DNA of 64,000 nucleotides from Desulfofustis limnaeus (lineage in GTDB: Bacteria; Desulfobacterota; Desulfobulbia; Desulfobulbales; Desulfocapsaceae): NCBI RefSeq assembly GCF_023169885.1, contig NZ_AP025516.1:1302001-1366000 (forward strand). The letters are read 5' to 3'. A program made the translations under genes and the position numbers. How positions within the stretch are numbered: position 1 is the first letter of the stretch; each line of letters opens with the position of its first letter. The notes below the pieces were generated by a model that saw only the letters and a program-made list of their open reading frames with translations, ran no database searches and was not told the origin of the DNA. Below are positions 1 through 64,000 of this stretch, piece after piece.

Positions 1-737
1 ACGGGGCCGGGGCCTTTTCCCAGCAGCAGGTTTTGACGATCGAGCTGGAGGAGCGGCGGCAGCGGGACCGGCTGCTCGATGCGCTGGAGCAGCGGGATGC
101 AGCTCGGGTCGAGTTGGCTCGTTTGGTCGGCGCTGAGCCGTCGCGCCGGGACCTCCCGGAGGGGGTGCCGCAACTGCCGCAGGTCGAACCACTCGAACAG
201 CTGCAGCAAACCCTTGGCGACCACCCAGCGGTACAGGCGCTCCAAGAGCGGGTGCGGGCGGCAAGCCAGGAGGCGGAGCTGGCCGGCCGCGCCTACAACG
301 GCTTCATGGTTGATCTGCTCTACAGCCGCAACAACCTGGAACAAGACCGGGTCGGACTGATGTTCAGCGTACCGCTGCCCCTCGCCCCCGGTCAGCGCCA
401 GGATCGCCGCGCCGCCGCCGGAGAACATCAGGCGGAATCGATGCGCCTGGAACGCGACAACCTCCTGCGCACCCTCATGAGCGACACGGAGATCCTGCAG
501 CAACGCTTGGATCGTCTCGGTCAGAGGCTGAAACTATCGGCCGACGCCATCCTGCCCCATGCGGAACTGGTAACGGAGGCGGTCACCGCCGGCTACCAGT
601 ACAGTACCGATGATTTCTTCAGCGTCCTGCGCTCGGTGCTGCTCCAACTCGAAAGCCGGCTCAGCCACGCCCGGCTACAGGCCGATCACGCCGGAACCCA
701 GGCGCAATTGCTCTACTATCAGGTCCACGAGTCATGA
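1..737 (+). CDS. cusC: CusC/TolC-type outer membrane efflux factor, 3' part
   Basis: This is the C-terminal part of an outer-membrane channel of a tripartite metal efflux system; the reading frame is open to the left edge, so the start lies outside the window. The visible 235 or so residues are almost entirely amphipathic, coiled-coil-like helix with two short strand segments (around FMVDLLYSRNN and GLMFSVPLPLAPG), which is the pattern of the second repeat of TolC-like proteins (OEP family). The stop overlaps the start of the adaptor gene in an ATGA, so the two are translationally coupled. The exact subtype rests on the Cus-type neighbours rather than on this fragment alone. Confidence 0.85.
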   Translation, partial: GAGAFSQQQVLTIELEERRQRDRLLDALEQRDAARVELARLVGAEPSRRDLPEGVPQLPQVEPLEQLQQTLGDHPAVQALQERVRAASQEAELAGRAYNGFMVDLLYSRNNLEQDRVGLMFSVPLPLAPGQRQDRRAAAGEHQAESMRLERDNLLRTLMSDTEILQQRLDRLGQRLKLSADAILPHAELVTEAVTAGYQYSTDDFFSVLRSVLLQLESRLSHARLQADHAGTQAQLLYYQVHES

Positions 738-2224
738 AAACGGCAATGCTGGCCGTGCTGGCCTTCGTTCTCGGCGGTCTGGCCGCCTGGTGGTTCGTTC
801 CGGGACCGGCATCACCTCCCGGCTCCGGGCCCGATCAAACGGTGCACCAGCCGGAGCGTCAGGTCCTCTACTATCGTCATCCCCACAGCCCGCAGATCAC
901 CTCCGATAAACCGCTGCAGGACGAGATGGGGATGGACTACATCCCCATCTATGCCGATGACGATGGCGGTGGCGGCAGCGCCATCCGTATCGCTCCCGAG
1001 ATGACTCAGAACCTTGGCGTGCGCACGGCCGTGGCCCGACGGGAGACGGTGACGCCGACCATCGAGGCCTTTGCCGTGGTCGATTACAATGAACAGCGCC
1101 TGAGCCATGTCCATGTGCGCGCCGAAGGCTGGGTAGAGGAGCTGGCGGTGCGGTCGCTGGGAGAACGGGTGCGGCAGGGCGAGCTGCTCTTCACCTGGTA
1201 TTCGCCGCCACTGGTAAACGCCCAGGAGGAATACCTGCGGACGCTTGCCGGCGGTTCGGAACGGGTGCGCGAGGCATCGCGGGAGCGGCTCGTGGCGCTG
1301 GGCGTGGCACCTGCCACCATCGCCGCGCTGCCGGCCCGAGGGCGGCCGTTTCAGCAGTTGCCGGTCTATGCCCCGGCGGACGGGGTGGTCACCCAGATCG
1401 GCGTGCGCGACGGCATGTATATCATGCCGGCCCTGGACCTGCTGACCCTAGCCGACTTGTCCTCCGTCTGGATCTATGTGGATCTGTTCGAGCACCAGGC
1501 CCGCCAGGTGACAGTCGGCCAACAGGCAACACTGTCGCTGGTCGGATTCCCCGGGGAGCCGCTGACCGGCAGCGTCGAATTCCTCTCTCCACAGCTCGAT
1601 CCCCAGACGCGTACGGTCCGGGCCCGGCTCCGTTTTCCTAACGAGCAGGAACAGCTGAAGCCGAACCTGTACGGTCGCGCCAAGATCATCCTGCCGGCCC
1701 GCCAAGACGTCCTGCTGGTGCCCCGGCAGGCACTGATCAGCAGCGGCGACCGGCAGCGGGTGGTGGTGGCCCGGGAGGACGGCCGGTTCGCCCCGGCGGA
1801 GGTGAGCAGCGGCGCCGAATACGGGGACCTGGTGGAGATTGTCGACGGGCTGACCGAGGGTGATCGGGTCGTCGTCTCGGCCCAGTTCCTGCTCGATTCC
1901 GAGGCGAGCCTGCGGGCCGCCTTCACCCGGATGGAACCGCTCGAGGCCGCCAATGGTGAAGCTGCCGAAGTGGCGCCCCAGGTAGTCTGGAGCAACGGCA
2001 CCTATCACGGCCCCGGCCGCAAGCAAGGCACCATCTCGCTGTCTCACGAACCCATCGCCGAATTCGGCTGGCCGGCCATGAAAATGGACCTGCCGCTGGC
2101 CCCCGGCGTCACCGCCGATCAAGTGTCTCCCGGCAGCCCGATCCGCTTTGAGTTGGAGCGTCTTGACGAGATCACCTATCACGTTCTGGCCATCGAGACG
2201 CAGCCGGGCGGAGATCAGCCATGA
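734..2224 (+). CDS. cusB: CusB-type RND periplasmic adaptor with C-terminal CusF-like domain
   Basis: Membrane-fusion protein of 496 residues that would link the inner-membrane pump to the outer-membrane channel and hand metal to the pump. It has one N-terminal membrane anchor (about 4-24), a heavy-metal-binding YYRHPHSP...MGMDYIPIY segment (44-73) as in CusB/CzcB proteins, then the barrel-sandwich and beta-barrel adaptor core. Residues about 418-489 form an extra domain with a SHEPIAEFGWPAMKMDL motif, matching the His/Trp/Met/Met copper site of CusF. E. coli CusB lacks such a fused domain. The gene overlaps its neighbours on both sides by 4 bp, so a single transcript is likely. Confidence 0.92.
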   Translation: MKTAMLAVLAFVLGGLAAWWFVPGPASPPGSGPDQTVHQPERQVLYYRHPHSPQITSDKPLQDEMGMDYIPIYADDDGGGGSAIRIAPEMTQNLGVRTAVARRETVTPTIEAFAVVDYNEQRLSHVHVRAEGWVEELAVRSLGERVRQGELLFTWYSPPLVNAQEEYLRTLAGGSERVREASRERLVALGVAPATIAALPARGRPFQQLPVYAPADGVVTQIGVRDGMYIMPALDLLTLADLSSVWIYVDLFEHQARQVTVGQQATLSLVGFPGEPLTGSVEFLSPQLDPQTRTVRARLRFPNEQEQLKPNLYGRAKIILPARQDVLLVPRQALISSGDRQRVVVAREDGRFAPAEVSSGAEYGDLVEIVDGLTEGDRVVVSAQFLLDSEASLRAAFTRMEPLEAANGEAAEVAPQVVWSNGTYHGPGRKQGTISLSHEPIAEFGWPAMKMDLPLAPGVTADQVSPGSPIRFELERLDEITYHVLAIETQPGGDQP

Positions 2225-5200
2225 TCGCCGGAATTATCCGCTGGTCCGTCGCCAACCGCGTCCTGGTCCTGATGGCCATGCTGCTGACCACGGCCTGGGG
2301 GGTATACGCCCTGCAGCGGACGCCGCTCGACGCCATTCCCGACCTGTCTGATGTGCAGGTGATCATCAAGACCTCGTACCCCGGCCAGGCGCCCCAGGTG
2401 GTTGAGCAGCAGGTGACCTACCCGTTGTCCAGCGCCCTGCTGGCCGTGCCGAAAACCATCGCGGTACGCGGCTATTCCATGTTCGGCGACTCCTACATCT
2501 ATGTAATTTTCGAGGAGGGAACCGACCTCTACTGGGCTCGGTCGCGGGTCCTTGAATATCTCAACCAAGTCTCGGCCAACCTGCCGGATGGGGCGGTTCC
2601 GTCGCTTGGTCCGGACGCCACCGGGGTGGGCTGGGTGTATCAATATGCCCTGGTGGATCGCAGCGGCGGCCACGATCTCGGCCAGCTGCGCGCCATCCAG
2701 GACTGGTTCTTGAAGTACGAGCTGCAGACGGTGGCCGGGGTGTCCGAGGTGGCCACGGTGGGCGGCATGGTCCGCCAGTACCAGATCGTCGTCCAGCCGG
2801 AAAGGCTGCGCGCCTACGACCTGGGGGTCGACCAGATCGCCCGGGCGGTAAGCCGTGCCAACCAGGAGACGGGTGGTTCGTCCATCGAACTGGCCGAAGC
2901 GGAGTACATGATCCGGGCCAAAGGCTACCTGAACAGCATCGACCAGCTGCGCCAGATCCCGTTGAAACTGGGAGACAACGGAGTGCCGGTGCTGCTCGGT
3001 GAAGTAGCGGAGATCGACCGGGGCCCCCAGATGCGCCGGGGTATCGCCGAACTGGACGGAGAAGGGGAGGTGACCGGCGGCATTGTCGTCATGCGTTCCG
3101 GCGAGAACGCCCTGGCGGTAATCGAGCGGGTCAAGGCCAAGCTCGACGAGATACGTCCCGGCCTGCCCGACGGCGTCGAGATCGTCGAGACCTACGATCG
3201 CTCCGGGGTCATCCAGCGGGCTGTGGACAACCTCCAGCAGACGGTGATCAAGGAACTGCTCGTGGTGGTCGCCGTTTGTGCCCTGTTTCTGATGCACCTG
3301 CGTTCGTCGCTGGTGATCGGGATCAGTCTGCCGCTGGGGGTATTGATCTCGTTTATCATCATGGAGCGGCAGGGGATCAACGCCAATATCATGTCGCTCG
3401 GCGGCATCGCGCTGGCCATCGGCGCCATGGTCGACGCCTCGATCGTCATGGTGGAAAATGTGCACAAGCACCTGGAGCGTCAGGAAGCGGCTCAGCGCGA
3501 CCGCTGGCAGGTGGTGACCGAGGCCGCGGTGGAGGTGGGGCCGCCGCTCTTTTTCGCCCTGCTCATCATCACCGTCAGCTTCCTGCCGGTCTTCACCCTG
3601 GAGGCCCAGGAAGGCCGGCTCTTCGCCCCGCTCGCCTTCACCAAGACCTACGCCATGGCGGCGGCGGCCGGACTGGCGGTGACGCTGGTGCCAGTGCTCA
3701 TGGGCTATTTTATCCGCGGCCGGATTGCCGCCGAACAGCGCAACCCGCTCAACCGGCTGCTGATCGCCCTCTACCGGCCGCTGGTCAACGCCGCCCTGCG
3801 CTTTCCCAAAGGCGTCGTGGTACTGGCGCTGGTGGCCGCGGCCAGCATCTGGTACCCGCTCGACCGGATCGGCTCGGAATTCATGCCGGAGCTGGACGAG
3901 GGAGACCTGCTCTACATGCCCACCACGCTGCCCGGGCTGTCGCCGGGCAAGGCCGCGGAACTGCTGCAGCAGACCGACCGGCTGATCCGCTCGGTGCCGG
4001 AGGTCAAGCGGGTATTCGGTAAGGCGGGGCGGGCCGAGACGGCCACCGATCCAGCGCCGCTGACCATGCTGGAGACGACCATCCAACTCCACCCGCGTGA
4101 GCAGTGGCGGGCCGGCATGACCACGGCTCGGATCATCGAGGAGTTGGACCGTATCGTCAAACTGCCGGGTGTCACCAATGCCTGGGTCATGCCGATCCGC
4201 ACCCGCATCGACATGCTGGCCACCGGTATCCGTACGCCGGTCGGCATTAAAGTGGCCGGCCCGGATCTGGCGGTCATCGAAACCATCGGCCGAGACATCG
4301 AGCAGTCGGTCAAGGGCCTGCCCGGCACCTTGTCGGCCTATTCAGAGCGAGTAACCGGCGGCCGCTATATCGATGTGGATATCGATCGCGTCGCCGCGGC
4401 GCGCTACGGGCTTGCCATTGCCGAGGTGCACGAAGTGGTGCGGACCGCCATCGGCGGCATGAACATCGGCCAGACCATCGAGGGACTGGAACGTTACCCG
4501 ATCAATCTGCGTTACCCGCGCGACTGGCGTGACACGCCGGAAAAGCTGCGGCAGTTGCCGCTGGCCACCCCGAGCGGGGTGTGGGTGACCCTGGAGCAGA
4601 TCGCGGCGGTGCAGATCGTCGACGGGCCGCCGATGATCCGCAGCGAGAACGCCCGGCTCAGCGGCTGGACCTACGTGGACATCCAAGGCCGCGACCTGGG
4701 TGGCTATGTCCGGGAGGCGCGGGACGCGGTGCAGCAAGCCGTCACGCTGCCGCCCGGTTACTCGATCAGCTGGTCCGGCCAATACGAATACCTGGAGCGG
4801 GCCAATCAGCGTCTGCAACTAGTGGTGCCGCTGACCCTGGCCATCATTTTTCTGCTGCTCTATTTGAGTTTTCGCCGGATCGGCGAAACCATGCTGATCA
4901 TGCTCACCCTGCCGCTGTCGCTGGTTGGCGGCTTCTGGTATCTGCACTGGCTCGGCTACAACCTCTCGGTCGCCACCGGCGTCGGCTTCATCGCCCTGGC
5001 CGGGGTGGCGGCCGAGACCGGCATCGTTATGCTCGTCTACCTGGACCAGGCCTGGCAGAAACGGCTGACGACGGCGCATAGCCAGCAGCGCCGTCCCACC
5101 GTTGAGGAGTTGCGCGACGCGTTGATCGAAGGGGCGCTGTTGCGGGTGCGCCCGAAAATCATGACGGTCGGTACGGTCATCGTCGGCCTGCTGCCGATCA

Positions 5201-5352
5201 TGTTCAGCGAAGGCACCGGCGCCGAGGTGATGCGCCGGATCGCCGCGCCGATGCTCGGTGGCATGGTCAGTGCCACCGTGTTAACCCTGGTGGTCATCCC
5301 GGCCATCTATTTCATCTGGAAACAATACACCGTGAAGGGGATTCACCTATGA
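2221..5352 (+). CDS. cusA: Heavy-metal efflux RND pump, CusA type
   Basis: Proton-driven inner-membrane pump of 1043 residues, the usual length of the HME-RND family. It shows the N-terminal membrane helix followed by the PLDAIPDLSDVQV segment, the TM4 motif LAIGAMVDASIVMVEN (near residue 400) characteristic of the monovalent-metal CusA branch rather than the DFG motif of CzcA, and the late LAGVAAETGIVMLVYLDQ segment. Substrate is therefore probably Cu(I)/Ag(I). It is coupled by ATGA overlaps to the adaptor upstream and to the CusF-like gene downstream. Substrate choice is inferred from motif class and operon partners. Confidence 0.95.
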   Translation: MIAGIIRWSVANRVLVLMAMLLTTAWGVYALQRTPLDAIPDLSDVQVIIKTSYPGQAPQVVEQQVTYPLSSALLAVPKTIAVRGYSMFGDSYIYVIFEEGTDLYWARSRVLEYLNQVSANLPDGAVPSLGPDATGVGWVYQYALVDRSGGHDLGQLRAIQDWFLKYELQTVAGVSEVATVGGMVRQYQIVVQPERLRAYDLGVDQIARAVSRANQETGGSSIELAEAEYMIRAKGYLNSIDQLRQIPLKLGDNGVPVLLGEVAEIDRGPQMRRGIAELDGEGEVTGGIVVMRSGENALAVIERVKAKLDEIRPGLPDGVEIVETYDRSGVIQRAVDNLQQTVIKELLVVVAVCALFLMHLRSSLVIGISLPLGVLISFIIMERQGINANIMSLGGIALAIGAMVDASIVMVENVHKHLERQEAAQRDRWQVVTEAAVEVGPPLFFALLIITVSFLPVFTLEAQEGRLFAPLAFTKTYAMAAAAGLAVTLVPVLMGYFIRGRIAAEQRNPLNRLLIALYRPLVNAALRFPKGVVVLALVAAASIWYPLDRIGSEFMPELDEGDLLYMPTTLPGLSPGKAAELLQQTDRLIRSVPEVKRVFGKAGRAETATDPAPLTMLETTIQLHPREQWRAGMTTARIIEELDRIVKLPGVTNAWVMPIRTRIDMLATGIRTPVGIKVAGPDLAVIETIGRDIEQSVKGLPGTLSAYSERVTGGRYIDVDIDRVAAARYGLAIAEVHEVVRTAIGGMNIGQTIEGLERYPINLRYPRDWRDTPEKLRQLPLATPSGVWVTLEQIAAVQIVDGPPMIRSENARLSGWTYVDIQGRDLGGYVREARDAVQQAVTLPPGYSISWSGQYEYLERANQRLQLVVPLTLAIIFLLLYLSFRRIGETMLIMLTLPLSLVGGFWYLHWLGYNLSVATGVGFIALAGVAAETGIVMLVYLDQAWQKRLTTAHSQQRRPTVEELRDALIEGALLRVRPKIMTVGTVIVGLLPIMFSEGTGAEVMRRIAAPMLGGMVSATVLTLVVIPAIYFIWKQYTVKGIHL

Positions 5353-5720
5353 AACGTCTTGTCGTGCTTGTATCACTGCTTACGGTCGCTTTGTTTGTCT
5401 TCTCGTCACCGGCTTTTGCCGCCAACCACGGCCAAGCCGGACACGCCGCCCATGGGGCGGCCGCCGGGCATGGCGAACCGGGGGCGGCGATGAAACAGGT
5501 GGTTACCAGCGCCGAGGTGCTTGCCGTGGCGCCCGACGGCTCGTCTCTGGAGATCGATCACCCGCCGATCCCGGCGTTGGGTTGGCCGGCCATGCAGATG
5601 AGTCTTTCTTTGGAAAAACCTGAGCTGGCCGAGGGGATCGGCGCCGGTGATCGGGTACAGGTGGCCATCCGGCAGCTGTCCGCCACCGAGTACGTGATTA
5701 CCGAGGTCACCAAGGAATAG
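5349..5720 (+). CDS. cusF: CusF-like periplasmic copper/silver chaperone
   Basis: Secreted protein of 123 residues: signal peptide to about residue 24 (AFA cleavage site), a His-rich linker, then a small beta-barrel. The copper-site residues of CusF can be recognised in HPPIPALGWPAMQMSL: H71, W79, M82 and M84. In E. coli this protein delivers Cu(I)/Ag(I) to CusB. Here the adaptor already carries a similar domain, so the operon encodes two copies of the metal-binding module. The gene overlaps the end of cusA by 4 bp. Confidence 0.93.
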   Translation: MKRLVVLVSLLTVALFVFSSPAFAANHGQAGHAAHGAAAGHGEPGAAMKQVVTSAEVLAVAPDGSSLEIDHPPIPALGWPAMQMSLSLEKPELAEGIGAGDRVQVAIRQLSATEYVITEVTKE

Positions 5721-5757
5721 GTCGCTAACCAAGAGCAATAGGTCGCCAATCAGGAGT
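5716..5757 (+). repeat. Two imperfect 21-bp tandem units over the cusF stop
   Basis: Two neighbouring 21-bp units, each beginning AATAGGTCGC, agree at 17 of 21 positions; the first contains the cusF stop codon. It looks like a local duplication of the gene end with no obvious function. Confidence 0.5.
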
Positions 5758-5770
5758 GACCGGCAACGCA

Positions 5771-5799
5771 CGAGGGGCGGCCGGCGACGGCGCCCCTCG
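5771..5799 (+). terminator. GC-rich hairpin after the cus operon
   Basis: Perfect 9-bp stem CGAGGGGCG / CGCCCCTCG with an 11-nt loop, 50 bp after cusF. There is no U-tract, so it may be a transcript-end hairpin rather than a classic intrinsic terminator. The rest of 5721-5893 shows nothing else. Confidence 0.4.
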
Positions 5800-5893
5800 C
5801 CCGGACCAGGCGCACGGCGCCGGCCCCTACGGCTGTTCGGATAAACGCCCAACGGGAACAGCGCATCCAGCCAGGACGAGACGATGATCGCCC

Positions 5894-6064
5894 CTACTTG
5901 GGGATCATCTTGCACAGGGTGGCGGTCCCCGAGTCCAGGATCGCCTTGATCACCCCGACTTTCCCCAGCTTCATCAGCCTCTCGATACAGGTAACGGCGA
6001 TCAGGTAAATGAGGTCGCTGTTGCTCTCGTGTTCGATGTAGTAGATGATTTCTTGCTTTGGCAT
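5894..6064 (-). CDS. Small hypothetical protein
   Basis: A 56-residue frame starting MPKQEIIYYIEHESN and ending CKMIPK. I do not recognise a family. It looks helical with an acidic start and a basic, hydrophobic second half containing two cysteines, and no signal peptide. A GGA-rich stretch precedes the ATG at 6064. Longer starts exist upstream in frame but the added residues are low-complexity and Arg-rich, so I prefer the short form. It is divergent from the LysE-family gene. Confidence 0.4.
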   Translation of the reverse strand: MPKQEIIYYIEHESNSDLIYLIAVTCIERLMKLGKVGVIKAILDSGTATLCKMIPK

Positions 6065-6275
6065 GGTTTCCGTCCGTTGTATGGTGGTTTTGTCACGGCT
6101 CCGGTGAGCCGCTGCGTCGTTTCGCAACCGGGAGGCGACGGGCGGGCTGCCGGATTGCCGTGGCCTCCGGTTGTGCTGGAGGGTAGGTTGTGTCATGCTA
6201 TGCTACAACCTAACGTTTGCCGCGGCAACCGAAGATCGATACGGTCGTGAATCAGAGGCCAACCGGGAGGAGGGA

Positions 6276-6896
6276 GTGGGTACGTCGATACTGATGGGCA
6301 TGGTTCTCGGCCTATCCGCCGGGCTTTCACCGGGACCGTTGCTGGCCCTGCTGCTGGCGGAAACGCTCCGGCACGGCAGCCGGGCCGGCATCAAGGTGGC
6401 GCTGGCCCCGTTGATCACGGATCTGCCGATTATCCTCGTGGCCCTGGTGGTGCTGGCCCGGATCCGCACGGCCGATCCGGTCATGGCGGTGATATCGGTG
6501 GGTGGCGGGCTCTTTCTGTTCTTCTTGGCCGGCGACACCATCCGGGCGCGGCCGGTCGAGGTGGCCCCGGACAAGAAGACGCCGCAGCGCTCGCTGAGCA
6601 AAGGGATACTGGCCAATCTGTTGAACCCCCATCCCTATCTCTTCTGGTTGACGGTCGGCGTGCCGGCGATGCACAAGGCGCACGTCGCTCATCCCGCCGC
6701 TCCGGCCCTGTTTCTGGCGAGCTTCTATCTCTGCCTGGTCGGCTCGAAAGCGCTGCTGGCCATTGGCCTCGGCCGTTCCCGCTCGGTGTTCACCGGAGGT
6801 GTCTATCGTTTGTCGATGCTCGTGCTCGGGCTGCTGCTGGGTCTGTTGGCCCTGGTCTTTCTGGTGGATGGGCTGGGGTATTTTCTCAACCGCTAA
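6276..6896 (+). CDS. LysE/RhtB-family amino acid exporter
   Basis: Integral membrane protein of 206 residues with six hydrophobic segments and the family's opening GLSAGLSPGPLLALLLAETLR (the conserved G-x-x-PGP region), followed by the NLLNPHPYLFWL segment after the third helix. Members export amino acids or similar small solutes. I take the GTG at 6276 as start because a GGGAGG Shine-Dalgarno lies 5 bp upstream; the open frame to 6171 lacks such a site. It converges on the trpR-like gene and sits next to an amino-acid operon, but its own substrate is not evident. Confidence 0.85.
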   Translation: MGTSILMGMVLGLSAGLSPGPLLALLLAETLRHGSRAGIKVALAPLITDLPIILVALVVLARIRTADPVMAVISVGGGLFLFFLAGDTIRARPVEVAPDKKTPQRSLSKGILANLLNPHPYLFWLTVGVPAMHKAHVAHPAAPALFLASFYLCLVGSKALLAIGLGRSRSVFTGGVYRLSMLVLGLLLGLLALVFLVDGLGYFLNR

Positions 6897-6919
6897 GGTC
6901 TTCAGGTCGGGTTCTGTCT

Positions 6920-7174
6920 TCAGGCCGGGGGCTTGCGGGCCTTGATCGCTTTCGAGCCGCGGGTCACGGTGGCTATGCCGACGCCCAGGATGTCTGCGAT
7001 CCGTCGTTGCGGCACGCCCTGCTGCAGCATCTCGAAGATCTGCAACCGGTTGGCCACCTCGAGCAGTTCGCTGTCGGTCAGCAGATCGCGCAAGGCGCTC
7101 TCCATCTCCTCGGGCGTCGAGCGGGAAAGCAAATGATTGACTAAATGCGAAATGTATCTTACGTTGGCATCCAT
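6920..7174 (-). CDS. trpR: Trp repressor family regulator
   Basis: DNA-binding protein of 84 residues matching the TrpR fold: helical core followed by the helix-turn-helix QRRIADILGVGIATVTRG (about 56-73), very close to the QRELKNELGAGIATITRG reader of E. coli TrpR. It lacks the N-terminal arm and C-terminal helix extension of the 108-residue E. coli protein. The ATG at 7174 is the first possible start because a TAG lies two codons upstream. No Shine-Dalgarno precedes it; instead an 18-bp operator-like palindrome abuts the start codon, pointing to autoregulation and perhaps a leaderless message. The divergent operon contains indolepyruvate oxidoreductase, so its effector is probably tryptophan or a related aromatic amino acid. 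Confidence 0.9.
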   Translation of the reverse strand: MDANVRYISHLVNHLLSRSTPEEMESALRDLLTDSELLEVANRLQIFEMLQQGVPQRRIADILGVGIATVTRGSKAIKARKPPA

Positions 7175-7192
7175 GTACTAGCATGCTAGTAC
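7175..7192. promoter_or_regulatory. TrpR operator, perfect 18-bp palindrome
   Basis: GTACTAGCATGCTAGTAC is a perfect inverted repeat. Its half-site GTACTAG is that of the E. coli trp operator (GTACTAGTTAACTAGTAC), with only the central four bases different. It lies directly at the trpR start codon and upstream of the divergent livH-iorAB operon, so one site could control both directions. Confidence 0.9.
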
Positions 7193-7210
7193 AATCGTGT
7201 CTAATGTCAA
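7183..7210 (-). promoter_or_regulatory. Predicted sigma-70 promoter of trpR, overlapping the operator
   Basis: Reading the minus strand, a perfect -35 TTGACA (7205-7210) is followed after 16 bp by TAGCAT (7183-7188), which lies inside the palindrome. Transcription would start at about 7176, practically at the ATG. On the plus strand TACAAT (7190-7195) at the operator edge is a candidate -10 for the liv-ior operon, though its -35 is poor. Confidence 0.55.
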
Positions 7211-7282
7211 TCCTTTTCTCCTGATGCTCGCATTGTGCCGCAGTCACGGAGGCAGACGTCGACCGGGGGGCCTGCGTCATAC

Positions 7283-8143
7283 ATGTATCAGGATCTGTTG
7301 CAATACATCTTTTCCGGACTGACCACCGGGGCCATCTATTCGTTGATTGCGCTCGGTTTCTGCGTGGTCAACAACACCATGGGCATCGTCAATTTCGTGC
7401 AGGTGGACTTCGTCTCCCTGGGCGGCATGCTGATGTTCTCCGCCCTGTTCGCCCTTGGTCTGCCGATGGTCCCGGGGCTGCTGTTCGCCGTCGCCGGGGT
7501 GGCCCTGGCGGCGATGGTGGTGGAGCGGTTCGGGCTGCGCCCGGCACGGACGGACAACCACCTGGTGCTGATCTTCATCACCGTCGGCCTGTCCATCATC
7601 CTGCGCGGCGTCATCAAGCTGGTCTGGGGCAAAAATCGGATGGCCCTGCCGCCGCTGACCCCCGATACCCCGATCACCATCTTCGGGGCCTCGGTGCTGC
7701 CTCAGGCGTTGTGGATCCTGCTGCTGACCGTGGTGGTCATCGGGCTGCTCACCTTCTTTTTCTATAAGACCTCTCTTGGCCTGTGCATGCGGGCGGTGGC
7801 GTCGAATCATCGGGCGGCGGCCGTGGTCGGCATCCCGGCCGGCCGGGTGCGCTTGACCAGTTACGCCATCGCCGGCGCGCTCGGCGGTCTGGCCGGCGTG
7901 CTGGTGACGCCGATCACCACCCTCAGTTACGATGTCGGCGTTCTGCTCGGCCTCAAGGGCTTTGCCGCCGCCATCCTCGGCGGTTTCGGCTCCTTTCCCG
8001 GAGCCATTGTCGGTGGCCTCGGGCTCGGCCTGCTGGAGTCGCTGTCGGCAGGGTATATCTCCAGCGCCTACAAGGACGTGGTCGCCTTCGTGGTGCTGTT
8101 GCTGGTGCTTTTCGTCAGGCCCACCGGCCTGTTCGGTAAGTGA
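7283..8143 (+). CDS. livH: Branched-chain/aromatic amino acid ABC permease, LivH type
   Basis: Inner-membrane permease of 286 residues with about eight hydrophobic helices and the family opening GLTTGAIYSLIALGF plus the late cytoplasmic EAA-like region with GLKGFAAAILGGFGSFPGA. It would form the translocation channel with LivM. I choose ATG 7283 because the protein then begins MYQDLLQYIFSG as LivH proteins do; frame upstream to 7235 adds non-conserved residues. It is the first gene of the operon downstream of the TrpR-type operator. Confidence 0.93.
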   Translation: MYQDLLQYIFSGLTTGAIYSLIALGFCVVNNTMGIVNFVQVDFVSLGGMLMFSALFALGLPMVPGLLFAVAGVALAAMVVERFGLRPARTDNHLVLIFITVGLSIILRGVIKLVWGKNRMALPPLTPDTPITIFGASVLPQALWILLLTVVVIGLLTFFFYKTSLGLCMRAVASNHRAAAVVGIPAGRVRLTSYAIAGALGGLAGVLVTPITTLSYDVGVLLGLKGFAAAILGGFGSFPGAIVGGLGLGLLESLSAGYISSAYKDVVAFVVLLLVLFVRPTGLFGK

Positions 8144-8181
8144 TTGTTTCGTTTAACATCTTTTAAGGAATAGTCTGATTC

Positions 8182-10011
8182 ATGAGTGACACTGCCATCC
8201 ACTTGGTCATGGGCAACGAGGCCATCGGCGACGGGCTGTTGGAAGCCGGCTGCCAGGTGGTCGCCGCCTACCCGGGGACCCCGTCCACCGAAATCATGCA
8301 GTCGATCATCACCGCCAAAGAGCGGGCCGGCGGGCCGCTCCACCTGGAGTGGTCGGTCAACGAGAAAATCGCCTTCGAGGTGGCCCTGGCGGCCAGCTAT
8401 ACCGGTAAACGGTCGGCGGCCATCATGAAGCAGGTGGGCCTCAATGTCGCCGCCGATCCCTTCATGCGCACTGCTTATCTGGGAACGGTCGGCGGCATGG
8501 TGACGGTGGTGGCCGACGATCCGGGGCCGCACAGCTCGCAGACGGAGCAGGACACCCGGCTGTTCTGTCTGCAGGGGCGGGTGCCGGTGCTCGACCCGTC
8601 CAGCCCGGCCGAAGCCAAGGCGATGATCGGTCCGGCCTACGCGCTCTCCGAGAAATACCGGCGTAACATCGTACTCCGTCCCACCACCCGGATCAGCCAC
8701 TCCCGGCAGAATGTGGCCCTCGGCGCCGTGCCGGTGATGAACCGGCCGTCCTCGTTTACTCCCGATCCCGGTCGCTGGTGCGCCACCCCCGCTTTCCTGC
8801 CGGGCCTGCACGGGGCGCTGAACAAGGACCTGGAGGCCATCTCCCGCGAACCGGAGTGGCAGCCCCGGCTGACGCCCGGTGACGGTAGCCGTCCCGGCAC
8901 GGCCTTGGTCGCCTCCGGCATCGTCTATGCCCACCTGGTGGACCTGCTGGACGAACTGGGCCTGGCCGGGACGATCGATCTCTACCAGGTGCTCATGCCC
9001 TATCCGTTGAGCCCGACCTTCATTGAGCGGCTGCGGGCCGATTACCAGCGGTTGCTGATCCTCGAGGAGACCTATCCGGTGATCGAGCTGCAGCTCGCCC
9101 ATCCGGGGGCCGTGGGCAAACAGGGCGGGGCGGTGCCGCGGGTCGGCGAGCTGACGCCGGATGCGGTGCATGCGGTGTTGGCCGATTTTCTCCATCTGGC
9201 AAAGCCGCGCCAGACCGGGCCGGCGCAACGGGGCCAGCGGCCGTCGCTCTGTCCCGGGTGCCCCCACCGGGCCGCCTTCTACACCATCAAGCAGACCTTT
9301 CCCGACGGCATCTATCCCTCCGATATCGGCTGTTACACGCTGGGCATGAACCTGGGGGCGGTGCATACCGTCCATTGCATGGGCGCCTGCATCAGCCAGG
9401 GAGCTGGTTTTTACCAGGCCTACCGGCTGGACGGCGGCGACTTCCCGACGGTGGTGGTGACCATCGGCGACTCCACCTTCTTCCACGCCGGCATCCCTGC
9501 CCTGATCAACGCGGTACTGCAGCGGGCCCGGATCATCGTCGTCATCCTCGACAACGCCACGACGGCCATGACCGGCGGCCAGCCGGTGCCGCACCTGGGG
9601 GTCACCGCCGGCGGCCAGCCGACCACAGCGATCGCCATCGAGCCGCTGGTCCGCGCCGCCGGTGTCGAATTTCTCGAGGTCTGCGACCCGTACGACTCCC
9701 GAGCCCTGACCAGGGTGCTCAAACAGGCCGACGCCCATATCCGTAGCGATGACGGCTCGGTGGCGGTGGTCATCTCCCGGCACCCCTGCGTCATGGATCC
9801 GGCGGCCAAAAAAATACGCTCGCCGGCCACCGCCATTATCACCGACGAGTGTATCGGCTGCGGCACCTGTGTCAGTGAGTATGAATGCCCGGCCTTGTCG
9901 CTCAACGAGGAGGAGGGGCGAGCGGTGATCGATGGGGATCGGTGCATCGGTTGCGGCACCTGTGTCGACGTCTGCCCGGTCCAGGCCATCGAGGTGAAGG
10001 AGCTATCATGA
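8182..10011 (+). CDS. iorA: Indolepyruvate ferredoxin oxidoreductase, alpha subunit
   Basis: Thiamine-diphosphate enzyme of 609 residues that oxidatively decarboxylates aryl pyruvates (from Trp, Phe, Tyr transamination) to aryl-acetyl-CoA with reduction of ferredoxin. The N-terminal part is the pyrimidine-binding domain (AAYPGTPSTEIMQ), the middle has the thiamine-binding GDSTFFHAGIPALINAV loop with ILDN, and the C-terminus carries two [4Fe-4S] motifs, CIGCGTCVSEYECP and CIGCGTCVDVCP. AAGGA precedes the ATG. It overlaps iorB by 4 bp. Placement inside a transporter operon under a TrpR-like site supports aromatic amino acid use. Confidence 0.96.
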   Translation: MSDTAIHLVMGNEAIGDGLLEAGCQVVAAYPGTPSTEIMQSIITAKERAGGPLHLEWSVNEKIAFEVALAASYTGKRSAAIMKQVGLNVAADPFMRTAYLGTVGGMVTVVADDPGPHSSQTEQDTRLFCLQGRVPVLDPSSPAEAKAMIGPAYALSEKYRRNIVLRPTTRISHSRQNVALGAVPVMNRPSSFTPDPGRWCATPAFLPGLHGALNKDLEAISREPEWQPRLTPGDGSRPGTALVASGIVYAHLVDLLDELGLAGTIDLYQVLMPYPLSPTFIERLRADYQRLLILEETYPVIELQLAHPGAVGKQGGAVPRVGELTPDAVHAVLADFLHLAKPRQTGPAQRGQRPSLCPGCPHRAAFYTIKQTFPDGIYPSDIGCYTLGMNLGAVHTVHCMGACISQGAGFYQAYRLDGGDFPTVVVTIGDSTFFHAGIPALINAVLQRARIIVVILDNATTAMTGGQPVPHLGVTAGGQPTTAIAIEPLVRAAGVEFLEVCDPYDSRALTRVLKQADAHIRSDDGSVAVVISRHPCVMDPAAKKIRSPATAIITDECIGCGTCVSEYECPALSLNEEEGRAVIDGDRCIGCGTCVDVCPVQAIEVKELS

Positions 10012-10508
10012 AACAGCAGATTATCGTCAGCGGCATCGGCGGTCAGGGCGCCCTTTTTCTGACCCGAGTCATCGCCCAGGCGGCCGTTGATCTGGACATC
10101 CCGGTCATGACCTCGGAGACCCACGGCATGGCCCAACGCGGCGGCACCGTGATCTCCACCATCAAGGTCGGCCCGTTCGCCTCGCCGCTCATTCGCACCG
10201 GTCAGGCCGATGTGGCCCTGCTGCTCTGGGAGGATAACCTGGGGGTGCACCGGCCGCTGGTCAAGGACGACGGTACGCTGGTGATCAACGCCGAAGGGGC
10301 CGGTCCCGGCCTGCGCATCGATGCCTCGGGGATCGCCAGGAAGCTGGGCAACGCCGTGCTCTCCAACCTGGTGCTGCTCGGCTGCGCGGTGCGCCATCAG
10401 GCGCTGTTCTGCGACCAGCAGGCCTGCGCCGCGGCGATCCGGAAACTGGCTCCGGCACGCTTTGTCGAGCAGAATCTCCAAGCCTTTTACGAGGGATTGA
10501 ACGGGTGA
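10008..10508 (+). CDS. iorB: Indolepyruvate ferredoxin oxidoreductase, beta subunit
   Basis: The 166-residue partner of IorA, of the pyruvate/ketoisovalerate oxidoreductase gamma-domain family, starting MKQQIIVSGIGGQGALFL with the GIGGQG nucleotide-like loop and the TSETHGMAQRGGTV segment typical of IorB. It has no iron-sulphur motif, as expected. The ATG at 10008 overlaps the iorA stop; the frame is open further upstream but inside iorA coding sequence. It ends by overlapping the GTG of livM. Confidence 0.95.
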   Translation: MKQQIIVSGIGGQGALFLTRVIAQAAVDLDIPVMTSETHGMAQRGGTVISTIKVGPFASPLIRTGQADVALLLWEDNLGVHRPLVKDDGTLVINAEGAGPGLRIDASGIARKLGNAVLSNLVLLGCAVRHQALFCDQQACAAAIRKLAPARFVEQNLQAFYEGLNG

Positions 10509-11509
10509 GCATCGGCCGCCGCGATCGATTGTCCTATTTCGTATCGCTGCACCGCACCGGGCTGCTGGTGGCTGTGCTGACGGCGGTGCTGGCGCTTTAT
10601 CCGCTGGTTGAGAAGAACCCGTATACCCTCGGTCTGACCAACCTGATCGCCATCAACGCCATCGTCGTGCTCGGCCTCAACCTGTTCATCGGCTACGCCG
10701 GGCAGATCTCACTCGGCCACGCCGCTTTTTTCGGGCTCGGCGCCTACGGCTCGGCCATCGCCACCGTTACCATAGGATTGCCCCCGTGGCCGGCGATGGT
10801 GCTGGTCGCCCTGCTGGTCGGCCTAGTTGCGCTGGTCATCGGCATTCCGGTGCTGCGCCTGAGTGGCCACTACCTGGCCATGGCCACCCTCGGCTTCAAT
10901 TTCGTGATCCATACCGTCCTGCTGGAATGGCACGAGGTAACCGGTGGGCCGAGCGGCTTTGCCGGTATCCCGTCGCTCGGTTTCGGCAAGTTCCTGTTCG
11001 ACAGCGAGATTCGCCTGCATTACCTGCTCTGGGGCGTGACCCTGCTCTGTCTGCTGCTTAGCCTCAATCTGGTGCGCAGCGGCGTCGGGCGCGGCCTGGC
11101 GGCGCTGGCCGGGGATGAGACCGCCGCCGCCGCCCTGGGGGTCGATACCAAGCGGGCCAAGATCAAGGTCTTCGTGCTCTCCGCCGTCTACGCCTCGTTG
11201 GCCGGCAGTCTGTTCGCCCACTGCTATAGCTACGTCAGCCCCGATTCGTTTGGTATCTTCACCTCGGCCGATCTGGTGATCATGGTCGTCGTCGGCGGCA
11301 TGGGCTCGATCTGGGGATCGCTCTTCGGCGCCGGCCTGATCACGCTGCTGCCGGAGTGGGTCGATCTGTTCGACACCTACAAGGACTTCGTGCATGGCGG
11401 CATCCTCGTGCTGGTGCTGATGTTTTTGCCGCAGGGGCTGGTCACCGGCCTGGTGGATCTGATCAGGATCCGGATCGCTCTGGGGAGGCGGAAGCATGCT
11501 GCATCTTGA
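10505..11509 (+). CDS. livM: Branched-chain/aromatic amino acid ABC permease, LivM type
   Basis: Second permease of the LIV transporter, 334 residues, with the LFIGYAGQISLGHAAFFGLGA motif region and the GDETAAAALGVDTKRAKIKVF cytoplasmic loop that contacts the ATPases. It starts at GTG 10505, overlapping the iorB stop, and its end overlaps livG by 14 bp. The order livH-iorA-iorB-livM shows the enzyme genes are embedded in the transporter operon rather than appended. Confidence 0.94.
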   Translation: MSIGRRDRLSYFVSLHRTGLLVAVLTAVLALYPLVEKNPYTLGLTNLIAINAIVVLGLNLFIGYAGQISLGHAAFFGLGAYGSAIATVTIGLPPWPAMVLVALLVGLVALVIGIPVLRLSGHYLAMATLGFNFVIHTVLLEWHEVTGGPSGFAGIPSLGFGKFLFDSEIRLHYLLWGVTLLCLLLSLNLVRSGVGRGLAALAGDETAAAALGVDTKRAKIKVFVLSAVYASLAGSLFAHCYSYVSPDSFGIFTSADLVIMVVVGGMGSIWGSLFGAGLITLLPEWVDLFDTYKDFVHGGILVLVLMFLPQGLVTGLVDLIRIRIALGRRKHAAS

Positions 11510-12260
11510 CGGGGTCAGCCGGCACTTCGGCGGTCTGCCGGCCCTTGATCGGGTCTCCTTCGCCATCCCCCCGGGCCAGGTCACGGCGCTGATCGGGCCC
11601 AACGGCGCCGGCAAGAGCACCCTGATCAATTGTATCACCGGTGTCGATACGCCGACGGCCGGCACCGTTGTCTTTCAGGGGCGGCCCATCACCGGTCTGC
11701 CCGCCCATCGCATCAGCCGCCTCGGCATCGCCCGCACCTTCCAAAATCTGCGGCTGTTCCCGCGCATCAGCGTGTTGGAAAATGTGCTCTGCGGACTGAC
11801 CAGGGAAGGGGGGCAGTCGATGCTGATGGCCATGCTGCGCCTCCCCTATCTGCGGCACCGCGAGCGGCTGCTGAAGCTGCGGGCCATGGAAGCGCTCGAT
11901 CGCTTCCACCTCAGCGACAAGGCCTCCTGGCCGGCGGCCATCCTGGCCTACGGCGACAAGAAGCGGGTCGAGTTGGCCCGGGCCACGGTGGGCAATCCGC
12001 ACCTGCTGCTGCTCGACGAGCCGGTGGCCGGGCTAAACGGTGAAGAGACGGCGGCGGTCGGCGAGCAACTGCACCGGCTGCGGGCCGCCGGCCATACCAT
12101 CCTGCTGGTGGAGCATGACATGGACCTGGTGATGCGGCTGGCCGATCGGGTGGTGGTCCTGGACAGCGGCCGCTGCATCGCCGTCGGCACCCCCGACGAG
12201 GTGCGCAGCAATCCGCTCGTGCTCGAGGCCTATCTCGGGCAGATGGAGGCCACCGCCTGA
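11496..12260 (+). CDS. livG: LIV ABC transporter ATPase, LivG type
   Basis: Cytoplasmic ATPase of 254 residues with Walker A GPNGAGKS, the LivG-specific RTFQNLRLFPRISVLENV Q-loop region, a non-canonical signature stretch AYGDKKRVELARA in place of LSGGQ, Walker B LLLLDEP and the switch His in LLVEHDMDLVM. These features and length are normal for LivG. It overlaps livM upstream and the livF-paaK frame by one base downstream (TGATG). Confidence 0.95.
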   Translation: MLHLDGVSRHFGGLPALDRVSFAIPPGQVTALIGPNGAGKSTLINCITGVDTPTAGTVVFQGRPITGLPAHRISRLGIARTFQNLRLFPRISVLENVLCGLTREGGQSMLMAMLRLPYLRHRERLLKLRAMEALDRFHLSDKASWPAAILAYGDKKRVELARATVGNPHLLLLDEPVAGLNGEETAAVGEQLHRLRAAGHTILLVEHDMDLVMRLADRVVVLDSGRCIAVGTPDEVRSNPLVLEAYLGQMEATA

Positions 12261-14344
12261 TGCTGACGATCCGCCATCTGACCGCCCATTACGGCGCCGC
12301 CCAGGCCCTGTTCGGGGTCGACCTGGAGGTCGGCCGGGGCCAGACCGTCGCCCTCGTCGGTGCCAACGGTGCCGGCAAGAGCACGCTGCTGCGCTGCGTC
12401 ATGGGCTTGGTGAAACCGACCGGCGGCACCATTGAACTTGAGGGGGAAGACGTCACGCACCGCTCCCCGGCGCACCTGGTGCGCCGGGGACTGGCCCTGT
12501 CGCCGGAGGGGCGTGAGGTGTTTGCCGAGCTGACGGTCCTGGAAAACCTGGAGCTGGGCGCCATCCCCTTGTCGCTCGGAACAGCCGAAAAGGCCCGGAG
12601 GATCGACGGGGTGTTCAGCCGTTTTCCGAAACTGGCCGAACGCAGGAAACAGGCGGCCGGCACCCTGTCCGGCGGCGAGCAGCAGATGCTGGCCATGGGC
12701 CGGGCCCTGATGGCCGGGCCGAAGTTGCTGCTGCTCGACGAGCCGAGCCTCGGGCTGGCACCGTTGATCACCGATGAGATCTTCGCCATCATCCACCAAT
12801 TGGCGCGGTCCGGCACCACCATCCTGCTGGTGGAACAGAATGCGGCCCGGGCCTTGTCGGCCTCCGACAAGGCCTATCTGCTGGCCAACGGCACCATCGT
12901 CGAGCAGGGTCGGAGCAGCGACCTGCTCAACGACGCCGCCCTGCGCGCTGCCTTTCTCGGCGCTTCCGCAGAAAACCCGGCAGCCAGCCGTCTCGGCGGC
13001 GCCGGTTTGACCAATATACGCTTGGAGAAACCCGATATGCATAAACTGGATTTCATGCCGCACTTCAAAGACGTTGGCGAGTTGCGGGCCCACCAGCAGT
13101 GCGGGTTGTGCTGGACCGTCCGGCACGCCTACGAGGGGTCGGCCCACTACCGCCGGAAATTCGAAGAGGCCGGGATCTCCCCGGCCGACATCAAGGATCT
13201 GGCCGACCTGCAGAAGCTGCCGTTCACCACCGCCGACGACCTGCGCGACGGCTACCCGTTTCCGCTGCGCGCCGTTCCCTACGAGCAGCTGGTGCGCATC
13301 CATGCCAGTTCCGGGACCACCGGCAAGCGCAAGGTGCTCTGTTATACCCAGAAAGATCTGGACGACTGGGAATATTTCTTCGCCCGCTGTTATCAGATGG
13401 CCGGCGTCACGCCGTTGGACCGGGTGCAGATCGCCGTCGGTTACGGTGTCTGGACCGCCGGTGTCGGTTTCCAGGCGGGCTGCGAGAAGATCGGGGCGCT
13501 GGCGGTGCCGCTCGGCCCCGGCAATATCGACATGCACATCCAGTTCCTGCTCGATTTCCAGTCCACCGTCTTTTGTTCGACGGCCTCCATGGCGCTGCTG
13601 ATGGCCGAGGAGATCCACCGGCGCGCCATCGCCGACAAGATCGCCGTCAAGAAGATCATCTACGGCTCGGAACGCTCCAGCCGCTCGATGCGCAGCAAGA
13701 TTTCCGAACTGTTCGGCGGTGCCGAGCTGTTCGACATCACCGGCCTGACCGAGCTGTACGGTCCGGGGACCGGCATCGAGTGCTCCGATCACGACTGCAT
13801 CCATTACTGGAGCGATTACTACCTGCTCGAGATCCTCGACCCCGAGACACTGCAGCCGCTGCCCGACGGCGAGTGGGGGGAGATGGTGGTGACCTCGCTG
13901 TGCAAGGAGGGGGCGCCGCTCATCCGCTATCGCACCCGGGACATCACCCGGATCATTCCCGGACCCTGCACCTGCGGCTCCATCATGCCGCGCCATTCGC
14001 GCATCCGCGGCCGTTCCGACGACACCATCAAATTCCGTGGGGTCAACATCTATCCGAGCAGCATCGACACCATTCTCTCGGCCATACCCGGCCTCGGATC
14101 GGAATACCAGATCCACCTGCGCCGAGATGAGGCCGGCCGCGACCATATGCGGCTGGTCATCGAACGGGCCGAAGGGGTGGACGACAAACGGAGCGCCGAG
14201 TTGGCCCATGAGGCCACCTATCAGATCAAGAAACAGCAATTGGTCTCGGCCGATGTGGAACTGGTCGACTACGGCCGGCTGCCTCGATCGGAGCGCAAGA
14301 GTAAACGGGTGTTTGACAACCGTATTCAAGACGAGATCGTCTAA
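12260..14344 (+). CDS. LivF ATPase fused in frame to PaaK-type aryl-acetate CoA ligase
   Basis: One open frame of 694 residues holds two complete proteins. Residues 1-235 are LivF: Walker A GANGAGKS, signature LSGGEQQMLAMGRAL, Walker B LLLLDEPSLGLA. After a linker of about 25 residues with no stop codon, residues about 260-694 are an AMP-forming phenylacetate-CoA ligase: ASSGTTGKRK phosphate loop near 350, TGLTELYGPG, a CTCG metal-binding-like pair and the C-terminal lid RGRSDDTIKFRGVNIYPS. The ligase part (435 residues) equals normal PaaK length. It would activate aryl-acetates, the product class of IorAB. Either a true fusion, or two proteins through an internal start at 13037; a sequencing error at the junction is possible. 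Confidence 0.88.
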   Translation: MLTIRHLTAHYGAAQALFGVDLEVGRGQTVALVGANGAGKSTLLRCVMGLVKPTGGTIELEGEDVTHRSPAHLVRRGLALSPEGREVFAELTVLENLELGAIPLSLGTAEKARRIDGVFSRFPKLAERRKQAAGTLSGGEQQMLAMGRALMAGPKLLLLDEPSLGLAPLITDEIFAIIHQLARSGTTILLVEQNAARALSASDKAYLLANGTIVEQGRSSDLLNDAALRAAFLGASAENPAASRLGGAGLTNIRLEKPDMHKLDFMPHFKDVGELRAHQQCGLCWTVRHAYEGSAHYRRKFEEAGISPADIKDLADLQKLPFTTADDLRDGYPFPLRAVPYEQLVRIHASSGTTGKRKVLCYTQKDLDDWEYFFARCYQMAGVTPLDRVQIAVGYGVWTAGVGFQAGCEKIGALAVPLGPGNIDMHIQFLLDFQSTVFCSTASMALLMAEEIHRRAIADKIAVKKIIYGSERSSRSMRSKISELFGGAELFDITGLTELYGPGTGIECSDHDCIHYWSDYYLLEILDPETLQPLPDGEWGEMVVTSLCKEGAPLIRYRTRDITRIIPGPCTCGSIMPRHSRIRGRSDDTIKFRGVNIYPSSIDTILSAIPGLGSEYQIHLRRDEAGRDHMRLVIERAEGVDDKRSAELAHEATYQIKKQQLVSADVELVDYGRLPRSERKSKRVFDNRIQDEIV
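13024..13039 (+). promoter_or_regulatory. Possible internal ribosome binding site for the PaaK part
   Basis: GGAG at 13024-13027 lies 9 bp before an in-frame ATG at 13037, which would give a ligase starting MHKLDFMPHFKDVGEL, exactly where PaaK homology begins. This would release a separate ligase from the fused frame. Confidence 0.45.
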
Positions 14345-14434
14345 CGAGTAGTGATACCACCTTTGGGACCAGCTACCGGTCGGATCACCGGCAGGCCGAC
14401 GGAGCCGGTCGCACAACCGAGAAGAGGAGCCATT

Positions 14435-15589
14435 ATGATGAGAACCGTATACGCAAGTCTGGTGTGTCTGCTGCTGGCCGTTGCCCCGGCGGCAGCCGAG
14501 GAAGTGATCAAGCTGGGGGCGCTGTTCGACCTGTCCGGCCGGGCGGCCTTTATCGGCACGCCCACCAAGCTGGTCGCCGAAATGGTAGTGGAGAAGATCA
14601 ACGCCGAGGGCGGTATCAACGGCAAGAAGATCGAACTGGTCATCGCCGATACCGAGGCCGACCCGGCCAAGACCGCCTCCATCGTCAAGAAATTCATCTA
14701 CAAGGACAACGTGGTGGCGATCATTGGGCCGACCCTGACCGATACCGGCATGAACGTCAAGAAGGTGGTGGATGAGGGCAAAACGCCGATCTTCATGACG
14801 GTCGGCGGCGATCCGGTGATCATGGGCGGCAAGTACGGCCCGTTCGAGTGGGTGTTCAAGTCGCCGCAACGCTCGAGCACCGCTGTCGAGCGGTTGTTCA
14901 TCTACCTGCAGGAGAAAGGGCTTACCAAAGTGGCCCTATTGTCGGCGGCCGATGGTTTCGGCAAGGACGGCGAGCACTGGATGAACGAATTGGGCCCGAA
15001 ATACGGGATCGAGATCATCGCCCGAGAGTCCTTCGGGACCCGCGACACCGACATGACCGCCCAGCTCACCAAGGTGAAGAACAGCAACCCGCAGGCGATC
15101 ATCGCCTGGACCATCGGGCCGGCCGGCTCGATCATCGCCAAGAACAAGGTGCAACTGGGCATCGACCTGCCCTTGTTCCAATGCCACGGACTGCCTGACC
15201 CGAAATACGTGGAGCTGGCCGGCCCGGCCAGCGAAGGCGATCGGATGCCGTCCACCAAGCTGATGGTGGCCGACGAATTGCCCGACAACGACCCGCAGAA
15301 GCCGGTGGTCCAGGAATTCATCCGGCTCTACCGGGAGAAGGGATATGACCAGCAGTTCCCGATCAACACCCACTCCGGCTACGCCTGGGACGCCATCATG
15401 ATGGTCGCCAACGCCATCAAACAGGTGGGCACCGACAAGGCGGCCCTGCGTGACGCCATTGAGGCCACCACCGGCTACGTCGGCGTATCCGGCATCTATA
15501 ACATCACCCCCGAGGACCACAACGGCCTCGGCGTCGACTCGATGGTCATGGTGCAGGTAAAAAACGGCGCCTTCACCCTCGCGGAATAG
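14435..15589 (+). CDS. livJ: LIV-type periplasmic amino acid-binding protein
   Basis: Secreted solute-binding protein of 384 residues, type I periplasmic fold (ANF receptor/Peripla_BP_6). The signal peptide ends near APAAAEE; the mature protein begins VIKLGALFDLSGRAAFIG and has the typical EKINAEGGINGKKIELV segment. The start at ATG 14435 has AGGAG 5 bp upstream; earlier in-frame codons from 14351 lack one. It is the last operon gene and is followed by a strong terminator. The associated enzymes suggest aromatic rather than aliphatic ligands. Confidence 0.93.
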   Translation: MMRTVYASLVCLLLAVAPAAAEEVIKLGALFDLSGRAAFIGTPTKLVAEMVVEKINAEGGINGKKIELVIADTEADPAKTASIVKKFIYKDNVVAIIGPTLTDTGMNVKKVVDEGKTPIFMTVGGDPVIMGGKYGPFEWVFKSPQRSSTAVERLFIYLQEKGLTKVALLSAADGFGKDGEHWMNELGPKYGIEIIARESFGTRDTDMTAQLTKVKNSNPQAIIAWTIGPAGSIIAKNKVQLGIDLPLFQCHGLPDPKYVELAGPASEGDRMPSTKLMVADELPDNDPQKPVVQEFIRLYREKGYDQQFPINTHSGYAWDAIMMVANAIKQVGTDKAALRDAIEATTGYVGVSGIYNITPEDHNGLGVDSMVMVQVKNGAFTLAE

Positions 15590-15603
15590 GGAGGTCAGAG
15601 AGG

Positions 15604-15629
15604 GGGGATGAGCTGTCATCCCCTTTTTT
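15604..15629 (+). terminator. Intrinsic terminator of the liv-ior-paaK operon
   Basis: Perfect 8-bp stem GGGGATGA / TCATCCCC with a 4-nt loop, followed by six T, 14 bp after the livJ stop. Confidence 0.92.
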
Positions 15630-15657
15630 GTAAACCATCACTAATAATAAAGTGGAG

Positions 15658-15788
15658 CTTGAAAAATTCGAAATTTCGTTCAAGATCGAGGCGTGTAAGA
15701 GAATTTTACCGCAGGTATATACATGATATTCCGAGGATAAAATTTGATTGCGCAACGACGAGGTTGCGCGGAATGGCAATTTTTCAAG
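15658..15788. repeat. 131-bp palindromic intergenic element
   Basis: The segment is bounded by an exact 11-bp inverted repeat, CTTGAAAAATT (15658-15668) and AATTTTTCAAG (15778-15788). Nested inside are further inverted pairs, such as GAATTTTA with ATAAAATT and GCGCAAC with GTTGCGC, plus a self-complementary GTATATAC. The whole could fold as one long imperfect hairpin. No coding frame is convincing. It resembles miniature non-coding repeats seen between genes in related bacteria, but its copy number cannot be judged here. Confidence 0.6.
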
Positions 15789-15799
15789 GTTCCCTAAAG

Positions 15800-16120
15800 T
15801 CAGCGTGACTCAAGTAGATGGTTGATGAGCCGATTAAGGCTTATCTCCTGCTCAGCCGCTTCGATGGTCAGCTGTTTGTGCAGGTTGGCTGGCATCCTGA
15901 GCCGGTAATTGCCGCTGTATTTTCTGGTGGCAAAAGGGACTGGCGATCTCTCTCCGCTCTTTTCCATATCGGAAAGAACATCCGCTACGGTTCTGCGGAT
16001 ACCACTCAGTGCTTGTTCATAGCTCGCATCAAGCCAGCTTAACGAAGGAAATTCCAGACATGTGGCCACATACGCCTGGTCTTCCTCCGACCACGTGACT
16101 CTATAAGTATATTTGTCCAT
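15800..16120 (-). CDS. hicB: HicB-family antitoxin
   Basis: Protein of 106 residues with a HicB-type partial RNase H fold at the N-terminus (YRVTWSEEDQAYVATCLEFPSLS) and a C-terminal ribbon-helix-helix-like segment (NYRLRMPANLHKQLTIEAAEQEISLNRL written here only in part: NYRLRMPANLHKQL). It would neutralise HicA and bind the promoter. GGAGG lies 8 bp before the ATG. The gene follows hicA by 14 bp on the same strand. Confidence 0.9.
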   Translation of the reverse strand: MDKYTYRVTWSEEDQAYVATCLEFPSLSWLDASYEQALSGIRRTVADVLSDMEKSGERSPVPFATRKYSGNYRLRMPANLHKQLTIEAAEQEISLNRLINHLLESR

Positions 16121-16134
16121 CTATGTCCCTCCGT

Positions 16135-16368
16135 TCACAGTTTCTTTAAAGCCTTGATGACCTGCTTTACTTGATATGGTTTTGCTTTGTCTCCGTCTTT
16201 TTGAATGTTTATTCGTGGGTCGCCGAGCCATGGTGTTTGGTAAACCCGGTGGCTTGTTTTGCTTTGTCTTGGTGCACCAAAGAAATGATCACAGATGGCA
16301 GCGAGGCGAGCAAATCTGATATGGGTCGGCGCAGCCTCCAATTCAGCAATGATTTTTGCCTTGTCCAT
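16135..16368 (-). CDS. hicA: HicA-family mRNA interferase toxin
   Basis: Protein of 77 residues with the double-stranded-RNA-binding-like HicA core: KTSHRVYQTP contains the catalytic His position, followed by DPRINIQKDGDKAKPYQVKQ, the family's best-conserved stretch (up to KAKPYQVKQVIKAL). The length is within the long HicA subgroup. I use ATG 16368; a TTG two codons earlier is possible and neither has a clear Shine-Dalgarno. It precedes hicB in the usual toxin-first order. Confidence 0.85.
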   Translation of the reverse strand: MDKAKIIAELEAAPTHIRFARLAAICDHFFGAPRQSKTSHRVYQTPWLGDPRINIQKDGDKAKPYQVKQVIKALKKL

Positions 16369-16442
16369 GAACAAAAGGTATCAATAATGACACCATTGGT
16401 CAAGGCGAATGAAAAGGAGGAGAAATGAAAAGGAGGAGAAAC

Positions 16443-16477
16443 CAAAAAGCACCGAGACGGTGAGGTTCTCGGTGCTT
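16443..16477 (-). terminator. Intrinsic terminator of the tRNA-Gln gene
   Basis: On the minus strand an 11-bp stem, AAGCACCGAGA / TCTCGGTGCTT (16447-16457 with 16467-16477), is followed by a T-rich tail (TTTTTGG). It begins 10 bp after the tRNA 3' end. Just beyond it, 16409-16441 holds two copies of GAAAAGGAGGAGAAA. Confidence 0.85.
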
Positions 16478-16486
16478 CATAGTGTG

Positions 16487-16560
16487 TGGCTGGGGGACAG
16501 GGATTCGAACCCCGATAAGCGGAGTCAGAGTCCGCCGTCTTACCATTAGACCATCCCCCA
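16487..16560 (-). tRNA. tRNA-Gln (anticodon CTG)
   Basis: On the minus strand the sequence folds as a full cloverleaf: acceptor TGGGGGA paired with TCCCCCA, discriminator G, encoded CCA; anticodon stem GCGGA/TCCGC with loop CTCTGAC giving anticodon CTG; T-loop GTTCGAATC. It decodes CAG. Confidence 0.96.
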
Positions 16561-16652
16561 GCTCGGGGTGTGTTGGTGAGCTTCAGATATATAGTAGAAG
16601 CGCTCGGCCGTGTCAAGGCAAAATCGAGCTGGACCTTATGCTGCTGGGCCGT

Positions 16653-17456
16653 TCAGGAGATGATCAGGCCGGCGTAGCCGACCACCTGGTCGGTGTCCCC
16701 GGAGGCCTCTCCCGAATCGGTGTAGCCGACCAGCTCGACCCCGGTGGCGCCCAGATGGCGGGCGGCGAGCAGGGTGATGGTGACCGGGATGAAGCCGCAC
16801 ATGGAGATCCGCTCCCCGGTGACGGTCCGGTACAGCCCTTCCGGATCGTAGGCCAGAATGCGATCCAGGGCCCGGTGATCCTTGAGCGAGGCGGAGCGGC
16901 GCGATTCGTAGTGGGACATGTCGGTCGATGCCACCAGCAACACCTGCCGCGCTTCGGCGGTGATCGCCTCGGCCAGGGATCGGGCCACCTGGACGCACTC
17001 CTGATAGCGGAGGTGGGAGACGGCGATCGCCACCAGGGATAGGTCCGGATTGCTGGCCTGCAGGAAGGGCACCTGCACTTCCAGGGAGTGCTCGTAGCGG
17101 TGCGCTTCGTCGTCGGCTTCGAGCAGCGGTGAGCTGTTCACCAGAGTGCGGGCCAGATCGGTGTCGCAGGGTACCAGACCCAGCGGCATCTGCCAGTCCG
17201 CCATGGACACCGCGACCGCGGCCCCGCGGCCGTGGTGGTTGGGACCGAGGATGACGACGGTCGGCGGAATCTCGATGGCCCCTAGCGTCTGGCCGGCCAG
17301 CCGGCCGGAATAGACATAGCCGGCATGGGGCGAGATGGCGCCGATGGCCTTTTTCTTGTCGCTGCCCAGGCCGGTCATGAGTTCGGCAACGACTCGTTGC
17401 AGCTCCCGCGGGGAGCCGGGGTAAAAGCGGTTGGCGACAGCCGGTTGGCGGATCAT
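16653..17456 (-). CDS. amrB: AmmeMemoRadiSam system protein B (MEMO1 family)
   Basis: Protein of 267 residues of the MEMO/AmrB family, related to extradiol-dioxygenase folds. Recognisable segments are AISPHAGYVYSGRLAGQT near the start, ILGPNHHGRG, RYEHSLEVQVPFLQ, and STDMSHY, which hold the conserved His/Asp pocket residues. The family is genetically linked to AmrA and a radical-SAM protein, but neither partner lies nearby. AGGAGG precedes the ATG. It follows cysS by 19 bp, so the two are probably cotranscribed. Its biochemical role in bacteria is not settled. Confidence 0.93.
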   Translation of the reverse strand: MIRQPAVANRFYPGSPRELQRVVAELMTGLGSDKKKAIGAISPHAGYVYSGRLAGQTLGAIEIPPTVVILGPNHHGRGAAVAVSMADWQMPLGLVPCDTDLARTLVNSSPLLEADDEAHRYEHSLEVQVPFLQASNPDLSLVAIAVSHLRYQECVQVARSLAEAITAEARQVLLVASTDMSHYESRRSASLKDHRALDRILAYDPEGLYRTVTGERISMCGFIPVTITLLAARHLGATGVELVGYTDSGEASGDTDQVVGYAGLIIS

Positions 17457-17475
17457 GACCCCCTCCTATGCGAAA

Positions 17476-18963
17476 TCACTCTCGTTTTACCGACCAGGTG
17501 GTGCCGTTCGGCCCGTCCTTAAGTTCGATGGATTGAGCCAGCAACTCGTCCCGGATGGCATCGCTGAGCTTCCAGTCCTTGTTCTGGCGTGCTTCGTTGC
17601 GCCGGGCGATGAGTGCCTCGATGGCCGCCGGGTCGATGACGGCATCCCTGATGTTTTCACGTTTGCGCCGTTCAAGAAAGGCGGCGGCGGCCTCGCCGAA
17701 GATGCCGAGCACCCGTCCCTGCCGCTGGATGACGTCATGGGCGCCGTCGAGCAGGGCAAGATCATCCGGATGCTGGGTTTCTTGCAGTTTGTGGAGGATC
17801 TTGTTGACCGTTTTGGCCGCATCGAACAGCTGGCCGATGGCCTGGGCGCTGTTGAAATCGTTGTCCATCGCTTTCTGGAAGCGGGTCTCGAGGCTCTTCA
17901 GCTTGTCCCGGTCCTTGGCGGTGATGACCGCGGCCGCAGCCGGGTCGGGCCGCCGCTCCATCGCCTCGATGCCGGCCAGGGATTCGTACAGCCTGGTCAG
18001 GCCGCTCTCGGCGTCGAGCATGGCCTGCTCCGAGTATTCGAGCGGGTTGCGGTACTGGGTGGAAAAGATGAAGAGTTTGAGGATCTCCGGGTGATATTTC
18101 TCCGACAGCTCCCGGATGGTGAGGAAATTGCCGAGCGATTTTGACATCTTCTCGTTTTCCGCCGTCTCCTCGTTACGCACCGTGACGAAGCCGTGGTGCA
18201 CCCACATGTTGACGAACGGCCGGTGGTTGGCCGCCTCGCTCTGAGCAATCTCGTTCTCGTGGTGGGGGAAGATCAGGTCCTTGCCGCCGCCGTGGATATC
18301 GAAGGTGTCGCCCAGGTACTTCTTGCTCATGGCCGAGCATTCGATATGCCAGCCGGGCCGTCCCGGACCCCAGGGGCTGTCCCAGAACGGCTCACCCGGC
18401 TTGGCGTGCTTCCACAGCACGAAATCCATGGGGTGGCGCTTCTTCTCGTTGATGCTGATCCGGGCCCCGGCCTGCATGTCGTCCAGGTTGCGGCGAGACA
18501 GTTTGCCGTATTCGGGAAAGGATTGGACGCCGAAATAGACGTCGCCGTCCACTGCGTAGGCCTTGCCCTGCTCGATGAGGGTTTCGATCAGCGCGATCAT
18601 CTCCGGGATATGCTCCGTGGCCTTGGGCTCGATATCCGGCCGCTCCAGCCCCAGATAATCCATGTCCCGGTAGAACTCATCGATGAACCGGGCGGCCAAC
18701 TCCTGGGCGGGGACGCCCTGTTCGTTGGCGCGATTGATGATCTTGTCGTCGATGTCGGTGAAGTTGCGCACGAAGGTGACCCGGTAGCCGCGGTAGCGCA
18801 GGTACTTGACGATCAAGTCGAAGACCAGCGATGAACGGGCGTGGCCGATGTGGCAATAGTCGTAGGAAGTGATTCCGCAGACATAGAGTTTGACATGACC
18901 CGGTTCCAGCGGCTTTAATGGTTCTTTTTTCTGGGTCAGGGTGTTATAGATGGTGACGCTCAT
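17476..18963 (-). CDS. cysS: Cysteinyl-tRNA synthetase
   Basis: Class I aminoacyl-tRNA synthetase of 495 residues charging tRNA-Cys. The HIGH signature is CHIGHARSS (38-41 for HIGH), the KMSKS signature occurs as EKMSKSLGNF near residue 270, and the zinc-binding residues are visible as C29 in YVCGITSYD, the IECSAMS cysteine and the HHENE histidine-glutamate. Length and order are normal. It is the first gene of a minus-strand pair with amrB. Confidence 0.97.
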   Translation of the reverse strand: MSVTIYNTLTQKKEPLKPLEPGHVKLYVCGITSYDYCHIGHARSSLVFDLIVKYLRYRGYRVTFVRNFTDIDDKIINRANEQGVPAQELAARFIDEFYRDMDYLGLERPDIEPKATEHIPEMIALIETLIEQGKAYAVDGDVYFGVQSFPEYGKLSRRNLDDMQAGARISINEKKRHPMDFVLWKHAKPGEPFWDSPWGPGRPGWHIECSAMSKKYLGDTFDIHGGGKDLIFPHHENEIAQSEAANHRPFVNMWVHHGFVTVRNEETAENEKMSKSLGNFLTIRELSEKYHPEILKLFIFSTQYRNPLEYSEQAMLDAESGLTRLYESLAGIEAMERRPDPAAAAVITAKDRDKLKSLETRFQKAMDNDFNSAQAIGQLFDAAKTVNKILHKLQETQHPDDLALLDGAHDVIQRQGRVLGIFGEAAAAFLERRKRENIRDAVIDPAAIEALIARRNEARQNKDWKLSDAIRDELLAQSIELKDGPNGTTWSVKRE

Positions 18964-19116
18964 GGCTCGCTGTTGACTGATGGCAATGGGATCGCTTCCC
19001 CCCGGCGGACCGGTGTGCCGCCGATGCAGCCGGGCGGCGGCGGACCTTTCGGACGCGGGGTCTGGGTGTTATCGTGCAAAGTACCAAAATAATCTTATTG
19101 GCCGGAAAAGACAACC

Positions 19117-20667
19117 ATGACTGAGACCACCGCCCGCCGGAGCTGGACCGAGACCCTGCGTTCCTGGCTGCACCCGCGGGTGGTCACCATGCTCTTCTTC
19201 GGTTTTTCCGCCGGCCTGCCGTTGCTGCTCATCTTCGGCACCCTGTCGGCGTGGTTGACCGAGGCCGGCGTCACGCGTTCGGCGGTCACCTTTTTCAGCT
19301 GGGCGGCGCTCGGCTACAGCTTCAAGTTCATCTGGGCGCCGCTCATCGACCGGCTGCCGCTCCCGTACCTGACCCGGCGGCTCGGCCGGCGCCGGGCCTG
19401 GATGGCCACCGCCCAGGTGATGATCATGATCGCCATCCTGGCCATGGGCGCTGTCGATCCGGCCAGCGGCGGCGGCCACTTGGTGGCCATGGCCTGGGCG
19501 GCGGTGCTGCTCGGCTTTTCCGCAGCCACCCAGGATATCGTCATCGATGCCTACCGGATCGAATGCGCCGAGCAGGAACTGCAGGCGCTGTTGTCCGCCT
19601 CCTACATTGCCGGCTACCGGATCGGCATGCTGGTCGCTGGTGCCGGTTCGCTGGCGTTGGCCGCCTGGCTGGGCAGTTCGGTGGAGAGCTACTCCTACAC
19701 GGCGTGGCGACTGACCTACGGCGGCGTGGCCCTGTGTATGCTGATCGGGTTGGCGACCACGCTGCTGATCCCGGAGCCGGAACCGAACCGGGCGGCCCCG
19801 GCCACCCTTCGTTTCGGCTCGGGCGGCTATCTGCGCTTCTTTCTGCTCTTTCTCGGCGCGGTCTCGGTCTTCGTGCTGGTGTTTTTCGCCGGCGGTAGTG
19901 TTGCTCAACCGCTCAAAGAAGCTCTGCGGCAGGGCCTGCCGGGGGTGGGGCTGGTGGCCGGCTTCCTGGTGGAGGCGCTGCGCCTGCTGATCGCCCTGTT
20001 GTCCGGCCTGGCGGCGGCACGGCTCCTGGTGGCGCTGCGACTGGTGCCGGAAGAACTGCTGAGCGATACCTATATCGCCCCGGTGAAGGATTTTTTCACC
20101 CGCTACAGCACCAAGATGGTGTTGGGTCTGCTGCTGCTGATCGGCTTTTACCGGGTCTCGGACATCGTGCTGGGCGTGATCTCCACCGTCTTCTATCTGG
20201 ATCTCGGTTTCACCAAGACCGAGATCGCCGCCATCGTTCAGACCTTCGGCTTGCTGATGACCATCATCGGCGGCTTTCTGGGCGGCATGCTCACCGTCCG
20301 CTACGGAGTGATCAAGATGCTGTTTGTCGGCGGGGTCCTGGCGGCGGCCACCAACGTCTTGTTCATGGTGCTCGCCCAGGCGGGCCCGGACCCGCTGCTG
20401 CTCAAGGTCGTGGTCGGGGCCGACAACCTGGCCGCCGGCATGGCTTCGGCCGCCTTTGTCGCCTTTCTCTCCAGCCTCACCTCGGTGTCGTTCACCGCTG
20501 TCCAGTACGCCGTCTTCTCGTCGCTGATGACGCTGTTCCCGAAGTTGATCGGCGGCTATTCGGGGACCATCGTCACCGCCATCGGCTACCCCTCTTTCTT
20601 CATGCTCACGGCGCTGCTCGGGGTGCCGGTGCTGATCCTCATCTGGCTGGTGCGAACCATCCGCTGA
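19117..20667 (+). CDS. ampG: AmpG-like MFS transporter (muropeptide permease)
   Basis: Membrane protein of 516 residues with about 12-14 hydrophobic helices and the AmpG-type opening FGFSAGLPLLLIFGTLSAWL, LGYSFKFIWAPLIDRLPLP and SAATQDIVIDAYRIE. AmpG imports GlcNAc-anhydroMurNAc peptides for cell-wall recycling. An extended loop around residues 235-300 is longer than in E. coli AmpG (491 residues). The gene stands alone, divergent from cysS; no beta-lactamase regulator is nearby, so substrate is inferred from family only. Confidence 0.88.
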   Translation: MTETTARRSWTETLRSWLHPRVVTMLFFGFSAGLPLLLIFGTLSAWLTEAGVTRSAVTFFSWAALGYSFKFIWAPLIDRLPLPYLTRRLGRRRAWMATAQVMIMIAILAMGAVDPASGGGHLVAMAWAAVLLGFSAATQDIVIDAYRIECAEQELQALLSASYIAGYRIGMLVAGAGSLALAAWLGSSVESYSYTAWRLTYGGVALCMLIGLATTLLIPEPEPNRAAPATLRFGSGGYLRFFLLFLGAVSVFVLVFFAGGSVAQPLKEALRQGLPGVGLVAGFLVEALRLLIALLSGLAAARLLVALRLVPEELLSDTYIAPVKDFFTRYSTKMVLGLLLLIGFYRVSDIVLGVISTVFYLDLGFTKTEIAAIVQTFGLLMTIIGGFLGGMLTVRYGVIKMLFVGGVLAAATNVLFMVLAQAGPDPLLLKVVVGADNLAAGMASAAFVAFLSSLTSVSFTAVQYAVFSSLMTLFPKLIGGYSGTIVTAIGYPSFFMLTALLGVPVLILIWLVRTIR

Positions 20668-20689
20668 AGGCCAACACCGGCGGCGGGGT

Positions 20690-21280
20690 TCAACCGGCCT
20701 GCCGGGGCAATTCGACGATCAGCTCGGAGAGCTTTCGTTTCGGCACGTGATGGATGCTGTTCTGATCACGCCAGTAACGGATGTCGTCGCCGTCGGTCTC
20801 TTCGAGCACCACCGTCTCCCGCGGGTAGCCCAGCGCGATCACCAGGGACAGCTCCAGGTGTTCGGGCATCTGGAACAACCGGGCCACGTGCGGGGCAAAG
20901 CTGCCGATGCGGCAGCCGCCGATCCCTTGCTCCATGGCGCCGAGCAGCAGGTTCTGGGTGGCGATGCCCAGGTCGAACTGGGCCTCGGCATCGCTGCCTT
21001 TGAGCCGCTGGCGGTTGAGCAAGCACAGCACGTAGGCGCTCGGTCGCTCGCCTTGTTCCGGGCCGCGCCAGTCGCTGAGGTAGCCGGCCCACCCGAGATG
21101 GGGAAAGATGGCCGCGGCCGTCTCGCTATCGGTTACCAGCTGGTACTGCCAGGGCTGGCAGTTGCGGGCCGACCCGCCGAGTCGGGCCAACTCCACCAGC
21201 TCCGTCAGGGTCTCGCGGCTGATGGCCCGATCCTGGTGAAAGCGGCGGTAGGTCCTGGTTTTTCTGATCAGGTCGTTCAT
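20690..21280 (-). CDS. Nitroreductase-family flavoprotein
   Basis: FMN-dependent oxidoreductase fold of 196 residues. The start MNDLIRKTRTYRRF carries the RxYRxF motif that opens the family, followed by LVELARLGGSARNCQPWQY and the GIGGCRIGSF segment of the second flavin-contacting region. AGGAG lies 9 bp before ATG 21280. The open frame extends upstream to 21646 but that part overlaps the end of the DUF748 gene and has Arg/Pro-rich nonsense composition, so it is excluded. Substrate unknown. Confidence 0.9.
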   Translation of the reverse strand: MNDLIRKTRTYRRFHQDRAISRETLTELVELARLGGSARNCQPWQYQLVTDSETAAAIFPHLGWAGYLSDWRGPEQGERPSAYVLCLLNRQRLKGSDAEAQFDLGIATQNLLLGAMEQGIGGCRIGSFAPHVARLFQMPEHLELSLVIALGYPRETVVLEETDGDDIRYWRDQNSIHHVPKRKLSELIVELPRQAG

Positions 21281-21305
21281 CCTGTTGGCTCCTGGGATAA
21301 AAAGG

Positions 21306-24300
21306 TTAGGGCGTCGCCTTGTCGCCGTGCCGGCCGAACATGTCGGAAAGCAGCAGATCGACGCGGGCGAAGGTCCCGTCCTCTCCGATCTGCGGCTTGG
21401 CCTGGTGGATGCTCGCCCGTCGCGGGTCCACGTCGAGTTTTTCGACGAGATGGGTGAGGGCTGCCTGCGCCCGTTTGCCAGCAAGATCGGCGAGCATCTC
21501 CCGGGAGACCTTGACCGGCAGCGGAGCGAGCGGTACGAACTGTTCTTCTTCCGGTTTGATATCGGTTTCCTGCACCTTTTGCGGGTCGGCGGCTTGGGCG
21601 GCCGCTGCTTGTTTCTCTTCCTGCTGGCGCTGCCATTGTTCGGCACGCTTGCGGTTTTCCTCTTCGACTCGTTGCTGCTCTTTTCTGGTCAGCTCTGCCA
21701 ACAGGACCGGGGCGTCGGCTTGCAGGTCGGCATGGCCGGCCAGTTTCAGGGCTATCAGCGGGTGGGCGGCGAGCAGTTCGCTGTAGCGGTTCAGCCGCTC
21801 CAGGCCGGCCCCGGTGATCACCGCCGTGCCCGGCTGAAAGATGACGAACTGCTGTTCCACCAGATCCTTGAAGGCCTCGTCGGCCAGCAGGAGTGGGTCG
21901 ATGGCCGCCTTGATCAGCAGGGTGGCGTAATGGGTGATGGCCTCGGCGACCACGCCGGCACCGCTGATCTGCTCGGTGTCGGTGCGGTAGCTGGTCTTGC
22001 CGTCCCGGTCGCTGATCAGGGCCAGGGTGACCGCCGTCGGGCTGCCGGAGGTTCTCGGCGTCACGCCGCGCAAGACGATGTCGGTCTGCTCCCGGCCCTG
22101 TTTGCCCTGCCAGGAGGCGGAAAACGATACCTGGGCGTTGGCCTGGTCGATGTCGATGTCCTTGATCCGCTGCTTGATCTGCGGCGCGAACAGGTGTAGC
22201 GGCACAGACGGGGCAACGAAACCGGCGGTGACGGAAGCGGGTTTCTGCAGCAGGCGGCCTTCCCCTTCGATGGTGAACGGGTATTTGTCCAGCAGACCGC
22301 GCACCTGGAACACGGCGTTTTGCTCCACGGCCGGGTAGGTGAGCCGTTTCAGGTTGCCATGAACACCGAGGATCTCGAACTGCACGGCCGGCTCCAGCCG
22401 TTGATCCCGGTAGGAAATGCGGCCCTCGGACCATTGGATGTCGCCGATGGTCAGCGACAAGCCGTCGCTGCCCGCTGCCTTTTGCGTGGTGTCGCTCGGT
22501 TCGGCCTCGGGCAGGAGCAGGCGGCGCAGAAAGACGGCCGCCTGCTCGGCGGGGTTTTCGTCAGCGCTCTCGCGCTTCCAGGAAAAGGCCGGCTCGGCGG
22601 TCTTTACCGTGTCGATCTCGAGACGGTTCCGAGTGCCGGACCAGTTGAATTTGGTGCAGGCGATGGCGGCCGCCCGGAACAGCGGCGTCTTGGCGGGGCC
22701 GATCTCCACCTGTCGGGCCGCCAGTTCCCCGTTGAATTCCTGCTGGGGATACCGGAATTTCCCTTTAACGTCCACCAGGGCGCGGCTGGTCAACAACGTC
22801 TTGGATCCGGAGAACCAGGAGAACAGCTCCTTGGGCGTCAGGCTGGTGGTGGCCACCTCCGCGGCCAGGGTGAGCGGCGCCACCTGCAGGATGCCCTTGG
22901 CCTTGATCGAACCGCTGTCGCCCTGCCGGGCGGTGAAGACGAAATTGTCGTCCTTGATCTCTTTGAGTTCTAGTTTGTTGGCTTGAAAAAGTACGTCCCG
23001 CAGATCGAGCAGCGTCTCTTTGCCGGAATTGTCCAGCACCTTGACTGTCCCGGAAAAATCGAAGCCGTGCAGGATGAAGGCATCCGGCCGGGTGGCGAAC
23101 AGGCCGAACAGGTGGGGTAGTTGGGCCCGGTCCATGACCACCGTGCTGTTGGGCAGGAAGACGTTGCCGAAATCGCTGACGCCGTTGCTGATGCTCACCG
23201 GCTCGCAGCGCAGGGTCGGCGTGCGCAGCCAGACCAGGCCGCGCTCCTTCAACTGCAGTTCCTTGATGGTGATGCTGGTGCTCTTCAGGGCGTAGGCGAG
23301 CGGTTGGCCGGCGCCTTCGGCCAGGGCCATGCTCAGCTGACCGTTGAGGTCGAGCGAGCCGGAGATGTCGGTCGGGGTGCGGCCGAGGAAGGGGGCGATA
23401 CGGGCCACCGGCATGTCGCTGAGCTGCAGGGTCCCGGCCGGCCGGTTGTCGCTGCCGGAGAACTGCCCCTGCCAGGTGAACGAAGCCGGCGAGCGGCCGT
23501 CCACCCCGGCCAGACGGAAGGTGCCGCTGCCGCTGTCCTTGCCGCCCGCCTCGTTGGAGAAATCGCGGATACTGAGCTGGATATCCTTCCAGGCCGGGCC
23601 TTCCTTTTTGTCGCCAGCCGCAGCCCCGACAAAGCTGGCGCCGTCGGCGATCAGCAGCTTGATGCGCAGGGCCGGGATGGCCTGGTACAGGGTGCTGTCG
23701 GCGGCCGGGCGGCGGGTCATCGGCAGCAGGGTCGCCAGGGTCTCGCGGGTCAGCGGTCCGGTGCCGGCCAGGGTCGGCTCGTGCAGCAGGACGCTGTCCA
23801 ACTGCAGGGTGCGCGACAGCGGCGCAAACGAACCTTCCAGGCGGGCCGACGGAACGGTCAGCGACAGATGCTGGTCACGCGACTGCAGCGTCAACTCGGT
23901 GGCCGACAGATCGAATCGGATGACCAGCCGTTGCCCCTGGTTCTCCAGATCGGAAAAGGAGACGTGCAGGGTGCCGTTGGCCGCGCCTTTGGTGAAGCGG
24001 ATGGGCAGCTCCACCGGCAGGTAATCGGAGTAGAGGGGGATGTCGATATCGTTGAGGCTGACGGAGATGGCAGTGTCGCCCTGGGCCGCCGTCCCGTCTG
24101 CGGCGGCAGAACTGCTGAGGGTGATCGGGCTGCCGTTGACCACCGCCGAAAAATGGGGCTGCAGGTAGGTCTTGGTGCCGGAGCTGAAGTTGGCGATGGC
24201 CGGCAAGGTCAACTGGATGGACTCGATCAGGTGCTGTTTGCCGGTGTGGTGGTCCTCCACGGTGACCCGCGCGTTGCCGATGGTGATGTTGTTGAGCGCG

Positions 24301-24920
24301 AAGAAAAAGGGGAGTTCGGCGAAATCGATGATGTCCGAGGTCTGGCTGGGGGCGCTCTTGCTGCGCAGCAACGGGGCGATGTTGTAGGTCTTGTCCTCGC
24401 GGCGGATGACGCTCATGGCGAGCCCGTCGATGGTCAGCGTCTTGCAGACCAGGTCGCCGCGCAGCAGTGAGATCGGCTCCAGATCGCTGTCCAACCGGTC
24501 GATGGCCAGCAGCCGTTCCGGGTTCTGGCCCGCCGCTTCGGTGAACACGCTCAGCCCGTTGACGTCGAGCCGGAAGGTGAAGGGGTTGAAGTGCGTCTGC
24601 TTGATGGCCAGCTGCAAACCGGTCTGTTTGTGCAGGTAGTCCGGCAGCACGGTGCGCAGCAGGTAGGGGGCCAGCAGAAAGCCGGCGGCGCAATAACCGC
24701 CGATGGCCACTACCAGCAGGCCGACCCAGAGCTTCCACGAACCGGAACCGGCGGGACGCGGTCGTTTAGCGGGCGGCCTGGTCTTGGGTTCGCGGGCGGA
24801 GCGGGAACGCCGCGATTTGCGCGGCTCTTTTTCGGCCGGCACCGCTGCCGGTGTCTCCTCGGATGCGGACCCGGGCGCGATGGTTATGGTGCCGAACAGA
24901 TCGGTTGGTTTTTCAGACAT
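21306..24920 (-). CDS. Large AsmA-like DUF748 protein
   Basis: A 1204-residue envelope protein. Residues 1-60 are a basic, Pro/Ala-rich cytoplasmic tail, 62-84 a single membrane helix (WVGLLVVAIGGYCAAGF), and the rest a long beta-rich periplasmic repeat region with the DUF748/AsmA-like opening HKQTGLQLAIKQTHFNPFTF. A coiled, Glu/Gln-rich stretch (about 1080-1120) precedes the C-terminal end, which includes an ITGAGLERLNRYSELL segment like an OmpA-type tail. Related proteins form grooves for lipid transport between membranes; a role in lipid traffic or envelope maintenance is an inference. It is followed by the nitroreductase. Confidence 0.85.
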   Translation of the reverse strand: MSEKPTDLFGTITIAPGSASEETPAAVPAEKEPRKSRRSRSAREPKTRPPAKRPRPAGSGSWKLWVGLLVVAIGGYCAAGFLLAPYLLRTVLPDYLHKQTGLQLAIKQTHFNPFTFRLDVNGLSVFTEAAGQNPERLLAIDRLDSDLEPISLLRGDLVCKTLTIDGLAMSVIRREDKTYNIAPLLRSKSAPSQTSDIIDFAELPFFFALNNITIGNARVTVEDHHTGKQHLIESIQLTLPAIANFSSGTKTYLQPHFSAVVNGSPITLSSSAAADGTAAQGDTAISVSLNDIDIPLYSDYLPVELPIRFTKGAANGTLHVSFSDLENQGQRLVIRFDLSATELTLQSRDQHLSLTVPSARLEGSFAPLSRTLQLDSVLLHEPTLAGTGPLTRETLATLLPMTRRPAADSTLYQAIPALRIKLLIADGASFVGAAAGDKKEGPAWKDIQLSIRDFSNEAGGKDSGSGTFRLAGVDGRSPASFTWQGQFSGSDNRPAGTLQLSDMPVARIAPFLGRTPTDISGSLDLNGQLSMALAEGAGQPLAYALKSTSITIKELQLKERGLVWLRTPTLRCEPVSISNGVSDFGNVFLPNSTVVMDRAQLPHLFGLFATRPDAFILHGFDFSGTVKVLDNSGKETLLDLRDVLFQANKLELKEIKDDNFVFTARQGDSGSIKAKGILQVAPLTLAAEVATTSLTPKELFSWFSGSKTLLTSRALVDVKGKFRYPQQEFNGELAARQVEIGPAKTPLFRAAAIACTKFNWSGTRNRLEIDTVKTAEPAFSWKRESADENPAEQAAVFLRRLLLPEAEPSDTTQKAAGSDGLSLTIGDIQWSEGRISYRDQRLEPAVQFEILGVHGNLKRLTYPAVEQNAVFQVRGLLDKYPFTIEGEGRLLQKPASVTAGFVAPSVPLHLFAPQIKQRIKDIDIDQANAQVSFSASWQGKQGREQTDIVLRGVTPRTSGSPTAVTLALISDRDGKTSYRTDTEQISGAGVVAEAITHYATLLIKAAIDPLLLADEAFKDLVEQQFVIFQPGTAVITGAGLERLNRYSELLAAHPLIALKLAGHADLQADAPVLLAELTRKEQQRVEEENRKRAEQWQRQQEEKQAAAAQAADPQKVQETDIKPEEEQFVPLAPLPVKVSREMLADLAGKRAQAALTHLVEKLDVDPRRASIHQAKPQIGEDGTFARVDLLLSDMFGRHGDKATP

Positions 24921-25345
24921 GGATCCAACTGCTTGTATGATGAACGTTCATGGTTCCAACGATGGCCTGCAACGATGGTCACTGACCTCACTGATTTCGG
25001 GGCAGCCGCGAAGCGTCTGTGCTGCCGCTCACCCCGGCCACCCCACACTTTGGTACCGTTACATGTAGGAAATTATCGGGGAAAAGTCCACTGTTGATAG
25101 CATGCGGGCCACGAGAATCGGCAGGCGTCGGGCCGGCACCGTCGGCTCGGTGCCGAAAAAATGGTGTTAAGCTGAAATAATTATTTGTAAAATCGACCTC
25201 TTGCCGGTATGCTTTAATCATCCGCGCTGATCCCGGAAATGGTTCGGATACGGAGCCGACATCGGGCCGTCTTCGTCACCGTCGGTTGTTTGGAGTTGCT
25301 CCGCCGGGCCGTCGCGTCACCGGCAACCCTGTACTTTGTGTCTAC
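24921..25345 (+). other. Intergenic region upstream of cdaA with candidate promoter
   Basis: 425 bp without a convincing gene between divergent DUF748 and cdaA. A candidate sigma-70 promoter for cdaA is TTGTAA (25185-25190), 17 bp spacer, TATGCT (25208-25213). A perfect 8-bp hairpin CGGCACCG / CGGTGCCG (25134-25155) lies before it, followed by A6 on this strand. Confidence 0.45.
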
Positions 25346-26140
25346 ATGTTCGAATTCGTTCAATTGTTTCGTTGGCAGGACGGGCTGGACATCCTGGTGG
25401 TGGCCTTCGTCTTCTACCAGCTGATCTCCATCATCCGCGGCACCCGCTCGGTGCAGATGGTGATCGGGCTCGGCGTCCTGGTGGCCGCCTACTTCCTGGC
25501 CCGGGTGCTGGAGCTGGCAACGCTGCTGTGGCTCCTGCAGACCTTTCTCAGCTCGTTGTTTCTTATCGTCATCATCGTCTTTCAGGACGATATCCGGCGG
25601 GCGCTGACCCAGGTGGGACAGTCGCCGTTCCAGAAATCCACGGGGATGATGGAAAAGGAGCTGGAAGAGATCATCCGTACCGTCTTTTACCTGTCCAAGC
25701 GCCGCATCGGCGCCCTGATCGTCATCGAGCGGGAGATGGGGCTGCGCGATTACGTGGAGTCCGGCTTTCTCATCGATGCCCGGCTGACCAAGGAGCTGCT
25801 CATCTCGATCTTCATGCCGGTGTCGCCGCTGCATGACGGCGGCGTCATCATCAGCAAGGGGCGCATCCATACCGCCGGCTCCATCCTGCCGCTGACCCAG
25901 AACCCCTATATCGACAAGCGCTACGGCACCCGGCACCGGGCCGCCATCGGCCTCTCCGAGGAGACCGACGCGGTTATCCTGGTGGTCTCAGAAGAGACGC
26001 AGAACATCTCGCTCGTGCAGCACGGGGCCATGACCGCGGTCAACGACGAGATCTCGCTGACCAACAGCCTGCGGGCGATCTTTATCGGCAGCAAAGAGAT
26101 GCATAAATCCACCTGGAAAAACTGGTTCGTCCGCTCATGA
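25346..26140 (+). CDS. cdaA: Diadenylate cyclase CdaA (DisA_N domain)
   Basis: Membrane-bound c-di-AMP synthase of 264 residues: three N-terminal helices (about 8-75) then the DisA_N catalytic domain. The RHR motif is present as GTRHRAAIG near residue 196; the metal-binding DGA motif reads DGG (LHDGGVII, near 164), keeping the essential Asp. I place the start at ATG 25346 (MFEFVQLFRWQDGLDIL), matching other CdaA proteins; frame to 25286 adds unrelated residues. It overlaps cdaR by 4 bp, giving the well-known cdaA-cdaR-glmM order. Confidence 0.94.
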   Translation: MFEFVQLFRWQDGLDILVVAFVFYQLISIIRGTRSVQMVIGLGVLVAAYFLARVLELATLLWLLQTFLSSLFLIVIIVFQDDIRRALTQVGQSPFQKSTGMMEKELEEIIRTVFYLSKRRIGALIVIEREMGLRDYVESGFLIDARLTKELLISIFMPVSPLHDGGVIISKGRIHTAGSILPLTQNPYIDKRYGTRHRAAIGLSEETDAVILVVSEETQNISLVQHGAMTAVNDEISLTNSLRAIFIGSKEMHKSTWKNWFVRS

Positions 26141-27123
26141 AGCCGTTCAGTTTCACCTATTGGCGTCGAGTCCTGGCCACCGAGGGGCTGCCCATCCTCA
26201 TTTCCCTGCTGCTCTCGGCGGTGCTCTGGTACAACGTCGGCGGTGAGCAGACGGTGGACACCAGTGTCATGATCCCGGTGGAGGTGCTCAACCTGCCCCG
26301 CGAGCTGGTGATCTCCAACCAGTTCAAGCGACAGCTGGAGGTGACGGTGCACGGGCCACGCTCGGTGATCCTCGGCATCGACCAGCGGCAGATCAGCCGG
26401 CGCGTCGATCTGGCCAACGCCACGCCGGGGACCACGGTGATCGCCAACGACCCGGATTCGATCACGGTGCCGCGCGGCGTCACCGTGCTGCGGGTGCAGC
26501 CGTCCACCATCATCTTGTCGCTGGACAAGCTGATCTCCAAGCAGTTCGCCATCAACCCGGTGACCATCGGCTCCCCGGCGCCGGGCTACCGCCTGGAAAA
26601 CCTGCGCATGGAGCCGAACGTCATCATCATCACCGGGCCTGAATCGGTGCTGAGCAAACATGACGTGCTGCGCACCCGGGAGATCGATCTCAGCGGCATC
26701 AACCAGACCACCCAGCTGCAGGTGCCGCTGGATCTCGATCCGGCCATCGTCGATCTGATCGGCGAGACGACCATCACCGCCGACATCGCCGTCTCCCTGG
26801 AAATGGAGCAGTACGAATATACTTTGCCGCTGACTCACGATGCGGGGCTGGAGGTGCCGGTCAAGCGGGTCAAGGTCTTCGCCGACGTACCGAAGCTGCT
26901 GCTCGACGAAGGCGTCAAACTGACCGATATCCTCACCGCCCGGCTGGCGGTGGACGAGGTCAACGGCATCGGCATCGTCCGCATCGTGCAGGCGGAGAAC
27001 CTGAGCCACCCGGTGGAGATCCTCAAGGTCGAACCGGCGGTGATCGAGCTGCCGAAAAAACCGGCACCGGCACCAGCGCCGCCCCCGGCGGTCCAAACGC
27101 CGGACGAGCCGGCCAAACCATGA
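26137..27123 (+). CDS. cdaR: YbbR-domain protein CdaR, regulator of CdaA
   Basis: Extracytoplasmic protein of 328 residues: one membrane helix (about 17-36, [17 protein letters not shown]), then YbbR-type repeats of about 80 residues each, for example [20 protein letters not shown] and the [20 protein letters not shown] region, ending in a Pro/Ala-rich tail. In Firmicutes CdaR binds CdaA and modulates it. Position between cdaA and glmM supports the same role. Confidence 0.92.
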
Positions 27124-27166
27124 ACGAGCCGCTACCCGCGCCCAACCTTCACCTGAACCGCACCCC

Positions 27167-28519
27167 ATGAGAAAGCTTTTCGGCACCGACGGCATTCGCG
27201 GCGAGGCCAACACCCACCCCATGACCACCGAGATCGCTATGCAGGTGGGCCGCGCCATCGCCTTCATCGTCAAGGACCGCTCGCGCGGCCACGGCATCGT
27301 CATCGGCAAGGACACCCGGCTCTCCTGCTACATGCTGGAAAACGCGCTGGCCGCCGGCATCTGCTCGATGGGCGTCGACGTCATGCTGGTGGGGCCGCTG
27401 CCGACGCCGGGCATCTCCTTTATCACCACCTCCATGCGCGCCGATGCCGGGGTGGTTATCTCCGCCTCGCACAACCCCTTTCAGGACAACGGCATCAAGA
27501 TTTTCGCGCACGACGGTTTCAAACTGCCGGACTGCGTTGAAGAAGAGATCGAGGCGCTGATCTTCTCGCAGAAGATGGAGGCGCTGCGGCCGGTCGCCGA
27601 GGAGGTGGGCAAGGCCCGCCGCATCGAAGACGCCAAGGGCCGCTACATCGTCTTTCTCAAGAACACCTTCCCCAAACACCTGATGCTCGATGATTTTCAC
27701 ATCGTGCTCGATTGCGCCAACGGCGCCACCTACGGGGTCGCCCCGGAGGTCTTCGAGGAACTGGGGGCCAAAGTCACCGCGCTCTCCGTGGACCCCGACG
27801 GCACCAACATCAATCGCCGCTGCGGCGCGCTCCATCCGGAGCTGATGGCCGAGACGGTGCGCCGGGAAAAGGCCGACATCGGCCTGGCCTTCGACGGCGA
27901 CGGCGACCGCCTCATCGTCTGCGACGAGCACGGCCAGATCGTCGACGGCGACCATATCATGGCCATCTGCGCCAAGGATCTGCTGGCCCAGCGCAAGCTG
28001 AAAAAAAAGACCGTGGTGGCCACCGTCATGTCCAACATGGGTCTGCAGGTGGCCCTGGAGCAGATGGGCGGCATCCTCACCCGCACCGCCGTGGGTGACC
28101 GTTACGTGGTGGAGGAGATGCGCGCCAAGGGCTACAACTTCGGCGGCGAGCAGTCCGGCCACCTGATCTTTCTGGACAGCAGCACCACCGGCGACGGCAT
28201 CCTCGCCGGCCTGCAGCTCCTGTCGGTCATGAAGAAGAAGGAGCGCCCCCTCTCCGAGCTGGCCACCATCATGGAGAGCTTCCCGCAGGTGCTGAAAAAC
28301 GTCCGCACCCGCACCCGGATGAGCGTCGACGAGATCCCGCACTTCACCACCACGCTCAGAAAACTCGAAGAAAAACTGAACACCTCCGGCCGCATCCTGG
28401 TCCGCCCGTCGGGCACCGAACCGGTTATCCGCGTCATGGTGGAAGGCCAGGACGAACAACTGATCAACGACATGGCCGACGAACTCTGCGAACTGGTCAG
28501 CAACGCCGACCGGATGTAA
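27167..28519 (+). CDS. glmM: Phosphoglucosamine mutase
   Basis: Enzyme of 450 residues converting glucosamine-6-P to glucosamine-1-P for peptidoglycan and LPS precursors. It begins [15 protein letters not shown], has the phosphoserine loop [14 protein letters not shown] near residue 100, the metal loop [10 protein letters not shown] and the substrate-binding GEQSGHLIF and [11 protein letters not shown] motifs. In Firmicutes GlmM also inhibits CdaA, and the operon arrangement here keeps that link. Confidence 0.97.
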
Positions 28520-28669
28520 AAACCATGACGCACAAACCTCTCCACCTCCACGATGCCATCGTCACACCCCGCCAGGCGCATTGCCACGAACTCGGCCTTG
28601 ACGACACTGTAGAGGTTGGTAGTTGAAGAGAATTTGGCGATGTATTTCTTGTTAGCTTTTACAATAATT

Positions 28670-28698
28670 GACGTCATGACGTTATAGCATTATACTGT
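28670..28698 (+). promoter_or_regulatory. Promoter with palindromic operator of the RHH/RelE pair
   Basis: TTGACG (28670-28675), 17-bp spacer, TATACT (28693-28698). The spacer overlaps a perfect 12-bp palindrome ACGTCATGACGT (28673-28684), well placed for autorepression by a ribbon-helix-helix antitoxin. A further ACTG-T-CAGT palindrome follows, then a near-perfect AGGAGGTGA before the ATG. Confidence 0.7.
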
Positions 28699-28717
28699 CA
28701 GTACAGGAGGTGAATTT

Positions 28718-28951
28718 ATGTCTACACAAGCGAAGAGAGCGACAATATATTTTGACCCAGATATACATAAGGCCTTGAAAATAAAATCATTAGAGACTTC
28801 TCGATCAATTACCGATTTGGTAAATCAAGCTGTTAAAGAGGCGCTATCAGATGATGTGGAAGATATTCTTTCTTTTGAAGAGCGTAAAAATGAGCCGCTT
28901 ATCAGCTATGACCAGATGGTTAAAAAGTTGAGAAAAGATGGAAGAATATAG
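28718..28951 (+). CDS. Ribbon-helix-helix antitoxin
   Basis: Small protein of 77 residues with a CopG/RHH-type N-terminus: RATIYFDPDIHKALKIKS followed by SRSITDLVNQAVKEAL, and an acidic C-terminal tail that would wrap the toxin. It overlaps the following RelE-family gene by 14 bp in the usual antitoxin-first order. Codon use is AT-rich compared with the glmM operon just upstream, which suggests acquisition. Confidence 0.85.
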   Translation: MSTQAKRATIYFDPDIHKALKIKSLETSRSITDLVNQAVKEALSDDVEDILSFEERKNEPLISYDQMVKKLRKDGRI

Positions 28952-29204
28952 GATTTTCTTCAAAAAATCTGTCGAGAAAGACTTCAAAGTAATCCCAAAA
29001 ACCTATCTATCTAAAATTCTACAAAGAATCGAAAACCTTAAGATAGAACCTCGTCCAATTGGCAGTGAGAAATTATCTGGCCTTGAACTCTATAGAATAC
29101 GACAGGGTATCTTTAGGATCGTGTATTCAATTCAAGATAATGAATTGACGATATGGATAGTAAAAATCGCACATAGAAAAGAAATTTACAAAAAAATCAG
29201 CTAA
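28938..29204 (+). CDS. RelE/ParE-family toxin
   Basis: Basic protein of 88 residues with RelE-fold signatures: YRIFFKKSVEKDFKVIPK at the start, then KLSGLELYRIRQGIFRIVY and the C-terminal VKIAHRKEIYKKI, where the R-x-Y/H pattern corresponds to RelE active-site residues. It probably cleaves mRNA on ribosomes. Translation is coupled to the antitoxin. No truncation is visible. Confidence 0.87.
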   Translation: MEEYRIFFKKSVEKDFKVIPKTYLSKILQRIENLKIEPRPIGSEKLSGLELYRIRQGIFRIVYSIQDNELTIWIVKIAHRKEIYKKIS

Positions 29205-29213
29205 CAAAATGTT

Positions 29214-29483
29214 TCAGCGGACGCGGTGATTCGCGCCGCTGAACATCACGTTATGGTCTTCAATCAGCGCCTTGGGACGTGCACCACCGATCGAGCTGCC
29301 GTGAAGAAGAGCTTCGTCAAGGTCTGCACTGAGCGGGACGCCTTTTTCGACCTTCTCGGCGGAACGGAGCAATTCCTCCAGAGAGGTGTCGGTCGGCGAG
29401 CGTGGTATATATTCTGTGGCTGAAAGTTGGAAATCCAGATCGCGGGACGCATCGTCGGCAAGATATACCTGGAAACCCATCAT
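29214..29483 (-). pseudogene. Remnant of a HipA-type kinase toxin
   Basis: An 89-residue frame whose middle matches the N-terminal lobe of HipA proteins: SLEELLRSAEKVEKGVPL and LLHGSSIGGARPKALI, the last being the glycine-rich loop of HipA kinases. After GGARPKALIED the frame runs into unrelated residues and stops, so the kinase domain (HipA is normally about 400 residues) is absent, and no HipB gene is found. The frame is open back to about 29507 without a clear start. I regard it as a decayed fragment. Confidence 0.7.
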
Positions 29484-29513
29484 GGCAAGCCAGGGTAATG
29501 CTTCTTTTTATGC

Positions 29514-29542
29514 TTGACGGACAGAAAGCGTATGTTTAAACT
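29514..29542 (+). promoter_or_regulatory. Predicted promoter of mazEF
   Basis: TTGACG (29514-29519), 17-bp spacer, TAAACT (29537-29542). The -10 overlaps the palindrome GTTTAAAC and a larger inverted pair TGTTTA / TAAACA, candidates for MazE autoregulation. Confidence 0.6.
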
Positions 29543-29590
29543 ATGTGTAAACATCCATGGGTCTGTTGTCACATCATCAAGGGAAAAAAT

Positions 29591-29842
29591 ATGGCCGAGG
29601 CTATCTTGAACATCAAAAAATGGGGGAATAATCTTGGCGTGCGTTTGCCTGCGGCGATAGCGCGAGCGGCAGGATTACATGTTGATCAGAGTGTGCACAT
29701 AACTGTCGAGGGCTCTACTATCGTCATCTGTCCCGTGAACGAGGGAATGAACACGCTGGAGCAGCGCTTGGCCCGGTTCGATCCGAAAAAACACGGAGGC
29801 GAGACGATGCAGAGCGAACGGCTCGGAGCCGAGAAATGGTAG
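29591..29842 (+). CDS. mazE: MazE-like AbrB-fold antitoxin
   Basis: Protein of 83 residues starting MAEAILNIKKWGNNLGVRLP, the swapped-hairpin DNA-binding fold of MazE/AbrB, with an acidic C-terminal tail ending in GAEKW. The ATG at 29591 gives the family start; upstream frame from 29543 adds unconserved residues. It overlaps the toxin gene by 7 bp. Confidence 0.9.
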   Translation: MAEAILNIKKWGNNLGVRLPAAIARAAGLHVDQSVHITVEGSTIVICPVNEGMNTLEQRLARFDPKKHGGETMQSERLGAEKW

Positions 29843-30225
29843 CAGCGAATCTGTCAACTCAGCGGGTCCCATGGGTTCCGCAACGTCAGGACATCATTTG
29901 GATCGACTGCAATCCGCAGGCCGGTAGGGAAATGCGCGATATCCACCCGTTTCTGGTGCTTTCTCCACGCATTTTCAATGACAAAACATCTTTGATTATC
30001 GGGCTGCCCATGACGACTGCAACATATAATGTCGACAATCCCTTTGCAATTGCTGTTGGTCGAGTTGGCAGAAAAGAGCAGAAGATCAGCTATGTACTCT
30101 GTCACCAGCCAAAATCCTTTGACTGGCGAGTTCGTAAGGCTCGCCCCCACCCGCTCAAAAAACTTGCCAACACCTCTTTTGAAGAAGTTTGCGCATGCTT
30201 GAATCAGATCATTCAATTGGCGTAG
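29836..30225 (+). CDS. mazF: MazF/PemK-family endoribonuclease toxin
   Basis: Protein of 129 residues with the PemK/MazF barrel motifs QRQDIIWIDCNPQAGREM, RDIHPFLVLSPRIFN and the LIIGLPMT strand; the normal length is about 110-120, the extra residues being an N-terminal extension. It cleaves mRNA at short sequences. It is translationally coupled to mazE and forms, with the RHH/RelE pair and the HipA remnant, a 1.5-kb toxin-antitoxin patch. Confidence 0.9.
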   Translation: MVAANLSTQRVPWVPQRQDIIWIDCNPQAGREMRDIHPFLVLSPRIFNDKTSLIIGLPMTTATYNVDNPFAIAVGRVGRKEQKISYVLCHQPKSFDWRVRKARPHPLKKLANTSFEEVCACLNQIIQLA

Positions 30226-30635
30226 AGAGAAATCGTTTTCTGTCGATCAAAGGTATTCGCACCGCATCGAGCACGTCAAGCAAACCATCATTTAACGGGA
30301 TGCCGTATTTTCGAAGTGACCACCGTGACAATCATTTGTAATCGATCTGTTTTTTTTGTAGAGTTCAAATCGATACGTGAAAATTTCATACAATCTTCAA
30401 ATGGCACCATAAAATGCCAGAAGCTTTTATCCTGACAGTCAAATCCTTCTGGCCAAACATTTCAGTACCCTCCTGTGGCAACGGAAGCTATTCTGTAGTT
30501 CATCGAGGTACTCGCTTACTGCCGATGAGGCCTCATGAGCCAACCAAACGTTGAACCTATCGTGACATGAAGATGATTTGGTCACCGGAGATTTCTGACA
30601 ACAGGTGCGACCTTCATTAAGCCAATGAGAAACCC
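30226..30635. other. Intergenic region before the glycan island
   Basis: About 410 bp with no convincing gene. I see short inverted fragments (ATCGAT at both ends of 30342-30374) but no JUMPStart element, no clear terminator and no good promoter. It marks the boundary between the toxin-antitoxin patch and the AT-richer glycan genes. Confidence 0.5.
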
Positions 30636-31505
30636 ATGGAAACTCCCACCAAGAAGCCACTGGTAACCGTCATCCTGCCGGCATATAACGAGGCCAAGGT
30701 AGTCGGAGAAACGGTCCGCAGAATCAAGGAACTGCACCCCGATTTCGAAGTCCTCGTCGTTGACGACGGTTCCACCGACAACACCATGGAAGTCGCCATG
30801 GCTGCCGGCGCCAATGTCTGGCCGCACCCGTACAACATTGGCAACGGTGCGGCCATCAAAACCGGCTTGCGTTGCGCCCAGGGCGAGTGGGTAGTAATGA
30901 TGGATGCTGATGGTCAGCACCAACCGGAAGATATCGCCCGTCTACTGGAGCATAAAGACAGATATGACATGGTAGTTGGTGCCCGAACAAAGCAATCAAA
31001 AACCAAAACTCACCGTGATATCGCCAATTGGATTTATAAAAAATTTGCCTCTTATGTCACGAATTTCAAGATAGAGGATCTGACCTCCGGTTTTCGACTC
31101 GTCCGACTCTCAACGGCAAAACAATTCATCTACCTTCTACCGAATACGTTTTCCTACCCTTCGACATTGACCATGGCATATCTTCGTTGCGGTCGAAGCA
31201 TAAAATACGTGCCAATAGAAACCAACAGGCGAATCGGCAAGAGCAAGATTAAACTGCTAAGTGATGGCACACGTTTCTTTCTCATTATAACGAAAATTGC
31301 TACGTTATTTTCTCCTTTCCGAGTTTTTCTTCCTATTAGTATCTTTTGTTTTGTTACAGGACTGGGTTATTACGGATTTACCTATTTTACTGAAGGTAGA
31401 TTTACAAATATGGCTGCTTTGTTACTCAACACATCAGTAATTGTTTTTATGATTGGACTTGTTGCGGAGCAGATCAACCAGATGCGCTATGATAGAGTGG
31501 AGTGA
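30636..31505 (+). CDS. GT2 polyprenyl-phosphate-type glycosyltransferase
   Basis: Protein of 289 residues: a GT2 domain of the dolichol-phosphate-mannose synthase type (VTVILPAYNEAKVV, VLVVDDGSTDNT, VVMMDADGQHQPED with the DAD metal motif, and the GFRLVR loop), followed by two C-terminal membrane helices (about 225-280). Such enzymes load a sugar on undecaprenyl phosphate or start lipid-linked glycans. First gene of the island; it is followed after 3 bp by the epimerase homologue. Confidence 0.88.
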   Translation: METPTKKPLVTVILPAYNEAKVVGETVRRIKELHPDFEVLVVDDGSTDNTMEVAMAAGANVWPHPYNIGNGAAIKTGLRCAQGEWVVMMDADGQHQPEDIARLLEHKDRYDMVVGARTKQSKTKTHRDIANWIYKKFASYVTNFKIEDLTSGFRLVRLSTAKQFIYLLPNTFSYPSTLTMAYLRCGRSIKYVPIETNRRIGKSKIKLLSDGTRFFLIITKIATLFSPFRVFLPISIFCFVTGLGYYGFTYFTEGRFTNMAALLLNTSVIVFMIGLVAEQINQMRYDRVE

Positions 31506-31508
31506 TCT

Positions 31509-32594
31509 TTGATTCACATTGTGTTAGGTACAAAGGCCCAACTGGTTAAAATGGCCCCCGTGATGTTTCGTATGCAATCGGAGGGAGTTTTGTATAACTT
31601 CATTTTTACCGGTCAGCATAAAGAAACAATAAAGCAAATGCTGAACGACTTCCGATTGAAATCACCTGACGCAGTATTGTATGAAGGCAAGGATATTACT
31701 TCTGTCTGGTCTATGGCATGGTGGAGTTTGAAAACATTCATCAAAGCGATTTTTAGCAGCAAAAAACTCTTCAAATATGACCAACATGGGATTGTGCTTG
31801 TTCATGGTGATACGCTATCAACGTTGTTAGGGGCATTGATGGGTAGGGTAGCTGGCCTGAAAGTTGGCCATATTGAATCGGGCTTAAGATCACATAATAT
31901 TTTTCATCCATTTCCTGAGGAAATGATAAGAATCATGACGTTCAGGTTGAGTGATATATTGTTTTGTCCAGGTACGTGGGCTGTGCAAAACGTCAAACAT
32001 TTATCGAAAGAGATAATTGATACAAAAGCTAATACTCTTTATGATACACTTTTGATGCATTCTCCTCGATGTTTCGGTCTAGATCGTGCGCCTAATGTCC
32101 CGTATGCTTTGGTTAGCTTGCATAGATATGAAAATATCTTTAATCGTAAACGATTAGAATCCATTTTGGATCTTCTTGAATCGGTTGCAGCTAAGCATAA
32201 ATTACTGTTCATCTTACATCCTGCGACGGATAGACAGCTACAACGCTATCATTATTATGAAAGATTAAGTAGAAACGAGAACATCGAATTGAGGAAGAGA
32301 TATAATCATTCTGATTTCTTAACTCTGTTAAAAGGATGTCTATTTGTTGTGACGGATGGGGGAAGTTTGCAAGAGGAATCATACTATCTTGGTATTCCCT
32401 GTATTTTGCTTAGAAAAGCAACAGAAAGAAAGGAAGGTGTTGGGGAAAATGTTGTTTTGTCAAAATATGATGCGAAAATAATAGAAGAATTTTCTCTGTC
32501 ATATAATGAATATCGGAAAGGTATCGCTAAGCTGACTGTCAATCCATCGAGTATTATTCTAAGCAGAATATCGGAATTTTCTGCCCCCGCCTAA
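31509..32594 (+). CDS. UDP-GlcNAc 2-epimerase-like protein
   Basis: Protein of 361 residues of the WecB/NeuC-type GT-B fold: LGTKAQLVKMAPVM at the start, LVHGDTLSTLLGALMGR, HIESGLRSH and PFPEEMIR. These match the non-hydrolysing epimerase that makes UDP-ManNAc, though identity to WecB looks modest and the C-terminal part is divergent, so specificity is open. Start is TTG, 3 bp after the preceding gene; base composition is clearly AT-richer than the flanking chromosome. Confidence 0.8.
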   Translation: MIHIVLGTKAQLVKMAPVMFRMQSEGVLYNFIFTGQHKETIKQMLNDFRLKSPDAVLYEGKDITSVWSMAWWSLKTFIKAIFSSKKLFKYDQHGIVLVHGDTLSTLLGALMGRVAGLKVGHIESGLRSHNIFHPFPEEMIRIMTFRLSDILFCPGTWAVQNVKHLSKEIIDTKANTLYDTLLMHSPRCFGLDRAPNVPYALVSLHRYENIFNRKRLESILDLLESVAAKHKLLFILHPATDRQLQRYHYYERLSRNENIELRKRYNHSDFLTLLKGCLFVVTDGGSLQEESYYLGIPCILLRKATERKEGVGENVVLSKYDAKIIEEFSLSYNEYRKGIAKLTVNPSSIILSRISEFSAPA

Positions 32595-32873
32595 CTCTAA
32601 AACCATGCGTATTGGTTATCCGCAATCCTGCCTAATCATCCATTCGCACTTATGTCTTCGTAAGAAAAAGATATGTGTCGTTTTGTGGGAAATGGTTGAG
32701 TGCTGTATGCTTTCAATGCGGGTCGGCCTCGAGGTATGGTCTCGATCATGAGAGACTTTGATCATCTGCCTCAAATTACTGAAATAAATAATATTTGAGA
32801 ACAGCGAAAATAGTGTTGCAATATGATTTCATGCTATGTTATGAGTAATAAAATTGAACATAAAGGTATTGCC

Positions 32874-33422
32874 ATGGTTCAGAACCTGCTCTCAGGCATC
32901 ATTCATTCGAAATTAAAAATAAAAATCTTAATGCGGTTTTTCCTGAATCCGGACTCGAAAACCTACCTAAGACAGCTTTCCAGTGATTTCGATGTGTCCT
33001 CTAATGCTGTTCGTTCAGAATTAAACCACTTATCCGGAAGCGATTTGATCATTTCCGAGAAGGACGGTCGAAAAATATGGTACCAAGCTAACAAGAAACA
33101 CCCCCTTTTCCCTGAATTAGGATCCATGGCCAAAAAGGTGATCGGGGTTGACCACGTGATCGAAAGCATCATCACCCGTTTGGGAAACATTGAAGAGGCT
33201 TATCTGCTCGATGACTATGCCATGGGGAAAGACACCGGTATCATTGATCTGCTTCTCATTGGAGATATTGATAACTTTCATCTGCATGATTTGTCCCGAA
33301 AGGCCGAGCGATATTTGAAAAGGAAAATCCGTCATCTAGTTATGTCCAGATCTGAATTCACTGGATTTCAAACCGATCTGGCATCAAGGCCACATTTTTT
33401 AATTTGGAAAGCCAAGGGATGA
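32874..33422 (+). CDS. Winged-helix regulator with degenerate nucleotidyltransferase-like domain
   Basis: Protein of 182 residues. Residues about 15-80 form a winged helix (SKTYLRQLSSDFDVSSNAV, then a recognition helix and IISEKDGRKIWYQANKKHP wing). Residues about 110-180 resemble an MNT-type nucleotidyltransferase (MGKDTGIIDLLLIGD), but the catalytic Gly-Ser and paired Asp are missing, so the domain is likely only structural or sensory. ATG 32874 has AAAGG upstream; the longer frame from 32823 is less likely. Position before the phosphonate genes suggests local control of the island. Confidence 0.65.
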   Translation: MVQNLLSGIIHSKLKIKILMRFFLNPDSKTYLRQLSSDFDVSSNAVRSELNHLSGSDLIISEKDGRKIWYQANKKHPLFPELGSMAKKVIGVDHVIESIITRLGNIEEAYLLDDYAMGKDTGIIDLLLIGDIDNFHLHDLSRKAERYLKRKIRHLVMSRSEFTGFQTDLASRPHFLIWKAKG

Positions 33423-33495
33423 ATTATTGACTATGAAAACAAACAGATGCATCTATAATTGTCTGCGACTCATCGTATGGAGCTGCGTTTGAGAA

Positions 33496-34803
33496 ATGAC
33501 TAAAAACAAGACGGTATATGTCGGCATGAGTGCGGATCTCATACATCCCGGTCACCTGAATATCATAAAAAAGGCACGGGAGCTGGGGGATGTGATAATC
33601 GGCCTTTTGACTGACGAAGCGATTGCCAGCTATAAGCGCGTCCCCCACATGACTTTTGAACAACGGCGGGAAGTCATTGAAAACATCAAAGGGGTTAAGC
33701 AAGTGGTACCCCAGAAAACCCTGGACTATGTATTCAACCTGGAAACGATCAAGCCGGACTATGTACTCCATGGTGATGACTGGAAAGAAGGCGTCCAACA
33801 AAAGACCAGGCAGCGGGTGATCGATGCCCTTGCCCAATGGGGGGGCAAATTGGTCGAAGTTCCTTATACCCGAGGGATATCTTCTACTCGGTTGCACGCA
33901 GCTATGAAAGAGGTGGGAACAACTCCGGAGATACGTTTGAAAGCTCTTCGCCGGATGCTGCGGGTAAAGCCGATTATACGGTTGATTGATATTCACAACG
34001 GGCTGTCCAGCCTCATCGTGGAAAATACGTACATCGATACGCCAGAAGGGCGGCGTGAATTCGATGGCATGTGGGGCAGCAGCCTGACGGATGCTACGGC
34101 CAAAGGAAAACCCGACATTGAGGCGGTAGACGTTACCGCGCGTATCACCACCCTGAATGAGGTGCTCGAGGTCACGACAAAACCGATTATCTACGACGGC
34201 GATACCGGCGGTAGGCCGGAGCATTTTGTGTTCACGGTTAAAACCCTGGAGCGCCTGGGGATTTCTGCAATCATCATCGAGGACAAGGTCGGGTTAAAGA
34301 AAAATTCCCTGTTCGGCACGGAGGCTGGACAGGTCCAGGATAGCATTGAAAACTTCTGTCACAAGATACAGATCGGGAAAAGAGCCCAAGCAACTAACGA
34401 CTTTATGATTATTGCTCGCATCGAAAGCTTGATTCTGGATAAGGGCATGGATGATGCCATAACCAGGGCCAAAGCATACATTGAAGCAGGTGCGGACGGC
34501 ATCATGATCCACAGTCGGCAACAAGAACCCGATGAAATTTTTGCATTTTGCCGATTATATAATCAGTTCACCGATCGGCGCCCCCTGGTTGTTGTACCCA
34601 CAAGCTTCAACCAGGTAACCGAAGACGAACTGGCCGACAACGGCGTGAACATCGTCATCTATGCCAATCATCTCCTGCGCAGTGCCTATCCGTCTATGCT
34701 TCAAACTGCCAGGGAGATTCTCACGCATCGCTGTTCATCAGAATGTGATGCCCGCTTGTTACCGATCAAGGACATACTTGAACTCATACCGGGAGGGAAA
34801 TAA
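33496..34803 (+). CDS. aepX: Phosphoenolpyruvate mutase fused to TagD-like cytidylyltransferase
   Basis: Bifunctional protein of 435 residues. Residues 1-140 are a HxGH cytidylyltransferase of the glycerol-3-phosphate/ethanolamine-phosphate type: [17 protein letters not shown] with HPGH, and RGISSTRL as the second nucleotide motif. Residues about 165-435 are PEP mutase, with the diagnostic [12 protein letters not shown] loop (E262-D-K to N-S) and [11 protein letters not shown] mutase makes phosphonopyruvate, the entry to nearly all phosphonates; the fused domain would couple CMP to a phosphonate product. It overlaps the decarboxylase gene by one base. Confidence 0.95.
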
Positions 34804-35933
34804 TGATAGATCCTGGGCTATTGGTGAGCGCTTTACGACAGCATGGCATCGAACTTTTTACCGGAGTACCGGACTCACTACTGAAATACTTCTGTGCATA
34901 TCTTGAGGATCACAGCCCGGCCAACCAGCATATCATTACTGCTAATGAAGGTAATGCCCTTGCCATTGCAGCAGGATTTCACCTGACCACCGGTAAAATA
35001 GCCACCGTCTACATGCAAAACTCAGGATTGGGCAACGCGGTCAACCCGCTCATGTCTCTTACTGCCCCGGAAGTCTACAATATCCCATTATTGATGATTA
35101 TCGGTTGGCGCGGAGAACCGGGAGTAAAGGATGAGCCCCAGCACATCAAACAGGGCAGGATTACTCCCGCGCTCCTGGAGCTTATGGAAATCCCATATTT
35201 GGTGCTGGATGCTGACTCCGACAGTAATCAGGTGCTGGGCAGCATAGTGGAAAAAATAAAAAACACAAATGCACCCGCAGCACTGCTGGTCCGAAAAGGG
35301 ACCTTTACCCCCTATAAAAGTATGAGGAAGCGAAGCCCATTCTCCACGCTCTCCCGTGAAGATGCCCTTACCCAGATTCTGACCCTTGCCGGAGAAAATG
35401 CTCTGGTCATATCAACAACGGGTAAGACCTCGCGCGAAGTTTTTGAAATTCGGACCCGGCTCGGTCAGCCCCAGCGCGATTTCCTTACCGTCGGCTCAAT
35501 GGGCCATACGGCATCCATTGCCCTGGGTGCGGCACTGGGCAATCCGCACAAACACATCATCTGCATTGATGGCGATGGTTCCGCGCTGATGCACTTGGGA
35601 TCACTGCCGGTGATCGGCAAACTTGCCCCCGCGAACCTCACCTACATACTGCTCAATAATGGCGCTCATGAATCCGTCGGCGGCCAGCCGACCGCAGCCG
35701 ATCGCTTCGATTTTGCAGCCATGGCTAAGGCTTGCGGCTTTAATATATACCGTATGGCCCACACCACCGATCATCTAGAAGATTGCTGGTCAGATATCCG
35801 TCAGATATCCGGTCCGCACATGATCGAGGTGCGTATACGAACCGGCTCCCGCGACGATCTCGGCCGTCCAACTCGCACCCCGCTTGAAAATAAACATGCT
35901 TTCATGGAGGCAGCCTTTGGACCTATGGTCTGA
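34803..35933 (+). CDS. aepY: Phosphonopyruvate decarboxylase
   Basis: Thiamine-diphosphate enzyme of 376 residues turning phosphonopyruvate to phosphonoacetaldehyde, the step that pulls PEP mutase forward. Motifs: FTGVPDSLLKYFCAYLED at the start, ITANEGNALAIAAGFHL with the catalytic Glu, and the cofactor motif GDGSALMHLGSLPVIG...NNGAHESVGGQPT near residue 256. TAATG overlap with aepX shows coupling. Very clear family match. Confidence 0.95.
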   Translation: MIDPGLLVSALRQHGIELFTGVPDSLLKYFCAYLEDHSPANQHIITANEGNALAIAAGFHLTTGKIATVYMQNSGLGNAVNPLMSLTAPEVYNIPLLMIIGWRGEPGVKDEPQHIKQGRITPALLELMEIPYLVLDADSDSNQVLGSIVEKIKNTNAPAALLVRKGTFTPYKSMRKRSPFSTLSREDALTQILTLAGENALVISTTGKTSREVFEIRTRLGQPQRDFLTVGSMGHTASIALGAALGNPHKHIICIDGDGSALMHLGSLPVIGKLAPANLTYILLNNGAHESVGGQPTAADRFDFAAMAKACGFNIYRMAHTTDHLEDCWSDIRQISGPHMIEVRIRTGSRDDLGRPTRTPLENKHAFMEAAFGPMV

Positions 35934-37029
35934 TTATAACCCGGTACGAATCACAGCAGGCCCGGGTGCAATAAACCGGCTGTTTTCACTTCATCCATCG
36001 ATTATTACCGGTAAACGAATACTGCTGGTCACCAGCGCAGGCTTCACCGCCCGGGGGGTAACAGAAAAGATCGAGGCAAAAGCAAGAAAAGCTGGCCTGA
36101 AAAAACCACTACTGGTCCTTGATGGGGTGACCGCTAATCCGGAACTCGATTTTCTGGAGCGTTTAACAGGCTCATTGCGCAGCGAAGACATTACAGGCAT
36201 CATCGCGCTAGGTGGTGGCTCCGCGCTGGATACGGCCAAAGTCCTCTCCGTAACTATTCCATCCAACCTGGAAATGCCCCTGGATATGGTCTTAAGGCAA
36301 AAACAACCGTATGTCTGGAAAAACCGCATACCGGTGATTGCCATACCGACCACAGCCGGTACCGGTGCGGAAGCAACCCCGTTCGCCACGGTATGGGACA
36401 GAAAAAACAAAACAAAATATTCTGTTTCCGGGGAGATGGTTTACCCGGTCCACGCATTGCTCGATCCCGAACTGACATTGACGCTTCCCCCGAAGGAAAC
36501 CCTCTATTCCGGACTGGATGCCATTTCCCATGCACTGGAATCGCTCTGGAATAAAAACCTAACACCGGTGAGCGAAGCTTTAGCGTTGAAAGCATTATCC
36601 CTGGCAAATGAAGCGCTGCCGGAGGTCATAAAACAGCCAAACAACCTTCATTCAAGGGAGATGATGCAACAAGCTGCCCTCATGGCAGGATTGGCCATAA
36701 GCCGCACTCGGACCGCTATTGCCCATGCCATTTCTTACCCGGTGACCATGCGTTTTGGAGTGCCTCACGGTCTTGCATGCAGCTTTACCTTGCCTGGAAT
36801 AATAAAACACTACAGCCGTCCACTTGATCAAAGCACTATAAAAACGGTCATGCTTGAAACCCTTAAAACTATAGATGTCCTAAGATTAGACAACGAGATG
36901 ACTACATATATTGGGGAGAATAATCTGTCAGAATACATTGAAGAAATGCTTCATCACGATCGCGCCAGCAATTATTCAGGCATTATGACAGGTGATGATA
37001 TTTCCCGTTTGATTTTACTGAAGCAATAA
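35917..37029 (+). CDS. Phosphonoacetaldehyde reductase (iron-type alcohol dehydrogenase)
   Basis: Iron-dependent alcohol dehydrogenase family protein of 370 residues. GIIALGGGSALDTAKVL is the nucleotide-binding motif, PTTAGTGAEATPFATVWD and DAISHALESLWNKN with the metal-binding histidines follow. Next to aepX-aepY this enzyme type reduces phosphonoacetaldehyde to 2-hydroxyethylphosphonate. I choose TTG 35917 because GGAGG lies 6 bp upstream, giving MDLWSDYNPVRI; a TTG at 35884 and ATG at 35896 are alternatives. No AEP transaminase is seen, supporting hydroxyethyl- rather than aminoethylphosphonate. Confidence 0.87.
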   Translation: MDLWSDYNPVRITAGPGAINRLFSLHPSIITGKRILLVTSAGFTARGVTEKIEAKARKAGLKKPLLVLDGVTANPELDFLERLTGSLRSEDITGIIALGGGSALDTAKVLSVTIPSNLEMPLDMVLRQKQPYVWKNRIPVIAIPTTAGTGAEATPFATVWDRKNKTKYSVSGEMVYPVHALLDPELTLTLPPKETLYSGLDAISHALESLWNKNLTPVSEALALKALSLANEALPEVIKQPNNLHSREMMQQAALMAGLAISRTRTAIAHAISYPVTMRFGVPHGLACSFTLPGIIKHYSRPLDQSTIKTVMLETLKTIDVLRLDNEMTTYIGENNLSEYIEEMLHHDRASNYSGIMTGDDISRLILLKQ

Positions 37030-37084
37030 AATTGACCATTTCAGCAAAAATGTTCAACGATCTGGTTTCCCATAGAAATATTTT

Positions 37085-38467
37085 GTGATTGAAGATTTCA
37101 GTGTGAATCTAATCCCAGCTTTCATTCAGCGCCGTATTTCCCATCGCCAGAATCTGGTCAAAATTATCAATAATATCGGTTGGCTGTTTTTCGACAAAAT
37201 CCTGCGCATGGGTGTAGGACTGTTCGTGGGAGTATGGGTTGCTCGCTATCTGGGGCCGGAAAATTTTGGGCTGTTGAGTTTTGCCACTGCCTTCATTGGA
37301 TTGTTTGGTGCTATCGCCTCCATGGGGATGCAAGGTATTGTTGTGCGGGACATAGTGCGTGACCCCAGCGGCAAGGAAGAAATCCTCGGTACCGCTGCAG
37401 CCTTACAACTTCTTGGTGGTCTAGTTGTATATATATTGATCCTCGCAACTATCTTATGGTTACGTGCGGATGATACCTTGGCCAAAACCATAGTGGCCAT
37501 CCTGGGTTCCAGGATGTTGTTCAAAGTATCAGAAATTGCAGGTTACTGGTTCGAATCGCAGGTATTGTCCAAATACACCGTCTGGGTGCAGAATATTGTC
37601 TTTCTTGTCTTCGCTGCCATCAAAACCGGATTAATTCTTCATAAAATGCCATTGATTGCCTTTGCCTGGATGATGACGGCTGAAACGATGGTCGTGGCCT
37701 TGCTGATGTATCTGATGTTTAACTGGCGTGGACCCAAACTCAGTAGGCTTGCAGTCAGCCTTGAGCGTGCGAAGACCTTACTGAAAAGCAGTTGGCCTTT
37801 GCTACTATCCGGTATCGCAGTTATGATCTACATGAAGATAGACCAGATCATGTTGGGACAGATGATAGGCGATGAGGCAGTAGGTATATATAGTGCGGCA
37901 GTGCGAATCAGCGAAATCTGGTATTTTGTGCCTATGGCGATTGTAGCTTCTGTCTTCCCGGCGATATTAGAAGCCAAAAATCGAGGCGAGAAGCAATACT
38001 ATGACAGATTGCAGCATCTGTACGATCTGATGGTCTGGCTCGCCATTGCCGTGGCGCTACCGATGACCTTCTTGTCAACGGCAATTGTTACGCTTTTATT
38101 CGGCGATGCCTACACCCAGGCTGGATCAGTCTTGGCTATCCATATCTGGGCAGCCATTTTTGTCTTTCTTGGTGTGGCCAGTGGTAAATGGTTTCTTATC
38201 GAAAATCGACAGATATTTAGCTTGCAAAGGGCTGTCTTTGGTGCAATTGTCAACGTTGTTCTTAATCTAATTATGATCCCAAAGTTTGGTGTGCTTGGTG
38301 CTGCTTGGGCAACTGTTTTTTCTCAAGCAACCGCCTCAATGCTTGCAGATTTGGTCCAGAGCGAAACCCGCCGAATGTTCTTTATGAAAATTCACGCATT
38401 CAATTTAGTTGGAGCAAAATCAAGATTGTTAACCTTGCACAAATATAGAAACGATCTTGATCTATAG
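37085..38467 (+). CDS. Wzx-like polysaccharide flippase
   Basis: Membrane protein of 460 residues with about 12-14 hydrophobic helices, opening NIGWLFFDKILRMGVGLFVGVWVARYLGP written in part as KILRMGVGLFVGVWVARY, and EIAGYWFESQVLSKY, typical of the MATE/Wzx polysaccharide exporter superfamily. It would flip lipid-linked repeat units to the periplasm. Start is GTG 37085. Follows the phosphonate genes in the same direction. Confidence 0.9.
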   Translation: MIEDFSVNLIPAFIQRRISHRQNLVKIINNIGWLFFDKILRMGVGLFVGVWVARYLGPENFGLLSFATAFIGLFGAIASMGMQGIVVRDIVRDPSGKEEILGTAAALQLLGGLVVYILILATILWLRADDTLAKTIVAILGSRMLFKVSEIAGYWFESQVLSKYTVWVQNIVFLVFAAIKTGLILHKMPLIAFAWMMTAETMVVALLMYLMFNWRGPKLSRLAVSLERAKTLLKSSWPLLLSGIAVMIYMKIDQIMLGQMIGDEAVGIYSAAVRISEIWYFVPMAIVASVFPAILEAKNRGEKQYYDRLQHLYDLMVWLAIAVALPMTFLSTAIVTLLFGDAYTQAGSVLAIHIWAAIFVFLGVASGKWFLIENRQIFSLQRAVFGAIVNVVLNLIMIPKFGVLGAAWATVFSQATASMLADLVQSETRRMFFMKIHAFNLVGAKSRLLTLHKYRNDLDL

Positions 38468-38500
38468 TTACGCTAACCAATCTGTAAGACTGAAAAAGCC

Positions 38501-39463
38501 ATGCTTCAATCCATGAAACCTATCCAGCCTGTACCATTGAAAACGGCCGTGTTGTTTATGGTTTACAAGCGCCCGGATACAACCAAACAGGTTTTTGAAG
38601 CTATCCGCCAAGCAAGGCCACCTCTACTGTATGTGGCTGCAGATGGTCACCGTTTCGATCACGAAGGCGAAGCCGAAAAAGTTGCCAAAGTGCGGGAAAT
38701 TGCTACGGCAGTTGATTGGCCTTGTGAAGTCAAGACCCTGTTTAGGGATAAAAATCTCGGTTGCAAGTCTGCTGTGAGTGAAGCCATTACTTGGTTTTTT
38801 GACATCGAGGAACAGGGTATTATTCTGGAAGATGATTGTTTGCCGAACCCCGACTTTTTCACATTTTGCGAGAACCTTCTGGAAAAGTATGCGGAAGACG
38901 AGAGAATTTTGGTTATTACAGGAAATAATTTCCAGAATGGTCAAAAACGTGGAGATGCTTCCTACTATTTCTCAAAATATAACCACTGCTGGGGTTGGGC
39001 TTCTTGGCGGCGTGCATGGCAACATTATCAAGGCGATCTGCCTTTTTGGCCAGAATGGAAACATTCTGGAAATTGGGTTGATATAGCGCAAGATTCTGTT
39101 GAACGACGTTATTGGGAAAATATCTTTAAGATGGTTCAGGAAAAAAAAATTGACTCTTGGGGTTTTCCTTGGACCGCCAGCGTTTGGTATTCTAGAGGAT
39201 TAACAGCTACTCCAAATGTAAATTTGGTTAGCAATATCGGTTTCGGTTCAGATTCAACCCACACTACGGTCGCAGATAGTCCGCTATCTGCACTAAAAAC
39301 CGGTCCCCTCGGTGAACTGACTCATCCAGTCATTATAGAGCAGAATGTGGCGGCGGACCGTTATGTCTTTGAATATCATTTTGGCGGCCAACACCTAAGA
39401 TTTCCTCGCTCACTATTGAGGATGATTCGACGTGTATTACGATCTCTTATCCACCGAATTTAA
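38501..39463 (+). CDS. HlpA/GNT-I-like glycosyltransferase
   Basis: Protein of 320 residues of the GT-A type often annotated hemolytic-protein HlpA-like: TAVLFMVYKRPDTTKQVFEA at the start, KNLGCKSAVSEAITWFF, the metal-binding acidic ILEDDCLPNPDFF, and YNHCWGWASWRRAWQHY. Such proteins transfer a sugar during surface glycan assembly. Donor and acceptor cannot be told. Confidence 0.83.
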   Translation: MLQSMKPIQPVPLKTAVLFMVYKRPDTTKQVFEAIRQARPPLLYVAADGHRFDHEGEAEKVAKVREIATAVDWPCEVKTLFRDKNLGCKSAVSEAITWFFDIEEQGIILEDDCLPNPDFFTFCENLLEKYAEDERILVITGNNFQNGQKRGDASYYFSKYNHCWGWASWRRAWQHYQGDLPFWPEWKHSGNWVDIAQDSVERRYWENIFKMVQEKKIDSWGFPWTASVWYSRGLTATPNVNLVSNIGFGSDSTHTTVADSPLSALKTGPLGELTHPVIIEQNVAADRYVFEYHFGGQHLRFPRSLLRMIRRVLRSLIHRI

Positions 39464-39510
39464 AGGATTCCTCACAAGCCTAAATTGAGGTCTTTGTATA
39501 TGATCCGTCG

Positions 39511-39527
39511 GCCTTCAGAAGGCTTTT
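39511..39527 (+). terminator. Weak hairpin terminator
   Basis: GCCTTCAGAAGGC (5-bp stem, 3-nt loop) followed by TTTT, 48 bp after the HlpA-like gene. Short but correctly oriented. Confidence 0.4.
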
Positions 39528-39653
39528 GATTTCTACTTATTCATTCAAACCGCACTGTAATTACGCGATGATTATTCGCTTCTCACTCGAATTTTTTCAA
39601 CCTTAATTTTGGAAATTCAGTGTGCTGATTATCACAGATTTATTGATAAAAAT

Positions 39654-40988
39654 GGCTCCTCGTCATTTCGTGTGGATTTGCTATCATAGGATCAAATCCA
39701 CATGAAATCGCGAGGAGAAACCTGTGAACGGAAACGATATCATAGCATTAGGCCTTGGCCTTGAGAAACCCTGGGAGATCACCGGCCAGTTCATGAACAC
39801 GGATTGTAAGCCCCATGAATTGCGCATTACGCTGACTGCTCCCCGGGGCAGCAGCTTCCCCTGTCCCGACTGTGGAGCAATGTGCAAGGCCCATGACTTC
39901 ACGGAAATGACCTGGCGTCATCTCAACTTCTTCCAACACCATTGCTACATCACCGCCGCCGTTCCACGGATCAACTGTAAAGACCATGGGGTCAAGCGAA
40001 TCAACGTCCCCTGGGCACGTAAAGGCAGCAAGTTCACCTTGCTGTTCGAGCAAGCCGGCCTCACCCTGGTACGAGAGATGCCGGTATTGGCTGCGGCCCG
40101 GATCATGGAGATTCCCGATAAAACGTTGTGGCGCATCGTCCTTCATTACGTGACCGCCGGTCTTGCCCAGCTTGACCTGAGCGAACTCAAAGCCGTCGGC
40201 CTCGATGAAACTTCGGCAAAGAAACGGCATAACTACGTGACCGTTTTCATCGATCTGGACCGTAGGAAAGAGCCTGTCGTGTTTGCGGTACCCGGCAAAG
40301 GCCAGGATGTGATTCGCCAGTTCAAACAGTTTCTCACGACACAGGGCGGTGCTGCCGGCAACATCAAAGAAGTAGCCTGCGACATGTCGAAGCCCTTCTT
40401 GTCCGGTATCAAGCAAAGCTTTCCACGAGCCCAGGTCACGGTTGACTGGTTCCATGTGGTGCAGACTTTCACCAAGGCGGTCAACAAGGTCCGTGTCCTC
40501 GAGGCACGGAAGAAACAGCTACCCCGAACCACCCGCTGGGCGGTGCTGAAGAATGAAGAGTCAACCGGTCTCAGCGAGCAAGAACGGCAAGCCCTGGCAG
40601 AGCTCAACGCCATGGATTTCTTCACAGCTATTGCCTGGCGGGTCAAGGAGCGTCTCCGCTGGGTACGCAAAGCATCGACAGCGCAAGCGGCCAAATGGCG
40701 CCTGAGCAACTTTTTGTTGTGCATGGCGGAAGCCAACCTGACGAAATCACCACTGTTACGACCGGTCATCGCGGCTATCGAAACGGTGATCAGGCATCGC
40801 CGTGCCATTGAGTCTCGGTGGGAATCCGGCCATAGCACCGCTCGCCTGGAGGGTTTGAACAGCATTTTCCAGGCAGCCAAAGCACGGGCCAGAGGGTATC
40901 GGAATCCACAGACATTTATCAGCATGATTTACCTGCTTGCCTCACCGGTCGGTAAACTGCTCAAATCCACTTGAAACGACGAAGAGCC
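39654..40988 (+). mobile_element. Complete ISL3-family insertion sequence with 8-bp target duplication
   Basis: A 1335-bp element bounded by 27-bp inverted repeats starting GGCTCCTCGTC (left) and GGCTCTTCGTC (right, reverse complement), 23 of 27 positions alike. It is flanked by an exact 8-bp direct repeat ATAAAAAT at 39646-39653 and 40989-40996, the duplication length known for ISL3. It carries one intact transposase. Perfect duplication points to recent insertion, here into non-coding DNA between two glycan genes. Confidence 0.95.
39724..40974 (+). CDS. ISL3-family transposase
   Basis: Protein of 416 residues: N-terminal zinc-finger CPDCGAMCKAHDF and the HLNFFQHHCYI segment, a helix-turn-helix around residues 110-150, then the DDE catalytic region (VGLDETSAKKRH, VACDMSKPFLSGI, VDWFHVVQTF and the late ARLEGLNSIFQAAKARARGY with the final Glu). 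Full length with no frameshift, so probably active. GC-rich relative to surrounding glycan genes. Confidence 0.95.
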   Translation: MNGNDIIALGLGLEKPWEITGQFMNTDCKPHELRITLTAPRGSSFPCPDCGAMCKAHDFTEMTWRHLNFFQHHCYITAAVPRINCKDHGVKRINVPWARKGSKFTLLFEQAGLTLVREMPVLAAARIMEIPDKTLWRIVLHYVTAGLAQLDLSELKAVGLDETSAKKRHNYVTVFIDLDRRKEPVVFAVPGKGQDVIRQFKQFLTTQGGAAGNIKEVACDMSKPFLSGIKQSFPRAQVTVDWFHVVQTFTKAVNKVRVLEARKKQLPRTTRWAVLKNEESTGLSEQERQALAELNAMDFFTAIAWRVKERLRWVRKASTAQAAKWRLSNFLLCMAEANLTKSPLLRPVIAAIETVIRHRRAIESRWESGHSTARLEGLNSIFQAAKARARGYRNPQTFISMIYLLASPVGKLLKST

Positions 40989-41138
40989 ATAAAAATACCG
41001 TGTCACCAAATTCAAGAACTCCAATTATTCTTTCAGAAGATGTCATTGGGATTCTAGAATGATCAAAGGATTTTTAGATTTTTAAGTGACCATGAATTGT
41101 TGGGTCTTTAATGTTAAACACTTGTGTTGCTGGCTGTA

Positions 41139-41975
41139 ATGACTGATTTATCGACGATGGTTTCTCCGCTGGTGTTGCAAAAATTGATGCCAGAGGAAAA
41201 GGATTACCTGGATACTATCTTTGAGTATTTCGGTGGTTATCCTACATTGGATGAGATTTGGCGATTGATTGATGAACAATGGGTTTTGCTAGGTTGTGAT
41301 CCTAATCATCTGGATGAGCGGGTGAAGACCTTCTACCGCCATCCAGTCTGGTTGTTGAATGGCTTGTTTGTTGAACAGCACGCGCAAAGTCTGGAACACC
41401 GAAGGATATTCTTGGACTGGATTGTAAAAATAAAGCCGTCGCGTGTAGCGGATTTTGGTGGAGGCTTCGGGACGTTGGCACGAATGGTAGGGAGATCTCT
41501 TCCTAGTGCACAAATAGAAGTAGTTGAGCCCCATCCGCATCTGGTTGCGATTTCTTTAGCAGCAGAAACGCCAAATGTACGGTTTGTGCCAAAGCTGACC
41601 AGAGAGTACGATCTACTCATTGCCACTGATGTATTTGAACATGTACCTGACCCGTTGAAGCTCACGGCGGAAACAGCTTACCATTTGAGGGTTGGGGGAC
41701 AATTTTTGATCGCAAATTGTTTTCAACCTGTTATTCGCTGTCATTTGCCACAGCTCTTTCATTTTCATTACGCTTGGGACAAAACATTGGCGGTGATGGG
41801 CCTGAAGTCTGTTGCCAAAATAAGATACGCTAATGCATACGTTCGTGAGGGAAGTTTAGATTTAACAGCTGCTCGCAAAGTAGGGGATTGTGCAAAGCGA
41901 TTCCAACCATTAATTCAACGCCTTCCCAGAGGGAAAAAATGGATCGGTAGTTTGTTGGTCCGCTGGTTTTGCTAG
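41139..41975 (+). CDS. SAM-dependent methyltransferase
   Basis: Class I methyltransferase of 278 residues. Motif I is VADFGGGFGTLARMVG, then EVVEPHPHLVAIS (acidic loop) and LLIATDVFEHVPDPLKL with the DVFEHV motif shared by methyltransferases acting on sugars or lipid carriers. ATG 41139 is used; TTG 41124 is possible and neither has a strong ribosome site. The acceptor is unknown; O-methylation of a glycan or of the phosphonate substituent is conceivable. Confidence 0.8.
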   Translation: MTDLSTMVSPLVLQKLMPEEKDYLDTIFEYFGGYPTLDEIWRLIDEQWVLLGCDPNHLDERVKTFYRHPVWLLNGLFVEQHAQSLEHRRIFLDWIVKIKPSRVADFGGGFGTLARMVGRSLPSAQIEVVEPHPHLVAISLAAETPNVRFVPKLTREYDLLIATDVFEHVPDPLKLTAETAYHLRVGGQFLIANCFQPVIRCHLPQLFHFHYAWDKTLAVMGLKSVAKIRYANAYVREGSLDLTAARKVGDCAKRFQPLIQRLPRGKKWIGSLLVRWFC

Positions 41976-41993
41976 AGAGTAGATATTTGTTAA

Positions 41994-43277
41994 ATGAAAA
42001 TTCTTCAAATAAATCATTCTGATAGTGACGGTGGAGCTGCGCGTGCGGCTTACCGTATCCACCATGCTCTGCGGAGGGCAGGTGTTGATTCGACTATGAT
42101 GGTTAATGTGTCGTTATTGGACGATTGGACAGTGCAAGGTCCCGATAGCCAATTAGCAAAAGTTATGACTCAGTTGCGCCCCAAGGTTGCAAAATTGGTT
42201 CGCAGGCTGCTACGTACGGATAATCCTGTATTACACTCACCAGCTATTTTACCTTCTTCCTGGCCGAAGAGGCTTAATGCATCTGACGCAGATGTGCTAC
42301 ATCTTCATTGGATTACGCATGAAATGCTATCGATCGTAGATGTTGGTCAACTTAATAAACCTATAGTTTGGACGCTGCATGATATGTGGCCATTTTGTGG
42401 CGCTGAGCATTATACCAATGACATCCGTTGGCGCGAGGGTTATCTAAAGAATAATCGCCCTAGAAATGAATCAGGATTTGATCTAAACAGGTGGACTTGG
42501 GTGCGCAAGAAAAAGCACTGGCTTTACCCGATGCAAATCATCACCCCTAGCAATTGGCTGGCCGATTGTGTGCGAGATAGCATATTAATGGCTAACTGGC
42601 AAGTAAATGTGATAGAGAACCCCATAGATACTGATCGTTGGAAGCCTATTGATAAAGCTCTAGCTAGAAATCTGTTAGGATTGCCACAAGACAAAACTCT
42701 GGTGATGTTTGGTGCTATGGGGGGCGGGTCTGATCTACGTAAAGGCTTTGACCTGCTAATCAATGCATTGGCACAACTACGAGAAGATGAGGTTAAGTTT
42801 CAACTGGTCATTTTTGGTCAGTCACCCCCCGAAAAATTCCCTGATCTTGGATTTTCGATTCATTACATCAGTCATCTCCACGATGATTTAAGTCTACAGG
42901 TGCTTTATTGCGCTTCTGACCTACTGGTAATACCTTCAAGGCAAGATAATTTGCCCAACACAGGTGTTGAGGCGCATGCCTGTGGTACCCCGGTAGTAGC
43001 TTTTAATATTGGTGGATTGTCTGATATTGTTGACCATAAACGAACCGGCTATTTAGCTGAGGCATTCGAGGTTGATGACTTGGCGCGAGGTATTAAATGG
43101 GTATTGGATAACGCAAAAACTATTGGGTTTTCAGAAAATGCACGTGATAAAGCAATCGCCAAATTCTCCTATCCAGTCGTAGCACAAAAATATAAAGAAA
43201 TATACAAAATTGTTAAAAAGCAATTTTCATCACGCAGTAAACTCAGCTATTCTCAAAAACGCGCCTGGAACGGCTGA
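41994..43277 (+). CDS. GT4-family glycosyltransferase
   Basis: GT-B glycosyltransferase of 427 residues. MKILQINHSDSDGGAARAAY is the typical glycine-rich start, WTLHDMWPFCGAEHY the acceptor-side motif, and VIPSRQDNLPNTGVEAHACG with the ExxxxxxC-type donor-binding region (P-N-T-G-V-E-A). Closely similar in layout to WcaC/WcaL-type colanic enzymes. The gene follows the methyltransferase by 18 bp. The next 220 bp (43278-43500) show nothing I can interpret. Confidence 0.88.
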   Translation: MKILQINHSDSDGGAARAAYRIHHALRRAGVDSTMMVNVSLLDDWTVQGPDSQLAKVMTQLRPKVAKLVRRLLRTDNPVLHSPAILPSSWPKRLNASDADVLHLHWITHEMLSIVDVGQLNKPIVWTLHDMWPFCGAEHYTNDIRWREGYLKNNRPRNESGFDLNRWTWVRKKKHWLYPMQIITPSNWLADCVRDSILMANWQVNVIENPIDTDRWKPIDKALARNLLGLPQDKTLVMFGAMGGGSDLRKGFDLLINALAQLREDEVKFQLVIFGQSPPEKFPDLGFSIHYISHLHDDLSLQVLYCASDLLVIPSRQDNLPNTGVEAHACGTPVVAFNIGGLSDIVDHKRTGYLAEAFEVDDLARGIKWVLDNAKTIGFSENARDKAIAKFSYPVVAQKYKEIYKIVKKQFSSRSKLSYSQKRAWNG

Positions 43278-43500
43278 GTTCTTACGGCTATGAAAAAAAA
43301 TCGTGGGATCAACTGACGCATATCAAAGCGCTTGTTTAACAGATAACAAAATTCCGCCAGATACCGAAGGAAATGTTTTTCGCTGATAACTTGGAAGTTC
43401 CTCGCAGTAAGTTATTAACGTTGCCGATAATGGCCTTGACCCACTTGAATTAGGGGATCTTGACTATCATTAAACGGTGTTATTAATAGAGTAATCAACT

Positions 43501-44469
43501 ATGCCATATCATGGTGATAAAGTAGTAACTTATATTGATAAAAGATATAGCACGACTCGTATGCTTTCAAATAATCCACCAGAAATTAAAAGTAAGTCGG
43601 ATGAGAAATTCAAAGCTCTGCTTTTTCTTCCAATTAGAGCGGATAGGATAGCTGAAGGAGGATTAAGAACTAAAGGATATTTCAAAAAGACGGTTGATAA
43701 TAAACCACTTATTACTGTTATTACAGTGGTATTAAATAGTGAAAAATACATAGAAAAGACTATAGACAGTATTATTCACCAAACCTATTCAAATATAGAA
43801 TATATTGTTATTGATGGCTGTAGTTCTGATGGAACTTTGAATATAATAAAGTCATTCGAGAACCAAATTGACTACTGGATAAGTGAAAAAGATGACGGAA
43901 TTTTCGATGCGATGAACAAAGGAATTACAATTTCTACTGGTGAGTATATTTCCTTTATAAATGCTGGTGATACTTATTTTTCCGAAACAACTGTTGAAAA
44001 AGCGATTTGTTCAGTAAATCAAAATGATGAAATTTTATATGGCGATTTTTATAATTTATTAAAAGGAATGATAAAATCACCAAAAAAAGTCTCAAAGTTT
44101 TATTTGTATTGTGGAAATATTTGTCACCAAGCAGTCTTTTTTCGAAGAGCGTTATTCAGTAAAATTGGCTTTTATGACACAAAATACTTGATAGGAGGTG
44201 ATCCTGATTGGATTTTGAGAGCGTTTAATAGTAGTACTAAATTTAGATATTTGAATATGCCTATTTGTGTATACGCAGGAGGTGGTGTTAGCGACAATTT
44301 TGAAATGTTATTCGAAACGAAACGCAGGTTGAGGAAAAATTATTTTACCAAATCTGAACGATTTTTTTATTTTTGGCTTAACATAATTGTCAGTATTTAT
44401 AATCGTGTTCGGGTACTCGATTTTTCAGTACCATATTTGTTGAAGATTTTACTTCGTGATCAGCGATGA
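43501..44469 (+). CDS. GT2-family glycosyltransferase with extended N-terminus
   Basis: Protein of 322 residues; GT2 domain from about residue 66 (LITVITVVLNSEKYIEKTI, YIVIDGCSSDGTL, and the SEKDDGIFDAMNKGI metal region). The about 65-residue N-terminal stretch is unusual and looks soluble; an internal start near the GT2 domain is possible. Very AT-rich compared with the flanks, consistent with transfer. Confidence 0.82.
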   Translation: MPYHGDKVVTYIDKRYSTTRMLSNNPPEIKSKSDEKFKALLFLPIRADRIAEGGLRTKGYFKKTVDNKPLITVITVVLNSEKYIEKTIDSIIHQTYSNIEYIVIDGCSSDGTLNIIKSFENQIDYWISEKDDGIFDAMNKGITISTGEYISFINAGDTYFSETTVEKAICSVNQNDEILYGDFYNLLKGMIKSPKKVSKFYLYCGNICHQAVFFRRALFSKIGFYDTKYLIGGDPDWILRAFNSSTKFRYLNMPICVYAGGGVSDNFEMLFETKRRLRKNYFTKSERFFYFWLNIIVSIYNRVRVLDFSVPYLLKILLRDQR

Positions 44470-44546
44470 AGCAGAATAGTTTTATCAAACGATCATAATA
44501 CGTATGCGTGCAAAAAGAATCATCAAGTGACGCTGCAGAACGGTAG

Positions 44547-45635
44547 ATGCTTGATTCAACATTTTATATCGGTTCCAATTACTTTAAAATGAATCCAACA
44601 GATCAACCAAATGTTAGCATAGTAATACCGGTATATAATTTAGAAAAATATCTAATGCGATGCTTGGATTCTGTAGTTAACCAAACACTAAAAAATATTG
44701 AAATAATTTGTATCAACGACGGTTCTACAGATAGGTCGTTGGAAATTCTGACGAAGTATGCAATGTGCGATGCTCGAATTCGCATTATTGACAAGGATAA
44801 TGAAGGTCAGGGGATTGCACGAAATGAAGGTATACAAATTGCTCAAGGTGAATATATTGGGTTTGTTGATGGTGATGACTGGGTTGAGCATGATATGTTT
44901 GAAGAAATGTATTTCAACGCCAAAAATGAAAATTTGGACATACAAGTATGTACATTTAACATGCTAGATTTCTTTGGAAATCCAACTGACATTAAGTGTG
45001 ACTATGAATACTATTTATGTAAAAAATATCCAAATAAAAATATGATATTCAACCGCGATGACATTTTCTCTGAAATATATAAGCTCAGTAGATATCCATG
45101 GAATAAAATTTATAAAAGAGAATTTATAAAGAAATACAAAATATATTTCTCTGATAATCGACACTACGAGGATAATATATTTTATTTCTTAGCCATGATC
45201 TACGCCAGAAAAATTTCTATTATAAACAAAAAATATTACAACTATATATCGAATCGAGACGGCTGTTCTACCAATAAAAAAAATAGACCATTAGCGCTAA
45301 TAGAGGTAAACAAAGAAATTAAAGACCGCATCTCCAATGCCAGTATTGATACTAAATATATCCAACGATTTGAATCATATAACGTAAGGAGATGCGCTTC
45401 ATATTATTATAGAATACATAAATCACACAGGAGAGAATATTTTGAAAAAATGCGGAGAGAATTTCTGAAAATAGATATAACTCGCAACCCTTTTTTTGAT
45501 CTGAAAAAAAGATTGTTTTGCCTATTGGTTAGGACAGTTCCCTATTCAATATTTAAATATTCGAATCATCCCGTTTACACCTTATTGTATCTCTACACAA
45601 GGATCATGAAAAAGCCCAAACTAAATGTGTATTAA
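44547..45635 (+). CDS. GT2-family glycosyltransferase (capsule type)
   Basis: Protein of 362 residues. NVSIVIPVYNLEKYLMRCLD, ICINDGSTDRSLEIL and GFVDGDDWVEHDMFEEMY (DxD-type metal motif) are the GT2 capsule hallmarks; DNRHYEDNIFYFLAMIYA is the later ED acceptor motif. An alternative ATG at 44589 would remove 14 residues. AT-rich, with lysine/asparagine-heavy composition. C-terminal 100 residues are basic and may sit at the membrane. Confidence 0.85.
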   Translation: MLDSTFYIGSNYFKMNPTDQPNVSIVIPVYNLEKYLMRCLDSVVNQTLKNIEIICINDGSTDRSLEILTKYAMCDARIRIIDKDNEGQGIARNEGIQIAQGEYIGFVDGDDWVEHDMFEEMYFNAKNENLDIQVCTFNMLDFFGNPTDIKCDYEYYLCKKYPNKNMIFNRDDIFSEIYKLSRYPWNKIYKREFIKKYKIYFSDNRHYEDNIFYFLAMIYARKISIINKKYYNYISNRDGCSTNKKNRPLALIEVNKEIKDRISNASIDTKYIQRFESYNVRRCASYYYRIHKSHRREYFEKMRREFLKIDITRNPFFDLKKRLFCLLVRTVPYSIFKYSNHPVYTLLYLYTRIMKKPKLNVY

Positions 45636-45666
45636 TGATTCTAATACAAGAGAACGAATGTAGTAT

Positions 45667-46833
45667 ATGAAAATAGACAAAGGAAATTCTAAGCACTGGA
45701 TCTATTTACTGCGTAGTTTATTGATTATCATAATTACTCTTCCAGTAAGTGTTCTGCGAACGAAAAAAAATCTAATTTTATATGGCCATAAACTCAATGG
45801 CAATCTTTCTGCGTTATATGATTTTGTAAATGATCAGAATCTCAATTTCGATATTTTCTTTTTAACAATGGACCCGCGTTATTACCGACAGCTAAAAGAG
45901 GAAGGTAAAAATGTTTTACATATGGGGTCGGTATCGGATATGGCCCGAGTGGCGAGGGCAGGGGCTATTATAACAGACCATGGAATGCACACTCTTATCC
46001 TTTATCGACTTTTTACTTCTATCAGGTTTATAGACGTATGGCATGGCCTCTCATATAAAGGGTTTGATGCCCAGACATTCAAGCATTTGCATGGACATGA
46101 TGAAACGTGGGTACAGTCTGAAACGATGAGAGAATTTTATGTAAACAAATTCGGCTTTTCTGAAAATCAGGTCAAGGTAACGGGGTATGGGCGAGCGGAT
46201 CGACTTATTTTAGGTCAATATGATCGAAGCGCAATTCTTGAAAAATACCGATTACCGGATAGAAAGACCATTCTATTGGCTCCAACATGGACTCAGGATG
46301 ATAAGAACAGGAGTATTCTTCCCTTTGGGGTTTCGTTGGAGGCTTTTTTTGATGCAATGGAAGAGGTCGGTAAAAAAAAAAGTGCTACTGTAATATTTCG
46401 AACTCACCTGAATTCAGGAGATTCAATTAATGTTGATCACTACGATCATATAAGAGTAATGCCGTCTTCGCTGTATCCTGTCGCTGAAGAATTTTTATTT
46501 ATAACAGATCTGTTGGTGACCGATTGGTCGTCAATTGCTACCGATTACCTCGTGCTAAAGAGACCGACCCTGTTTCTTGATGTACCGGCACCATTTGCAA
46601 AAGGATTTACTTTGGGGCCGGAACACAGGTTCGGTGAGATAGTCACCTCGATGGATGAGATGATAAAAAGTATCGATACCTACATTAATGATCAACCGTT
46701 GTTCTTGTCAAAATATGAGCAGAAAATGATTCATACTCTATCTGCTTCATATGGAAGTACCATTGATGGTAAGGCAAGGGAGAGATATTTATTACATTTG
46801 AAAAGAATTCTCAATATTACAGACAAATGCTAG
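45667..46833 (+). CDS. TagB/TagF-like CDP-alcohol phosphotransferase
   Basis: Protein of 388 residues of the CDP-glycerol glycerophosphotransferase family. N-terminal hydrophobic segment (about 12-32), then ITDHGMHTLILYR, FIDVWHGLSYKGFD, LLAPTWTQDD and LLVTDWSSIATDYLVLKRP, the family's catalytic and nucleotide-binding motifs. These enzymes transfer a phospho-alcohol from CMP to a glycan. With a CMP-forming domain fused to PEP mutase upstream, the donor could be a CMP-phosphonate. Its TAG stop shares CTAG with the stop of the opposite-strand gene. Confidence 0.87.
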   Translation: MKIDKGNSKHWIYLLRSLLIIIITLPVSVLRTKKNLILYGHKLNGNLSALYDFVNDQNLNFDIFFLTMDPRYYRQLKEEGKNVLHMGSVSDMARVARAGAIITDHGMHTLILYRLFTSIRFIDVWHGLSYKGFDAQTFKHLHGHDETWVQSETMREFYVNKFGFSENQVKVTGYGRADRLILGQYDRSAILEKYRLPDRKTILLAPTWTQDDKNRSILPFGVSLEAFFDAMEEVGKKKSATVIFRTHLNSGDSINVDHYDHIRVMPSSLYPVAEEFLFITDLLVTDWSSIATDYLVLKRPTLFLDVPAPFAKGFTLGPEHRFGEIVTSMDEMIKSIDTYINDQPLFLSKYEQKMIHTLSASYGSTIDGKARERYLLHLKRILNITDKC

Positions 46834-48569
46834 AATTGAGTCTCTATCTGGATGTATGAATAGCCATTGAGACTTTTCATGGGATTCGCGACATTCTTAA
46901 AGAGTGGATACACTAATTTCTGGTGCTCTTTATTGAGCTGGTTGTACCAACCTGCTGTCAAGTTATCATTCATTATGATATGAGTTATTCCTTTTTGTTT
47001 CAGGTAGCTGATAATGTTTTCTGTCTTGCCAAAGTTATTGATGAACCCTGTTAAAACACTCGTTGAGCTATAGGGCTGCTCGAAGAGCGGTTTGAAGTTC
47101 ATGTAATATCCTCTGTTTCCTAAAAAGATACAAAGAACTTTAGTGTCTGACGATAACGTTTCGTTGGCATGTTGTATGACGGGAAATTCAGGACGATATG
47201 TGGTGATATAGTCTTCTCGTGATATCTTTTGAAAGATATATGGAAATGGGTTGACGGCAGAAAATTGTTCTCGAAGATATAAGGAATTATAAAGTAATGC
47301 AGTGCATACGAGTGTGAGAATTACAGCTTTGCTCCAAAACAAGTTTTTCGGAAATGAAAGCGTTATAGGAAATAAGCGGGTTGAAATTGCCTTTAATCCA
47401 TACATGGAGAGAATGATTAGAGGGGGTACGACCGGTACGATATACCTGATGCGCATAGCCTCTTGAAAGAAGGTAAAGAAGAAATAGAGGAAAGAAAAAG
47501 ATAAGAAAATGTACAAGTGAAAACGCTGTCTCGTGTCAGTTGGTTTTAAGATTATGGCAATTAAAGGGAGCAAAAGCAAAAACGGGTTGAGCTTTCCATC
47601 GAAATAGCGCGGGTCGTCGTCCTGTCCTTCAAAAAAGAACCTGATTGGCAGAAGAAGCGTTTGCCACCAAGGCTCGTTATAAAGAATTTTTCTAGAAATA
47701 AAAGCGTTGCTTCCCTTTTTGGTTACTCTCTTTAGCGTGTCGCTTAGCTCGATTGATTCTTCAGAGGTGCCAGTCTCGTCTGGGGCTGAGACGATATTTT
47801 GTATCAAAGTATTATGCAAAGGATAAATGGGATTTCCTGTCCAGAGATAATTTCTTACTAGCCAGGGTGAAAATGAAACTATCGTGGCTGCTAAGAAGAG
47901 AAAACCAAAATATAACGCCCTTGTATTGGAGCGGGCTGACTGGACTGCTCGGCGCTGATAGATTATGGGGACAAACAAGGTGAGAACAACGATTGCCACC
48001 AAGGCATTATACTTAGTTCCTGCCGCTAAACCACAACACAGCCCGGCTAAGATGAGATGACGGTAACGGAAACCATCATCTGCCCATTGGAGAAGAAACA
48101 AAAGGGCGGCAGTAGTGAAAAACACGACACCAAGGTCGACATACACGGTAATCGACAATTTGACGATTACGGGGATAGATAGAAAAAAGAGGCTGCCAAC
48201 TAATGCATAGAGATAGCCAATATTTGCTTTCAGGTAGCGAAAGATAAGCCAGGCGGTCAGGAGGGCGAAAAGGTAGTGAATGTATTTCGGCATGATATCG
48301 TTACCGAAATAAAGGGGGATCATATACAGCAGATCCAGGTTCATGGGGTAGTAGGAAAAGGGGATTTCCGGGATTTCGTAAATACCGCCGTGTTGCAGGT
48401 AGAGCTTGGGTACGAAGAGGTGGTGGGTGAGCGCGTCACGGTCTACCGGTGGTACGGAACCTAGGATGGTTGTGGAAACAATAAGCAGAAGGAGGAGAAG
48501 ATAGAGTCCAACCGTGAGGTAACGTGATGCGGGACTGGTCGATCCATGAGTGGATGGGGAAGGGGTCAT
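46830..48569 (-). CDS. GT39/ArnT-like membrane glycosyltransferase
   Basis: Polytopic membrane protein of 579 residues, about 11-12 helices. The first periplasmic loop holds SVPPVDRDALTHHLFVPKLY, with the acidic residue expected of GT-C enzymes using polyprenyl-phosphate sugars, and GLAAGTKYNALVA follows in a later helix as in PMT/ArnT families. It is the last gene of a three-gene minus-strand operon, overlapping the VKOR-DsbA gene by 4 bp. A role in glycosylating exported proteins is inferred from the pilus context. Confidence 0.8.
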   Translation of the reverse strand: MTPSPSTHGSTSPASRYLTVGLYLLLLLLIVSTTILGSVPPVDRDALTHHLFVPKLYLQHGGIYEIPEIPFSYYPMNLDLLYMIPLYFGNDIMPKYIHYLFALLTAWLIFRYLKANIGYLYALVGSLFFLSIPVIVKLSITVYVDLGVVFFTTAALLFLLQWADDGFRYRHLILAGLCCGLAAGTKYNALVAIVVLTLFVPIIYQRRAVQSARSNTRALYFGFLFLAATIVSFSPWLVRNYLWTGNPIYPLHNTLIQNIVSAPDETGTSEESIELSDTLKRVTKKGSNAFISRKILYNEPWWQTLLLPIRFFFEGQDDDPRYFDGKLNPFLLLLPLIAIILKPTDTRQRFHLYIFLSFSFLYFFFTFFQEAMRIRYIVPVVPPLIILSMYGLKAISTRLFPITLSFPKNLFWSKAVILTLVCTALLYNSLYLREQFSAVNPFPYIFQKISREDYITTYRPEFPVIQHANETLSSDTKVLCIFLGNRGYYMNFKPLFEQPYSSTSVLTGFINNFGKTENIISYLKQKGITHIIMNDNLTAGWYNQLNKEHQKLVYPLFKNVANPMKSLNGYSYIQIETQF

Positions 48570-49762
48570 TGCATAATCGACTTGAGTATTTCTGGTGGTA
48601 GGCTTCCCTGATAAACTTGCTCATCTATCACGTAACTGGGTGTTCCGGTAATTCCGTACCGCATCCCGCTGCGAATGTCGGCGAGCAAAAACTCTCTGAT
48701 TTGCGGATGTTTTGTAGCTGCTGTCAGTTCTCCGGGGGAAAAACCGGTCATGGCGGCCAGGGTTCTCGTATTGAACGGTTGCTTCTCTCGGCCGAGGGAA
48801 TAGAGAGCGTCATTCATTTCCCAAAATTTTCCTTTTGCGCCGGCATAAATTGCGATCATGGCCATCTTTCCGGATCCGATGTGGAACGGTTCTGGAACGA
48901 TGAGAGCATTAAATTCATGATCCATGGGATAGTGATGATGGACCAATCTTAGTGTATCAGGGTACTCGTTCACGAGCTGTCTGAGGAACAGATGCATTTT
49001 TCCGCATTGAAAACACTGGTAGTCCGCATATTCGTGGATGGTTACCGTTGGATTATCGGCGCCGATCCAAGGGTGGCCTTCTTTGGTGATGCCATGTGAG
49101 ACATCAGTACCGGGACTTGGGAATGAGTAGAGCCAATAAGGGGATAGGAGAAAACGAAGCAGAATAAAGCCAACAATTAAAAGAATGATGCTGATTGTTG
49201 CACATCGATATTGGAAGAGCTGTTTTGCCCCCTTGAAAAAACCTGGAATAAATGAACCAGCGCCGAACCGGCGCAAAATTATGAAGCATAAAAAAAGGAT
49301 AGAAAAATTTATAACGTAGCTAAGGAAACAGAGAATACAATAGGCATTGATTTTGGTCGATGAAAGGTAGCTGAAATATACGGAAACGGTTGAGTAGAGT
49401 AGGCTCAAAGAGAACAAGACGTACCAGATAGAGACAGCTTCCTTTGATTTGCGAAAAGTAGTCGATAGAATGATCAAAAATAGTAGATAGGATCCAACGC
49501 CCCAAAGTGCTATGGGGACGCCGAAGAGTATCGACCAGGGGCTTTGCGAAACGGTGTCACAGTTAATTGACTTGGATAGGGCGCAGAAGCTGCTGAAGGA
49601 AATGTCGGTGTAATTTTGGACGTGTAGGTAGGCGAGGTAGACGGAATCGACAAGACCGAGAACAACCAGAATGAATACAGGGAGCGTATAATAATGGTAG
49701 GGACGCTTCGATTTTGTGTTTGGTGGGCTGTTAGGTAGAGCCTGATGAGTTGGTGCTGTCAT
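48566..49762 (-). CDS. VKOR-DsbA fusion, disulfide-forming protein
   Basis: Protein of 398 residues. Residues about 25-175 are a vitamin K epoxide reductase domain: four to five helices with the loop pair SKSINCDTVSQSPWSILFGVP and the active CILCF. After another helix, residues about 220-398 are a thioredoxin/DsbA domain with YADYQCFQCGKMH (CxxC near 250) and the cis-proline ITGTPSYVI. One polypeptide could oxidise substrates and pass electrons to quinone. It sits between two membrane proteins near pilA, whose product has two cysteines. Confidence 0.92.
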   Translation of the reverse strand: MTAPTHQALPNSPPNTKSKRPYHYYTLPVFILVVLGLVDSVYLAYLHVQNYTDISFSSFCALSKSINCDTVSQSPWSILFGVPIALWGVGSYLLFLIILSTTFRKSKEAVSIWYVLFSLSLLYSTVSVYFSYLSSTKINAYCILCFLSYVINFSILFLCFIILRRFGAGSFIPGFFKGAKQLFQYRCATISIILLIVGFILLRFLLSPYWLYSFPSPGTDVSHGITKEGHPWIGADNPTVTIHEYADYQCFQCGKMHLFLRQLVNEYPDTLRLVHHHYPMDHEFNALIVPEPFHIGSGKMAMIAIYAGAKGKFWEMNDALYSLGREKQPFNTRTLAAMTGFSPGELTAATKHPQIREFLLADIRSGMRYGITGTPSYVIDEQVYQGSLPPEILKSIMQ

Positions 49763-51839
49763 CTTTTTTGAGATTTGTTGCCGTCTCTAATGCTATCTGT
49801 TGAATGAGGGGGGAAATGAGGTCTATGTTGATTGGCACAGCCGCATACTCTGTGCGGGCTTGTTCCAAAAACGTCGTGAGGCTAACAATGCCATGGGCGG
49901 AAAGCAGCTGCAAGGTATAAAGCCTTGCTTTTGGTTGATCGCCAGCCATGAGGCGATTTTCGATCAGGCTGCTGAGTATTCGGCGATCGAAAGGTGCATT
50001 CACGAGTGCCTGTCCTAAAAACCATCTGCCTTGGCTGAAGTGACCTGCACTGGTCAAGGCTACACCAGTATTGTAGAAATAACGTTGTTTATTGACGAAT
50101 GTTCGTTGCATCGCTTGTTGATTGGCTTCTGCTGCTTCATGGGGCCTATTGAGCCAGAGCAAAATAAGCCCCTGCAAATTGAAAAATCTGCTTTGTTTGT
50201 CGTTTTTTGAGATAACGATATTGATTTGTTCGAGGGCTTCGGTGAATTTCCCTTGGAGTGTTAAGGCTTGAGCGAGATCAATCTGAGAATTGAGAAAGTT
50301 TGGATTACCTTCAAGCGATTCTTTGAAATATTTTTCAGCCTGTTCTAACAGGCCATAATTCATATATAATTTTCCAATATTGTCGATAAGTGCGGTTTTG
50401 AATGAAAGTCGAGGGTTTTCTTTTTCGATTGCGATTTGCAATAAACTGAGCGCTGTTTGAAAATTTGTTTGATTCTTCTCTTTTTTCCATCCGTAGATTT
50501 CACTGAGTTTGGCATACGGTCTCGCGTTTTCAGGAGCTTTGGCAAGGGCATCTGCCCACAAACGTTCCTCCGACGCCCATGCGCTGTTGCGAACATAGGT
50601 GCCGATACCGAAAAAAATCAGAAGAATAGGAATACTGGCGACACTACAGCCATAAAGCACCCTCATGTGGCGATAGCTGTAAGCGAGTACTTTATTCACT
50701 CCGACAGCAACTGGGAGGAATAAGAAGAGCGAGGGAAGATAATTGCGGTGTTCAAAAATCAACTCGAGAGGAATGATAGTTGATTCGATGAGATGGTTAA
50801 TAAAGAAAAACAGAATGGCGAAACTAATCAGAGGATATTTTTTCAGCTTGAACAGAGCAAAAATAATTAATACGAGAATAATTACGATTGAAGGTAAGGT
50901 CGTCCAGGGCTGAAAAATCGATGTGGCAAGAGGGAAACTATGATCGATAGAAAGACGCGACGGTGATGGGTAAAACAACAGAGATACGTAAAAAATGAGG
51001 ATGGCCGGTTGGGTTAACAGTCTTTCCTTAATCGAAAATGGGCGGTCACCAAATGGTTCGGGAGAAAATGGGATGTAATTTTTGGAAAATATATACATGG
51101 CTCCTGCGACGACAACGATAGCAGTGGCCGTACTGAGAATGTATAGAAAAACCTTTGAATTCTTGTTTGATTTATAAAAAAAACAAAGCTCAACCAACAA
51201 TAAGGTGGGTATCAGGGTGATGGCATTTTCCTTGCAGCCTATTGCCGCCAGGAAAAAGAGCATGCAAAACAATAAACGACTGAATAAGGAGATGGAATTT
51301 TGGGCGAGTCTTGCTAAAAGATATTGTCGTAACGCCAGTAGGTAGAACAAGGCCGCAAGAGACGCCATACGCTGGACAATATACGTTACCGCCTGTGTCT
51401 GAACGGGATTGATTGCCCACAGGCACGAGGCCAACAATGCGATGACATAAGCATCATGTTTTGAAGAGGAATTTACTCGATATATCTTGGTAAGTAATAT
51501 GGTTATCGTATTAAAAAGAAAGAGCGTCGAAAGTATGTGGATCAGAATATTAACTAGATGGTAGCCAAACGTATCTGCTTGACCGAAATACCAATTGAGT
51601 GCAAATGACAGCATTGATACGGGTCTATAGATCGTATCGTCTTTGACTGGATGGCTCCAAAATGTGCTAAAAAGGGTACTCGGGAAAATATTGTCTATTT
51701 GAATTTTGTGATTCTCGACGATGTTGGGAAGATCGTCTAATGTCCAGAGGGAACTGAAAGAGCTTGAATACACTAACAATAATATTAGTGCAAGAAAGAG
51801 ATAACCCTTTTTTTGGGGGATGGAAAATGTTGTACTCAT
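49731..51839 (-). CDS. TMTC-like membrane protein with TPR repeats
   Basis: Protein of 702 residues: about ten membrane helices (1-420) starting with a WTLDDLPNIVENHKIQ loop and YRPVSMLSFALNWYFG, then after the WASEERLWADALAKAPENAR hinge a set of tetratricopeptide repeats (about 440-660). This is the architecture of TMTC-type O-mannosyltransferases and related bacterial TPR membrane proteins. First gene of the minus operon; its 3' end overlaps the next gene by 32 bp. A role in glycosylating secreted proteins such as the pilin is plausible but unproved. Confidence 0.82.
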   Translation of the reverse strand: MSTTFSIPQKKGYLFLALILLLVYSSSFSSLWTLDDLPNIVENHKIQIDNIFPSTLFSTFWSHPVKDDTIYRPVSMLSFALNWYFGQADTFGYHLVNILIHILSTLFLFNTITILLTKIYRVNSSSKHDAYVIALLASCLWAINPVQTQAVTYIVQRMASLAALFYLLALRQYLLARLAQNSISLFSRLLFCMLFFLAAIGCKENAITLIPTLLLVELCFFYKSNKNSKVFLYILSTATAIVVVAGAMYIFSKNYIPFSPEPFGDRPFSIKERLLTQPAILIFYVSLLFYPSPSRLSIDHSFPLATSIFQPWTTLPSIVIILVLIIFALFKLKKYPLISFAILFFFINHLIESTIIPLELIFEHRNYLPSLFLFLPVAVGVNKVLAYSYRHMRVLYGCSVASIPILLIFFGIGTYVRNSAWASEERLWADALAKAPENARPYAKLSEIYGWKKEKNQTNFQTALSLLQIAIEKENPRLSFKTALIDNIGKLYMNYGLLEQAEKYFKESLEGNPNFLNSQIDLAQALTLQGKFTEALEQINIVISKNDKQSRFFNLQGLILLWLNRPHEAAEANQQAMQRTFVNKQRYFYNTGVALTSAGHFSQGRWFLGQALVNAPFDRRILSSLIENRLMAGDQPKARLYTLQLLSAHGIVSLTTFLEQARTEYAAVPINIDLISPLIQQIALETATNLKKDDSTNSSGST

Positions 51840-51968
51840 AAAAAAGGCGTGGTTATGGGATCATAAAATCTAATTCGATCTCCTTATAATATCTCCTTGA
51901 TTTGATTCATTATAGAAAAAACACAAAAGAAAAGATCAATATTTACTTGGTTTTGAGCGCTGATCAAT

Positions 51969-52017
51969 AAAAAAAGCTGCATATTTGCAGAGTGATGCTT
52001 TGCAAATATGCAGCTTT
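51969..52017 (-). terminator. Intrinsic terminator, originally of pilA
   Basis: Perfect 14-bp stem GCTGCATATTTGCA / TGCAAATATGCAGC (51976-51989, 52001-52014) with an 11-nt loop; on the minus strand it is followed by a run of T. It now lies directly behind the IS4 element; with both insertion sequences removed it falls about 20 bp after the rebuilt pilA stop. Confidence 0.9.
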
Positions 52018-52036
52018 ATGATTGTTTATTCTATAT

Positions 52037-53361
52037 CAGTAGTGTCCGGTTGTTAGTCGAATAAATTCAGTTGCTTACCGGGAGAGCTGGTCTCGGCATT
52101 GTAATCTCTTTCAGTAACCAACTGATAAAAAGGGGTTTTCTCAAAAACATTGACGCTCAAAATCTGTAAAATTGTGTAGAGACTTTCTTGCAGGTTGAAC
52201 CGCCTTTTCATGATGGCTACCAACACGTATACGGAGACCGCAATCCAGATTTGTGTTTTTACCGCGTTCTCCGATGTACCGAAAAAGTTCTTTATTCTGA
52301 GGTGTTGTTTGATCCATTTGAAAAACAACTCTACTTGCCAGCGGCTGCGATAGAGGTGTGCTATCGTCAATGCCGGTAAAGTGAAATTGTTGGTGAGAAA
52401 GACCAACGTTTTTCCTGTCTTCTCGTCGCGAAATTTTACCCGACGAAGTGCTCCCGGGTAGTCCTTTCTGGCATAGAATCCGGTAAGCACAATCGTTTGG
52501 TCGCAGATCAGGCCGGTGCTTTTGTCGATTGGGTGTGAGTAACGTCGTTTGTATTGGGTGTTCGATTTGGCACGAGTTACGAAGTGGGCAGGTACTTGAT
52601 TGAATTTGTTTAATCTTTCGAAGTCCAAGTAGCCCCGATCCATGACATAATAGGCGCCAACTTCCAGGGTTAAGATATCGAGCGCGTTGACATCGTGCAA
52701 TGTGCCGTCGGAGATATGGATAAACGTTGGGATGTTTCCTTTGAGGTCCAGGAGGGTATGGAGTCTGATCGCAGCTTTTGTTTTCCGGAATGCTGCCCAG
52801 GGAAAAACAGAGAGGCACAGGTCGATAGTGGTCGAGTCCAGAGCATAGATTGTCTCGTCGAGATCGTCGATGAACGAATCTTCTTTGTAGAGTTCGCGAG
52901 CGATTGCGATAAGATGTTGAGCTAACTCGGCATAAATCCGCCAGTCGCGAATTTCGTTGGCGTCGGCGAGCGTGGATTTGGAAACTCTGCCACGGATGCC
53001 CATATGATAGAGCTTCTTTTGCTGAGAACGGAGACACGCCTCGATATCGCGAAGACTCTCCCGGTAAGTGATTTGGGCAAAAGCCATGCACAGAAATTGA
53101 TCGAGGCAGGAAAACTTCCTTATTCGGCGTTCGCCTTGGTATTTGGCTACACACCGGCGAAAGGTTGGCAACGGCATGAACTCCATAACCTGCTTGAAAA
53201 TCAATTGTCCGGCAAACATGTGTACCCCCCTCCAGGGTTTTGCCGAAGAACTTCCCTAGAACGGGATAAGATTTCAAGTCGATTATGGTCATTTTGTCGC
53301 TAATGATATATTAATACAACATGTTACATCGTGCCTTTCAACTCTTAACCGGACACTACTG
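52037..53361 (-). mobile_element. Complete IS4-family insertion sequence
   Basis: 1325-bp element with perfect 15-bp terminal inverted repeats CAGTAGTGTCCGGTT, flanked by a 9-bp direct repeat ATTCTATAT (52028-52036 and 53362-53370). Contains one intact transposase on the minus strand. Only 19 bp separate its target repeat from the neighbouring IS5 element. Confidence 0.93.
52053..53219 (-). CDS. IS4-family transposase
   Basis: Protein of 388 residues beginning MFAGQLIFKQVMEFMPLP, with an IS4-type DUF4372-like N-terminus and DDE core: YALDSTTIDLCL (first Asp), YYVMDRGYLDFERL (second Asp region) and the Y-(2)-R-(3)-E-(6)-K signature as YRSRWQVELFFKWIKQHL. Full length without frameshift. A second long frame on the same strand (52141-53292) is a shadow. 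Confidence 0.95.
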   Translation of the reverse strand: MFAGQLIFKQVMEFMPLPTFRRCVAKYQGERRIRKFSCLDQFLCMAFAQITYRESLRDIEACLRSQQKKLYHMGIRGRVSKSTLADANEIRDWRIYAELAQHLIAIARELYKEDSFIDDLDETIYALDSTTIDLCLSVFPWAAFRKTKAAIRLHTLLDLKGNIPTFIHISDGTLHDVNALDILTLEVGAYYVMDRGYLDFERLNKFNQVPAHFVTRAKSNTQYKRRYSHPIDKSTGLICDQTIVLTGFYARKDYPGALRRVKFRDEKTGKTLVFLTNNFTLPALTIAHLYRSRWQVELFFKWIKQHLRIKNFFGTSENAVKTQIWIAVSVYVLVAIMKRRFNLQESLYTILQILSVNVFEKTPFYQLVTERDYNAETSSPGKQLNLFD

Positions 53362-53389
53362 ATTCTATATCTATTCTTTAACTACTTTA

Positions 53390-54723
53390 GGGCACCTTGA
53401 ATAATGCCATTTTCAATAAACGCGTTGTTGCGCCGTAAAAATCTGCACTCATGAACACCGTTTTTCGTCAAACTATGACGGCCATGAGACGATTTTCTGC
53501 TCTCTTGATCTCACGTATCGCTCTTTCAGGAGCCGGTGAGCGCCTTCTACGTTCTGAAGGCGCACGTCTGCTGTTAAGCGGTGGCCAGCAGTGCAAAACG
53601 GCTCACATTGTAAGCCAAATTGCGCAAGCCGATCTTGGCCCTGATTCTGACCATGCCAATCCCGCGCATCAGTGTACTGCCGGTACGCATGGCCATCACC
53701 CCGAAGACATGTTCGACACGGCTACGGATCTTCGATCTGGTCCGATTCGCCTGGCGCTCTTCGTCGGTCAGCTTTCGGTGCCGGTTGCCCTTGAGCTGCA
53801 GGTGTTCTTGAAACCCTTGTTGTGCCAACTCCTGCAACGATTCTTCGGAACGGTACGCAGAATCGGCCCAGACGTCATTACTGGTATTTTCCGGGTCAAG
53901 CAGCTCGGTAAACACTTGACTGTCATGGACACTGGCGTCGGTGACCTCATAGCTGCGAATGAACTTGTGACCGACGTCGATACTGACATGGTTCTTGTAG
54001 CCAAAGAACGCTTTGCCGTTCTTCTTGGTCCAGCGGGCATCGGTATCTTTTTGCCGGCGTTTCGGTTCGTCCCATGAGGTGATGGGTGTGCCGGCTTTGA
54101 TATCTTCGTTTTCTTCCCGGCTGTTGCGCTGAGTGGGAACGCGGATAATGGAGGCATCGACAATCTGGCCCTTTTGCGCACGAAAGCCATGCTCACGGAG
54201 GAACTGATCGAACTGGGTAAACAGCAGCTCCACCACGCCGGCTTTGGCCAGTTCATCCCGGAAGCGGAAGATGGTGGTGGCATCGGGCACCTTGGAACCT
54301 TCACGAATACCAAGGAACCGGGAAAACGAATAGCGATCAAGGATCTGATACTCCATGGCCTCGTCGGAGAGATTGTACAAAGACTGGAGAATCAGGATCT
54401 TGAACAGCAGGATTGGGTCGTAGCCCTTGGCACCGGCTGGAGATTTACGCGGTTTCTCAAGTGCACGGTTGATGAGGACACGGAACTGTTCCCAATCAAC
54501 CACCTTATTGAGTTCGATCAGGGGATCACCGGCTTTATCGATCCGGGAGAGTCGCTTGTGATAATCGAAGAGGCCGAATTGTGTCATGGCGCTATCTCTG
54601 AAAAGGGGGAATGAAATGGTGATATCATAACCAACGTGTTGATATTAATATATTTTCAGAGATTTTTCGCTGATTTTTTTGAATAATTTGCCAGATTTTT
54701 AGCCCCTATTTTTCAAGGAACCC
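53390..54723 (-). mobile_element. IS5-family insertion sequence within the end of pilA
   Basis: 1334-bp element. Termini GGGCACCTTGAATAAT (left) and GGGTTCCTTGAAAAAT (right, minus strand) agree at 13 of 16 positions. Flanking TTTA occurs at 53386-53389 and 54724-54727, a 4-bp target duplication normal for IS5. The right end supplies the last codons and stop of pilA. Boundaries are supported by the rebuilt pilin reading frame. Confidence 0.85.
53574..54587 (-). CDS. IS5-family transposase
   Basis: Protein of 337 residues starting MTQFGLFDYHKRLSRIDKAG. Domain order is IS5-like: N-terminal DUF772 (YDPILLFKILILQSLYNLSD), then QIVDASIIRVP (first Asp), DVWADSAYRSEES (second Asp) and RSRVEHVFGVM (Glu). 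Intact, so likely functional. It is read in the same direction as pilA. Confidence 0.95.
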   Translation of the reverse strand: MTQFGLFDYHKRLSRIDKAGDPLIELNKVVDWEQFRVLINRALEKPRKSPAGAKGYDPILLFKILILQSLYNLSDEAMEYQILDRYSFSRFLGIREGSKVPDATTIFRFRDELAKAGVVELLFTQFDQFLREHGFRAQKGQIVDASIIRVPTQRNSREENEDIKAGTPITSWDEPKRRQKDTDARWTKKNGKAFFGYKNHVSIDVGHKFIRSYEVTDASVHDSQVFTELLDPENTSNDVWADSAYRSEESLQELAQQGFQEHLQLKGNRHRKLTDEERQANRTRSKIRSRVEHVFGVMAMRTGSTLMRGIGMVRIRAKIGLRNLAYNVSRFALLATA

Positions 54724-55143
54724 TTTAGTATAGACATTATTGCCATCCCAAAAACCAGTTGGGTATTGAGCTTCGGGCATACCTCTTTGGTAATCTTCAG
54801 GACAACGATCTGACATATCCGTAACAGTAATTGTGATAGCTATGTTGGGATCGCTCGCCACCAAGGTGAATTCATTTTCTCCGGTCAAAGTAACCTCTCT
54901 CCAACCATCAGCCTCTAAATCAGCTTGTTCTATATCGGTGTGGCTGGGTATAGAAAAATAATCAGCAATGGCAGCGGCAATATTGTTGGCATCAGATTCC
55001 GCTTGCGAGCAGAAAGCTTTGTTACGATAGGCGATAAAGTTCGGAATGGCGATGGCTGCCAGGATACCGATGATCGCGATGACGATCATCAACTCGATCA
55101 GGGTGAAGCCTTTTTCGTTGTGGTTGATTCTCAGTTTTCTCAT
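54706..55143 (-). CDS. pilA: Type IV pilin PilA with IS-altered C-terminus
   Basis: Major-pilin-like precursor of 145 residues. Leader MRKLRINHNEKG is cut before FTLIELMIVIAIIGIL, with Glu at mature position 5, and the hydrophobic helix ends AIPNFIAYRNKAF. Two cysteines (C45, C114) could form one disulfide. The last five residues GFLEK and the TAG stop are encoded by the inverted repeat of the IS5 element; the rebuilt ancestral end is VYTKVVKE. GGAGG precedes the ATG and a sigma-54 promoter lies 74 bp upstream. Assembly into pili is expected from family; whether the changed tail matters is unknown. Confidence 0.93.
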   Translation of the reverse strand: MRKLRINHNEKGFTLIELMIVIAIIGILAAIAIPNFIAYRNKAFCSQAESDANNIAAAIADYFSIPSHTDIEQADLEADGWREVTLTGENEFTLVASDPNIAITITVTDMSDRCPEDYQRGMPEAQYPTGFWDGNNVYTKGFLEK

Positions 55144-55216
55144 GGTGTTTCCTCCCAGAAACGTGGTTTGGTTGTTGATGCCTCTTGAGCGGCATAGCTT
55201 GTTTTGGCTTATACAA

Positions 55217-55232
55217 GCAAGGATAGTGCCAA
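55217..55232 (-). promoter_or_regulatory. Sigma-54 (-24/-12) promoter of pilA
   Basis: On the minus strand TTGGCACTATCCTTGC: the -24 TGGCAC (55226-55231) and -12 TTGC (55217-55220) have exact 5-bp spacing. Transcription would start at about 55205, 60 bp before the ATG. This is the usual control of type IV pilins by PilR-type activators. Confidence 0.92.
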
Positions 55233-55381
55233 TGCGATCTGAATTGTTGTCATGGCGTAATATCTATGTTATTGCCGATAGTTAATGATGGCTGACAGTA
55301 GCTCGTTGATTGCATTGCGTCAATCATGAAGTGGATACAGACTCCAAAATATGCAGTAAATGTCAATAGATTCTCATTTGG

Positions 55382-55396
55382 TGACAAATTGTGTCA
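55382..55396. promoter_or_regulatory. Candidate activator (PilR-like) binding site
   Basis: TGACAAATTGTGTCA has 5-bp inverted arms TGACA/TGTCA around a 5-bp centre, and another TGTCA occurs 25 bp away (about 55356). It lies some 150 bp upstream of the sigma-54 core, a normal enhancer distance. It also lies 114 bp before the kinase gene. The rest of 55233-55509 shows no further signal I can support. Confidence 0.4.
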
Positions 55397-55509
55397 GTAA
55401 GGGGTGAGGGTAATTTCATTTGTTCGTATTTTCTCTATTGTATGATAAGGTTTTGTTATTACAAGGTATCACGTCGTAATGGAAAGTATGTCTGAAAAGG
55501 GCTGATACG

Positions 55510-57024
55510 GTGCGCTTCTCTGGGTTGACGTTATCAATTGTTGGAACCTTCCTGCTCGTGCTGAGTGGCGCGCTTTTGCTTGGCATCTTGGTCGTTGCCA
55601 TTTTTTGGCAAAACAGCTTGATCCAAGCTGAAGCTGAGCGCATTCGCTTGCTGATGGGTCGTGTTGAGTTGAACCTTGCCGATACGTATGAACATGGTGC
55701 ATTAGCTGCTTCTCCTGGTTTAAGAGATTTGCTTAGGGGAGAGGTTGCTGGCGATGCGGAGTTTTTGGATCTGGTGTTATTCGATGGAGCTTCCGCAGTC
55801 CATTCCAGCGAACGGGTCCTTTTGCCTTCTGTCGAACAGGTCGTCAGAAATAGTTCTTTTCGTGGACATGAGACAATTGTCTTGCAGGGGCTTTCGTGGG
55901 CTGTGCTGACGCCTGGGCGGCAGATGATGATTGTTGCCCGTCCTGTGGTTCTTGGGGGAGTTAAGAAAGGCGCTTTGGCAGCGGCTGTCGATCTTCGACC
56001 TTTGTATAAGAAGCTCCGAGGCGACTTCCGTTTGGTTGGCCTTTATCTGCTTCTCAATATCGTGGTCTTTTCCGTTGTTGGGCTGTATCGGATGATCAGC
56101 CTGGTCTTGCGGCCTATTGAGCGGATGGTGACTATCTCAGAGTCTTATTCAGTTACGGGTGGGACGTATTTTTCCGGGGGGAGCGGCAGTGAGTTCGGGC
56201 GGTTGTCCATGGCGCTCAACTCGATGCTGCTGCGCATCGAAATGGACCGCAACGAGCTGCGCCGGATTGTGCAATCACTGGCCGAGACCAATGATGAGTT
56301 GCGTCGGGTGCAGAATGAAGTGGTTCGGGCGGAAAAGTTCGCTGCAGTTGGGCGGCTGTCGGCCGGCCTGGCCCATGAAATCGGCAATCCGTTAGGTATT
56401 GTCCATGGTTATGTGGAACTGTTGAGACAGCCTGATCTGTCGTCTGATGATCGGCGGCAGTTTGCCGAACGGGCGTTGAGCGAATTGAATCGGATTGATC
56501 GATTGATTCGACGTTTGCTGGATTTTACCAGATCGCAGCCGCGACAAAATGAAGCGTTTGTTCTGCGAGAGATCGTAAGAGAAGTGACGGATATGTTTGC
56601 TGACCAGGTTCGCCGTGCCGGGATCGAGCTGGTTGTGGAAGGTGATTGCCACACCATGCTTATGGGGGATCGAGACGGGTTGAAACAGGTTCTGATCAAT
56701 TGCGTTTTGAACAGCATCGATGCCATTGAAATGTCGGGGAAACGGGGTGGGGGGAAGATTTGTGTGCAGATCGTCGAAAAGAAGACGTCGGATGATGATC
56801 GCTGGGTGACAATTTCTGTCAGTGACAATGGGGTGGGAATTGACGTTGCCGACAAGTCATTGCTTTTTGAGCCGTTTTTTACCACGAAAGAGCCGGGACG
56901 GGGGACGGGATTGGGGCTATCCGTGTCGCACACCATCGTCGAGGCTCACGGGGGGCGCATGAATATTGACGGAACCGTTGGCAATGGAGCAACGGTAACC
57001 ATCGAATTACCGATTAAAAACTGA
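55510..57024 (+). CDS. Membrane sensor histidine kinase, PilS/NtrB-like
   Basis: Protein of 504 residues: helix 1 (about 8-32), an extracytoplasmic sensing region (33-170), helix 2 (about 175-200), a HAMP-like linker with RPIERMVTISESY, a coiled coil, then the kinase core. The H-box is GLAHEIGNPLGIVHG with H289; N-box NCVLNSIDAIE, G1 SDNGVGI, F-box FEPFFTTKEPGRGTGLGLS. Start is GTG 55510. It is divergent from sigma-54-driven pilA, so it may feed a PilR-type activator, but no response regulator lies in the window. Confidence 0.88.
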   Translation: MRFSGLTLSIVGTFLLVLSGALLLGILVVAIFWQNSLIQAEAERIRLLMGRVELNLADTYEHGALAASPGLRDLLRGEVAGDAEFLDLVLFDGASAVHSSERVLLPSVEQVVRNSSFRGHETIVLQGLSWAVLTPGRQMMIVARPVVLGGVKKGALAAAVDLRPLYKKLRGDFRLVGLYLLLNIVVFSVVGLYRMISLVLRPIERMVTISESYSVTGGTYFSGGSGSEFGRLSMALNSMLLRIEMDRNELRRIVQSLAETNDELRRVQNEVVRAEKFAAVGRLSAGLAHEIGNPLGIVHGYVELLRQPDLSSDDRRQFAERALSELNRIDRLIRRLLDFTRSQPRQNEAFVLREIVREVTDMFADQVRRAGIELVVEGDCHTMLMGDRDGLKQVLINCVLNSIDAIEMSGKRGGGKICVQIVEKKTSDDDRWVTISVSDNGVGIDVADKSLLFEPFFTTKEPGRGTGLGLSVSHTIVEAHGGRMNIDGTVGNGATVTIELPIKN

Positions 57025-57032
57025 GAACGGGG

Positions 57033-57092
57033 AAACCTGCTCCATCAATCAGTCCAGGGGGCGCTGGTTCTGAAGCTTGATGGAGCAGGTTT
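57033..57092. terminator. Long inverted repeat between convergent genes
   Basis: AAACCTGCTCCATCAA (57033-57048) pairs perfectly with 57077-57092; inside, TCAG/CTGA and CCAG/CTGG extend the hairpin. It lies between the ends of the kinase and pilY1 genes and may end both transcripts, although neither side has a clear U-tract. Confidence 0.55.
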
Positions 57093-57113
57093 AGGCCTCA
57101 AGGCCATGTTTTG

Positions 57114-60100
57114 CTAGGGTTGGTTTGACTCACGTTGTTTCCAGGATGCCCGGCCCGATTTTGTGGGCAGCGGGGTGTCCTGTTCAACTCTGATGATATC
57201 GCCCGTACTCGTCTGTACGAACGCTGTTGAGCCATCGGCTCCACCAACATGGAGGTTGGGGGTGGTGGCCAAACCTTCACCCAGCGAAAGTTTGCGCAAA
57301 CTCATGTTGTGCGTCTCACCCTCAAACACCATCTCTCTGGTGCCAAAGATGCTCTCATAAAAGGCGGTGCCGGTCTCGTAATAGAGACCCCACAGGTAGC
57401 TTTCACCACCGGCGATGCAGATATTTGACGATGGGATGAAGGTGGTGAACGAAAGGACGCCACCCAGTAATGTCGCCTGGCCGAGGTTTCTTTCCCCTTC
57501 GGGGGCTCCGGAATCAGAGAGGAAATCCAAGACCCAGCCGCCTTTGAGTCGTTGGTCGTCTACCACCTGTTGCCAACTGGAGGCGGGGCCGCCCATGCTA
57601 ACGGTACGGTTGGCGTCGGTAAATATCTGGAAATTGGTGGTGTCGATCAAATCGTTGGTTCGATCCACATCCCACCAGAGTTTGCTGCCGTTCCCATCGA
57701 TGGGTTCTTTTATCCCGTAGTAACTTTGAACACTGAGATCCAGTGCGTCGGAGGTCGTGAAGTATCTTCCCGTGCCAAAGAACACCCAGTTTCTGCCGGT
57801 TCCGTCGACAGCTGCGGTCGGGGCAGCGGTAATGGGGCGCTCGGCGTCGATGACGATACTGTCGGCAACCCACAATTCGGGGTCTGCAATATCGTCAAAA
57901 ACGATGCGCCTGAGTACGCCGCCGTATCCGTCTCCGAGACTGCCACTGACGGTACCGTAATAAAGGACGTCTGCGTTGTAGTCCAAGTCGAAGTCGACGG
58001 TGATGGGGTCACTGATGAATGAATCAGGCTCCGTATCAGGGAGCGTGAAATAGGGCAGCAGATCATGTACCAGAACGCCATTTGCATTCAATGACCATAA
58101 CTCGTTATAGGTGCCGAGCTTCACCATGTCGACCATGTAGAAGTTTCCTCTTTGCTCACTGTCGACAACATTCAGGAGGGTGTTGACCGGTTCGCCGTTG
58201 GCATCCGCCGGTCCCGAACCGAAGGCGAGGAACCATCGATTTTCCCCGAAAGCCGGATTGGTATTATTGTAATCTCCAAAAGACATGTCTCCATTACCAT
58301 CTTTCATCACAACCATGGTTGGATAGCTGGTGGAAAAGCCCATGTCCGGCATGATGAGCTCGGCCAACAGCGTGGGCTTTTGCTCGGGGTCGGTGATATC
58401 GAAGATGATAAAGGCGGATTTCATGGTCGGGTCGTCCGTGGTTGGCGATGGTCCGTCCAACTTATCGATATCTGCCTGGATGCTGGCACCTCCCAGGCGC
58501 ATGCCGACTACCATGATAGTACCCCAGCCGTTGACATGGACATCATCGGGCGTGAAGATCTTGGCGTCAAATATGCGCGGCTTGTGATCAACGAAATAGA
58601 TATGGTTGTAATTCACCTCGGTGAGCCAATAGAGGTGGGGTAAGAGATTGTATGGTACATAGGCCCACAGCTCAGCGCCCAGTTCCGGTTGGTCGGTGGC
58701 AGCATCCGAGATACACGGCGTATCCCGGTTGGTGCTGGTCGGATCGATTGGGTTGTAGGTGGGGTCGAGTTCGCGGCAGAACTGCTTCTGGAACGAATCG
58801 TAGAAGCCGCCGTTGAAGGCGTGCAGCATGCCATCGTTTGCGCCGGCGTAGATAACATTGCGGCGTTTCTGATACGTTCGGTAGAACTGTTGATACGATG
58901 GATCCTTGTACAGCAGATGATAGGCCTCTGCCGGAGCGCCGACGGCGGTTGGGGTTGAATAGGCGATGTCGCCGAGTCGCCAGGTTTCACCTTCAAAGCG
59001 GCGGGCTCGCATTTCCGTTCCGGGGATGTCGCTCCCGTTCAGCTCCAGCGGTTCCGGAGTGCCGTTTTCGTCGACGTAATCGTAACCGCGGATCCAATTG
59101 ATCTCCCGTTCGGTCTGGGCCAGTAGAAACTGCTTGAAGAGATCTTCATCAGCGGCAAGCGTATTGATGGCCGTTGGCCGGTCGGCAAAGGATGGATAGA
59201 GGTGCAAGTAGCTGTAGAATTCCGAGGTGTTGGCGATTGTGGCGTCAAATGTCGCCAATGAAGGTGGAGCGATGCTCGGCCAGACGAAATCTTTTATCTC
59301 GGTATCATCGACGATGCCGTTTCTGTTCCCGTCCACCCAGGTGAAGATGAATCTTCTGGCGTCGTCGGAATTGAATACGCTTCGTTGGGTGATGATATCG
59401 GCACCGGGGATGGTGTTGAGCCAATCGGAAGAATTCCAGAGAAACCGAACATTTTCGTTAGAGACACTGGTGGCGACGTTGAACTGTCTTTCCTGCGGGT
59501 CGAGCACACCGTTGCCGTTGACGTCATAATAGCGATCGAACGAGCCGTTGTTGAAGACGATAATGGCGTCAAGTTGGGACAAGAATGCGTCAGAGGCAGG
59601 ATTCGAGCTGGTAACACAACTTGCGTATTCGGTGTCGAGCACACCGTTGCCGTTGCTGTCCTCGGTAATGGTGATGCCGTTGATCTCCACGGTGTCGAGG
59701 GTGCAGTTCATGTTGACATCTTCGTGGTAGACACGGCCATTGTTGTCCAGGTCGGGCCCGATCACGTCCAGTTTTTTGTTGGGATTGGTGTCTTCCCGCA
59801 TATTGCCGTAAGAATCGACCATGAAACTGTGAATCTGGCCGACCCAGGAAACGGTATTGGCGTTGGTGGTTGTGTCGGTTTTTTCCGGGTAGAAGATGGA
59901 TTGATAGATGGCACCTTCACCGCTTCGGGTATTGGAGATAACTGATGCGGCGGTACCCGATGAGGCGCGGTTGAGGATATCGGCGAACGATCGGTTCAAT
60001 TGTTCTTCCAGGCGCAGCGGGTTGGTGACGAAAAAATAGGTGTCCGGAGTGCCGTTGTTAGTAGAGTCCCACTCCTGTTGAGAGGTGGGACCGTCAATTC

Positions 60101-62963
60101 CGTCTATTTCCTCATAACCACCCCATTTAGCAGCATACCAGAGGGGGTCCTTCAGGAGTTCTGCGGCCGATGCGTTATCGTCTTCCGATGGTGAAAATAT
60201 GAGAGTGTCAGATTGAGGGAGCCGAACCGATGCAGGGATTCGGGAAGGATACGTCAACGTGTCCAAATCGCGTACCACCAGATGAGGCCCATCATTGGTT
60301 GTGCCTGAGATGATAAACCCCAAATGTTGAATATAGGAGCCGGATGCATAGATAGATGTAAGGGTTACTCTGACTTGGGAGGCCAGAAGCGGGTCGCTGA
60401 CATCGTTTCCATCGCCATCTATCAATTGATATTCGTAGGTGACGATAGCATCCATGTCATGGTCGGCACCTTGTTCAACGTCCTCAAAGTTAATACGAAA
60501 TCTTCCATATGATGGAGTTAATGTCTCCACAAAAAAATCAACAATGGTGTTGGCGGGCTGGTATGGCCAAAGATCGTTAGTTGAAGCGTTTGAGTAACCG
60601 TTCTCACTTATGGTTTTTCCGAATGGCACTAACGTGATGGGGCGCTCATCAGGGCCAACTCTCAATTCGATACGTGGAAGCGGGGAGGCGAGGGCGACGG
60701 AATAGGTGGTGACTTTCTGGTCTTCCTCCACGCTGGGTTGAAGATCTGTGGTTCGGCCGTAATATGCTACGGCAGCAGAATAATAGCCCCCTCTCTTGGT
60801 TGGTTCCTCCGGGCAGAGTCCGCGAATGCTTCCCAAGCTAGTGACGTCTTTTTCTGAGCAGATGCCGTCAAAGGTGGCTTCGCTCTGACCTATGTACTTA
60901 TCGCCGCTCAGACCTTCAGCGGTGGAAATCTCGTCGGCCAAGGTACTTACATTCAGGCCGCTTAAATCAGTTGTTATTCCTGATCCAAAATGAGCATTGA
61001 TCCCCGGCAGTTGATCGGTATCGAATGAAGGGTTGATGTCACTCAAGACCAGCATGTAGGGTTGGGCGCAATAATCGAAGCCAGTGTCCGGGTCGTAAGG
61101 ATCATTCCATGCTGGACGAGGAAGCCCAAGGGTGCTGTCGTCATTGCCGGACGTGGCAATGTTGAATGCTGTGGTTGGAGCTGCTTTTCCGGCAAAGTAG
61201 CGGAGGGATTCATACATCATCTCGCCGATGGGGTTACCCCAGTCGCGGCACTGTCCTTCTGTCATCGGACCGCTTGTAATCCAGCCGCAATTGAGGTTGT
61301 AGTTATGCACTGAGTAGTTATAACCGAAAATTCTTAATTTATTGATGGTTTGGATGATGCCGTTGGTTGAGGTGTTGAACTGGCCGGTATTTGCGATAAT
61401 TTCATCGGAAATCTCGCCAATATTTTTGCGCAGCACACCTGCGGACGTGTTTTTGGCATACGATCCGGTCATCAAGCCGAAATACATGCGATTGGACTCA
61501 CCGTGTCGCTGTAGCAGCCCGATCGGTTTGTACTGGCCATTTGGATATTGCTTACAGTTCGCTTCCAGGCCAATCGAGGGATCGCACACTTTGACACGGA
61601 CGTGTCGATCTACTATCAGTGATTCTTGGGGCCTGAGGCGGTATGTTGCCACACGAAGATCGGAAAATTTCTGAGCTGGAGTAATTTGCCATGCATTGCC
61701 GGAATCTGGACCATTCCAGTAGAGATAGTATCTGTCTCCCCCCGTGGCTTCTTCCATGCGAAATTCAATAGTATGCGTTGAATTAGCTTCAAAATCAATG
61801 CTGCCAACATGGGTTGGTATTCCTCCAGTAGTGGTGCCATCAGCCCCATGGGCGCCATAATAACCAATTACTCTTTCGTTTGGTGTGCCGCCGTCAATAA
61901 TGACCTCAACCGCATCGTCCCCATCAACTCCGAAATAGTAGGTTCCTGCAGCGCTGATCTCTAGGAGGCCAGTGAAGATAGCAAGGTAGCGCTCTTGATC
62001 GGCGTCGTTCGCATCATAAGGATTATAATCGTTTCCAAAGGGATTGCCGGCACCATCAATAGCTCCGAAGTCGGTTGAACTGGGAGAGGGATATCTCTGA
62101 CTTTGTTGGTTTCGTGCGGTGTAATTGAGCCACGGGCCTTCACCGAACAAGTTTCCCGCGTGAGCATAGTTCATCACAAGCGTTTCGAATTCGTCATGAT
62201 TGTTCGGGTGAGCAGGGAAGGTGCCGCCGGTGACCTGAATAGAATTGTCGGCCACCGGGGATTCTTTTGCCACCCACTGCCAGATGCGGTTCGGGTTGTT
62301 GAGCGCATACCTCAGCAACGGCGGACTACTGGAACCGACCAGGGTGGTGGAGGCGAACAGGTGGCGGAGGCCGCTTCCTGTCGGGGGGGCGGTAAACGGG
62401 GTGTAGTCGGCGATATCGTATCCGTCTATAGCGACGCTCGTATACTCTTTGCCCCAGGAATGGGCGTCCTGGGGGATGAAGACTCTTTGCAGAACGGTTT
62501 CGGTTGTTGTGTCAGTTGAGCGGTAGCCGCCGTAGAGGACTTTACGCATGGTATCCATGCGGGACATGGTCAGATAGTTGAGAAAATCGCCGCTCCATTG
62601 CCCTGCTCCCGAACAGGTCTTGTCGTCGGTCTCGGAAACGGGGTCGAAACGTGGTTGGGTAGCAGCGCTGTTGTAAACGTAGCATTTATAACTGTCAAAG
62701 TAACCGTAGTAGTCGATGGAGGGGGTGTAGCGGATATCGAGGATGCCGTCCTCGTTCAAGTCCGAGGCATCGTTATAGGCCTCGTAGTAAAGTTTGTGGT
62801 CTCGGCCCATGACCAGCATGACCAGGGGCGGCGCTCCGGAACTGATAAAGGGCGGAACGGCGACGTAGTCGGCACCAACGGCGGCCCAGGAAGGGCGAAT
62901 GCCCGGCAGACACAGACCGAGTATGCCGAGAAAACAGACGAAGGGCTTGATATTCTTGTGCAT
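57114..62963 (-). CDS. pilY1: PilY1/PilC-like pilus tip protein with PA14-like domain
   Basis: Secreted protein of 1949 residues, longer than typical PilY1 (about 1150). Signal peptide ends near PSWA (27). Residues about 268-440 form a PA14-like insertion (AGTYYFGVDGDDAVEVIIDG, HTIEFRMEEATGGDRYYLYW in part as DRYYLYWNGPDSGN). Several Asp-rich calcium-type loops follow (DSNGNGVLDTE, DVNGNGVLDPQER, DGNRNGIVDDTE). The C-terminal third (from about 1370) is the PilC beta-propeller: NVIYAGANDGMLHAFNGG and WVFFGTGRYFTTSD. PilY1 proteins sit at the pilus tip and act in assembly, adhesion and sensing. AGGTGA precedes the ATG. Confidence 0.93.
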   Translation of the reverse strand: MHKNIKPFVCFLGILGLCLPGIRPSWAAVGADYVAVPPFISSGAPPLVMLVMGRDHKLYYEAYNDASDLNEDGILDIRYTPSIDYYGYFDSYKCYVYNSAATQPRFDPVSETDDKTCSGAGQWSGDFLNYLTMSRMDTMRKVLYGGYRSTDTTTETVLQRVFIPQDAHSWGKEYTSVAIDGYDIADYTPFTAPPTGSGLRHLFASTTLVGSSSPPLLRYALNNPNRIWQWVAKESPVADNSIQVTGGTFPAHPNNHDEFETLVMNYAHAGNLFGEGPWLNYTARNQQSQRYPSPSSTDFGAIDGAGNPFGNDYNPYDANDADQERYLAIFTGLLEISAAGTYYFGVDGDDAVEVIIDGGTPNERVIGYYGAHGADGTTTGGIPTHVGSIDFEANSTHTIEFRMEEATGGDRYYLYWNGPDSGNAWQITPAQKFSDLRVATYRLRPQESLIVDRHVRVKVCDPSIGLEANCKQYPNGQYKPIGLLQRHGESNRMYFGLMTGSYAKNTSAGVLRKNIGEISDEIIANTGQFNTSTNGIIQTINKLRIFGYNYSVHNYNLNCGWITSGPMTEGQCRDWGNPIGEMMYESLRYFAGKAAPTTAFNIATSGNDDSTLGLPRPAWNDPYDPDTGFDYCAQPYMLVLSDINPSFDTDQLPGINAHFGSGITTDLSGLNVSTLADEISTAEGLSGDKYIGQSEATFDGICSEKDVTSLGSIRGLCPEEPTKRGGYYSAAVAYYGRTTDLQPSVEEDQKVTTYSVALASPLPRIELRVGPDERPITLVPFGKTISENGYSNASTNDLWPYQPANTIVDFFVETLTPSYGRFRINFEDVEQGADHDMDAIVTYEYQLIDGDGNDVSDPLLASQVRVTLTSIYASGSYIQHLGFIISGTTNDGPHLVVRDLDTLTYPSRIPASVRLPQSDTLIFSPSEDDNASAAELLKDPLWYAAKWGGYEEIDGIDGPTSQQEWDSTNNGTPDTYFFVTNPLRLEEQLNRSFADILNRASSGTAASVISNTRSGEGAIYQSIFYPEKTDTTTNANTVSWVGQIHSFMVDSYGNMREDTNPNKKLDVIGPDLDNNGRVYHEDVNMNCTLDTVEINGITITEDSNGNGVLDTEYASCVTSSNPASDAFLSQLDAIIVFNNGSFDRYYDVNGNGVLDPQERQFNVATSVSNENVRFLWNSSDWLNTIPGADIITQRSVFNSDDARRFIFTWVDGNRNGIVDDTEIKDFVWPSIAPPSLATFDATIANTSEFYSYLHLYPSFADRPTAINTLAADEDLFKQFLLAQTEREINWIRGYDYVDENGTPEPLELNGSDIPGTEMRARRFEGETWRLGDIAYSTPTAVGAPAEAYHLLYKDPSYQQFYRTYQKRRNVIYAGANDGMLHAFNGGFYDSFQKQFCRELDPTYNPIDPTSTNRDTPCISDAATDQPELGAELWAYVPYNLLPHLYWLTEVNYNHIYFVDHKPRIFDAKIFTPDDVHVNGWGTIMVVGMRLGGASIQADIDKLDGPSPTTDDPTMKSAFIIFDITDPEQKPTLLAELIMPDMGFSTSYPTMVVMKDGNGDMSFGDYNNTNPAFGENRWFLAFGSGPADANGEPVNTLLNVVDSEQRGNFYMVDMVKLGTYNELWSLNANGVLVHDLLPYFTLPDTEPDSFISDPITVDFDLDYNADVLYYGTVSGSLGDGYGGVLRRIVFDDIADPELWVADSIVIDAERPITAAPTAAVDGTGRNWVFFGTGRYFTTSDALDLSVQSYYGIKEPIDGNGSKLWWDVDRTNDLIDTTNFQIFTDANRTVSMGGPASSWQQVVDDQRLKGGWVLDFLSDSGAPEGERNLGQATLLGGVLSFTTFIPSSNICIAGGESYLWGLYYETGTAFYESIFGTREMVFEGETHNMSLRKLSLGEGLATTPNLHVGGADGSTAFVQTSTGDIIRVEQDTPLPTKSGRASWKQRESNQP

Positions 62964-62974
62964 AACGTCACCTA

Positions 62975-63301
62975 TTACCGATTGTTCTTTGTTTTTTCCA
63001 ACTGATAGATGCGGTTCCCCTGGATTTTGGCAACGACCTGGTCGCCACGCTGGAGGGTGGATGCTGAAATCGGGGTTTTGTAGGTTGCGCCTTCTTTTTG
63101 ATAGACCAAAGCCATCTTGGCATCAGGCATGATCGTGTAGGTGACGTAGTCAATGGCTAGATAGTTGTAGGAGGAATCCGACCACGGGGCTCGGGTTATC
63201 GTCCCGCTCTTCCAGACACCGACGGCGACAGCGCTTTGACACAGCAGAAACAAGGCGAGTACCATCACCAGCAGCTGAAGGCCAGTAACTTTTATTTTCA
63301 T
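62975..63301 (-). CDS. Small secreted protein of the pilus operon
   Basis: Protein of 108 residues between pilX and pilY1. Signal peptide MKIKVTGLQLLVMVLALFLL to about residue 26 (SAVA cleavage), then a small beta-rich domain with IDYVTYTIMPDAKMALVY and ASTLQRGDQVVAKIQGNRIY. AGGTGA lies before ATG 63301; the frame continues upstream to 63379 but that part lacks a signal peptide at its start. No family recognised. It overlaps nothing and ends 11 bp before pilY1, so cotranscription is almost certain. Confidence 0.75.
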   Translation of the reverse strand: MKIKVTGLQLLVMVLALFLLCQSAVAVGVWKSGTITRAPWSDSSYNYLAIDYVTYTIMPDAKMALVYQKEGATYKTPISASTLQRGDQVVAKIQGNRIYQLEKTKNNR

Positions 63302-63333
63302 GTCCGTCACCTGGGATATAGTTGGTTCATGGA

Positions 63334-63933
63334 TCAATAACAGCCTGAAGGGTCTTCCATGCCGATGACATGTCGCCACTGCACACGGACGATGGCTTCA
63401 TCTCCCTTTGGACCTTTGGCCTGTGCGTGAATTTCGTGGAGGTAGGCGGCGCCCCCGGTGGCGGCGCCCTTTCCTCGACCTTCGTAGCCAGCTGCCATTT
63501 GAATGGCGGAGCCAGGAGCGTAGGCAAGATCGCCAAACAAGCTCATGTTGGATCGTTCCGCCGTGCTGTCGGCTGCACAGTTGGCGGCCGGCCAGCAAAA
63601 GTCTCGAACCAGGTCGTCAGGATAGGGTTGGGTTGGCTCGGTGTCATTGTGGAACACGTCCGGGGTATTCACCGAGACCCTGCTGGTTATGGCGGTTGCG
63701 GTGATCGGCCCGCAGGAAAAGTTGTACTCCAGCAACTCGCTGCCCAGTTCGGTGCTGCCGTCAGCCTGGTAGAACGTTCGTTTGGCGCTCCAATCATTGC
63801 CGGCTATCTGCTTTTCAAAGATCGAGGTGCTTATCCCGGCGACACCGATAAGCGAGAGGATCACCAGGATCATCAGCGCGATCACCAGGGCGAATCCCTC
63901 CTGGTTTTTTGCGAGCTTGGTTAAGAGATTCAT
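63334..63933 (-). CDS. pilX: PilX-like minor pilin
   Basis: Protein of 199 residues with a class III-like prepilin N-terminus: NQEG followed by the hydrophobic FALVIALMILVILSLIGVAG and SIFEKQIAGNDWSAKRTFYQAD, the PilX N-terminal domain pattern. The mature helix lacks Glu5, as usual for PilX/PilK-type proteins. PilX works with PilV, PilW and PilY1 in priming pilus assembly. It contains several cysteines (CGP, FCWPAANCAAD). Confidence 0.88.
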   Translation of the reverse strand: MNLLTKLAKNQEGFALVIALMILVILSLIGVAGISTSIFEKQIAGNDWSAKRTFYQADGSTELGSELLEYNFSCGPITATAITSRVSVNTPDVFHNDTEPTQPYPDDLVRDFCWPAANCAADSTAERSNMSLFGDLAYAPGSAIQMAAGYEGRGKGAATGGAAYLHEIHAQAKGPKGDEAIVRVQWRHVIGMEDPSGCY

Positions 63934-63941
63934 GCCGCCCT

Positions 63942-64000
63942 CTAAATGTCCTGGTGTTTGGTGTATTCCAAGTCGACCGGGTTGCCCGTGCCTGGCTGCA
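63942..64000 (-). CDS. C-terminal tail of the gene upstream of pilX (possibly pilW)
   Basis: On the minus strand a frame enters from the window edge and ends QPGTGNPVDLEYTKHQDI followed by TAG, 8 bp before the pilX start. Only this tail is visible. PilW usually precedes pilX in such operons, so it is a reasonable guess; the sequence itself does not identify it. Confidence 0.45.
   Translation of the reverse strand, partial: QPGTGNPVDLEYTKHQDI

Follow-up and report, generated by a model that had tools for sequence, protein, structure and literature searches.

In Desulfofustis limnaeus, a gene for a LivF-type transporter ATPase runs into a gene for a PaaK-type CoA ligase without an intervening stop codon. 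The locus raises two questions: is the fusion real, and what might an ABC importer of the LivHMGF family, which is best known for amino acids, do with a ligase joined to its own ATPase? We analysed the gene within a window of 64,000 nucleotides, the whole stretch of DNA under study, and compared it with relatives from the same family, class and phylum. Coordinates are window positions unless the genome is named.

A LivF-type ATPase and a PaaK-type ligase in one reading frame

The open reading frame at 12260-14344 on the plus strand is a single frame of 694 residues, closed by the stop codon at 14342-14344 and free of internal stops. Its parts are as follows:

12260..14344, plus strand, fused livF::paaK gene, 694 residues; stop-free in 29 distinct copies including this one
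12260..12964, plus strand, LivF-type ATPase domain, residues 1-235; Walker A, signature and Walker B positions invariant
12965..13036, plus strand, linker of 24 residues (236-259) with a conserved core at about 242-259
13037..14341, plus strand, PaaK-type ligase domain, residues 260-694; SSGTTGKRK at 350-358 and C-terminal Lys680

Pfam places ABC_tran at residues 19-163 of the 694-residue protein (109 bits against a gathering score of 25), AMP-binding at 333-545 (43 against 29.9 bits) and AMP-binding_C_2 at 594-688 (88.1 against 25), identifying the halves as a LivF-type ABC ATPase and a PaaK-type ligase. Among solved structures related by sequence, 1ji0, a LivF-type ATPase of the branched-chain or hydrophobic amino acid importers, matches residues 2-235 over its whole chain, and the PaaK phenylacetate-CoA ligase 2y4o aligns with residues 273-688 (E 3.4e-98). 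Because these two relatives cover 2-235 and 273-688, both partners are whole and the linker is defined as residues 236-259, close to the length of about 25 residues in the initial annotation. Unlike 1ji0, the fused LivF bears a linker and a ligase, and its partner LivK resembles binders of aromatic acids. The ligase half shares the SSGTTGK motif and the C-terminal Lys with 2y4o, 2y27 and 4r1l; however, those chains of 436-443 residues are ligase only, whereas here the ligase follows a transporter ATPase as the C-terminal half of one protein.

The residues G34, N36-K40, S137-Q142 and D160-E161, which make up Walker A, the LSGGEQ signature and Walker B, are invariant in 29 of 29 copies, as is the ligase P-loop SSGTTGK. 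Lys680 is present in at least 90% of copies and aligns with the Lys of 2y4o at the catalytic position of PaaK-type ligases. The fused protein scored 243.8 bits with the LivF equivalog NF008626 (cut-off 441), for which reason we keep the name at LivF-type, and 398.8 bits with the PaaK phenylacetate-CoA ligase equivalog TIGR02155 (cut-off 646.3). All seven operon proteins stay below the cut-off of their best NCBIfam family, and type names, which commit to no substrate, are used throughout.

One explanation for the uninterrupted frame is a sequencing or assembly error that deleted a stop. The initial annotation had proposed comparing close relatives for a stop codon. In this comparison neither a stop nor a frameshift interrupted any of the 29 distinct copies, and the linker was conserved. 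We found no point in support of an error, its probability is negligible and we count it as refuted. The gene is a real fusion, as first annotated, and is predicted to encode a bifunctional ABC-importer ATPase. Its parts were already known; their arrangement is new. A literature search for a LivF-ligase fusion found none, most subscription papers being outside its reach.

The AF2 model of the fused protein was poor (mean pLDDT 67.3, linker below 50, pTM 0.42) and gave neither a usable domain arrangement nor readable linker contacts. Its structural match list was filled by ABC ATPases and covers the LivF half, not the ligase half; within it, 1ji0 fitted with a Z-score of 32.8 and 50% identity.

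Distribution of the fusion

Full-length, stop-free matches occur in 8 of 93 genomes of the family, representing 4 of 18 genera, in 13 of 257 genomes of the class and, among the matches listed, in at least 16 of 395 sampled genomes of the phylum; the three samples overlap and have genome G000 in common. We collected 29 distinct fused copies, from 28 genomes and one further locus (L060), with the genomes falling into eight family codes (f1, f6, f13, f21, f56, f74, f95 and f100). Loci L058 and L059 were counted as copies of G052 and G524, and the copies of G228 and G562, which are truncated by a few terminal residues where their contigs end, were included. Two pieces at contig ends in G484 and a fragment at a contig end in G092 are probable further copies and were left out of the count. 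Identity to the window copy ranges over 65-88% among the other 28.

The 42 class genomes with a match at E 1e-110 comprise 13 with the fusion, 28 with unfused neighbours and one, G092, with a contig-end fragment. The 28 unfused pairs are 40-44% identical, with at least one stop in each. When 19 relatives were searched at E 1e-200 with a profile of all 29 copies, 3 of them gave the fusion. The fusion is widespread in many families of the phylum, and its patchy distribution means that loss or transfer of the fusion has occurred.

Conservation of the linker

Over the 29 copies, the majority residue accounts on average for a fraction of 0.937 at residues 243-259, compared with 0.789 for LivF residues 1-235, 0.690 for residues 260-285 and 0.843 for residues 286-694. 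The 16-residue window 244-259 ranks 47 of 679 for conservation, so other windows inside the domains are equally conserved. Pooled dN/dS over residues 242-258 in all 29 rows was 0.061, against 0.183 for LivF and 0.114 for the ligase, values that are rough, with synonymous sites near saturation. Normalised codon entropy in the linker is 0.697 and that over all scored positions is 0.705. Because codon choice in the linker is ordinary, the constraint acts on the peptide; constraint at the RNA or codon level was not seen, the entropy being at background.

The motif appears to be confined to fused genes. It was absent from the ends of the unfused syntenic LivF proteins of L193 and L200, a recognisable version is kept in the most divergent fused copy (L152), and a search of the loci below L138 outside the fused set returned a single match, L058 of the cultured relative Desulforhopalus sp. 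IMCC35007, itself a known fused copy. These comparisons indicate that the linker is a fusion-specific conserved peptide, not a free spacer, and it offers a marker for the fusion family. That it might act as a docking or signalling element coupling the ATPase cycle to the ligase, the importer passing its substrate directly to the attached enzyme with import and activation in one machine, is a possibility that we regard as unlikely.

A putative internal start

The initial annotation had also pointed to an internal start at the end of the linker from which free ligase could be made:

13024..13039, plus strand, putative internal start; GGAG at 13024-13027 and in-frame ATG at 13037-13039 (Met260)

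Both elements are where they had been placed. GGAG is present in 22 of 29 copies, and codon 260 is ATG in 23 rows and TTG in 4 (27 of 29); L148 has an ATG one codon earlier and L152 has neither. The mean Shine-Dalgarno match is 3.97, against 3.38 expected from the conserved peptide and the codon use of each gene, with P of 0.17 or more in every row (the rows are not independent). The strength of the site is not above chance given peptide and codon use, and a selected start is not supported on this ground; initiation here is possible. These counts, together with a free ligase (L062) that starts near residue 260, would suit a gene with two products, the fusion and a free ligase released through the start at 13037 or by cleavage in the conserved linker. 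Such a dual output is nevertheless distinctly improbable, given a site no stronger than peptide and codon use predict, a copy (L152) with no start and the ordinary codon entropy of the linker.

Phylogeny of the two halves

A quick tree of the LivF domain unites all 29 fused rows in a single clade (SH-aLRT 99). The 62 LivF rows compared with them are the 60 best-scoring of 105 others with at least 44% identity plus two unfused syntenic rows. The ligase tree was built from rows with at least 55% identity, copies being entered once and the rows of ten chosen loci serving as outgroup. Here the fused rows form one clade (support 100/98) together with five free ligases (L061, L062, L154, L155 and L157), which in the best tree are nested inside the fused group, so that the tether can be dispensable. 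Without L070, a long open frame that is not fused, the fused label needs two changes on this tree. L070 was also dropped before the AU test, in which a single clade of all 29 fused ligase rows was not rejected (p-AU 0.371). Two separate fusion events were set aside as an explanation in view of this value and of the divergent linker of L152, which is recognisably the same.

A LivM relative above 50% identity is absent from G412, G540 and G501, three genomes with nested free ligases, and no LivF match was found in the stretches around L061 and L062. The unfused syntenic relatives L193 (G307) and L200 (G302) read livF, stop, paaK and then livK. They have similar gene kinds and a similar neighbourhood to the fused operon, but differ in the stop between livF and paaK and in the absent linker motif.

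Fused genes outside the operon

In genomes G580, G597 and G441 more than 5 kb upstream of the fused gene is without livG, and a livM-livG operon lies elsewhere, followed by more than 8 kb without a LivF match (E 1e-8); in G580 another ABC ATPase, 29% identical to LivG, lies downstream of that operon. The same pattern is seen with short flanks (1.6-4.3 kb) in G524 and G543, and in G262, also with short flanks, where livG was not seen after livM. A contig break makes G114 uninformative. Judged from this gene order, the fused gene is clearly out of the operon in the first three genomes and probably in two or three more. The detached fused protein probably serves as LivF for the operon it left; the partner of that operon may also be another LivF paralog elsewhere in the genome. 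In these genomes the fusion persists after detachment, with no co-transcription to account for it.

Detachment bears on the proposal that the fusion arose by loss of a stop and was kept for assembly or stoichiometry only, with an active ligase gaining nothing at the transporter. Because livF and paaK adjoin in unfused operons the fusion would be an easy step, and the nesting of free ligases among the fused ones agrees with the proposal. We consider it improbable, however, since the linker core is more constrained than either domain, the fusion is retained where the gene sits away from the operon and eight family codes carry it.

The operon and its likely substrate

The window operon has the order livH-iorA-iorB-livM-livG-livF::paaK-livK, all on the plus strand from about 7235 to 15589. 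The initial annotation had assigned IorAB to the same operon as the fusion, and iorA and iorB indeed lie between livH and livM. The remaining genes are:

7235..8143, plus strand, livH-type permease (BPD_transp_2); seen close to the fused gene in 15 of 28 context loci, with contig ends truncating several of the others
8182..10011, plus strand, iorA-type indolepyruvate ferredoxin oxidoreductase alpha (TIGR03336 615.8 bits, below the cut-off of 650.9)
10008..10508, plus strand, iorB-type beta subunit (PF01558; NF004916 184.2 bits against a cut-off of 227), start set at the Met of MKQQ
10505..11509, plus strand, livM-type permease (BPD_transp_2)
11496..12260, plus strand, livG-type ATPase, with its TGA overlapping the ATG of livF::paaK
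14438..15589, plus strand, livK-type periplasmic binding protein, aromatic-acid-binder-like

Of 28 context loci, 16 have an IorA match next to the fused gene. A scan for promoters and terminators gave a result no better than shuffled sequence.

The binding protein LivK was modelled with confidence (mean pLDDT 93.0, pTM 0.89), and its ten best solved entries, all binding proteins, tie at Z-scores of 45.8-46.6; they stand for about five distinct proteins, as several share a sequence or align alike. Eight of the ten titles name Rhodopseudomonas palustris and one, that of 3uk0, its RPD_1889; four name a ligand: p-coumarate (two), 3-phenylpyruvic acid and caffeic acid. Leucine-type binders reach at best 42.8-43.3, and the 4-hydroxybenzoate and vanillate binders, at 39-40, fall below them. 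This order points to a phenylpropanoid-like acid but draws no general line between aromatic and aliphatic ligands. By sequence, the best solved matches are 3sg0 and 4dqd, whose QTHG aligns with QCHG of LivK, presumably at the site of the amino-group-binding glutamate in leucine-binding proteins. Although identities are 22-25% and the Z-scores of the two kinds of binder lie about 3 apart, LivK appears to prefer aromatic acids, and the transporter more probably handles these than amino acids of the leucine type.

These results can be set against a scheme in which the importer takes up aromatic amino acids, IorAB oxidises their products to arylacetyl-CoA and the ligase runs in reverse, making ATP and arylacetate. 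The scheme would account for the IorA matches beside the fused gene, and leucine-type binders fit LivK well too. The top LivK matches are, however, binders of aromatic acids, and a ligase running in reverse would need no place at the importer; we find the scheme doubtful.

Prephenate dehydratase is present in 12 of 12 fused genomes examined, so they do not depend on salvage for Phe. TIGR03200, a family of ring-cleavage hydrolases, exceeds its cut-off in 2 of the 12 and not in this genome, and for this reason we do not claim a ring-degradation pathway.

A proposed aryl-acid importer with a tethered ligase

The reading towards which we lean, by a narrow balance, is that of an aryl-acid importer whose ligase is tethered to its ATPase and traps the substrate as a CoA thioester. 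An aromatic carboxylic acid would be bound by LivK and imported by LivHM, LivG and LivF. The fusion would place the ligase at the cytoplasmic side of the transporter, where the acid could be converted at once to arylacetyl-CoA with no back-leak, a vectorial thioesterification suggested by the architecture. IorAB would then connect arylacetyl-CoA with arylpyruvate, working either reductively, by carboxylation on the way to aromatic amino acids, or oxidatively. A purely oxidative route from amino acids would need no importer-side ligase, because IorAB makes the CoA ester itself; a ligase beside the importer makes sense if it is the free acid that enters. Two points weaken the arylacetate version. 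If arylpyruvate were imported, as in 4dqd, it would be a better fit for IorAB than for the ligase; and the cluster of G530 (L192) reads livHM-livG-livF::paaK with no IorAB match in the stretch seen.

The nearest working analogy is vectorial acylation, carried out by FadD and by the peroxisomal ABC transporter with acyl-CoA synthetases. There, as in the proposed system, uptake of a lipophilic acid is coupled to CoA activation; the ligase is a separate partner in those cases, whereas here it would form one polypeptide with the ATPase. Import-activation coupling for lipophilic acids elsewhere likewise rests on separate proteins. In Methanococcus, IorAB and a ligase together incorporate aryl acids. 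For Geobacter, a regulation table places iorAB-paaK under tryptophan (PMC2700814); iorAB adjoins paaK there as here, but no transporter fusion appears in that passage of the paper. If the tether works as proposed, these genes would offer a natural system, simple to handle genetically, for testing whether a ligase held at the exit of an ABC importer is of benefit to it. The proposal also suggests that some LivKHMGF-IorAB-PaaK clusters, easily taken for branched-chain amino acid systems, handle aromatic acids.

Related clusters and neighbouring genes

The genome of the window, a single contig of 4,232,141 bases, also has an unfused cluster at genome positions 1028922-1036868, in which two PaaK-type genes lie around a LivF-type gene. 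It contains similar gene kinds, yet they are only 41-47% identical to their counterparts in the fused operon. Upstream of the G530 cluster, locus L192 has two more PaaK-type stretches (oriented positions 3-2426). At L194 (G327, oriented positions 8770-10896), within an iorAB-livHM cluster, a PaaK-type gene directly follows livG, and no LivF match separates the two. Operons of the type iorAB-livM-livG, with no LivF match in the flanks seen, were observed at L218, L220, L221, L222 and L224/L225 (family code f21). In the window, a 1043-residue open reading frame at 2221-5352, which by eye resembles an RND efflux pump for heavy metals, stops about 1.9 kb short of livH.
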